This document shows, one piece after another, positions 1-35,613 of a DNA stretch of 35,613 nt; position 1 is the stretch's first letter; each line of letters opens with the position of its first letter. A program made the translations under genes and the position numbers. Under the pieces are notes generated by a model, which made no database searches, was not told where the DNA came from, and worked only from the letters and a program-made list of their open reading frames with translations. This DNA is from Sneathiella sp. (GTDB lineage Bacteria > Pseudomonadota > Alphaproteobacteria > Sneathiellales > Sneathiellaceae), in contig NZ_JARGOQ010000037.1 in NCBI RefSeq assembly GCF_029233945.1, positions 1 through 35,613 of the forward strand, in the 5' to 3' direction.

Positions 1-1434
1 CTTCTGTTCCGCCGTTAAATTTAGCTTGTCTATATTCTCGACGGCTCTTTTTCCATCTTCTCCATAATGATAAATGAAGATCTTCTCCGATTCCTCTCGT
101 TGGCTTGCAGCGGTTTTATCAACATGCGTGCCGATATTCTGTGCGATGCATTGACAGGAGTAATATGTTCTTGCCGAGTTGCTTTGCTCACACTGCTCAT
201 AGACTATTTTACTCTCCGGAGACAGGGTCTCCGCATAGGCTGCTATTTTGTCCTGCTCAGCCTGATAAGCGGCCTGTGCAGCGGCCTGCTTATCCTTTGC
301 CGCTTGCTTTGCCGCAGCTATTTCCGGCGGAGGGGAGGAGAAAGTCGTCCATTCCTCGCTATAGAGGAAGGGTTCGAAGTTATCGACGCGGAATTCAAAA
401 TCATTGCCTGCCTGCACATGGGCGAGCAGGGCAGCCACCTCCGGCCCCTTTGCCTGAAAGCGGAGGTTCGCCGAACCGCCACCCGAGATATTCTTCGCCG
501 TGATAACCGTTCCACCGAAGCGGATCAGGATAACAGAGGGTGGATCATAGCTGTCGGTTTTCCGGAAGTCTTTCCCGACCATTTTGCGCATGTCAATCTT
601 GACATCGGGCGGCGCCTGCATGCTGCGCAGATCGCGCTGGGCGAAAAGTTCTTCTCCCTTGATCTCGGCATAAAACCGCTCCGGCAGCCGATCCTTGATC
701 AGCAGCCATTTCCCTTCCAACTGCGGCGCACCGCCTTCATAGGCATAGGCGCGGTCGTAATCACCCGGGTTGAGGGATTTCTGTGGGGCGGCTGCTTGTT
801 CGACTTTAGGCTCCGGTGCCTTCGGCTCTGCTGCCTTTGGCGCGGGCGTCTTCTTCTCCGGCGCGGCGGCGGTTGTCGTTGCGGTGGCCGGTTCCGCTTT
901 TGTCGCTGCCGTCTCGTTCTTCTCGGAGGTGGCGGTGCCCATAGGCGTCGGTGCGGCCTTCAGCGTGCTGACAAGGTCCGGGGTGACATTGCCGTCCGCT
1001 GTGAGGCTGTGGGATGACTGGAAGGCGGCGATTGCCTTTTTCGTGTTCGGGCCATAGGCGCCATCGACGCCAATGTCATAGCCAAGACGTTTCAGTTCCT
1101 TCTGCGTTGCCATCACCAGCGTCTTGTCATTATTGCCGGTGACCGCAGAGCCAGACGGGGCCGTCGTCGCCGGGGCGGTGGGTGTCGCCACTGTCTTGGT
1201 CTCCGGCGCGACGGGTTTGGTGGGCTCTGCGGTCGTTGCCGGCTTGTTCACCTGGCCCTCGCCGTCGGAGGTGCTGGGCGCTTCGGGCGCCGCTTCCTTG
1301 ATCGCTTGCCCCGCCTTGTCGGTCAGTTCCTTGGCGGTGTCTTTCAATTTATCCAGCCAGTCCGCCTGTACACTCCCGACGGAGAAGAGGGACAGGCTCA
1401 GGAGGATGAGGATCGTCAGGATTTTTTTTGGCAC
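1..1434 (-). CDS. Secreted peptidoglycan-binding-domain protein, 3' end cut by window edge
   Basis: The frame stays open from a GTG at 1434 to base 1, giving 478 codons with no stop, so the C-terminus lies outside the window. The start is chosen because GGAAG lies 9 nt upstream and the first 25 residues form a signal peptide (KK, then a Leu/Ile-rich core, cut near VQA|D). A Pro/Ala/Thr linker follows. Residues about 103-159 are a PF01471-type peptidoglycan-binding domain (QKELKRLGYDIGVDGAYG, then AIAAFQ). A second Ala/Pro-rich linker leads to a C-terminal region from about residue 215 that I do not recognise, with an Ala/Lys/Gln-rich helix and three cysteines (CEQ and SCQC). The protein probably acts in the periplasm on or near the cell wall. 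No catalytic motif is visible, so an enzymatic role is not claimed. Confidence 0.85.
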   Translation of the reverse strand, partial: MPKKILTILILLSLSLFSVGSVQADWLDKLKDTAKELTDKAGQAIKEAAPEAPSTSDGEGQVNKPATTAEPTKPVAPETKTVATPTAPATTAPSGSAVTGNNDKTLVMATQKELKRLGYDIGVDGAYGPNTKKAIAAFQSSHSLTADGNVTPDLVSTLKAAPTPMGTATSEKNETAATKAEPATATTTAAAPEKKTPAPKAAEPKAPEPKVEQAAAPQKSLNPGDYDRAYAYEGGAPQLEGKWLLIKDRLPERFYAEIKGEELFAQRDLRSMQAPPDVKIDMRKMVGKDFRKTDSYDPPSVILIRFGGTVITAKNISGGGSANLRFQAKGPEVAALLAHVQAGNDFEFRVDNFEPFLYSEEWTTFSSPPPEIAAAKQAAKDKQAAAQAAYQAEQDKIAAYAETLSPESKIVYEQCEQSNSARTYYSCQCIAQNIGTHVDKTAASQREESEKIFIYHYGEDGKRAVENIDKLNLTAEQK

Positions 1435-1664
1435 GGTCTGTGTCTTCCTTTTCTGGTCCCCGGTAATCTCTGGGAAATGGCGTTCGAGGCGAACAACTTG
1501 CAGTGGATGTTTAGCTCCCGATTTTATAGGCCATGTCGGGCTTGTAAAGAATTTTATCGTGACAGAACGGGCGCTTGCGGACTCGCCTCACTGCGGGGCC
1601 GGGCGAACAGGGCGGCGGTGCGCTTTTCCGATGCCGCCATCGCGGCAGTTTATCATTAGGGTTA
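1435..1664. other. Intergenic region, no gene seen
   Basis: This is the upstream side of the peptidoglycan-binding gene, running up to the promoter at 1665. Short open frames exist on both strands, but none has a ribosome-binding site with protein-like composition. I see no tRNA or other RNA signature. Confidence 0.5.
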
Positions 1665-1693
1665 TTGCATATGCGGCGTAGTCATGCTATACT
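1665..1693 (+). promoter_or_regulatory. Sigma70-type promoter for the 31-residue ORF
   Basis: TTGCAT (1665-1670) and TATACT (1688-1693) are separated by exactly 17 bp. Transcription would begin near 1700. The resulting leader of about 70 nt contains a CCCC/GGGG hairpin (about 1730-1747) and then a strong AGGAGG at 1756-1761. The promoter is read from sequence only. Confidence 0.6.
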
Positions 1694-1772
1694 GCGCGGG
1701 CTAGAAGGAATTGGATTTCACTGCCACTTCGCCCCTTTTTCCGGGGGAATTCCAAAGGAGGTCTAGGACAGC

Positions 1773-1868
1773 TTGGATACCAAATTCCCGATATATAGCG
1801 ATGTCGATGATACCACGAAAAAGAGACCCTCTGCGAACTGGTATCGCCGGAATTGGGACGAATTTTAA
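1773..1868 (+). CDS. Candidate small protein, 31 residues, TTG start
   Basis: TTG at 1773 lies 11 nt after a perfect AGGAGG and about 75 nt after a good promoter. The frame ends with TAA at 1866-1868. The product is hydrophilic and charged, with an acidic first half (YSDVDDTT), then KKRPSANWYRRNWDEF, unusually rich in Trp, Tyr, Arg and Asp. There is no membrane segment or signal peptide. I do not recognise the family. An ATG at 1801 in another frame gives a less convincing 33-residue product. The arrangement of promoter, leader, Shine-Dalgarno and short frame is the main support. The transcript could instead be a non-coding RNA. Confidence 0.5.
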   Translation: MDTKFPIYSDVDDTTKKRPSANWYRRNWDEF

Positions 1869-2252
1869 AGGACGCTTTTCTTTAATGGCGCCTTGCGGAT
1901 AAATAGGACGTCCTGTGCCGGATAAAAATCGGCATCGTCGTGAGCGGCGAGGACCGGCGCTTATTCAAAACATGAATGTGCATGTCGGTATCCCCGTCAG
2001 TTTCTTGGACGCCCAGGTGGGACCCCTCGGACGAAATTTGCCGCGACCTCTGTTTGTCAGCCTTTCTTTTTGGCGCAAATGGCGGCGTGCAATCGTCCGC
2101 CGCGTCTCCCCAACAGGAACTTTTCCGAAGAGAGATTGCCCGGCTCTTGGCCAGAGCCTTGCGTCTTGACGCGGATGGGAACCGGTGTCCTCCTTTCAAC
2201 CATAGCCCGGATGCTCTGGAGGGGGAGACCCCGCACCGTCCGGTTCGCCCCT
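1869..2252. other. Intergenic region of 384 bp, no convincing gene
   Basis: Open frames of about 85-105 codons occur on both strands, but they are Arg/Pro/Ser-rich, have no matching ribosome-binding site and look like GC-driven chance frames. A GGGG-GAGA-CCCC hairpin at about 2222-2233 lies just downstream of the minus-strand gene at 2253 but lacks a T-run. No tRNA, SRP RNA or RNase P signature was found. A decayed gene is possible: a short protein-like stretch reading KIGIVVSGEDRRLFKT ends at a stop near 1972. Confidence 0.4.
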
Positions 2253-2432
2253 CTACCCGCTGCCGAAGGTCTTGTAGAGGAAAGCGATGACCAGCGCCAG
2301 CGCGAGCCAGATCGCGATGTTGCGCAACAGGGCCGCCTTGCCTGCGCGCCGCGTGTAGTAAAGAAACCCCGGCAGCACGAGGAAGAGCACCGCCACCATT
2401 GCCACCAGCTGTAAAATTTGCCCTTCGCCCAT
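2253..2432 (-). CDS. Small two-helix membrane protein, 59 residues
   Basis: ATG at 2432 to TAG at 2253 encodes 59 residues. Residues about 6-26 (LQLVAMVAVLFLVLPGFLYY) and 36-53 (LRNIAIWLALALVIAFLY) are hydrophobic helices joined by a basic loop (TRRAGKAA), so a hairpin with the loop in the cytoplasm is expected by the positive-inside rule. A weak GGA lies 8 nt before the start. The gene is divergent from the yfgM-like gene. A possible minus promoter, TTTGGC-17-TATATA, sits near 2470-2495. Small proteins of this shape are common in alphaproteobacteria, but I cannot name the family or a function. Confidence 0.7.
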   Translation of the reverse strand: MGEGQILQLVAMVAVLFLVLPGFLYYTRRAGKAALLRNIAIWLALALVIAFLYKTFGSG

Positions 2433-2594
2433 GAAATTCCGTTCCGAATGGTTATATACTCCGCCATACTATATAGTTTCGCGAGCTTTCCGGCCAAATT
2501 ATCAAATTTTCCGCGATGCGCGAGACAACATTTGCTTAAATTGCCCCGGCGGTTTATTTTGCACCGGATTTTGACGGCGGAACTGGAGTTTTTT

Positions 2595-3242
2595 GTGGCC
2601 GATATTTTTAATGAGGTGGATGAAGACGTCCGCAAGGAAAAATCCCTGGCGCTGTGGAAGAGCTATGGCAAATATGTCATTGCCTTGGCGGTCCTGATCG
2701 TCGCGGGCACTGCGGGCTATGTCGGATGGCAGAATTACACGGTGAGCCAGTCGCGCAGCCAGGGCGCCGAATTCGAGGCCGCCGCCGCGCTTGCCACCGA
2801 TGAAAAACACGGTGAGGCCGCCGCCGCCTTTGCCGGTCTCGCAGAATCAGGGAATAGCGGATATCGTCCGCTCGCCGCGCTTCGTGAGGCCGAGGCGATG
2901 ATCGCCGCAGGCGAGGGAGAGAAAGCCCTCCTCGTTTATGAAAGGCTCGCGGCGGATGGTTCGGTCGATACGGAATTTTCATCGCTCGCCAGCCTGCTTG
3001 CGGGTTATTATCTGCTCGACACCGGCACGACCGATCAGCTGCGCGAACGGATCGCCCCGCTGACGGAACCCGGCGGCCTCTGGAGCGCGTCGGCCAATGA
3101 ACTGCTCGCGCTCAGCTATATCAAGGATGGCGACAGTGCGAAGGCGAAAGAGGTGCTGGCCCTGATCCAGAATGACGCCGCCACGCCCGAGGATATCAAG
3201 GCCCGGGTGAGCCAGCTTCTCGCCGCGATTGAGGATAAGTGA
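2595..3242 (+). CDS. YfgM-like ancillary SecYEG translocon subunit (TPR_21 type)
   Basis: The start is placed at GTG 2595, with GGAG six nt upstream, giving 215 residues that begin MADIFNEVDEDVRKEK. A longer open frame reaching back to 2418 has a non-protein-like extension. A cytoplasmic N-terminus is followed by one membrane helix (about residues 26-46, KYVIALAVLIVAGTAGYVGW) and an Ala-rich alpha-helical periplasmic region resembling TPR_21 (PF09976). In E. coli, YfgM joins SecYEG and periplasmic chaperones, and yfgM-bamB-der is the same order as here, which supports the call. The stop is 4 nt before the bamB start. A possible promoter, TTGCTT-17-TATTTT, lies at 2532-2560. Confidence 0.8.
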   Translation: MADIFNEVDEDVRKEKSLALWKSYGKYVIALAVLIVAGTAGYVGWQNYTVSQSRSQGAEFEAAAALATDEKHGEAAAAFAGLAESGNSGYRPLAALREAEAMIAAGEGEKALLVYERLAADGSVDTEFSSLASLLAGYYLLDTGTTDQLRERIAPLTEPGGLWSASANELLALSYIKDGDSAKAKEVLALIQNDAATPEDIKARVSQLLAAIEDK

Positions 3243-3246
3243 TCGA

Positions 3247-4608
3247 ATGCTGATGCGCCCACGGTTTACCCTGATCCGGCAGTCCATGCGACCGGCCCTC
3301 GCGGGCGCGGCGCTCCTTACGCTTGCCGCTTGCGATTGGTTCGGCAATCCGGAGGCGCCGCCGCTTCCCGGGGACCGGATCTCGATCCTCTCGCTGGAAC
3401 AGACGCTGGAGGCCGATGCGGGCCTCGCCGATCTGGAAGTGCGCCTGCCGGCCCCGTATGAGAATGCCAACTGGCCGCAGGCCGGCGGCATCCCGAACCA
3501 TGCGCTTTATCATCTGGAACTTGGCGATGACCTGAAGGAAGCCTGGCGCGTCGATATCGGCGATGGCTCGGATGACGAGAACCGCATGTTCTCCTCCCCG
3601 GTGATCGCGAATGGCAAGGTCTATGTGATGGACAGCAGTACCACCGTCACCGCCTATTCGGCGGCGGATGGCAGCAAGCTGTGGGAGCGGAACCTGACGC
3701 CGGAAGATGAGGACGAGGGCAGCATCGGCGGCGGTGTTAGTTACGAATATGGCCGTGTCTTTGTCACGACGTCCTACGGGGATGCGATTGCGCTGGATGG
3801 GGAGACCGGCGAGGAACTTTGGAAAACCAGCCTCGGCGTGCCGCTCCGCGCCGCGCCGACCGTTGCGGATATGCAGGTTTTCGCCATCACCTTCGACAGC
3901 CGGATTTTCGCCTTCGACGCGGCGACGGGAGAGATCAACTGGAATTTTGAGGGCGGCGTGGAAACCACCGGCCTTCTCGGCGCGGCCAGCCCGGCCTTTG
4001 CAAGCGGCACCGTCGTCGTGCCCTTCGCGAGCGGGGAGATTTTCGCTCTCCGTGCCGTCAACGGGCAGCAGGCCTGGAGCGATCAACTCGTTCGCCGCCG
4101 TTTTTACAGCTCGCTCACCTCGCTCACCGATATCAACGCCTTCCCGGTGATCGACCGGGGCGTCGTCTATGCCGCCAGCTATTCCGGCCGCATGATCGCC
4201 GTCGATCTCCGCTCGGGCAACCGGATCTGGGATCAGGAAATCTCGACGCTTCAGACTCCGTGGGTCGCGGGCGATTTCCTCTTTGTCGTCACGACCGATG
4301 GCGATCTCGTCTGCCTGTCGCGGCGCAACGGCCTGATCCGCTGGGTCCGTCCGCTGGGGAAATATGAGGATCCGGAGGACAAGCGCGATCTTATCATCTG
4401 GACCGGCCCGATATTGGCGAGCGACCGGTTGATCCTGGTCTCGAACTACGGCGTGGCGGTCTCGGTCTCTCCCTATGACGGGAAGGTGCTCGGCCAGATT
4501 GAGCTGTCCGACAATGCCTCGATCCCGCCGGTGGTGGCCGGAAACACCCTTTATATCCTGACGGACAACGCCGATCTGGTGGCGTTGCGCGCCTCAAGCG
4601 AAGAATAG
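3247..4608 (+). CDS. bamB: Outer-membrane assembly lipoprotein BamB
   Basis: ATG 3247 follows GAGGA by 11 nt. An upstream in-frame TTG at 3229 overlaps yfgM and looks less likely. The N-terminus is a lipoprotein signal (PALAGAALLTLAAC) with the lipidated Cys at residue 29. The rest is a PQQ-type beta-propeller, with repeated blades visible as GKVYVMDSSTTVTAYSAADG, GDAIALDGETGEELWKTSLG, SRIFAFDAATGEINWNF, GRMIAVDLRSGNRIWDQ and DLVCLSRRNGLIRWV. BamB binds BamA in the periplasm and helps insertion of beta-barrel proteins. At 453 residues it is longer than E. coli BamB (about 390), as often seen in alphaproteobacteria. It lies between yfgM and der, likely in one operon. Confidence 0.92.
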   Translation: MLMRPRFTLIRQSMRPALAGAALLTLAACDWFGNPEAPPLPGDRISILSLEQTLEADAGLADLEVRLPAPYENANWPQAGGIPNHALYHLELGDDLKEAWRVDIGDGSDDENRMFSSPVIANGKVYVMDSSTTVTAYSAADGSKLWERNLTPEDEDEGSIGGGVSYEYGRVFVTTSYGDAIALDGETGEELWKTSLGVPLRAAPTVADMQVFAITFDSRIFAFDAATGEINWNFEGGVETTGLLGAASPAFASGTVVVPFASGEIFALRAVNGQQAWSDQLVRRRFYSSLTSLTDINAFPVIDRGVVYAASYSGRMIAVDLRSGNRIWDQEISTLQTPWVAGDFLFVVTTDGDLVCLSRRNGLIRWVRPLGKYEDPEDKRDLIIWTGPILASDRLILVSNYGVAVSVSPYDGKVLGQIELSDNASIPPVVAGNTLYILTDNADLVALRASSEE

Positions 4609-4611
4609 AAG

Positions 4612-5949
4612 ATGTCCTTTACCGTTGCGATTATTGGCCGCCCGAATGTCGGCAAATCGACCTTGTTCAACCGTCTGGTGGGCAAGAAGCTGGCGCTTGT
4701 CGATGATACGCCGGGCGTCACCCGTGACCGCCGCGAAGGCGAGGCGAGCATCAGCAACCTTCATTTCCGGGTGATCGACACGGCGGGGCTGGAAGAAAAA
4801 TTCGACGACAGTCTGGAGGGGCGGATGCGCCGCCAGACGGAAATCGCCCTGGAGGAAGCGGACGTCGCGCTGATGCTGATCGATGCGCGCACGGGGATCA
4901 CGCCGCTGGACAAGCATTTCGCGGGCTGGCTTCGAAAGTCGGAAACGCCGGTTATTCTCGTTGCCAATAAATGCGAGGGCAAGGCCGGGATGCCGGGCCT
5001 GATGGAGAGTTTCTCCCTCGGCCTTGGGGAGCCGATTGCCCTCTCCGCCGAGCATGGCGAAGGGCTGTCGGAGCTGTTTGACGTGCTGCTCCCGTTCGAG
5101 GCGCAAGAGGGCGACGAGGACGAGGACGACGACGAAAAGCCCCTGCAGCTTGCTATCGTCGGCCGCCCGAATGCGGGGAAATCGACCCTCGTCAATCATC
5201 TCATCGGGGAGGAGCGGATGCTGACCGGGCCGGAGGCCGGGGTCACGCGCGACGCCATCGCCGTTGAATGGAACTATGAAGGCCGCGCGATCAAGCTTGT
5301 CGATACGGCGGGCCTCCGCAAAAAGGCGCGGGTGCAGAAGAAGCTTGAAAAACTCTCCGTTGCCGACAGCCTTCGCGTGATCCGCATGGCCGAGGTGGTC
5401 GTCCTCATGGTCGATGCGGAAGAAACTTTCGAGAAACAGGACCTTACCATCGCCGCCCATGTGATCGAGGAGGGGCGCGCCCTCGTCATCGCGGTGAATA
5501 AATGGGACACGGTAAAAGACCGGCAGGGCACCTTGAAGCTGATCCGCGACCGGCTCTCGATCTCGCTGCCGCAGGTGCGCGGCGTGCCGGTGATTACGTT
5601 GTCGGCGCTTTCCGGGCGCGGGGTGGAAAAGCTGATCCCGGCGGTGCTGGAGGTGTATGAGCTCTGGAATACCCGCATCTCGACCGCAAAGCTCAACCGC
5701 TGGCTGGAAATTATGCTGGAGCAGCATCCGCCGCCCATGGCCAAGGGCCGCCGCCTTAAAATCCGCTATATGACGCAGGTAAAGGCCCGCCCGCCGACCT
5801 TCAGCTTGTTTATGTCCTCCCGCGGCGAACTGCCGGAATCATACTTGCGCTATCTCGTGAACGGCCTCCGCGAGGACTTCAACCTCCCCGCCGTCCCGAT
5901 CCGGATTTTTCCAAGGACGGGGAAAAATCCTTACGCGGATAAGGGGTGA
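4612..5949 (+). CDS. der: Ribosome-assembly GTPase Der (EngA)
   Basis: The protein has 445 residues and tandem G domains. Domain 1: GRPNVGKS (9-16), DTAG (56-59), NKCE (119-122). Domain 2: GRPNAGKS (184-191), DTAGL (231-235), NKWD (296-299). An acidic linker ([10 protein letters not shown], about 157-166) separates them, and a C-terminal KH-like domain follows from about residue 350. Der matures the 50S subunit. The NKxE variant in the first domain is a known form of this motif. The start is 3 nt after bamB's stop. The gene meets the minus-strand island gene tail to tail, 15 nt apart, with no obvious terminator between them. Confidence 0.97.
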
Positions 5950-5964
5950 GGTTGTGAGATTGAA

Positions 5965-6672
5965 TTACTCTGAGTTGAAAAGACGATAGAGTTTTTTTGC
6001 GAAGTCTTTTGTATGTTCCTTATCTCCACCTAATCCCATTGTTTCAGTTTCTATGATCCAGAGGTGCTGAAATAACTGTTCAATACATGCGCCGTTCATC
6101 AAATGATTACAGACGCCTCCTACATAACTATCATATTCATCGCGAGCTACTGGATACTCAGAGATTCCAATTGGATCCCAGCTATAAAGAAGTGCGTCGC
6201 TTACCATTGAACGGAGTTGATCTTCCCTGTTTTCGAACGGTCTAAATTCGCGATCCATAAGTTTGCGATATTTCAGAAATAGTTCGATTTCCTCGGCATG
6301 ACCATCCAAGAGCCGTTCATAAAAAAAGTGGTTAGCTGCCCATTCAGGAAATACAAGCGCAGAAGAAATTTGACCTACGCCATTATCGTATGTTTCCAAT
6401 CTCCAAAATCTTGAGAGTCTATCATCTGAGATATCAAAAAATTCTGCGAAGAAGGGTGTTGGAAATTCGTCCATTTCACTATCACATAGATAAAATAGAG
6501 GGCTGTTATCCCAAAACACTATCCCATAAACTGTATATTCTCTGCCTATTTCAAGATTGAGTTCACCATCAGGCATATTGATATACTTTTCTAGTCTAGC
6601 CAGTAACCTTTCATCAGAAATGCTTTTCAAGTTATCGAATTTGGCAATTACCTTCACAGCTTGTCCCCACAT
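5965..6672 (-). CDS. Immunity-like protein in an AT-rich island
   Basis: This frame of 235 residues is clearly AT-rich compared with the GC-rich genes on both sides, which suggests acquisition by transfer. Two parts can be seen. Residues about 38-110 (EIGREYTVYGIVFWDN, then PTPFFAEFFDISDD) have a compact alpha/beta look common in small immunity proteins. Residues about 148-233 carry WDPIG (165-169), DEYDSYV (178-184) and ETETMGLGG (208-216), a pattern I recall from uncharacterised proteins in polymorphic-toxin and polyimmunity loci. There is no membrane segment or signal, so it is probably cytoplasmic. No toxin gene is next to it. The start is ATG 6672 with a poor ribosome-binding site. The immunity assignment is inference; the coding call is firm. 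Confidence 0.75.
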   Translation of the reverse strand: MWGQAVKVIAKFDNLKSISDERLLARLEKYINMPDGELNLEIGREYTVYGIVFWDNSPLFYLCDSEMDEFPTPFFAEFFDISDDRLSRFWRLETYDNGVGQISSALVFPEWAANHFFYERLLDGHAEEIELFLKYRKLMDREFRPFENREDQLRSMVSDALLYSWDPIGISEYPVARDEYDSYVGGVCNHLMNGACIEQLFQHLWIIETETMGLGGDKEHTKDFAKKLYRLFNSE

Positions 6673-6772
6673 TGAATCGATAGTTTAACCGATCCTAAGG
6701 CAACCACCATAGGGTGGAGGCCAGCGGTCAATAGAAGAATAGTTTTCGCATAGATAGATTTTTCTAATGGAA

Positions 6773-6800
6773 ATATTACATTTTTAGTTGCGCAATTCAA
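6773..6800 (-). promoter_or_regulatory. Possible promoter of the AT-rich island gene
   Basis: On the minus strand TTGAAT (6800-6795) and TAATAT (6778-6773) are 16 bp apart. This would give a leader of about 95 nt before ATG 6672, including a small CCACC/GGTGG hairpin near 6696-6709. AT-rich DNA produces such matches by chance, so confidence is low. Confidence 0.35.
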
Positions 6801-6825
6801 CCGAGGAAAATGCTACTGAGAGTAC

Positions 6826-7524
6826 CTAATTTCCAAACACCGTCCCATTCTTATCGCTCAGCACAGCGTCGAGGAACATCTGCGCCTTGGTGTCGGGGAG
6901 GGGGTGGTCCTCCGGGTTTTCGGCGGGGTAGGCGATGGCGCGGAGGCGGGTGCGGGTCGGGCCGGGGTCGATGAGGTTGACACGGACGTTCGTTTTGGCG
7001 ACCTCGGCGGCGTAGGTTTTCGCGATCACCTCAAGGGCTGCCTTGCTGGCGGCATAGGCGCTCCAGAACTGCTTGTTCTCATGGGCGGGCGCGGCGGTGA
7101 CGAACAGCGCGCGGCCCGCCTCGCTCTGGCGGAGCAGGGGATCGAGGGCGCGGAGCAGCCGCTGGTTCGCATGGACATTGAGGCGGAAGACCTCTTCCCA
7201 CAGCTCCGGCACATATTGCTGCGTCGGCATCAGCTTGCCGACCATGCCCGCGTTGCCGACCAGGATATCGAGCTTTTTCCAGCGCTCATAGAGCGGCATG
7301 GCGAGGCCGTCGATGGCGGCGGTGTCGAGCAAATCAAGCGGCACGAGCGTCGCACTGCCGCCCGCCTTCTGGATATCGTCATCCACTTCCTCCAGCCCGC
7401 CGACGGAGCGCGCAACGAGGATGACATGCGCGCCGTGCCCCGCGAATTTTTTCGCAACCGCCGCGCCGATGCCGCTTGAGGCGCCGGTGATCAGCGCCAC
7501 TTTATCTTTCAGTTTCAATGACAT
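6826..7524 (-). CDS. Short-chain dehydrogenase/reductase lacking the usual catalytic Ser
   Basis: A Rossmann-fold SDR of 232 residues. The cofactor motif TGASSGIG is at 13-20, GNAG (normally NNAG) at 90-93, and the Y157-x3-K161 pair in YAASK is intact. The position 13 residues before the Tyr, normally the catalytic Ser, is Ala144 (in FVTAAPAH). This makes classical reductase activity uncertain. The substrate is unknown. The length and shape resemble the E. coli YciK-like group. It is the last gene of the long dnaB-to-purF run, with its ATG 24 nt after purF's stop, so it is probably co-transcribed with purF. Confidence 0.88.
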   Translation of the reverse strand: MSLKLKDKVALITGASSGIGAAVAKKFAGHGAHVILVARSVGGLEEVDDDIQKAGGSATLVPLDLLDTAAIDGLAMPLYERWKKLDILVGNAGMVGKLMPTQQYVPELWEEVFRLNVHANQRLLRALDPLLRQSEAGRALFVTAAPAHENKQFWSAYAASKAALEVIAKTYAAEVAKTNVRVNLIDPGPTRTRLRAIAYPAENPEDHPLPDTKAQMFLDAVLSDKNGTVFGN

Positions 7525-7548
7525 GAGATCTTTCGTTCGGCTTAGGTA

Positions 7549-9021
7549 TTAATATCGCTCGGCGAGCAGGGTGAGTTCCTTATCGACGCCGCTCTCGTTA
7601 TCGACGAGCTCGATCGGATAGTCGCCGGTGAAGCAGGCGTCGCAATATTGCGGCTGCTTGTTATTGCGCCCCTCTTCGCCCATGGCCTTGTAAAGCCCGT
7701 CGAGGGAGATGAAATTGAGGCTGTCCGCGCCGATGAAAGCGCACATCTCATCAAGTTCATACTGCGCGGCGAGCAGCTTGGCGCGGCTCGGCGTATCAAC
7801 CCCGTAGAAGCAGCTATGGGTGGTCGGCGGGCTGGCGATGCGCATATGCACCTCGGTTGCGCCGGCCTCCCGCACCATCTGCACGATCTTGGTCGAGGTG
7901 GTGCCGCGGACGATGGAATCATCGACGAGGATGACGCGCTTGCCGTTGATCAGCGCGCGGTTGGCGTTATGTTTCAGCTTGACGCCGAGATGGCGGATCT
8001 GGTCCGTGGGCTCGATAAAGGTGCGGCCCACATAATGGTTACGGATGATGCCAAGGTCGAAGGGGATGCCCGATTCTTCCGCATAGCCGATGGCGGCGGG
8101 GGTGCCGCTGTCGGGCACGGGGATGATCAGGTCGGCCTCGACCGAGTTTTCAAGCGCGAGCTGGCGCCCGATGGCCTTTCGCACATCATAGACCGAGCGC
8201 CCCTCGACCACGCTGTCGGGGCGGGAGAAATAGATATGCTCGAAAATACAGAAGCGCTTGGGCGGGGCGGAGAAGGGGAAGTGGGAACTGATCCCGCTAT
8301 CGTCCACGACGATGACTTCGCCCGGCGATACATCGCGGATGAATTCCGCGCCGATGATATCAAGCGCGCAACTCTCCGAGGTCAGGATATAGGCGTTTTC
8401 GAGCTTGCCGAGCACCAGCGGGCGCACCCCGTGGGGATCGCGCATGCCGATCATCTTCTTGCTGGTCAGCGCGACGAGGGAATAGGCGCCGGTGATCTTC
8501 GACATCGCATCGACGAGGCAATCGACAATGCGGGTTTTCTTGCTGTTGGCGACGAGATGGATAATGACTTCGGTGTCCATGGTGGACTGGAAGATGCTGC
8601 CCTCCTGCACGAGGCGGCGATGCAGGGTGGAGGCGTTGGTGAGGTTGCCGTTATGGGCGACGGCGAGGCCGCCATTGGCGAGATCGGCAAAAATTGGCTG
8701 GACATTGCGAAGGACGGTGCCGCCCGTCGTGGCGTAGCGGTTATGGCCGAGGGCGGCGCTGCCCTTCAGGCTGTTGATCACTTCCTCGGTCGAGAAGTTG
8801 TCGCCGACCTTGCCCATGGCCTTGTGGGAATGGAAATGTTTGCCATCATGGCTGACGATCCCGGCGGCTTCCTGACCCCGGTGCTGCAGCGCATGGAGGC
8901 CGAGGGCGGCGAGGGCGGCCGCTTCCGAATGGCCATAAATTCCGAATACCCCGCATTCCTCATGCAGCTTGTCATCATCAAACGGATTGCACGAAACGCG
9001 GTCGGCGGAAATCTCTGTCAT
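7549..9021 (-). CDS. purF: Amidophosphoribosyltransferase PurF
   Basis: PurF makes phosphoribosylamine from PRPP and glutamine, the first committed step of purine synthesis. The protein has 490 residues. The glutaminase nucleophile is Cys23 ([10 protein letters not shown]), so a 22-residue propeptide must be removed. The PRPP-binding loop [13 protein letters not shown] is at 363-375. Cys258, Cys404, Cys460 and Cys463 match the four ligands of the [4Fe-4S] cluster of the B. subtilis-type enzyme, which implies oxygen-sensitive stability. The start overlaps the cvpA stop by one base (TAATG), so translation is probably coupled. Confidence 0.97.
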
Positions 9022-9713
9022 TAGGGTTTTTCCTGTGAGCTCTTGGTTAGGTTTTCCATCTGCTGTCTGGCCTTGTCATCATAGCCCTTGTCGAGGAGGT
9101 TTTTGGCCCCTTCGGCACCGTCTTTCAGCCCGTCCTTCACGCTGTCGGGCAGCTCGTCATATTTCTCTTTCAGGCGATCCATGGTGTCTTTGTCGCTTTC
9201 CTTCGAAATATTCAGGTTCTCCTGCATATCCGGTGGCAGCAGCCGGGCAATAAACTCGCCGCTGGCTTCGATAATCGGCAGCATCTTCGCCTGCAATACC
9301 CAGTCCGGCCGGTCTTTCTCCGGGATGAACTGGACGAAAATCAGCCAGGCGATCCCGAGCAGGATGGCACCGCGCGCGATGCCGAAGAAAATACCGAGGG
9401 AGCGATCCAGCGCGCCCAGGCTCGATGCCTTGACCTTTTCCGATATTGCATGGCTGATATAGGACAAAATGACGAGAGAGAGAATAAAAATCACCGCCCC
9501 GGTCAAAATATCTGCGATCAGCAGGTTCAGAATGAACTCCCGCGCGATCGGCTGGAGCAACGGAAACAGGTAAAGACTGAGGAAAACCGCGCCGACCCAG
9601 CCCGCGACCGAGAGGGTTTCCTTCACGAACCCCCGGACGAAGCCGAAGATCGCCGAAATCAGCAGGATCACCAGTATAACGGCGTCGGCGCCTTGGATGG
9701 GCATGTTTTCCAT
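9021..9713 (-). CDS. cvpA: CvpA family inner-membrane protein
   Basis: A 230-residue CvpA/colicin V production-type protein. It has four hydrophobic helices in the first 140 residues (starting ADAVILVILLISAIFGFVRG) and then a charged, helical cytoplasmic or periplasmic tail rich in Asp and Lys. In E. coli cvpA lies directly upstream of purF, and the same pairing is kept here with a one-base stop/start overlap. The molecular role is poorly defined; in enterobacteria it is linked to envelope homeostasis. The start is ATG 9713, 8 nt after the radA stop. Confidence 0.9.
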   Translation of the reverse strand: MENMPIQGADAVILVILLISAIFGFVRGFVKETLSVAGWVGAVFLSLYLFPLLQPIAREFILNLLIADILTGAVIFILSLVILSYISHAISEKVKASSLGALDRSLGIFFGIARGAILLGIAWLIFVQFIPEKDRPDWVLQAKMLPIIEASGEFIARLLPPDMQENLNISKESDKDTMDRLKEKYDELPDSVKDGLKDGAEGAKNLLDKGYDDKARQQMENLTKSSQEKP

Positions 9714-9721
9714 GGATACTC

Positions 9722-11104
9722 CTATACTGCCCGGGTCATCGGCTTGGTCTCCGAGAAGAGCGAGACGATTTCCCGTAAATGCGCAATTTCAATAATCTTC
9801 ATCGGCCCGCTTTTGACCTTGCTGCCCGCCGGGATGATGGCGGTGGTAAAGCCGAGTTTCGCCGCCTCCTTCAACCGGGCGTCGGTCTGGCCGACGGGGC
9901 GCACCTCACCGGAAAGACCAATCTCCCCAAAGAAAAGACTGCCCGGCGGCACCGGAATATCCGAGACGGAGGAGACAAGCGCCGCCGCCACGGCGAGGTC
10001 CGCCGCCGGTTCCTGCACCCGAAGCCCGCCCGCGACATTCAAATACACCTCGCTGCCCGAAAAGGAAAGGTCGCAGCGCGTATCCAGCACGGCGAGGATC
10101 ATGGCGAGGCGGGCATTATCCCACCCGACGACAGCGCGGCGCGGGGTGGCCTGCGCCGTGGCGGCGACCAGCCCCTGAATTTCAACCAGCAAGGGTCGTG
10201 TCCCCTCCATTCCGGCAAAGACCGAGGCGCCGCTGATTGTCTTGTCGGGGCTGCTGATAAAGAGGGAGGAGGGGTTGGCGACCTCTTTCAGGCCGGCGTC
10301 CGACATCTCGAATACGCCGATTTCATCCGTCGCGCCGAAGCGATTCTTGACCGCGCGTAAAATCCGGAACTGATGGCCGCGATCCCCTTCGAAATAAAGC
10401 ACGGTATCGACCATATGCTCCAGCACGCGGGGACCGGCGATCTGCCCGTCCTTGGTGACATGGCCGACCAGAATAACGCTGGTGCCGGTTTTGCGGGCGA
10501 GGCGGATCAGCTCCTGAGCGGAGGCGCGGACCTGCGCGACCGTGCCCGGCGCACTCGGCAGGTTATCGGCAAAGACGGTCTGGATCGAATCGATGACCAG
10601 AAGTTTCGGCGCGGGGCTTGTCTTTTCCACGCTGGTGATGATATCGCGGATTGAGTTGGCGGAGGCAAGCTGCACCGGCGCATCGGCCAGGCCGAGCCGT
10701 TGCGCCCGCATGGAGATTTGCTGCGTTGCCTCCTCCCCGGAGATGTAAATACAAGGCGCGCCCGCCATCGCCATTTTCGCGACCGCCTGAAGCAGCAGCG
10801 TCGATTTGCCGATGCCGGGATCGCCGCCGATCAGGATGGAGGAACCCGGCACGAAGCCACCGCCCAAGACGCGGTCCAGCTCGCCGATATGGCTGATCGT
10901 GCGTTTATAGTCGGAGATATCGGCATTGAGCGCCGTAAAGGTGAGGTTGCGCCCCTTGCCGGTGGTGAGGCCGCTCGGCACGGCCACATCGGCGGTGCTT
11001 TGAAGAAGCGAGTTCCACTCCCCGCAGGAATCGCAGCGCCCCTGCCACTTCCGATAGGTTTCGCCGCAGTTCTGGCAGGTGAATTGTTCGCTGGGTCGCG
11101 CCAT
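9722..11104 (-). CDS. radA: DNA repair/recombination protein RadA
   Basis: A 460-residue protein with the three RadA parts. An N-terminal zinc finger uses C10, C13, C24 and C27 (CQNCGETYRKWQGRCDSCGEW spans it). The RecA-like ATPase has Walker A GGDPGIGKST at 93-102 and the RadA-specific KNRFG at 253-257. A Lon-protease-like C-terminal domain follows. RadA is a DnaB-type helicase that aids branch migration during recombination. GGAA lies shortly before ATG 11104. It is separated from mlaF by 71 nt, the largest gap in this eight-gene run, so an internal promoter is possible, but I saw no good hexamers. Confidence 0.96.
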   Translation of the reverse strand: MARPSEQFTCQNCGETYRKWQGRCDSCGEWNSLLQSTADVAVPSGLTTGKGRNLTFTALNADISDYKRTISHIGELDRVLGGGFVPGSSILIGGDPGIGKSTLLLQAVAKMAMAGAPCIYISGEEATQQISMRAQRLGLADAPVQLASANSIRDIITSVEKTSPAPKLLVIDSIQTVFADNLPSAPGTVAQVRASAQELIRLARKTGTSVILVGHVTKDGQIAGPRVLEHMVDTVLYFEGDRGHQFRILRAVKNRFGATDEIGVFEMSDAGLKEVANPSSLFISSPDKTISGASVFAGMEGTRPLLVEIQGLVAATAQATPRRAVVGWDNARLAMILAVLDTRCDLSFSGSEVYLNVAGGLRVQEPAADLAVAAALVSSVSDIPVPPGSLFFGEIGLSGEVRPVGQTDARLKEAAKLGFTTAIIPAGSKVKSGPMKIIEIAHLREIVSLFSETKPMTRAV

Positions 11105-11175
11105 TCAGCTTTCCGTTTTAATCTGTTTCGGTCGCCGCCGTAAAAGTCTCAAACATGGGCGGATTGCCCAAAAAT

Positions 11176-11952
11176 TCAGGGTTTCAAAATATCCAGCTTG
11201 ATCGGGCCATCCACATCGCCATGGACAAATTGCTCCACATAAGGGTCGCCGCAGGTATCAATGTCCGCCGCCGGGCCCGCCCAAACCACATTCCCCTTAT
11301 AAAGGAGCGCGATACGGTCTGCAATTTTTTGCGCACTCTCCATATCGTGGGAAATGGTGAGCGTTGTCGCGCCGAGGTCCTGCGTGCAGTCGCGGATCAG
11401 GTTGTCGATCACATCGCCCATGATCGGATCGAGGCCGGTCGTCGGCTCATCGAAGAAGATAATCTCCGGCTCCGCCGCGATGGCGCGGGCGAGGCCGACG
11501 CGCTTTTGCATGCCGACGGACAGCTCCGCCGGGGTCTTGTCCGCAAGGTCGGGGCCGAGGCCCACAAGGGCGAGTTTCTTGATCGCGATATCCTTTGCCT
11601 CTTTACGCTTCATGCCATGGGCCTGGATCAGGCCGAAGGCGACATTCTCCCATACCGTCAGGCTGTCGAACAGGGCGGCATATTGAAACAGCATCCCGGT
11701 CTTGAGCAAGATCTGTTCGCGCTTGTGGCTGCTGGCGTTGGTGATATCCTCCCCGTCGATAAGGATCTCCCCGCTTTCAGGTTTCAGGAGGCCGAGGATG
11801 CATTTCAGCATGACCGATTTCCCGGTGCCGGAGCCGCCGATGACGACCAGCGATTCCCCCTCGGCAATGGACAGGTTGAGGTTATCGAGAATGACCTTCT
11901 TGCCGAAGGCCTTGCAGACGTTGCGAAGCTCGATTTTCGGTGTCTCGGCCAT
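11176..11952 (-). CDS. mlaF: Phospholipid-transport ABC ATPase MlaF-like
   Basis: An ABC ATPase of 258 residues: Walker A GGSGTGKS at 39-46, signature LSVGM at 144-148 (the LSxGM form typical of the MlaF/Ttg2A group), Walker B IIFFDEP at 164-170. With the permease just upstream it would drive lipid transport between the inner and outer membranes to keep outer-membrane asymmetry. The gap to mlaE is 5 nt. No MlaD, MlaC or MlaB gene is in the window, so those partners must be elsewhere or absent. Confidence 0.92.
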   Translation of the reverse strand: MAETPKIELRNVCKAFGKKVILDNLNLSIAEGESLVVIGGSGTGKSVMLKCILGLLKPESGEILIDGEDITNASSHKREQILLKTGMLFQYAALFDSLTVWENVAFGLIQAHGMKRKEAKDIAIKKLALVGLGPDLADKTPAELSVGMQKRVGLARAIAAEPEIIFFDEPTTGLDPIMGDVIDNLIRDCTQDLGATTLTISHDMESAQKIADRIALLYKGNVVWAGPAADIDTCGDPYVEQFVHGDVDGPIKLDILKP

Positions 11953-11957
11953 GACCC

Positions 11958-12734
11958 TTAATCGATCAGCAGGACGGTGAGGAAATAGTCACTGATCAGG
12001 ATCAGCACGAAGGAGGAGACCACCGCGTTCGTCGTTGCCTTGCCGACCCCTTGCGCGCCGCCGGTCGAGTTGAACCCGTGATAGCAGCCCATCAATGTGA
12101 CGATAAAGCCGAACACGCTCGCCTTGATCAGGCCTGACACCACGTCGCGGATTTCAAGAAATTCGAAGGTATTGTTGAGATAGTTGCTGGCATTGAAGCC
12201 GAGCTTCTCCGTCGCCACCAGAAAACCGCCCGAGACGCCGATGATATCGCCGATCAGCACGAGGAAGGGGAGGGTGACCAGACCCGCAATCAGGCGCGGG
12301 GCGACAAGATACTTAAACGGGTTGGTGGAGAGGGTGACGAGGGCGTCAATCTGCTCGGTGACGCGCATGGTGCCGATCTCGGCGGCGATGGCCGCGCCGA
12401 CCCGGCCCGCGATCATCAGGCCGGAGAGGACCGGGGCCAGTTCGCGGGTGAGGCCGATGACAACGATGGTCGCGACCGCGCTCTCCGCGTTGAAGCGCGA
12501 GGAGCCGACATAAATCTGCAGCGCCAGCACCATCCCGGTAAACAGCGCCGTCATCCCGACCACGGGGAGCGAGTAATAGCCGATATCCATCATCTGCTTG
12601 CCGAGCAGGCGAAGATAATAGGGCGGCACGATGCAATGGCGCAGGCTATGGGCGGTGAAGATGGCAATCCGGCCGACCGCGGCCATGAAGGACAAAAAGA
12701 CCCGTCCGATTGTGGCTAGAAAATTCTTTTCCAT
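11958..12734 (-). CDS. mlaE: MlaE-family ABC permease
   Basis: A 258-residue MlaE/YrbE permease. Five to six hydrophobic helices can be traced. The family core RELAPVLSGLMIAGRVGAA and the following EIGTMRVTEQIDAL are well conserved. It sits in the inner membrane and pairs with the ATPase encoded immediately downstream. The start is only 3 nt after the alr stop, so translation is likely coupled to alr. Confidence 0.93.
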   Translation of the reverse strand: MEKNFLATIGRVFLSFMAAVGRIAIFTAHSLRHCIVPPYYLRLLGKQMMDIGYYSLPVVGMTALFTGMVLALQIYVGSSRFNAESAVATIVVIGLTRELAPVLSGLMIAGRVGAAIAAEIGTMRVTEQIDALVTLSTNPFKYLVAPRLIAGLVTLPFLVLIGDIIGVSGGFLVATEKLGFNASNYLNNTFEFLEIRDVVSGLIKASVFGFIVTLMGCYHGFNSTGGAQGVGKATTNAVVSSFVLILISDYFLTVLLID

Positions 12735-12737
12735 CCC

Positions 12738-13850
12738 CTAGACCGCCGCGTCCAGATATTCACGGTAATAGCGGTTGCCGAGGGAGGTCAGGATTTCATA
12801 CGGGATCGTCTCCGCATGGGCGGCCACTTCATCAAGCGGCACCGCGCCGCCGATCAGATCGACAAAGGCACCAGGCTGGCAGTCTTCCGCCGGAACCTTG
12901 CTGACATCGATGGTGATTATATCCATGGAAACGCGCCCTACTACTGGAACCTTGATCGTCTTAACCGCACATTCAGCCTTATTACCCAGGGCGCGGAAAT
13001 AGCCGTCTGCGTAGCCCACAGAAACGGTCGCAATCCGGCTTGATCCTTCAGTTCGGAATGTCGCACCATAGCCAACGGGAATTTCGCTGTCAACGTCCTG
13101 AACCTGCAGGATACGCCCGCGTAACCGCACCACTTCGCGCATCGGATTGGCCGTACTCGCGCGGGGGTTGCCGCCAAAAAGCGCGATGCCGGGGCGGACC
13201 ATATCGAAATGAAACTCGGCGCCCAGAAATATCCCGGCGGAATTGGCGAAGGAGACGGGCGTCTCACGCAAGGCTTCGGGCAGGATGGAGCGGAAAAAAT
13301 GAAGTTTTTCAAGCTGTTCGCGGTTCATCGGATTATCGGGCATATCAGCGCAGGCCAAATGGCTCATCACGAAATCGATCTTGATGTTTTCCAGTAGCTC
13401 CGGCGTTGCCGCCAGCTCCCGTATTTCCGCCTCCAGCAGGCCAAGGCGGGTTATCCCCGTATCGAGATGGAGAAGCGCGTGAAGCGGCCCATGGTCTGTC
13501 GCATACGCCGCCCATTGCCGGATGTCATGGAGGGAGTTGAGGACCGGCACCAGATTATGCGCGACATAGACCTCCTCGGTCTCGGGCAGGATCCCGCCCA
13601 GAATATGGATGGCCGCGTCGGGGAGAAGGGCACGGAGCGTGACGCCTTCGCCGGGCAGCGCGACGAAGAAGCGGCGGCATCCCGCCTCATAAAGGGCCGG
13701 GCCGACCCGCTCGATCCCGAGGCCGTAGGCATTCGCCTTGACCGACGCCGCACATTCGGCGGGCGCGGCCTGATCCCTCAGCAGGCGGTAATTCTCTTTC
13801 AGGGCCGCAAGGTCGATCGTCAGATGCGCGCCGGCCAGTTTCGGATCCAT
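12738..13850 (-). CDS. alr: Alanine racemase
   Basis: A PLP-dependent racemase making D-alanine for peptidoglycan. The cofactor lysine is Lys38 in SVKANAYGLG. The second catalytic base is Tyr261 in PVGYGATF. GYADGYFRAL (279-288) is also conserved. At 370 residues it is full length, with an N-terminal TIM barrel and a C-terminal beta domain. It lies 16 nt downstream of dnaB. The dnaB-alr pair recurs in several alphaproteobacteria and in enterobacteria. Confidence 0.96.
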   Translation of the reverse strand: MDPKLAGAHLTIDLAALKENYRLLRDQAAPAECAASVKANAYGLGIERVGPALYEAGCRRFFVALPGEGVTLRALLPDAAIHILGGILPETEEVYVAHNLVPVLNSLHDIRQWAAYATDHGPLHALLHLDTGITRLGLLEAEIRELAATPELLENIKIDFVMSHLACADMPDNPMNREQLEKLHFFRSILPEALRETPVSFANSAGIFLGAEFHFDMVRPGIALFGGNPRASTANPMREVVRLRGRILQVQDVDSEIPVGYGATFRTEGSSRIATVSVGYADGYFRALGNKAECAVKTIKVPVVGRVSMDIITIDVSKVPAEDCQPGAFVDLIGGAVPLDEVAAHAETIPYEILTSLGNRYYREYLDAAV

Positions 13851-13866
13851 CTACTATCGTCTCCGC

Positions 13867-15345
13867 TCAATGATGGTCCGGCAGATATTCGTCGGAGATA
13901 TAATCGCCAAAGCGCGTGAATTCGGGCTTGAAATGCAGCTTGATAATGCCGATCGGGCCATGCCGCTGCTTGCCGATGATGACTTCCGCGAGGTTATGCA
14001 GGCGCGACATGCGCTCCTGCCAGTCGGCATGCTCGGGCGTGCCCTCCGACGGTGCCTTGCGTTCCTCGTAATAGCCTTCGCGATAGACGAACATGACCAC
14101 GTCGGAGTCCTGCTCGATCGAGCCGGATTCGCGAAGGTCAGAAAGCTGCGGGCGCTTGTCATCGCGGTTCTCGACCTGTCTCGACAACTGCGACAGCGCG
14201 ATCACGGGGATATCGAGCTCTTTCGCGATGGCTTTGAGGCCCTGCGTCACCTCGGATATTTCCTGGACGCGATTATCCTGACGCCGGCCGGAGCCCTTCA
14301 TCAACTGCAGATAGTCAACCACGACAAGGCCGAGGCCATGGCTGCGTTTGAGCCGCCGCGCGCGCGTCCGCAGCGCCGCGATGGAAAGCGCGGGCGTATC
14401 ATCGATATAAAGCGGCAGTTCGGAGAGCCGCGCCGTTTCCGGCACCAGCTTGTTGGCAAACTCGTCATCGCTGAGGTCGCCGCGGCGGAGTTTTTCCGAG
14501 CTGATCTCGGTCGCCTCCGCGAGGATACGGCCAACCAGCTGTTCCGCCGACATTTCGAGGGAGAAGAAGCCGACAACCGCGCCCTCCTTGCCGCCCGTCG
14601 CATGATAGGCCTTCGCCGCGTTATAGGCGATATTGGTGGCGAGCGAGGTTTTCCCCATGGAGGGACGCCCGGCAAGGATGAGAAGGTCGGATTTATGCAA
14701 CCCGCCGAGCTTGCCGTCCATGTCTTTCAGGCCCGTTGTCACGCCGACCAGATTGCCATCGCGCTGGAACGCCTCCTCAATGGATTTGAGCGCCTCATCC
14801 ACGGCAACGCGGACCGGCATCAGCGCGCCTTCATGCGCCCCGTTCTCGGCGAGGGAGAAGAGTTTCTGCTCCGCATTCTCGATTTGCGACTGGGAGGTTT
14901 CCTCCAGGTCCGAATCATAGGCGGTGTTGACAATGTCTTCGCCCAGCAGGATCAGTTCGCGCCGCATGGCAAGGTCATAGATCAGCCGGCCGTAATTTTC
15001 CGCATTGATGATGGTGGTGGCGGAGGCGGCGAGGCGGGCCAGATATTGCGAGCCACCGATATCGGCAAGGCCCTCGTCGCGGTCGAAATAGGATTTGAGC
15101 GTGACCGGATCGGCGATTTCCCCGCGCTCGATCAGCAAGGTGGCGGCGTCGTAAATGCGCTGATGCACATCCTCGGCGAAATGTTCCGGCTTCAGGAAGC
15201 CCGAGACCTTCGCTGCCGCATCGTTATTGACGAGAATCGCGCCGAGCAGATCCTGCTCTGCCTCTATATTATGCGGGGCCGTGCGATAGGCGGGGCCATT
15301 GCTATCCTCGTCCAGACGGCCGTCATTAAGCGATACGGTTTCCAT
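13867..15345 (-). CDS. dnaB: Replicative DNA helicase DnaB
   Basis: The hexameric fork helicase, 492 residues. The N-terminal helical domain starts at about residue 22 (PHNIEAEQDLLGAIL). The RecA-like motor has Walker A GRPSMGKT at 226-233 and the DnaB motif VVDYLQLM further on. There is no intein. ATG 15345 has no clear Shine-Dalgarno. It is the first gene of the minus-strand run. Its upstream region carries a DnaA-box palindrome 54-78 bp before the start, suggesting a link to replication initiation control. Confidence 0.97.
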   Translation of the reverse strand: METVSLNDGRLDEDSNGPAYRTAPHNIEAEQDLLGAILVNNDAAAKVSGFLKPEHFAEDVHQRIYDAATLLIERGEIADPVTLKSYFDRDEGLADIGGSQYLARLAASATTIINAENYGRLIYDLAMRRELILLGEDIVNTAYDSDLEETSQSQIENAEQKLFSLAENGAHEGALMPVRVAVDEALKSIEEAFQRDGNLVGVTTGLKDMDGKLGGLHKSDLLILAGRPSMGKTSLATNIAYNAAKAYHATGGKEGAVVGFFSLEMSAEQLVGRILAEATEISSEKLRRGDLSDDEFANKLVPETARLSELPLYIDDTPALSIAALRTRARRLKRSHGLGLVVVDYLQLMKGSGRRQDNRVQEISEVTQGLKAIAKELDIPVIALSQLSRQVENRDDKRPQLSDLRESGSIEQDSDVVMFVYREGYYEERKAPSEGTPEHADWQERMSRLHNLAEVIIGKQRHGPIGIIKLHFKPEFTRFGDYISDEYLPDHH

Positions 15346-15398
15346 GGAGGAATACTAACATACTTTCGAATGCACGCGGAAAGATCGTTTTTAAAAAA

Positions 15399-15423
15399 GC
15401 TGTGGATAAGGGTTATCCCCAGC
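15399..15423. promoter_or_regulatory. DnaA-box palindrome upstream of dnaB
   Basis: TGTGGATAA (15401-15409) is the reverse complement of the strong DnaA box TTATCCACA. TTATCCCCA (15413-15421) matches the box at eight of nine positions in the opposite orientation, 3 bp away. Together they form a 25-bp palindrome, GCTG-T-GGATAA-ggg-TTATCC-C-CAGC, with one mismatched pair. It lies between the rplI terminator and the dnaB start, where it could act in dnaB regulation. Confidence 0.6.
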
Positions 15424-15440
15424 CTGTGAACTTCGGGGAT

Positions 15441-15472
15441 AAAAAAACGGCGCCGCAAAGGGCACCGTTTTT
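15441..15472 (-). terminator. Intrinsic terminator of the rpsF-rplI operon
   Basis: Read on the minus strand, ACGGTGCC and GGCGCCGT form an 8-bp stem (one G-U pair) around a 6-nt loop, followed by seven T residues (15447-15441). It begins about 27 nt after the rplI stop. It should isolate this operon from dnaB downstream. Confidence 0.85.
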
Positions 15473-15498
15473 GTTGTGTCGTAAAAAGGGGAGGCGGC

Positions 15499-16131
15499 TT
15501 ACGCGTCGTCCTTGGTTTCTTCCGTCTCGGCATCAACATCAACACCGGCGGCAACCTGCTCAAGTTCCTCGACATCCACATCGGCGGTGGATTCAAAAAC
15601 ATTGACGACGGCTTCGTCGCGGCCATCGAGCTTGGCTTCGGCGGCTTCCTCAACAGATTCGCCGCGTGCCTGAATTTCCGCTTCCTCGTTCGAGCGGGCA
15701 ATGTTGACCGTGACCGAGACAGCGACTTCCGGATGCAAACGCACCTTGATGTCATGCAGGCCGAGTGTTTTCAGGACCTTGTCCAGCTCGATCTGCTTGC
15801 GGCTCACGGTGAAGCCGGCCTCGGTAACCGCTTTCGCGATATCCTGCGTGCTGACAGAGCCGTAAAGCTGCTGGGATTCGGAGGCCGCGCGGATCAGGAC
15901 AACGGCTTCGCCGTCGAGCTTCTCGCCGACTTTTTCCGCTTCCTCGCGGCGTTTCAGGTTATCCGCTTCGAGCTGGGCCCGCTGGGCTTCGAAAACCGAG
16001 AGGTTTTCCTTGCTCGCCCGGAGCGCCTTGTTCTGCGGCAACAGGTAATTGCGGGCATAACCGTTCTTGACCGAAACGACGTCCCCCATTTGACCGAGTT
16101 TCTCAATTCTTTCCAGTAATACTACTTCCAT
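15499..16131 (-). CDS. rplI: Large-subunit ribosomal protein bL9 with long acidic tail
   Basis: The start is ATG 16131 ([20 protein letters not shown]), overlapping the upstream stop as TGATG; the frame extends further upstream but only through the overlapping gene. Residues 1-148 are the complete L9 with N-domain (GYARNYLLP), connecting helix and C-domain ([18 protein letters not shown]). Residues 149-210 are an added tail very rich in Glu, Asp, Ala and Val. Typical L9 is about 150 residues, so the tail is an extension of about 60. It binds 23S rRNA at the base of the L1 stalk. The terminator at 15441-15472 follows it. Confidence 0.95.
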
Positions 16132-17084
16132 CAGTCTTCCTCCTGGCGGGGGGCGGGCGCAAAGCGACGCCGGAACCCGACCCAATTTTCCATCAGCCCC
16201 AATATCGCGATTATCAGGACCAGCCATAACATCATAACCGTCGCCACATAGATCGCGCCCAGAATAAACGGGCGTCCGTTCCATCTATGTGACACCACAT
16301 GGATAACCGCCATTCCCTGCAGGAAGAACAGTATCTCCAGCGTGATCACCACGGCCCCCAGCAGCGGGACGGTCGCATCCAAAAGGACGCTTATGACCGT
16401 CGCTCCGATAAAGGCCAGCGCGAGCCAGTTCGGCAGCGCCATCTTCGTCAGTTCCGGTGTCGGCCGGAGATTCCTGCTGAAGCGGACCAGCAGCCCTTGG
16501 GCCAAACAGCCGCTCAACAGGATAAACAGTCCCCACATCGGGCCCAGAAACTGCGGCAACATCGCCACAAATTCCACGCCGGTCAGTGCCGGGGCGACAC
16601 CCTGTATTTCCATCATCTGCACCAGCATCTGATCGAACCCGTCGATCAGCGCCTGCCGCAGCGCATCGTCCCATTGCAGCAGGCCCATGGCCAGCAGCGT
16701 CAGTCCGATTGAGATACCCGCCCACCACATCAACAGACGGTCGGCGGGGTACCAGTATCTTACGCCGTCACTCTCCTGCCAGAGCAGCGCCTGCCGAACC
16801 AGCAGGATTACCGGAAGGCCGGAAACCACCGCATAGGCGAGCGCGAAGTCCATGTTGATCGCAAAGGCGGCGACCACCACACTGGTGAGGGCGGAGATAA
16901 CGGCGCTTCTCACGCCAAACCCCAGCCCGGACACAAACAGCGGGACCAGTGACAATATCCAGAAGATCAGGGTCTGCAGTGCCGTCCCTAACGTGGTGCC
17001 GCCCGCATTTCCAACGATGGAAAGCATGACGAGCGCCGTGTTCAGAACACCGAGCGCAACGGCAACTACCAGTTCCTTGACCAT
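16131..17084 (-). CDS. DUF2232-type polytopic membrane protein
   Basis: A 317-residue inner-membrane protein with about eight hydrophobic segments, starting with [20 protein letters not shown]. The last helix ends near [18 protein letters not shown]. It matches the DUF2232 pattern by length, topology and position between rpsR and rplI, where alphaproteobacteria often have such a gene. The function is not established; homologues look like ECF-transporter S components or YybS-like proteins. Its stop overlaps the rplI start by one base. Confidence 0.8.
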
Positions 17085-17130
17085 TGTCTATTTACTCCAG
17101 GGCCGGTAAAGCGCACCGCCCCCGGACTTT

Positions 17131-17367
17131 CTATTTTACCAGAAACGGCAATAGCGCAAGGTTTCTTGCCCGCTTGATGGCCGTTGCCAGTTCGCGCTGT
17201 TTCTTGGCGGAAACGGCGGTGATCCGGCTTGGCATGATTTTCCCGCGCTCGGATACATAGCGCTGCAGAAGCTTGACATCTTTATAGTCGATCTTCGGCG
17301 CGCCGTCTCCCGTGAACGGGCAGGTTTTGCGGCGGCGGAAAAACGGGCGGCGTTGTGCGTCAGCCAT
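17131..17367 (-). CDS. rpsR: Small-subunit ribosomal protein bS18
   Basis: A complete 78-residue bS18: [15 protein letters not shown] at the N-terminus, [19 protein letters not shown], then [20 protein letters not shown]. It pairs with S6 on the 30S platform. The start overlaps the rpsF stop by one base (TAATG), keeping S6 and S18 translation coupled. A short gap of 46 nt separates it from the DUF2232 gene, with no terminator. Confidence 0.97.
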
Positions 17368-17822
17368 TATGCGTCCCCTTCGTCGGTTTTATCGTCGGAT
17401 GTGTCCTCGGACTTGTCTTCTGCTTTGTCCTCATCAGAGGCTTTTGCAGCAGGCTTGTCATCACCGTCATCGTCGTCACGGCGGCGTTCCGGGCGGGCGC
17501 TGCGGCTCTGCAGCATCACGCTGTCGCCTTCTTCCAGCTCTTCGACCTTGATGGTCATGTGACGCAGCACGTCTTCATTCAGAAGCAGGTTGCGTTCCAT
17601 TTCCTTCATGGCATCGACCGGTGTGTCGAGATTGAGGAGAACGTAATGGCCCTTGCGGTTTTTCTTGATCTTGTAGGCAAGATTGCGAAGGCCCCAGTTT
17701 TCAACCTTGGCGACGTTTCCGCCCCCCTCAGTGATAAAGCTGGACATATTTTCGGTCAGCGTTTCCACCTGCTGGGTGGAGATGTCCTGACGCGCAATAA
17801 TAACTGTCTCATACAGAGGCAT
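17367..17822 (-). CDS. rpsF: Small-subunit ribosomal protein bS6 with acidic tail
   Basis: Residues 1-95 are a normal S6 ([15 protein letters not shown], then [20 protein letters not shown]). Residues about 105-151 form a low-complexity tail of Asp, Glu, Lys and Ser ([20 protein letters not shown] and onward). In E. coli the S6 C-terminus is post-translationally glutamylated, so an encoded acidic tail is a plausible analogue. AAGGAG lies 8 nt before ATG 17822. First gene of the rpsF-rpsR-DUF2232-rplI operon, expressed from the promoter at 17920-17947. Confidence 0.96.
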
Positions 17823-17883
17823 ATATAAAGCTCCTTATGGCTCTTGGGTGTCTGGAGTTACGACATGTAACCGAACAGACTTA

Positions 17884-17899
17884 GCCGACCTCCGTCGGC
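17884..17899 (-). promoter_or_regulatory. Hairpin in the rpsF leader
   Basis: GCCGAC and GTCGGC form a perfect 6-bp stem with a 4-nt loop (GGAG on the minus strand), about 60 nt upstream of rpsF in a leader of about 90 nt. S6:S18 is known to repress its own mRNA through a leader structure in many bacteria, so this may be part of such a site. The exact conserved motif was not confirmed by eye. Confidence 0.35.
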
Positions 17900-17919
17900 A
17901 AGGAGTATTGAGGCGGCGG

Positions 17920-17947
17920 ACTATACAGATTTTACCGCCAGATGCAA
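17920..17947 (-). promoter_or_regulatory. Promoter of the rpsF operon
   Basis: On the minus strand TTGCAT (17947-17942) and TATAGT (17925-17920) are 16 bp apart. Transcription would start near 17913, giving a leader of about 90 nt. The -35 box lies 6 bp from the -35 box of the fabD promoter on the other strand. Confidence 0.65.
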
Positions 17948-17953
17948 GTGGGC

Positions 17954-17981
17954 TTGACAGGAAATTTTGCTGCAATATGAC
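17954..17981 (+). promoter_or_regulatory. Promoter of fabD-fabG
   Basis: A perfect TTGACA (17954-17959) is followed after 16 bp by TATGAC (17976-17981, four of six consensus positions). Transcription would start about 32 nt before fabD. It is arranged back to back with the rpsF promoter. Confidence 0.6.
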
Positions 17982-18020
17982 TGTGACAGTAACTTGACCA
18001 GAATTGGACCCGAAAAAACC

Positions 18021-18974
18021 ATGACACGTGCATTTGTATTTCCCGGCCAGGGCAGCCAGGCCGTCGGTATGGGGCAGGAACTGGCGCAGAGCCATGCCGC
18101 CGCCCGCGAAGTCTTTGAGGAGGTGGATGAGGCGCTCGGCCAGAATCTTTCCCGGCTGATGTTCGAAGGCCCGATCGAGGAGCTGACCCTGACCGAGAAT
18201 GCACAGCCCGCCCTGATGGCGGTCAGCATGGCGGTGGTCCGTGTCCTTGAAAAAGACGGCAATATGGATTTTGCGAAAACCGTCAAATATGTCGGCGGGC
18301 ATTCCCTCGGTGAATATTCCGCGCTGACGGCCGCCGGCGCGCTCGATCTTTCCGATGCGGCGCGATTGCTGAAAGCGCGCGGGCAGGCGATGCAGCAGGC
18401 GGTGCCGGTCGGTGTCGGCGCGATGGCCGCGCTCCTCGGGCTGGAGATAGGGCCGGTGGAAGAGGCCGTGGCGGAGGCGCAGGAAAAATCCACCTCCGGC
18501 GAAGTTTGCGTGGTCGCCAATGACAATGCAAATGGCCAGGTGGTGCTTTCCGGCCATAAGGCGGCGGTCGAGGCCGCGATCGAGATTGCCACCGCCAAGG
18601 GATCGAAGAAGGCGATGCTGCTCCCCGTGAGTGCGCCGTTCCATTGCCCGCTGATGCAGCCCGCCGCCGACGCGATGGCGGAACGGCTGCAAGAGGTGGT
18701 GATTTCGCCGCCGCGGGTGCCGCTTGTCGCCAATGTGACGGCAAGTGAGGTGAGCGATCCCGATACCATCCGCCGCCTGCTGGTGGAGCAGGTGACGGGC
18801 CGGGTCCGCTGGCGCGAGAGCGTCCTTTATATGGGCGAGCAGGGCGTCACTGAACTGGTGGAACTCGGCGCCGGCAAGATCCTGACCGGCATGGTCCGCC
18901 GGATAAACCGCGAGATGACCGGCTCGGCCGTCGGCACACCGGCGGATATCGACGCCTTTTTGGCGAAACTCTAA
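18021..18974 (+). CDS. fabD: Malonyl-CoA:ACP transacylase FabD
   Basis: It loads malonyl groups onto acyl carrier protein for fatty-acid synthesis. ATG 18021 gives MTRAFVFPGQGSQ, the classical FabD N-terminus; a TTG at 17967 in frame adds a non-conserved extension and lies inside the promoter. The nucleophile is Ser95 in GHSLGEYSAL and the partner His is His208 in SAPFHCPLM. The length is 317 residues, normal for the family. Only a weak ribosome-binding site is seen. The promoter is directly upstream, and fabG follows after 21 nt. Confidence 0.97.
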   Translation: MTRAFVFPGQGSQAVGMGQELAQSHAAAREVFEEVDEALGQNLSRLMFEGPIEELTLTENAQPALMAVSMAVVRVLEKDGNMDFAKTVKYVGGHSLGEYSALTAAGALDLSDAARLLKARGQAMQQAVPVGVGAMAALLGLEIGPVEEAVAEAQEKSTSGEVCVVANDNANGQVVLSGHKAAVEAAIEIATAKGSKKAMLLPVSAPFHCPLMQPAADAMAERLQEVVISPPRVPLVANVTASEVSDPDTIRRLLVEQVTGRVRWRESVLYMGEQGVTELVELGAGKILTGMVRRINREMTGSAVGTPADIDAFLAKL

Positions 18975-18995
18975 GGGAAGCGGGAGTAGAAGAGA

Positions 18996-19733
18996 ATGTT
19001 TGACCTGACAGGAAAATGCGCGCTGGTGACCGGCGCGTCCGGCGGTCTCGGCGCGGCGATTGCGCGCGATCTGCATAAGCAGGGCGCGACGGTGGCGCTT
19101 TCGGGCACCCGCGAAGACGCGCTGAATATCGTGGCGGCGCAGCTAAAGGATCGCGTCCATGTGCTGCCCTGCAACCTTTCTGACGAGGCGGCGGTCGATG
19201 CCCTGATCAAACAGGCCGAAGAGGCGATGGGGCAGGTGGATATCCTGGTCAACAATGCGGGCCTGACCCGTGACGGCCTTGCCATGCGGATGAAGGACGA
19301 GGACTGGGACCTGGTCATGGATGTCAATCTGAAAGCCGCGTTCAAGCTCTCGCGCAATGCGCTTCGCGGCATGATGAAGCGGCGCTTCGGGCGGATCATC
19401 GGCATTACCTCCATCGTCGGGGTGACGGGCAATCCGGGGCAGATGAACTATGCGGCCTCGAAAGCGGGGATGATCGGCATGTCGAAATCCCTTGCGCAGG
19501 AAGTGGCGACACGCGGCATCACGGTGAATTGCGTGGCGCCGGGCTTTATCGAAACGGCGATGACGGATGCGCTGCCCGACGCACAGAAAGACGCGCTTCT
19601 GTCAGCGGTTCCGGCCGGGAAACTGGGCGATCCCGCTGATATTTCCGCCGCCGTGGTCTATCTTTCCTCGGACGAGGCGGCCTATATGACCGGCCAGACG
19701 CTGCATGTGAACGGCGGCATGGCAATGATTTGA
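18996..19733 (+). CDS. fabG: 3-oxoacyl-ACP reductase FabG
   Basis: NADPH-dependent reductase of the fatty-acid elongation cycle. The protein has 245 residues with TGASGGLG at 12-19, NNAG at 86-89 and the full catalytic set Ser139, Tyr152, Lys156 (MNYAASKAG). The C-terminal LHVNGGMAM is typical. GGGAG and AGAAG upstream serve as ribosome-binding sites. It is co-transcribed with fabD. A 181-nt gap with a stem-loop separates it from acpP, so acpP may have its own promoter. Confidence 0.97.
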   Translation: MFDLTGKCALVTGASGGLGAAIARDLHKQGATVALSGTREDALNIVAAQLKDRVHVLPCNLSDEAAVDALIKQAEEAMGQVDILVNNAGLTRDGLAMRMKDEDWDLVMDVNLKAAFKLSRNALRGMMKRRFGRIIGITSIVGVTGNPGQMNYAASKAGMIGMSKSLAQEVATRGITVNCVAPGFIETAMTDALPDAQKDALLSAVPAGKLGDPADISAAVVYLSSDEAAYMTGQTLHVNGGMAMI

Positions 19734-19829
19734 TTACGCTGGCATGGCTCCCATATAAAAATCAAATCACGGTGAGGTTTTCTTTGCAAGAGGATCAAAG
19801 TATGTTAGGAAGCCGCACCAAATTGACCG

Positions 19830-19859
19830 CCAATGGTGCTTGAATTTTTGGCACCTTGG
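19830..19859 (+). other. Stem-loop between fabG and acpP
   Basis: CCAA(t)GGTGC pairs with GCACCTTGG to give a 9-bp stem with one bulged T and an 11-nt loop. No T-run follows, so it is not a standard intrinsic terminator. A TATACT at 19876-19881 just downstream could be the -10 of an acpP promoter, but no good -35 is at the right distance. The structure may control the much higher expression that acpP needs. Confidence 0.35.
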
Positions 19860-19914
19860 GGGTAAGGAATGAGCATATACTTTTTGAACTGTCGGATTTT
19901 CTAAGGATACAGAT

Positions 19915-20145
19915 ATGAGTGATATCGCAGGGCGCGTTAAAAAAATCGTTGTTGAGCATCTCGGAGTAGATGAAGGCAAGGTAACGGAAGAGGCGAGCTT
20001 TATTGACGATCTGGGCGCAGACAGCCTGGATACGGTCGAGCTTGTCATGGCGTTTGAAGAAGAATTTGGCATTGAAATTCCGGATGACGCCGCTGAAAAA
20101 ATCCTGACAGTAAAAGACGCCATCACGCATATCGAAGCTGCGTAA
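19915..20145 (+). CDS. acpP: Acyl carrier protein AcpP
   Basis: A 76-residue acidic carrier protein. Ser37 in [12 protein letters not shown] takes the phosphopantetheine arm. The four-helix pattern and the size match housekeeping AcpP exactly. AAGGA lies about 7 nt before ATG 19915. It carries intermediates to FabD, FabG and FabF, all encoded alongside. fabF follows after 57 nt. Confidence 0.98.
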
Positions 20146-20202
20146 CTGGCCGGGACCCGGGGTTCCGCATTTCTTTTCCTGAAACTATACAGTGGGTGAC
20201 GC

Positions 20203-21459
20203 ATGCGACGAGTGGTGGTAACCGGACTGGGGCTTGTAACCCCGCTGGCGAACGGAGTTGGGCCGACCTGGAAAAAGCTGATCGCCGGTGAATCCGGGGC
20301 GGCGATGCTCACCAAGATCGACACGACGGATTTGCCTGTCCGCTATGGTTGCGAAGTGCCGATCGATCCCGACCAGCCGGATTCCTTTATCGCGGACGAC
20401 TATCTGGCGCCGAAAGAGCAGCGGAAAGTTGACAGCTTTATCCAGTTCGGCATTGCCGCCGCGGATGAGGCGATTGCGGACAGCGGCTGGAAACCCGCAA
20501 CGGAAGAGGAATTCTGCCGCACCGGTGTCACCATCGGTTCCGGCATCGGCGGCCTGCCCTCGATCGAGGCGAATGCCATTACCCTCCATGAACGCGGACC
20601 CCGGCGCATCGGGCCGTTCTTTATTCCGGGCGCGCTGATCAATCTGGTCTCCGGCCAGGTCTCCATCCGTCACGGCTACAAGGGCCCGAACCATGCGGTG
20701 GTCACCGCCTGTTCGACCGGCGCCCACGCCATTGGCGATGCGGCGCGGATGATTGCCGATGACGATGCCGACGTCATGGTGGCGGGCGGCGCGGAAGGCG
20801 CGATCTGCCGCCTCGGTATCTCCGGTTTTGCCTCCGCCAAGGCGCTCTCCAGTTCCTATCATGACGCGCCGGAAACGGCGTCACGTCCCTATGACAAGGG
20901 CCGCGACGGCTTTGTGATGGGTGAGGGCGCGGGCGTTGTCGTCGTCGAAGAATATGAGCATGCGAAGAAACGCGGCGCGAAAATCTACGCCGAGGTTCTG
21001 GGCTATGGCCTCTCCGGCGATGCCTACCATATCACCGCGCCCGCAAGCGATGGCGACGGCGGCTACCGCGCAATGCAGATGGCGCTCAAAAAATCCGGGC
21101 TGAGTGTTGACGATATCGGCTATGTGAATGCGCATGGCACCTCGACCATGGCCGACTTTATCGAGGTTGGCGCAGTGGCGCGGTTGTTCGGCGCCCAGGC
21201 GAAAAATCTCTCCATGTCCTCCACCAAATCCGCGATCGGCCATTTGCTCGGTGCGGCGGGCGGTGTGGAGGCGATCTTCTCCATCCTCGCGATGAATGAA
21301 GGCATCCTGCCCCCGACGATCAATCTGCAGGACCCGGAAGAAAGCTCTGAAATCAATCTCGTGCCGAACAAGGCGCAGGAGAAGAAGGTGGACGCGGTTC
21401 TCTCCAACTCCTTCGGATTTGGCGGCACCAACGCCTGCCTCGTGATGAAGCGCGTCTGA
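20203..21459 (+). CDS. fabF: 3-oxoacyl-ACP synthase II FabF
   Basis: A condensing enzyme of fatty-acid elongation, 418 residues. The Cys-His-His triad is Cys170 (VTACSTGAHAIG), His311 (NAHGTSTMADF) and His347 (KSAIGHLLGAAG). The C-terminal SFGFGGTNACLV is conserved. The HGTSTMAD variant replaces the more familiar HGTSTPxGD and is seen in other alphaproteobacterial FabF proteins. It shares a transcript with acpP and mltG; mltG starts 20 nt after its stop. Confidence 0.97.
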   Translation: MRRVVVTGLGLVTPLANGVGPTWKKLIAGESGAAMLTKIDTTDLPVRYGCEVPIDPDQPDSFIADDYLAPKEQRKVDSFIQFGIAAADEAIADSGWKPATEEEFCRTGVTIGSGIGGLPSIEANAITLHERGPRRIGPFFIPGALINLVSGQVSIRHGYKGPNHAVVTACSTGAHAIGDAARMIADDDADVMVAGGAEGAICRLGISGFASAKALSSSYHDAPETASRPYDKGRDGFVMGEGAGVVVVEEYEHAKKRGAKIYAEVLGYGLSGDAYHITAPASDGDGGYRAMQMALKKSGLSVDDIGYVNAHGTSTMADFIEVGAVARLFGAQAKNLSMSSTKSAIGHLLGAAGGVEAIFSILAMNEGILPPTINLQDPEESSEINLVPNKAQEKKVDAVLSNSFGFGGTNACLVMKRV

Positions 21460-21479
21460 CCCGGCGCGGGGCGGAGGCG

Positions 21480-22457
21480 ATGAAGCCAGTCCTTTATACC
21501 CTGATCGCGCTGATCATCGTGGCGGGCCTCGTGCTCGGCGGCGCGCTGGGCTATGGCTGGCATCTTTTCAAGTCACCCGGCCCGCTGGAGACGGAGACCG
21601 TTTATCTCCTTGAAAAAGGGACGGGCCTTCGCGCGCTGGCAGCCGATCTTGAGAAAAATACTATCATTAACAATAATCTGGCGTTCGTTTTTGGTGTAAG
21701 ACTTAAAGAAAATGCGGCACGGCTTCAGGCCGGGGAATATCTCGTTCCGGCGGGTATTTCCGGCATGGACCTGATGGCGCTCTTTGTTTCGGGCAAGGTG
21801 ATCGAGCGCCGTCTGACCATCCCCGAAGGCCTGCAAAGCCGGGAGATAAAAGCACTGGTCGAGGCGGCACCGGGGCTCGCGGGGGAGATCACGCGCGAGA
21901 TGCCCGAAGGCGCGTTCCTGCCCGAAACCTATCAATATCGCCTCGGCGACAGCCGCGATGAGCTGATCGGGCGCATGGCGGCGGCGATGCAGGGGGCGAT
22001 TGCCTCGGTCATCGCGACAACCCCGCTCCCGAAGGAAATCAAATCCCCGGAAGAGCTGGTGATCCTGGCCTCCATCGTGGAGAAGGAAACGGCGGTTCCC
22101 GAAGAGCGGCCGCGCGTCGCCGGGGTGTTCCTCAATCGCCTGCGCAAGGGCATGATGCTGCAATCGGACCCGACGGTGGTCTATGGCGTCACCCTCGGCA
22201 CGCGCGATCTTGGCCGTCCGCTCAGCAAGAAGGATCTCGCCACCCCGACCGCCTATAACACCTACCAGATGATGGGCCTGCCCAAGGGGCCGATCGCCAA
22301 CCCCGGCCTTGAAAGCCTGAGCGCCGTGTTGCAGCCGGAGGAAACGAAATTCCTCTATTTCGTGGCCGACGGGACGGGCGGGCATGCCTTCTCCACCACG
22401 CTGGACGGGCATAACGACAATGTCCGCAAATGGCGCAAACTTAACAAGAACAAGTAA
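21480..22457 (+). CDS. mltG: Endolytic murein transglycosylase MltG
   Basis: A 325-residue YceG/MltG protein that cuts nascent glycan strands and helps to set their length. One N-terminal membrane helix (residues about 5-28) anchors it in the inner membrane. A LysM-like region is followed by the catalytic domain with ASIVEKETAVPEERPRVAGV; the catalytic Glu lies in the EKET motif at 201-204. The later QSDPTVVYG and YNTYQMMGLPKGPIANPG are also diagnostic. It follows fabF, as in many proteobacteria. Confidence 0.95.
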   Translation: MKPVLYTLIALIIVAGLVLGGALGYGWHLFKSPGPLETETVYLLEKGTGLRALAADLEKNTIINNNLAFVFGVRLKENAARLQAGEYLVPAGISGMDLMALFVSGKVIERRLTIPEGLQSREIKALVEAAPGLAGEITREMPEGAFLPETYQYRLGDSRDELIGRMAAAMQGAIASVIATTPLPKEIKSPEELVILASIVEKETAVPEERPRVAGVFLNRLRKGMMLQSDPTVVYGVTLGTRDLGRPLSKKDLATPTAYNTYQMMGLPKGPIANPGLESLSAVLQPEETKFLYFVADGTGGHAFSTTLDGHNDNVRKWRKLNKNK

Positions 22458-22542
22458 AATTCGCGTCGCCCGCCTGATTTGACACAAATTTCCGCTGCCG
22501 GACGTCATTGCCGAAAATAACCAGGTAAGGAGCGGGCGCCCC

Positions 22543-23781
22543 ATGGCGGTGAGTACGGATACCATTCAGACGCTGCTCCGGCAGCGCCAGGACCTGCGCG
22601 AGGCGTTGCTGGAACTGCGAAAAGAGATCGAGACACTGGATGCCTCCTCCCTCAATCTGGTGAACAAAAATATCAAGACAGCGCCGCCTGCCACCGCTGC
22701 CACGCCAGCGGGAGAGGCGGCACCGGCTGGCAGCGTCCCGGCAAAAGCGGCATCTCCGGAAACCACGTCCACGTCCACGCCCGCGCCTAAGCCGCCAACG
22801 GTTGAGGCCGCACCCGCCTCAACGCCTGCAATGCAACCGATAGCGACAGCCGCGCCGGAGGAAACCGAACCTGTGCTGACGCCTCCGGCGGCACCGGCTA
22901 AACCGGAAATCAAGGAAAAGCAAAAACCCGAACCCGCTCCTGCGCCCGAGCAAAAGCAGGAAGAAAACTCCAAACAAGCGGAGGTGCCTGAAAAGGAAGA
23001 GAAGCCAAAAAAGGAAGAGGTGAAAGCGCCCGCCGTACTGTCAGTTCCATCCAAAGAGCCGGAGGCGGCGGTGGATCATAACGATCTATCGGAGCTGCTG
23101 GAAAAGGCGCGGGGCTTGTCGGATTATCTGCTCGATCATCCCTCCAACCTGCCCGCGGCGGAACTCGGCGCGCTCGATACCGCCATCACGGTGAGCGAGG
23201 CGGCGACAACCCCGGCGGAGAAGACGGCCTGCTACCACACCTTGCAGGCGGCCTATCGCAAGATATCGTCCGGTACTTTCGCGGCCTCCGGCGTGAGCGG
23301 CACGACCTTGCAGGATAGCGCGGCGGGCGCGCCGCTCCTCTGGACGATCCCTTTCACCCTGTCGATCCTGATCCTCATCCTCTTTCCGCTTCTGCTGCTG
23401 GCGCGGCATCTGGTGGGGGAAATGTTTACCGATGACTTCGCCGCTGACCTCACCTGGTCATTCGGTCTGACCGCCGCCTTCCTCTGGGGCGTGGTGGGCA
23501 CGCTCACGCTGCTGACGCTCAATATCGCGCGGGCGGTCTATCGCCGGCGCTTTGACGGCGGGGTGCAACGATCGCCGGGCCTTCGCGGCACGCTTGGCGG
23601 CCTGGTCGGCGGGATCTTTTTCATGATTGTCGAGATTTGGCTCCCCATGAGCGACGCGACGGCGGATTTCGCCCTTGATGCCATCGCCTTTGCGGGCGGG
23701 ATGCTGTCGGCGATCCTGTTCGCCGCGTTGCAGCGGATGATCAATGCCGTCACCGGCTGGATTGAGCCGCCTAAAAAATAG
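22543..23781 (+). CDS. Unrecognised four-helix membrane protein with long disordered linker
   Basis: 412 residues starting at ATG 22543, 11 nt after AAGGAG. Residues 5-35 form a likely coiled coil (LLRQRQDLREALLELRKEIE). Residues 45-165 are low-complexity Ala/Pro/Thr and then Glu/Lys, probably disordered. Residues 175-245 are helical and soluble. Four membrane helices follow at about 265-290, 306-330, 347-367 and 376-398; the third is Gly-rich (GTLGGLVGGIFF) and the fourth reads AIAFAGGMLSAILFAAL. The N-terminus lacks a signal, so the linker is probably cytoplasmic. I do not recognise the family. It sits between mltG and yicC, which are often close neighbours elsewhere, so it may be lineage-specific. 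Confidence 0.8.
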   Translation: MAVSTDTIQTLLRQRQDLREALLELRKEIETLDASSLNLVNKNIKTAPPATAATPAGEAAPAGSVPAKAASPETTSTSTPAPKPPTVEAAPASTPAMQPIATAAPEETEPVLTPPAAPAKPEIKEKQKPEPAPAPEQKQEENSKQAEVPEKEEKPKKEEVKAPAVLSVPSKEPEAAVDHNDLSELLEKARGLSDYLLDHPSNLPAAELGALDTAITVSEAATTPAEKTACYHTLQAAYRKISSGTFAASGVSGTTLQDSAAGAPLLWTIPFTLSILILILFPLLLLARHLVGEMFTDDFAADLTWSFGLTAAFLWGVVGTLTLLTLNIARAVYRRRFDGGVQRSPGLRGTLGGLVGGIFFMIVEIWLPMSDATADFALDAIAFAGGMLSAILFAALQRMINAVTGWIEPPKK

Positions 23782-23791
23782 CGCCGCGCGC

Positions 23792-23820
23792 TTGTCGCTT
23801 TGCCGGTAAGCGGATATACA
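23792..23820 (+). promoter_or_regulatory. Promoter of yicC-gmk with overlapping dyad
   Basis: TTGTCG (23792-23797) and TATACA (23815-23820) are 17 bp apart. GGATAT (23812-23817) and ATATCC (23828-23833) form a 6-bp inverted repeat spanning the -10 box and the expected start site, which could be an operator or simply chance. Confidence 0.55.
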
Positions 23821-23857
23821 GGAACGCATATCCTGTCCCCTTTTGCATGAGGCCAAT

Positions 23858-24745
23858 TTGACGATTAACAGTATGACCGGCTTTGCCCGGGCGAGCGGCT
23901 CCCTCGACGGGGTCGGCTGGCTCTGGGAGATGAAAAGCGTCAATGGCCGGGGGCTGGAGGTGCGCTGCCGCCTGCCATCGGGATTTGATCATCTCGAAGA
24001 CAAGATGCGAAAAGCCGCCAAATCGCGATTTGAGCGCGGCAATATAAACCTCCATCTGCAACTTGAGAACCGCGGCTCAGATGTCGCCTATCAGGTCAAT
24101 CAGGATTTTCTCGACGAACTGCTCACCCTCGCCCATCACTATGTGGAGGATGGTCAGGCCCGCCGCCCGCGCATGGATGGCATGCTGGCGTTGCGCGGCG
24201 TGATCGAACCGAAGGAAGACCCGGCCGCCGATGTCGATGCGGACAGATTCGCGGCGGCGCTGCTCGCCTCGGCGGAAGAGCTGATGGAGAGCATGGCGGC
24301 GGCGCGCGCGGAAGAAGGCGCGCAGCTGCGCCCGGTTCTTGGCGCGCAGCTTGATGAGATTGAGACGCTGGTTTCCCGCGCGGGAGAGATCACGAAAAGC
24401 TGGCCCGAGCGGACCCGCGAAAAGATCAAGGCGCAGATGGCGCTGATCCTGGAGGCGGCGGAGCTGGAGGAGGGACGGCTGGAACAGGAACTCGCGCTCC
24501 TCACCACCAAGGCGGATATCTCGGAAGAGATTGACCGGCTCACCGGCCATATCGCGGCAACGCGCGAGCTGCTGGACGGCGCGGGCGGCGGGGTGGGCCG
24601 GCGCCTCGACTTTATCTGCCAGGAGTTCAACCGCGAGGCCAATACCCTCTGCTCCAAGGCCCATGACAAGGAGCTTACGCAGATCGGTCTCGACCTCAAG
24701 GTGCTGGTCGACAAGATGCGCGAACAGGTTCAGAATATTGAGTAG
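23858..24745 (+). CDS. yicC: YicC family endoribonuclease
   Basis: The protein begins MTINSMTGFARA when started at TTG 23858, which has GAGG 5 nt upstream; ATG 23873 is the alternative. At 295 residues it is normal for the family (E. coli 287). The N-terminal YicC_N signature SMTGFARA and EMKSVNGRGLEVRCRLP, and the C-terminal DUF1732 part with GRRLDFICQEFNREANTLCSKA, are both present. E. coli YicC is reported to be an endoribonuclease that acts on small RNAs. It is followed by gmk with 11 nt between stop and start, a common pairing. Confidence 0.92.
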   Translation: MTINSMTGFARASGSLDGVGWLWEMKSVNGRGLEVRCRLPSGFDHLEDKMRKAAKSRFERGNINLHLQLENRGSDVAYQVNQDFLDELLTLAHHYVEDGQARRPRMDGMLALRGVIEPKEDPAADVDADRFAAALLASAEELMESMAAARAEEGAQLRPVLGAQLDEIETLVSRAGEITKSWPERTREKIKAQMALILEAAELEEGRLEQELALLTTKADISEEIDRLTGHIAATRELLDGAGGGVGRRLDFICQEFNREANTLCSKAHDKELTQIGLDLKVLVDKMREQVQNIE

Positions 24746-24756
24746 GAGTTTTGTCT

Positions 24757-25407
24757 ATGCCGCCTGAAGTCGAGATGGAAGCCCTGACACGGCGGGGGTT
24801 GATGCTGGTGCTGTCCTCCCCCTCGGGGGCGGGGAAGACCACCATTTCCCGCGCGCTGCTGAAGGAGGATGACAATCTGGTCATGTCGGTCTCTGCGACC
24901 ACCCGGCCGCCCCGCCGCGGCGAGGAGGAGGCCAAGGATTATTTCTTTGTCGAGCCGGTCGATTTCAACCTGATGATCAACCGCGACGAGCTTCTCGAAC
25001 ATGCGAAGGTGTTCAGCCATTATTACGGCACGCCGCGCGAACCCGTGGAGAAGGCGCTCGAAGGCGGGCAGGATATTCTTTTCGATATCGACTGGCAGGG
25101 CACGCAGCAGCTCGCCCAGAAAGCAGGGGATGATCTGGTGAGCATCTTCATCCTGCCGCCGTCAACCGCCGCGCTGGAGAAACGGCTCAAGACCCGCGCG
25201 CAGGACTCTGCGGACGTGATTGCCCAGCGGATGTCCAAGGCGTCGGAAGAAATTAGCCATTGGCGGGAGTATGACTATGTGGTCGTCAATGAGGATGTCG
25301 ATCACTGCCTCGCCGAGGTCAAGGCGATCCTGACCGCGGAACGGCTCCGCACCCGCCGCCGGGCGGGCCTTATCGATTTCGTCAGCCGCCTGCGCGAAGG
25401 TTACTGA
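24757..25407 (+). CDS. gmk: Guanylate kinase
   Basis: Phosphorylates GMP to GDP. ATG 24757 has AGGAG 8 nt upstream; an in-frame TTG at 24751 is too close to it. The 216-residue protein has the P-loop SSPSGAGKTT at 20-29, the GMP-binding SATTRPPRRGE, and the lid and core of the family. The 3' end overlaps the end of a duplicated rsmA tail by 7 nt, because the last nine codons are part of the 80-bp direct repeat. The protein itself looks intact. Confidence 0.97.
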   Translation: MPPEVEMEALTRRGLMLVLSSPSGAGKTTISRALLKEDDNLVMSVSATTRPPRRGEEEAKDYFFVEPVDFNLMINRDELLEHAKVFSHYYGTPREPVEKALEGGQDILFDIDWQGTQQLAQKAGDDLVSIFILPPSTAALEKRLKTRAQDSADVIAQRMSKASEEISHWREYDYVVVNEDVDHCLAEVKAILTAERLRTRRRAGLIDFVSRLREGY

Positions 25408-25457
25408 TCGGCGTAGACCCGCGCCAGCGCGCAGAATTCCTCGACCGTGAGTTCTTC
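25378..25457. repeat. Left copy of 80-bp direct repeat (gmk/rsmA junction)
   Basis: Identical to 26028-26107 except for one base (A at 25398 against G at 26048), a spacing of 650 bp. It contains the true last codons of gmk and a spare copy of the last codons of rsmA. With the right copy it encloses the VOC cassette. Confidence 0.97.
25401..25457 (-). pseudogene. Duplicated 3' tail of rsmA
   Basis: On the minus strand this reads [18 protein letters not shown] and a stop, identical to the C-terminus of the intact rsmA at 26051. Upstream of it the frame runs into sequence from the VOC cassette. It is a leftover of the duplication event, not a gene. Confidence 0.92.
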
Positions 25458-25938
25458 AGAGGGAAGTTGTTCCGTACTGTTCATCCATGCGCTGAAGGTC
25501 TGCTTCTTCGACTGTACGAGTTCCAAGAGCTTGTGCAAACCGCAGGAGATAGCCGTCAGGGTCAAGCACCATAAATTGCCGCCGTGTTTCCATGCAATCT
25601 GACTTCCAGATATCTGCATCGTAAATATCCATGAACGGCCTGAAACCGGAGGAGACGATGCGATCGTAGATCCGCTGCACGTCATCGACCATGAACTGAA
25701 AATTCACGCCGCGTCCAAAGGGTTGTTCCATTGGTTTGGGATGCCAGGGTTCCCAGCTTCCATCAAGTTTCCAATGCGCTAACATGATCTGCCCCCCCTC
25801 CAGAGACAAGTAGGCATGGGGATCGTTATTTCGTTGCTGTGCCACCTTGAACCCAATGGTTTTAACGTAAAACTCGATTGATTTCTGAAAATCCGAGCAC
25901 CAAAGCTCAGGAACAAGCGTGTTAATTCTGAATGTCAT
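25456..25938 (-). CDS. VOC-family (glyoxalase/bleomycin-resistance-like) protein
   Basis: A 160-residue VOC fold protein: an N-terminal beta-alpha-beta unit (VPELWCSDFQKSIEFYVKT), the central LSLEGGQIMLAHW, and the closing DPDGYLLRFAQALG. The usual metal ligands are not clear, so it resembles the bleomycin-binding type more than the metal enzymes. The substrate is unknown. GAGAGG lies 6 nt before ATG 25938. Base composition is visibly less GC-rich than the flanking genes. The TGA stop (25458-25456) falls on the edge of the left repeat, so its last residues may have been fixed by the insertion. It sits between two converging housekeeping genes and carries its own MerR-type promoter. Confidence 0.9.
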   Translation of the reverse strand: MTFRINTLVPELWCSDFQKSIEFYVKTIGFKVAQQRNNDPHAYLSLEGGQIMLAHWKLDGSWEPWHPKPMEQPFGRGVNFQFMVDDVQRIYDRIVSSGFRPFMDIYDADIWKSDCMETRRQFMVLDPDGYLLRFAQALGTRTVEEADLQRMDEQYGTTSL

Positions 25939-25966
25939 AATGCCTCTCAGTCATCGTCATGGTTTT

Positions 25967-25997
25967 ATGATAATTCCTCAACCTGACCGCAGGTCAA
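25967..25997 (-). promoter_or_regulatory. MerR-type promoter (19-bp spacer) of the VOC gene
   Basis: On the minus strand TTGACC (25997-25992) and TATCAT (25972-25967) are separated by 19 bp, the overlong spacer typical of promoters controlled by MerR-family activators. The dyad ACCTG-CGGT-CAGGT overlaps the -35 and the spacer, and TTGAGGAATTAT resembles part of the E. coli soxS promoter. Transcription would begin near 25960, about 22 nt before the start codon. No merR-type gene is in the window. Confidence 0.6.
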
Positions 25998-26027
25998 GGG
26001 CTAATTCGGCATGGCACAAATGGCAGA

Positions 26028-26057
26028 TTCGTCAGCCGCCTGCGCGAGGGTTACTGA
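26028..26057 (+). pseudogene. Duplicated 3' tail of gmk
   Basis: This reads FVSRLREGY and a stop, the same as the gmk C-terminus, but has no gene body upstream. It differs from the working copy by one synonymous change (GAG for GAA). Confidence 0.92.
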
Positions 26058-26107
26058 TCGGCGTAGACCCGCGCCAGCGCGCAGAATTCCTCGACCGTGA
26101 GTTCTTC
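26028..26107. repeat. Right copy of 80-bp direct repeat (gmk/rsmA junction)
   Basis: The second copy, 79 of 80 bases identical to 25378-25457. It contains the true 3' end of rsmA and a spare copy of the gmk tail. Confidence 0.97.
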
Positions 26108-26884
26108 CGCCCGGCGGGTCGGGGTGATCCCGGCTTTTCCGAGCATGGCTTCGGCGGGCATGCCGAGGGGTTTGAGGCTGGCGCGCAGCATCTTGCGGCG
26201 CTGACCGAAGGCGGCGGCAACCACCTTCTCCAACACCGCCTGGTTGGCGGGATAGGCGGGCGCCGCGAAAGGGCGCAAGGTGACGACCGTGCTGGTCACT
26301 TTCGGCGGCGGGGTGAAGGCGCGGGGCGAGATGTCGAATTCGCGTTTTGTCTCGCAGAGCCATTGGCAGAGAATGCTGAGACGGCCATAGGCCTTGGTGC
26401 TGGGCACCGCCGTGATCCGGTCGGAGACTTCCTTCTGGAACATCAGGGTGAGGGAAGAAAACCGCTCCCGCCGGTTCAGCCATTTGATCAGCAACGGCGT
26501 TGCGACGTTATAGGGGAGGTTGGCGATGATCTTCGCCTTGCCGTCAAACAGCGCGCCCTCGTCAATCTCCAGCGCGTCGTCATTCACCACTTCCAGCCGG
26601 TCCGGATAGGCGGCGGCGATATCGGCGAGGGCGGGGAGGCAGCGGGTGTCCTTCTCGATGGCGATAAGCTTTGCCGCGCCCGCGTCCAGTATTGCGCGGG
26701 TCAGGCCACCGGGGCCGGGCCCGATCTCGATCACTGTCTCGCCCTGAAGCGAGCCTGCGCAGCGGGCAATGCGGCCCGTAAGATTAAGATCGAGGAGGAA
26801 ATTCTGCCCCAGCGATTTCTCCGCATTGAGGCCATAGCGGGCGATCACCTCACGCAGAGGCGGAAGCGTGTCGCCCTCAGCCAT
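26051..26884 (-). CDS. rsmA: 16S rRNA dimethyladenosine transferase RsmA (KsgA)
   Basis: Dimethylates the two adjacent adenines near the 3' end of 16S rRNA, a late 30S assembly step. The 277-residue protein has SLGQNFLLD, the SAM-binding [12 protein letters not shown] (51-62) and the catalytic NLPYN at 122-126. Its start overlaps pdxA by 8 nt, in the conserved lptD-surA-pdxA-rsmA order. Its 3' end is the right copy of the direct repeat. Before the cassette arrived it must have overlapped gmk tail to tail by 7 nt. Confidence 0.97.
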
Positions 26885-27854
26885 TGTCCGCGCCGGACAT
26901 ATGGGTCGCCATATGGATTGCCGCGATCAGGCTCGCCGGGTTGGCGAGGCCTTTGCCCGCAATATCCTCCGCCGTGCCGTGATCGGGGGAGGTGCGGATG
27001 AAGGAGAGGCCGAGAGTGACATTCACCCCGCCCTCGAAATCGAGCGTCTTGAGGGGGATCAGCGCCTGATCATGATACATGCAGATGGCGGCGTCATATT
27101 TCTCCCGCGCGGCATCATGGAACAGGCTGTCGGCCGCAAAGGGACCGGTGATGTTCATCCCGCCCGCGCGGAGCTTTTCAATCACCGGGCGGAGAAGCGT
27201 TTCCTCCTCGTCTCCGATGCTGCCATCCTCCCCCGCATGGGGATTGAGCCCGGCAACGACAAGGCGCGGGCTTTCAAGGGCGAAGCGGGATTTAAGATCC
27301 CGGTGGGTCGTCTCGATCACATGGGTGAGCAGATCGGCGGAAAGTTTCGCGGGCACCTCCCGGATCGGGATATGGACGGTTGCGGGCACGACTTTCAGCT
27401 TCGGGCAGGCGAGCATCATCACCGATTTTCCCGGTCGTTCGTCGAGCGCGGCGAGATATTCCGTATGGCCCGGATGGGCGAAGCCCGCCTCATACAGCCG
27501 CTTCTTGTGGATCGGGTTGGTGACAAGGGCATGGACCGCACCCTGCCGGCAAAGCTCGGTGCCGAGGCGGATGGCCTCGATCGTCTGTTCCGCGTCGTTG
27601 AGCGCAGGGTCGAGCGGCAGGAGGGGCAGGGCATTTTCGAACGCCCCGCGCGCTTCCGCTGGCGCGGCAATGTCAACGAGCGGGACCTCAGGCTCAAATG
27701 TTTGAAGCTGCGCCGCGATTGTTTTGCGCCCGCCGATCAGGAAAAAGGGCGCGAGCCGTTCCTCTTTCCGGAGGGACCAGGCCTTCGCCGTAATCTCGAT
27801 GCCAATCCCGTTGGGATCGCCCATGGTGACGGCAAGAAGGGGCGTGTCGGTCAT
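26877..27854 (-). CDS. pdxA: 4-hydroxythreonine-4-phosphate dehydrogenase PdxA
   Basis: An NAD-dependent enzyme of pyridoxal-phosphate synthesis by the DXP-dependent route. It has 325 residues starting [20 protein letters not shown], the diagnostic N-terminus. Conserved metal-site regions are [24 protein letters not shown] (spanning them), [14 protein letters not shown] and [10 protein letters not shown]. It is 18 nt downstream of surA and overlaps rsmA by 8 nt. Confidence 0.96.
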
Positions 27855-27872
27855 GATCCTGCCGCCCGGCGC

Positions 27873-29138
27873 CTAGCGGGTCTCGATGGTCGCGGCATTA
27901 TGAATATCCTGCAGATAGCCGCGCGCCCGGTTCTCGGCCCGGCGGATCAGGATCTCGCGGCGGATCTCGTCGGGATCGTTGCTGCGCGCCTGCGGATCGT
28001 TGCGGTCGCAGACGACGAAGATGCGGTAAAGCTCCCCGTCCTGATAAGGCTCGCTGACATCCCCGGTCTCCATATCCTTCAGGATCGCCTTGATATTCTC
28101 GGGCATATCGCCGAGGCGGATGCGGCCGATATTCCCGCTCTCCGTACTGTTGAGTTCCGTCAGCAGGCTGGGGAGCTGTTCGCAGCTATCGATAAAATTG
28201 CTGATCGCGCCGGCAAGTTTTTCCTGGGCCTCCCCGCCCGCATTCTCTCCGCTGCCGGCGGGAACGATGATCTGGGTGATGTCGAGGGTCACATCATTGG
28301 GGTCGGTATCCAGAATCTTGCGGGATTGTTGCACTAGCAGGATGTAATAGCCGTCGATTGTGCGTACCGGATCGGAGACTTGCCCCGGGCGCAAGTCGGG
28401 CAGGACCGCCGCGATTTCCTCCGGGACTTCGTCTTCCAGCACCCAGCCGATCGAGCCACCGGAGGCCGCCGTCGCGCTCTGGCTGAGCTGGGCGGCGGCG
28501 CGCTGGAACGAGGCGCCGGAGCGGAGTTGCGAGACAAGGTTGGCAACGGCGTTTCGGACCTCTGCTTCGGGCGTATTGGACTCAACGGGCAGATATATCT
28601 CGCTCAGCAGATATTCGCTCTTGCCCTTGTTGTTTTCCAGCCGTTTCAGCACGGCCTCCACTTCCTCATCCGAAATGGTGATGCGGGTCATGATCCGCTC
28701 CTGAATGATCCGGTTCCAGGTCAGGTTGGCACGGACCTGCGCCAGTATTGTCTCGATATCGACATTGCTCTGCCCGAGCATCCGGTCGATCTGGCCTGGC
28801 TCCATGCCATTGTTTTTCTCAAGGAAGGAAATGGCTTCAAACACCTGCTCATCACTGACGGCAATATTGAACCGCGCCGCTTCCTGCATTTTCAGCCGGT
28901 CGTCGATCAGCCGCGCCACGGTCGGGTTGACGAGCTGCTTGCGGGTTTCCTGTGTGTCGGGAAAGCCGGAGAGCAATATCGTGAGGGTAATCCGCTGGTT
29001 CAGGTCATAGCCGGAAATGATCTCGTCATTGACGATGGCGACAATTTTCTGAACGTCCTGCGCCAGGGCCGTCGTCAGGACAACCAGAACGGCCATGCCC
29101 GCGAGCAGGGAGCTTTTCAACATTTGACGGATCAGCAT
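27873..29138 (-). CDS. surA: Periplasmic chaperone/PPIase SurA
   Basis: A 421-residue protein with a Sec signal (LLAGMAVLVVLTTALA|QD), a SurA N-terminal helical domain (IVAIVNDEIISGYDLNQRI), a parvulin domain at about 175-275 (QSATAASGGSIGWVLEDEVP) and a second, poorly conserved parvulin-like region at about 285-395. It escorts outer-membrane proteins such as LptD across the periplasm. The gap to lptD upstream is 78 nt and contains no clear promoter. Confidence 0.92.
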   Translation of the reverse strand: MLIRQMLKSSLLAGMAVLVVLTTALAQDVQKIVAIVNDEIISGYDLNQRITLTILLSGFPDTQETRKQLVNPTVARLIDDRLKMQEAARFNIAVSDEQVFEAISFLEKNNGMEPGQIDRMLGQSNVDIETILAQVRANLTWNRIIQERIMTRITISDEEVEAVLKRLENNKGKSEYLLSEIYLPVESNTPEAEVRNAVANLVSQLRSGASFQRAAAQLSQSATAASGGSIGWVLEDEVPEEIAAVLPDLRPGQVSDPVRTIDGYYILLVQQSRKILDTDPNDVTLDITQIIVPAGSGENAGGEAQEKLAGAISNFIDSCEQLPSLLTELNSTESGNIGRIRLGDMPENIKAILKDMETGDVSEPYQDGELYRIFVVCDRNDPQARSNDPDEIRREILIRRAENRARGYLQDIHNAATIETR

Positions 29139-29216
29139 TCTTACAAATCTTTACGTGTTTTTACAAAAATTTCAGCCGCTTGATACAGCGCGTGCATAGG
29201 ATAACCTGTTCCGGGC

Positions 29217-31385
29217 CTAGTTGAAAGGCAGCAGTCTGAACTTAACGCTGACCCGGGTTTCGGGCTCGACATCCCGGTCGCGCGTAAAGGACCGCTTGGC
29301 TTCCAGGGCGAAGCCGAAACATTCATCCAGATATTCCAGCCCGAGCCGTCCGTCAATGGAATTACCGCTGTTGACCAGATTACGCCGGTAACTGCCGTAA
29401 ACACTCCAGAATTCGGCAACCCTGGTCTTGCCCTCGACATAGATTTCCTCGCGCTTGTCCTGGGTCAGGCCGTTGGGATCATCGCGCAGGTAAACATAGC
29501 CAAGACCGAACCAGTTATCCATCGTGCCCACCTTCGTGGTCACCTCGTTCCGGGCGAGATAGAGGCTGTCATGATCGAGCCTGACGCGGTTGACGAATTG
29601 CAGATAGTCGGCGGGGCGGATTTCCAGCCGGGCGACATAATCGGAGAATTGATCCTCCAGGCCGGTGCCGTTGGCAAATCCGGTGCTGTCGCTGAAATTA
29701 TAGCTTTGCCCGAACAGCAAGGTCGTGTAGCCGCCGGAGGCCCCATAAACCCCCATGTTGATCCCGTAATTTACGCGGGCGCCGGTTTCCACCTCGTCCA
29801 GACCGGCATAGCGGTTGGAGCCGAACAGGTTGGTATCGTCAAATTCGAAGCTGAGGCTGTCTTCGTTCGGGGTGTCGTTATCGCCCACGACATCGGACCA
29901 GACGGCCTCGACAATCGGTTCAACCAGCTGGCGGATGGTGCCGGCCTGACGGACGAAGGGATAGCGCCATTCGAGCGAGGCGGAGGGAACGACACGCCCG
30001 TAGAAGTCATTCTGGTCCGTCGCGCTCGACGGATCGTCTGGATTGGCGAGGATGTCATGGGCATAGTAGAGATCACCGCGGAGCGACGTGTCGAAGGTAA
30101 AGACCTGGCCATTCGACGTGGTGTAGGGAACGTGATACCCGCCCTCAAGAGAGAAGCGGTCGGTGTCCTGCCCGTCGGTGCGGTAAATTGCGAGAACATC
30201 GGCATTGGCACTGAACCGGCCCCCGAAGGAATTAGGCTCACCGACGTAGCTGTAATTCCACCAGGCCGGGACGACCGGGGTCTCGCCCGAGACATCGTCT
30301 TCGGTCAGCCCCTGGAAGCTATAGGCGCTGAGAAGCGAGAAATTCCGGCCCCGTTGCCCCTGAAGATAGACGGTGGAGGTCAGCGTATCCAGGTCACTGA
30401 TATCATATTTATCAAGATAGGTATCATGGGTGGTGCGAAAGACATCGAAGCCCCAGATCCAGCCGTCGTCAACCTTGAACTCCCCGTCACCGCGGATATG
30501 CCCCTGAAATTCCTTGTCCCCGGTCTCGATATTATTGTCGTTCACCTCGTCGACATAGGTGAGGGAGCCGTCAATTTTGAAATCGCCGCTCTCGACCGCC
30601 TGACGGTATTCCGTCGCCATCTGCAGGCCTTCCTTGGTGGTCAGCGTTGGCGTGATGGTCATGTCCTTGTCGTCGGAGATGACATAGTAATAAGGAACAC
30701 TGATGCCATAGCCGAGGGTCGATGAATCAAACGTTGTGGGCGCCAGAAACCCGCTCTCGCGATCGACCGTCGGATCGGGGTGGGAGAAATAGGGGGTATA
30801 GGCAATCGGCACGCCGAAGAATTCCAGAAAGGCGTTGCGATAGGTGATGGTTTTCTCGGAGCGGTCATGAATGACCTTCTCGGATTTGATCTGCCAGATC
30901 GGTGCACGGTCGGGATCCTCGCGGCAGGGCTCACAGCTTGTAAAGACAGCTTTCGTCAACACCGTGCGGTTTTCATTCTCGCGCACCGCGTCATGGGCGG
31001 CAAGGCGGGAATTATCGGTGAACAGCAGCTTGAAATCCCGGATGGCGCCGGTCTTGAGTTCGTTCTCAAGCTCCATATTGTCGGCAAAAAGGACATTGCC
31101 GGTCGGGTCCAGCAGGATGACATTCCCCTCCGCGCGGACCGTATCGGTGGCGATGTTATAGATCAGCCTGTCGGATTTCAGGATACGATCGCCCTGCATA
31201 ATCTCGACATTGCCGGTGGCTTCAACCCGCTGCTCGGCATTGAAATAGGTAACCTCATCGGCGCTGAGGAGGGCTTCCTTGGAAAGGTCTGGCTCGCTCG
31301 ATGGCGTTTCCTGCGCGAAAGCGACACCTATCGGCGCGGGCAGCAGCAGGAGCGCCGCAAGGGAAAGGGGCATCATCCGCCGCAT
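29217..31385 (-). CDS. lptD: LPS-assembly outer-membrane protein LptD
   Basis: A 722-residue protein that inserts lipopolysaccharide into the outer leaflet. A signal peptide ends near VAFA|QE at 24. An LptA-like beta-jellyroll covers about 38-120 (ADEVTYFNAEQRVEATGNVE). The C-terminal beta-barrel ends in SVKFRLLPFN with a terminal-type aromatic strand. Only three cysteines are seen, Cys151 and Cys154 (CEPC) and Cys689 near the C-terminus, whereas E. coli LptD uses four in two disulfides. The start is 3 nt after the lptG stop. Confidence 0.95.
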   Translation of the reverse strand: MRRMMPLSLAALLLLPAPIGVAFAQETPSSEPDLSKEALLSADEVTYFNAEQRVEATGNVEIMQGDRILKSDRLIYNIATDTVRAEGNVILLDPTGNVLFADNMELENELKTGAIRDFKLLFTDNSRLAAHDAVRENENRTVLTKAVFTSCEPCREDPDRAPIWQIKSEKVIHDRSEKTITYRNAFLEFFGVPIAYTPYFSHPDPTVDRESGFLAPTTFDSSTLGYGISVPYYYVISDDKDMTITPTLTTKEGLQMATEYRQAVESGDFKIDGSLTYVDEVNDNNIETGDKEFQGHIRGDGEFKVDDGWIWGFDVFRTTHDTYLDKYDISDLDTLTSTVYLQGQRGRNFSLLSAYSFQGLTEDDVSGETPVVPAWWNYSYVGEPNSFGGRFSANADVLAIYRTDGQDTDRFSLEGGYHVPYTTSNGQVFTFDTSLRGDLYYAHDILANPDDPSSATDQNDFYGRVVPSASLEWRYPFVRQAGTIRQLVEPIVEAVWSDVVGDNDTPNEDSLSFEFDDTNLFGSNRYAGLDEVETGARVNYGINMGVYGASGGYTTLLFGQSYNFSDSTGFANGTGLEDQFSDYVARLEIRPADYLQFVNRVRLDHDSLYLARNEVTTKVGTMDNWFGLGYVYLRDDPNGLTQDKREEIYVEGKTRVAEFWSVYGSYRRNLVNSGNSIDGRLGLEYLDECFGFALEAKRSFTRDRDVEPETRVSVKFRLLPFN

Positions 31386-31388
31386 CGT

Positions 31389-32483
31389 CTAGCCATCCTC
31401 CAGATGAAACATCATGGCCAGGCCGAACAGCGTGATCGCGACGGCGGGGATCCAGGCGGAGAATATAATCGGCAGGTTGCCCGACAGCCCCAACGCATAA
31501 ATGATATCGGTCATGAAATAGAAGACGAACCCGGTGGTAATCCCGCCGAGCACCATGAGCACCGTTCGGCCCTGCCTGAGGGTGCGCAGGGAGAAGGTGG
31601 CGGCGACCAGCACCATGGCGAGCATCAGGATCGGCCCCGCCATCAGGCTGTACCAGTGCAGGCGATGGCGATCACCGGAAAAGCCGGCGAGTTCCAGCGT
31701 CTCGATAAAGCCGGGCAAATCCCAGAAGGAGAGGGTCGCCGGGGAGGCAAAGCTTTCCTGAATCTGCAGGACCGTGAGCGTCGTCGGCAGTTCCAGCTTG
31801 TCGCGCCGCTCCGCCGGTTTGTTGGGGCCGGTAATCACGACATTATCGAGCTCCCAATATCCGGGGTGCAGCCGTGCCTGATCCGCATCGATCCGGCCGG
31901 TGAACTGGTCATCGGGGTCGTACTCGAAAATGATCACATCGGTCAGGTCGAGGCCGCGATTGATGGCGCCGCGCGCATGAATGACCGACAGACCCTCTTC
32001 ATCCAGCTGACGCAGCCAGAGATCATTGGTGGAGAGGGTCAGCAGGTTCGACTTCGTCTCGAAATATTTTGCCTCCATCCGGTCGTTGCGGGCCTGCATC
32101 TCGGCGGCGATGGGGTTGATTACGGTGAGGACCAGCAGGCCAACCCCGAAGGCAATGAGGAGAGAGGGGAACAGGAACTGCCAGACCGACACGCCGGTCG
32201 CGCGAATGACCGTGAGCTCGCTCGATTTCGAGAGGCGGAAGAAGGTCAGCATGCCGCCGAACAGCGCGATGAAGGGCAGCAGCTTCAGCGCGAGGGTCGG
32301 GATGCGCAGCAAGACCATCTCCAGCAGGATGAAGATCGTGATATCGCCGCGATCGGCGCTCCGGCGCAATGCCTCGATAAAATCGGCAAGGAACACAATG
32401 GTCATCAGCACGCCGAAAATAACGGCGACATTCTTGATAAACTGCTTGGCAAGATAGAGGGAAAGCGTCTCGGGGAGGAGCAT
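31389..32483 (-). CDS. lptG: LPS export permease LptG
   Basis: A 364-residue YjgP/YjgQ-family permease: two helices in the first 110 residues, a periplasmic beta-jellyroll domain in the middle and three C-terminal helices ending in MFHLEDG. With LptF and the ATPase LptB (not in this window) it extracts LPS from the inner membrane. Its ATG overlaps the lptF stop by one base (TGATG). It directly precedes lptD, and co-location of lptFG with lptD and surA suits a dedicated LPS-export operon. Confidence 0.92.
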   Translation of the reverse strand: MLLPETLSLYLAKQFIKNVAVIFGVLMTIVFLADFIEALRRSADRGDITIFILLEMVLLRIPTLALKLLPFIALFGGMLTFFRLSKSSELTVIRATGVSVWQFLFPSLLIAFGVGLLVLTVINPIAAEMQARNDRMEAKYFETKSNLLTLSTNDLWLRQLDEEGLSVIHARGAINRGLDLTDVIIFEYDPDDQFTGRIDADQARLHPGYWELDNVVITGPNKPAERRDKLELPTTLTVLQIQESFASPATLSFWDLPGFIETLELAGFSGDRHRLHWYSLMAGPILMLAMVLVAATFSLRTLRQGRTVLMVLGGITTGFVFYFMTDIIYALGLSGNLPIIFSAWIPAVAITLFGLAMMFHLEDG

Positions 32484-33616
32484 CAGCCGGGCTCCCCGCT
32501 GGGCAGGCCATCCGGGGGCGCCCTGTTGTCAAGGAACGGTATGCGCCTGCCGCTGGCGAGATAGGCCGCGCCGAAGGAGACAAGGACGGGCAGCAGGTAA
32601 AGGGCGACCGTGACCAGCACCGGCTGCACCGTCGCCCGGAACAGGGCCATCGCCCCGATCAGCAGCAGCACCCCGGCGGCGGCGGCGATGGTCATCCGTC
32701 GGGTGCGGCCCCGGCGGGTGAATTCCCCGCCCATCACCCCGGCAAGCGCGATAAAGACAAGCGCCACCGCATAGAGCGGCAGCACGATGCGCTGGTTAAG
32801 CTCCGCCGTCAGCTTGTACATTTCCTGCTGGACGCGCTCCCCGTCCTCCGGGTTGACGAGTTCCCAGATATAGCGATGTTCGGGCGAGAGCCAGCGGGCG
32901 CCGCTCTTCTTTTCGAACTGGCTGATATCAAGGGCGTATTGATCGAAATAAAGCAGGCTGAGCTTCGCATCCTCTTTCGAGACTTCCTGCAAGTTCCCGG
33001 CGTTCATGATAAAGCGGGGGCCCTCCTCGGTCTTCACGAAAGCGCCGCGCTCGGCCATATAGGTCACGGGCTTTTCCGGCACCCGTTCGTCATGCACCAG
33101 AATGCCCAGCATCTCGCCCGCCGGTGTTTTCTCGCGGATATAGACCGTCACGCCATCGGTGAGGCTGTTGAACACGCCCTCGCGCAGCACCACCGCGGCG
33201 AGGCTGTCCTGCCAGGCGACACGCAGCTCCGTCACCGTCCGGTTGCCATAGGGCACGAGGATAAACCCCAGGAAATACATGACCAGCGCGACGATCAGCG
33301 CGAGATAGATGGCGGGCTTGGCGAGCGCCGATTTGCTAAGGCCCGCCGCCCACATGACGATCAGCTCGCTGTCCGAATAAAGTTTGTTAAAGGCGAACAG
33401 CGTCCCGAAGAAGAGACCGAGCAGCAGGGTGTAGCGCAGGATGTCGGGCAGCAGCAAAAGCGAGAGATAGAGGAAGGTCGAAACCGGCAAACCGTTGATC
33501 AGCTTTTCGACGAACTTGAGCGACTGAGACAGCCAGATCACCCCGGTCAACGAAAAGGTTATGAAGAGCATGGGAACGGCCAATTGCTTCATAATATAAC
33601 GGTTAATATTTTTCAT
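32483..33616 (-). CDS. lptF: LPS export permease LptF
   Basis: 377 residues from ATG 33616 (MKNINRYIMKQLAVPMLFIT). A far longer frame upstream of this ATG is antisense to pepA and is not coding. Topology matches LptG: N-terminal helices, a periplasmic jellyroll domain and C-terminal helices (PLYAVALVFIALAGVMGG). No Shine-Dalgarno precedes the ATG, only CTCCCCTC, and a -10 box TATACT ends 7 nt before it, so the mRNA may begin at or next to the A of the start codon. First gene of lptF-lptG-lptD-surA-pdxA-rsmA. Confidence 0.93.
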   Translation of the reverse strand: MKNINRYIMKQLAVPMLFITFSLTGVIWLSQSLKFVEKLINGLPVSTFLYLSLLLLPDILRYTLLLGLFFGTLFAFNKLYSDSELIVMWAAGLSKSALAKPAIYLALIVALVMYFLGFILVPYGNRTVTELRVAWQDSLAAVVLREGVFNSLTDGVTVYIREKTPAGEMLGILVHDERVPEKPVTYMAERGAFVKTEEGPRFIMNAGNLQEVSKEDAKLSLLYFDQYALDISQFEKKSGARWLSPEHRYIWELVNPEDGERVQQEMYKLTAELNQRIVLPLYAVALVFIALAGVMGGEFTRRGRTRRMTIAAAAGVLLLIGAMALFRATVQPVLVTVALYLLPVLVSFGAAYLASGRRIPFLDNRAPPDGLPSGEPG

Positions 33617-33622
33617 GAGGGG

Positions 33623-33651
33623 AGTATAGCGATAGTTTTGCTTGTTGCCAG
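33623..33651 (-). promoter_or_regulatory. Promoter of the lptF operon
   Basis: On the minus strand CTGGCA (33651-33646) and TATACT (33628-33623) are 17 bp apart. The expected start site is near 33616, the first base of the lptF ATG. Confidence 0.55.
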
Positions 33652-33673
33652 TCAGGAAAGGACGCGCTATGAA
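33645..33673 (+). promoter_or_regulatory. Promoter of pepA
   Basis: TTGCCA (33645-33650) and TATGAA (33668-33673) are 17 bp apart. The -35 box occupies nearly the same bases as the -35 box of the lptF promoter on the other strand. Confidence 0.5.
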
Positions 33674-33745
33674 AAATATTACGCATACATAGTTGATGAA
33701 GCTCGGTATTGCTGATTCACGTCCCGAAAACAATAGGAATTTTCC

Positions 33746-35254
33746 ATGAAGTTCGCATTTTCTGAAATCTCCCTCCCCAAGCGCGGGTCGCTCGCGGTCG
33801 CGATCTATGCCGACAATGCCCTCTCCCCGACCGCCAAGGAAGTGGATGAGAAAACCGGCGGCGCGCTCAGTCGGGCGCTGGAAACCAGCCGGTTCAAGGG
33901 CAAGCAAGGCGATTTTCTGGAACTCATGGCCCCGAACGGTCTGGAAGTCTCGCGCGTTGTCCTGTTCGGTCTCGGCGAGGTGGAAAAGCTGGGCCAGACG
34001 GATATGGAGACCCTGGGCGGATCGCTGGTGAAAAAGCTCAATGCGTCGGGCGCGCGCAGCGTGACCGTCATCCTCGATGATCTGGGCGCGGACGCGATCA
34101 AGACGAGCGAGGCCGCCGCCGCCGTCGCGGCGGGCGCGATGCTCGGCTCCTACCGGTTCCAGAAATACAAGACCGATATCGACGACGCGGCGGAGCCCAC
34201 GCTCGCCCGCATGACCGTTTCCTGCAAGGGATCGGCGACGGCGCGCAAGGCCTTCGCGGATATGGAGGCGCTGGCCGAAGGCGTCTTCCTCACCCGCGAC
34301 CTGGTGAGCGAGCCCGCGAACACGCTCTATCCGCAAAGCTTCGCCGATCGCTGCCTTGAACTTACCGACATGGGCGTTCATGTGGAAATTCTCGATGAGG
34401 CGAAGATGGAGCGGCTCGGCATGGGCGCGCTTCTCGGTGTGGGGCAGGGCTCCCGCCGCGACAGCCGCCTTGTCATCATGCAGTGGAACGGCGCGACGGC
34501 CAAGAAGGCGAACCGCAAGCCGCTCGCCTTTGTCGGCAAGGGCGTCTGCTTCGATACCGGCGGCATCTCGCTCAAGCCCGGCCCCGGCATGGAGGAAATG
34601 AAATGGGACATGGGCGGCGCGGGCACGGTCACCGGCCTGATGAAGGCGCTGGCGGGCCGGAAAGCCAAGGTCAACGTGGTCGGTGTCATTGGCCTCGTCG
34701 AGAATATGCCCGACGGCAACGCGCAGCGGCCGGGCGATATCGTCACCTCCATGTCCGGGCAGACGATCGAGATTTTGAACACCGACGCGGAGGGCCGCCT
34801 CGTGCTCGCCGATGCGCTGTGGTACACGCAGGACCGGTTCAAGCCGGAATTCATGGTCGATCTCGCAACGCTGACCGGGGCGATCATCATCGCGCTCGGC
34901 CATGAAAACGCCGGGCTGTTCTCCAACAGTGATGAACTCTCCGAACAGCTTTTTGAGGCCGGCAAGGCCGTGGGCGAGGGGGTCTGGCGCTTCCCCTTAT
35001 CCGACGCCTACGCCAAGCAGACGAAATCACCGATCGCGGATTTGCAGAATATCGGCACCGGCGGGCGCGGTGCGGGCTCGATTGTCGCCGCCGAGTTCCT
35101 GCAGAAGTTCGTCAATGATGTGCCCTGGGTCCATCTCGATATCGCCGGGATGGCCTGGTCGAAGGCCGACAAGCCGACGGTACCGAAGGGTGGCACGGGC
35201 TATGGCGTGCGCCTCCTCGACAAGTTCGTGCGGGATAATTACGAGGGCAAATAG
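33746..35254 (+). CDS. pepA: Leucyl aminopeptidase PepA (M17)
   Basis: A 502-residue cytosolic aminopeptidase with two metal ions. Metal and catalytic residues are present: Lys265 and Asp270 in VGKGVCFDTGGISLK, Asp288, and the signature NTDAEGRLVLAD at 345-356 with Asp347, Glu349 and Arg351. AGGA precedes ATG 33746. In E. coli PepA also binds DNA in Xer recombination and represses carAB; whether that applies here is unknown. holC follows after 6 nt, the E. coli pepA-holC order. Confidence 0.97.
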   Translation: MKFAFSEISLPKRGSLAVAIYADNALSPTAKEVDEKTGGALSRALETSRFKGKQGDFLELMAPNGLEVSRVVLFGLGEVEKLGQTDMETLGGSLVKKLNASGARSVTVILDDLGADAIKTSEAAAAVAAGAMLGSYRFQKYKTDIDDAAEPTLARMTVSCKGSATARKAFADMEALAEGVFLTRDLVSEPANTLYPQSFADRCLELTDMGVHVEILDEAKMERLGMGALLGVGQGSRRDSRLVIMQWNGATAKKANRKPLAFVGKGVCFDTGGISLKPGPGMEEMKWDMGGAGTVTGLMKALAGRKAKVNVVGVIGLVENMPDGNAQRPGDIVTSMSGQTIEILNTDAEGRLVLADALWYTQDRFKPEFMVDLATLTGAIIIALGHENAGLFSNSDELSEQLFEAGKAVGEGVWRFPLSDAYAKQTKSPIADLQNIGTGGRGAGSIVAAEFLQKFVNDVPWVHLDIAGMAWSKADKPTVPKGGTGYGVRLLDKFVRDNYEGK

Positions 35255-35260
35255 AGCTCC

Positions 35261-35613
35261 GTGACCGAGGTCAGCTTCTATCACCTGCAATCGGAGCCCA
35301 TCGAGCGGGCCCTGCCGCGCCTCCTGGAGAAGGTGAGGGAGCGGGGCTTTCGCGTGGCTGTTCGCGGGGTGACGGAGGAGCGGATCGAGACCCTCGATGA
35401 GGCGCTCTGGACCTACCGCCCCGAGAGTTTCCTGCCCCATGCGCGGGAGGGCGAGGGCGTTGACGCCACCGCCCAGCCGATCCTGCTCACCCTCGCGGGC
35501 GCGGGGAACGCGAACGCCGCCACCGTCCTCGTCCTGACCGAGAATGCCCCGGCCGACGACCTCGCAAGCTTCGAGCGCTGCCTCTATATGTTCAACGGCA
35601 ACGACGAACCCGC
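35261..35613 (+). CDS. holC: DNA polymerase III chi subunit HolC, cut by window edge
   Basis: GTG 35261 begins VTEVSFYHLQSEPIERALPR, typical of alphaproteobacterial HolC. The frame remains open for 117 codons to the window end and includes VLVLTENAPADDL and CLYMFNGND, which match the conserved C-terminal part of the family. Chi links the clamp loader to single-strand-binding protein. No good Shine-Dalgarno is seen, so translation may be coupled to pepA, which ends 6 nt upstream. Confidence 0.9.
   Translation, partial: MTEVSFYHLQSEPIERALPRLLEKVRERGFRVAVRGVTEERIETLDEALWTYRPESFLPHAREGEGVDATAQPILLTLAGAGNANAATVLVLTENAPADDLASFERCLYMFNGNDEP

Follow-up and report, generated by a model that had tools for sequence, protein, structure and literature searches.

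A predicted DnaA-operated array of four boxes before the replicative helicase gene dnaB in Sneathiella

The DnaA regulon of Caulobacter, with dnaB and dnaQ among its members, is said to go back to Hottes (2005), and the G-boxes and W-boxes of the Caulobacter oriC reportedly to an original study by Taylor (2011). Predicted DnaA boxes were described before both Caulobacter dnaB and dnaQ, each gene being assigned to the DnaA regulon (PMC8203912). In Mycobacterium tuberculosis, enrichment of the dnaB upstream region by DnaA was noted in vitro; a mutant DnaA showed less binding there together with under-expression of dnaB (PMC7738170). Escherichia coli DnaA was reported to prefer paired boxes 2-3 bp apart, which are listed in direct orientation (PMC11317965), while the W-boxes (TCCCCA) of the Caulobacter oriC were described as binding DnaA very weakly and as requiring an adjacent G-box (PMC4285127, PMC4468827). 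A link between DnaA and dnaB is already known as a concept; the four-box array and the abutting box module presented below were not found described in the literature searched, which had most subscription journals outside its reach.

The box array in the rplI-dnaB gap

In the window, i.e., the whole stretch of 35,613 bp of Sneathiella DNA that was analysed, dnaB lies on the minus strand together with the following features.

12738..13850 (-): alr, alanine racemase, the next gene 3' of dnaB, on the same strand
13867..15345 (-): dnaB, replicative helicase, 492 aa (NCBIfam replicative DNA helicase NF006606, 743 bits against a cut-off of 540)
15352..15360 (-): predicted extended -10, TG-T-TAGTAT, 12 nt before the dnaB ATG
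15401..15442 (-): whole predicted array, A>B> <C D>, 42 bp, four DnaA-box-like 9-mers
15401..15409 (-): box D, TTATCCACA, perfect DnaA box, closest to the promoter; at least 7/9 matches in 18/20 Sneathiella loci
15413..15421 (+): box C, TTATCCCCA, opposite in orientation to A, B and D; at least 7/9 matches in 18/20 loci
15425..15433 (-): box B, AAGTTCACA, degenerate in its own genome (5/9), better in other species; at least 7/9 matches in 11/20 loci
15434..15442 (-): box A, TTATCCCCG, weak and W-like, adjoining B; at least 7/9 matches to TTATCCACA or TTATCCCCG in 17/20 loci
15443..15472 (-): rplI intrinsic terminator hairpin, recognised by fold, position and T-tract
15499..16131 (-): rplI, ribosomal protein L9, neighbour upstream of dnaB

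The 153-bp gap between rplI and dnaB holds the rplI terminator, the boxes and the predicted promoter, the array being located between the terminator and the predicted extended -10. Read on the dnaB strand, the array is TTATCCCCG-AAGTTCACA-ggc-TGGGGATAA-ccc-TTATCCACA, with A and B abutting and with 3 bp both between B and C and between C and D. Two of these boxes, TTATCCACA at 15401-15409 (-) and TTATCCCCA at 15413-15421 (+), had been recognised in the initial annotation as an inverted pair with a 3-bp gap, 54-78 bp before the helicase gene; the pair was confirmed, as was the distance from the dnaB start at 15345 (-). The description of the site as a palindrome was accurate for the inverted C-D pair, which forms part of a larger structure of four boxes.

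The 3' end of box C is TCCCCA, the same as the Caulobacter W-box consensus (taken from PMC4285127). Box A ends in TCCCCG in its own genome and, across loci, frequently in CCCG or CCCA as opposed to the canonical CACA. The final two bases of box B were invariant across 21 loci, and the 5/9 match of this box was also noted in the closest relatives of its own genome. In this genome and in close relatives, box A (15434-15442) shares bases with the T-tract of the rplI terminator, a hairpin (15443..15472) that was absent from the listing of the consensus terminator scan.

Conservation within the genus and beyond

Identities of 82-96% were found between DnaB of the window and that of its nearest Sneathiella-named relatives, among the best 80 of 548 matches. 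The array A>B> <C D> could be placed in 20/20 Sneathiella loci, with C and D separated by 3 bp in 17 and by 2 bp in 3, and was also placed in L160 and, by eye, in G023, so that it was seen in 22/22 readable dnaB upstream regions. These 22 loci, counted with duplicates taken once, come from 21 genomes of the genus, out of 24, plus another Sneathiellales contig (L041); the remaining genus genomes (G007, G013 and G017) were without a readable dnaB upstream region, and L022 was without upstream sequence. More than 1 bit of information was present in 31/39 array columns and less than 0.5 bit in 52/60 flank columns, values that are inflated by the placement of each array at its best site within 300 bp. 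Weak spots were box D of L037 and L042 and box C of L039, each of which is degraded.

The placement was complemented by a scan of 88 orientation-distance combinations, performed with a generic box matrix that was built from a consensus and was free of training on these loci. The pairings implied by the array, 5 of 6 of which fell in the scanned range, reached 15, 16, 17, 18 and 18 of 20 loci as opposed to 0.05-0.2 in dinucleotide shuffles, and these five led all combinations. All 88 combinations were raised in Sneathiella (mean 3.85/20 vs 0.12), because single boxes are strong in this genus, and the 20 loci are related by descent, so they do not represent 20 independent events. Loss of the site from close relatives had been named beforehand as grounds for abandoning the proposal; when looked for, the site was found to be kept before dnaB across the genus. 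Two of the features by which membership in a DnaA regulon is judged were present, namely boxes close 5' of a predicted promoter and the retention of such boxes at the orthologous promoter in the genus and partly beyond.

The C-D palindrome with at most 1 mismatch was found at 9 places in 9/24 Sneathiella genomes, each of them 56-96 bp upstream of the DnaB match, compared with 2 places for the mirrored control in the 24 genomes. In the 3.63-Mb genome of the window, this palindrome (TGKGGATAANNNTTATCCMCA, at most 2 mismatches) occurred at 1 place and its mirrored control at 0. The corresponding B-C pattern was noisy at up to 2 mismatches (17/24 genomes); at up to 1 mismatch it was found at 7 places, 6 of them at dnaB. 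Single boxes (TTATNCACA, at most 1 mismatch) were not enriched in the window (9 observed vs 9.9 expected), and perfect copies of TTATCCACA numbered 23 in the genome as compared with 10 for the mirrored control. For the other 22 perfect copies, partners with a score of 6.7 or more (of 8.5) were sought within 40 bp: 20 copies had none, and 2 had one of 6.75, offset by 40 bp in one case and by 18 bp in the other. Box C (TTATCCCCA) scored 7.9 of 8.5 by the same matrix.

Outside the genus, 31 genomes were compared, one per family, including one (G024) from the family of Sneathiella; five others of the original 36 were dropped, for want of a DnaB match (G043, G048 and G055), for a partial match (G054) or for an upstream region of about 100 bp (G049). 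The top geometry among the 31 was the abutting >> arrangement at 9 bp, which was noted in 8/31 as compared with 0.25 expected. A matrix for A, B and the spacer, trained on 21 Sneathiella arrays, reached p<=0.01 in 9/31 of these genomes (0.3 expected), each time in the orientation seen in Sneathiella, with 22/31 falling below, and scores of at least 12 bits were obtained for 28/76 dnaB upstream regions vs 2/596 control windows of the same loci. Among 68 further loci, drawn from the best 80 of 548 DnaB matches and therefore mostly Rhizobiales and rich in Bradyrhizobium, p<=0.01 was reached in 29, and 25 of the 26 listed were in the flipped orientation, as in TTATGCCCG-TTATCCACA. Judged by these predicted sites, an abutting weak-strong pair before dnaB is widespread in alphaproteobacteria and far from universal.

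Inspection by eye of many Bradyrhizobium loci (within L058-L108) revealed conserved GTGTGAATCGTGCATAAG-like sequences at about -110 to -175 from the DnaB match. These have GANTC inside the flipped module, and CcrM methylation could affect DnaA binding there.

Exact matches were also sought in 385 genomes of the class. The exact C-D palindrome was present in 5/385, comprising 3 Sneathiella dnaB sites, G234, where it adjoins the PPSR gene, and G393 (L158 1501-1521), where it stands before an open frame that resembles, by eye, a B12-dependent ribonucleotide reductase. The exact A-B consensus was present in 9/385, compared with 2 places for the mirrored control, and is of limited use as a genome-wide marker; by tblastn, 2 of the 9 matches (L180 and L181) were at dnaB. 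Readings of the others were made by eye. An exact A-B module was noted just 5' of an apparent dnaQ (L176 1501-1518, G113), upstream of an apparent scpA for chromosome segregation (L182 1501-1518, G138) and near an apparent mnmG (L183), as read from the translations. In L175, L177, L178 and L179, no replication link of the exact module was seen in the translations; in L178 and L179 (G394 and G120, of one genus) the module lies near an apparent ahcY.

Promoter spacing, the candidate origin and the proposed role of the array

An extended -10 (TRTGnTAnnnT) was found 12-13 nt from the ATG in 20/21 Sneathiella loci, the motif having been picked after inspection of the loci and ties resolved to the most downstream match, while the distance itself was not imposed. 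The -35 position appeared poor by eye, and a sigma-70 scan gave no promoter before dnaB. The dnaB mRNA is probably leaderless, since the extended -10 is only 12-13 nt from the ATG. If transcription is assumed to begin at the ATG, the centre of box D falls near -60, -70 or -81, and class I activators such as CRP act at similar upstream positions. The concern that the transcription start might place the site far from the promoter was answered by the predicted start, relative to which box D lies near -60.

The array start and the -10 were separated by 71 bp (2 loci), 85 bp (2), 94-96 bp (11) and 105-106 bp (6) in the 21 loci, and by 107 bp, counted by hand, in G023. Thus, 19/21 loci were at 85, 94-96 or 105-106 bp, with L037 and L042, at 71 bp, out of phase. 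The Rayleigh p at a period of 10.5 bp was 3e-7 over the 21 loci, a statistic inflated by shared descent, and 0.017 over the 7 distinct spacings, the 21 spacings not being treated as independent. The DnaB tree requires 7 spacing changes, with 10/19 of its inner branches weak, and it is suggestive that close relatives differ by about two turns (85 bp in L033, 105 bp in L034 and 106 bp in L035). Outside the genus the -10 is seldom recognisable, and distances were obtained only for L023 (66 bp) and L024 (94, 62 and 61 bp). Clustering of the spacings suggests contact of the bound array with RNA polymerase on one helical face.

In Caulobacter, the origin is flanked by PPSR and hemE. The hemE-PPSR gap, the probable Sneathiella oriC judged by this arrangement and by its cluster of boxes, was read before PPSR (Pfam PF03618) in 8 Sneathiella genomes, and an opposed upstream HemE was recognised by eye in the 2 that were translated. 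Three abutting boxes near PPSR were seen by eye in 8/8 gaps, e.g., TTATCCCTG-TTATTCACA-TTACTCACAgg, and an additional flipped pair like TGTGGATAA-CGGGGATGA was present on the hemE side in 4 genomes (L165-L168); the PPSR gap of G024 (L173) was without the three-box run. The probable oriC, with abutting weak and strong boxes, extends over about 1130-1480 of the PPSR-oriented strand in L165-L172, and that of the window's own genome (L172) has no perfect TTATCCACA. The same kind of box module sits at dnaB and in the candidate oriC. From the oriC flank to the antipode, dnaB was located at 0.73 (G022) and 0.79 (G012) in two single-contig Sneathiella genomes, from which its chromosome position was taken, the genome of the window being in 114 contigs.

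From the observed sequence and geometry of the array, their conservation, the uniqueness of the palindrome and the like module at the probable oriC, we infer, with moderate confidence, DnaA binding, cooperativity and activation, i.e., that the array is a predicted DnaA-operated control element that activates the dnaB promoter. DnaA would bind the strong box D and, with help from neighbouring DnaA molecules, also occupy box C, box B and the weak A. So occupied, the array would lie on one DNA face, two to four helical turns (about 20, 30 or 40 bp) 5' of the -35 position. From there it would act like a class I activator on a promoter whose extended -10 is paired with a poor -35, and helicase synthesis would vary with how much DnaA is present and in which nucleotide state. 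The earlier proposal that helicase supply is tied to DnaA has gained ground in this respect, both from genus conservation and the A-B module at dnaB in part of the class and from the like module in the probable oriC and the published Caulobacter and Mycobacterium links.

A broader reading can be offered only tentatively, namely that the weak-strong abutting pair is an alphaproteobacterial DnaA assembly module at oriC and dnaB, through which helicase synthesis would read the cooperative, nucleotide-sensitive assembly state that licenses the origin, the module being flipped at dnaB in Rhizobiales and elaborated into a four-box, helically phased activator array in Sneathiella. It has long been asked how cells match the supply of the replisome to initiation, and a short conserved array makes the matter directly testable, with boxes, spacing and helical phase as handles to be set against helicase output and initiation timing.

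Repression, by which DnaA bound to the array would keep helicase low until drawn to oriC, seems unlikely. The same site evidence (conservation, array and geometry) would serve this reading, and both activation and repression are described for DnaA (PMC8203912); the array, however, ends at least about 20 bp upstream of the -35 except in L037 and L042, where the degraded box D is about 6 bp away, and this position upstream of the -35 favours activation over repression. In addition, the four DnaA-regulated Caulobacter promoters reported as tested were all activated (PMC3193534), and weaker DnaA binding in M. tuberculosis is described as accompanying lower dnaB expression (PMC7738170).

Action of the array mainly as a DnaA sink or converter like datA or DARS, placed before dnaB by history, is very unlikely. 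The A>B> <C orientation does reproduce the E. coli DARS core pattern of two like boxes and one opposed, but with spacings of 9 and 12 bp rather than the 12 and 14 bp of DARS1, and such a role would leave the clustered -10 distances unexplained. Titration, which the initial annotation had offered as an alternative, was weakened by the site being single and small, by the location of dnaB at 0.73 (G022) and 0.79 (G012) toward the antipode of the oriC flank in the 2 genomes and by the helically clustered promoter distances.

Recognition of the palindrome by another DNA-binding protein, with an incidental likeness to DnaA boxes, is considered highly improbable. Endings in CCCG or CCCA instead of CACA are common in box A, but like modules fill the probable Sneathiella oriC, and the generic box matrix recovered the geometry untrained on the loci. 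Moreover, CtrA-type TTAA-N6-8-TTAA sites were absent within 200 bp in 21/21 loci, and GANTC sites were seen in 5/21, one each.

That the C-D palindrome acts as RNA, either as a second terminator or as a leader hairpin, is scarcely credible, even though the fold in its own genome is strong (-13 kcal/mol, z -3.6) and is followed by T6. Four or more T within six bases after D were noted in 5/20 loci (L003, L033, L034, L039 and L020), as opposed to 15/20 without a T-run, and one of the 9 C-D pairs was compensated, A-T to G-C, in 2/21 loci, whereas the middle C-D position was unpaired in 10/21 loci without a compensated change and the outer B-C positions in 8-10 of 21. The predicted dnaB transcript, furthermore, begins downstream of the palindrome. 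An RNA hairpin or second terminator was rejected from this combination of a strong fold in one genome with a T-run and pairing that are poorly kept across the genus; two Rfam matches were both below gathering scores (E 0.12 and 0.11).

A chance pair of boxes is a practically negligible explanation, for although single near-boxes in the window are about as frequent as chance predicts, C-D at up to 2 mismatches has no second copy in the genome and 9/9 genus matches lie at dnaB, in agreement with the initial view that a paired inverted layout is unlikely for random boxes.

Comparison with described systems

Titration sites of the datA type lie near oriC and are replicated early, unlike dnaB, which was located at 0.73 and 0.79 of the half chromosome from the oriC flank in two related genomes. 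The DARS core of E. coli, as presented in PMC5742627, has boxes II and III alike and box I opposed, an arrangement matched by A>B> <C. Its spacings, taken from DARS1 of MG1655 alone, are 12/14 bp as opposed to 9/12 bp here, and the array differs further in its extra box D and its promoter location.

The double boxes of E. coli are likewise comparable, in that the reported pairs, found at promoters of genes linked to replication, have gaps of 2-3 bp and C-D and B-C each have a gap of 3 bp; the pairs listed there are direct (PMC11317965), whereas B-C and C-D are inverted pairs and A adjoins B. M. tuberculosis resembles Sneathiella in the DnaA site reported upstream of dnaB but belongs to another phylum (PMC7738170). 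Closer in descent is Caulobacter crescentus, also an alphaproteobacterium, with predicted boxes before dnaB and dnaQ and DnaA-dependent expression; the consulted part of that account gives no layout (PMC8203912), and no description of four boxes in this geometry, of the weak-strong module or of how widely the class shares it was found there. The oriC boxes of Caulobacter belong to an origin, the array of Sneathiella to a predicted promoter, where TTATCCACA and not TGATCCACA is the strong box; in both, as far as the Caulobacter boxes are described in these sources, a weak TCCCCA box stands beside a stronger one, box C being of this type and box A nearly so (PMC4285127, PMC4468827).
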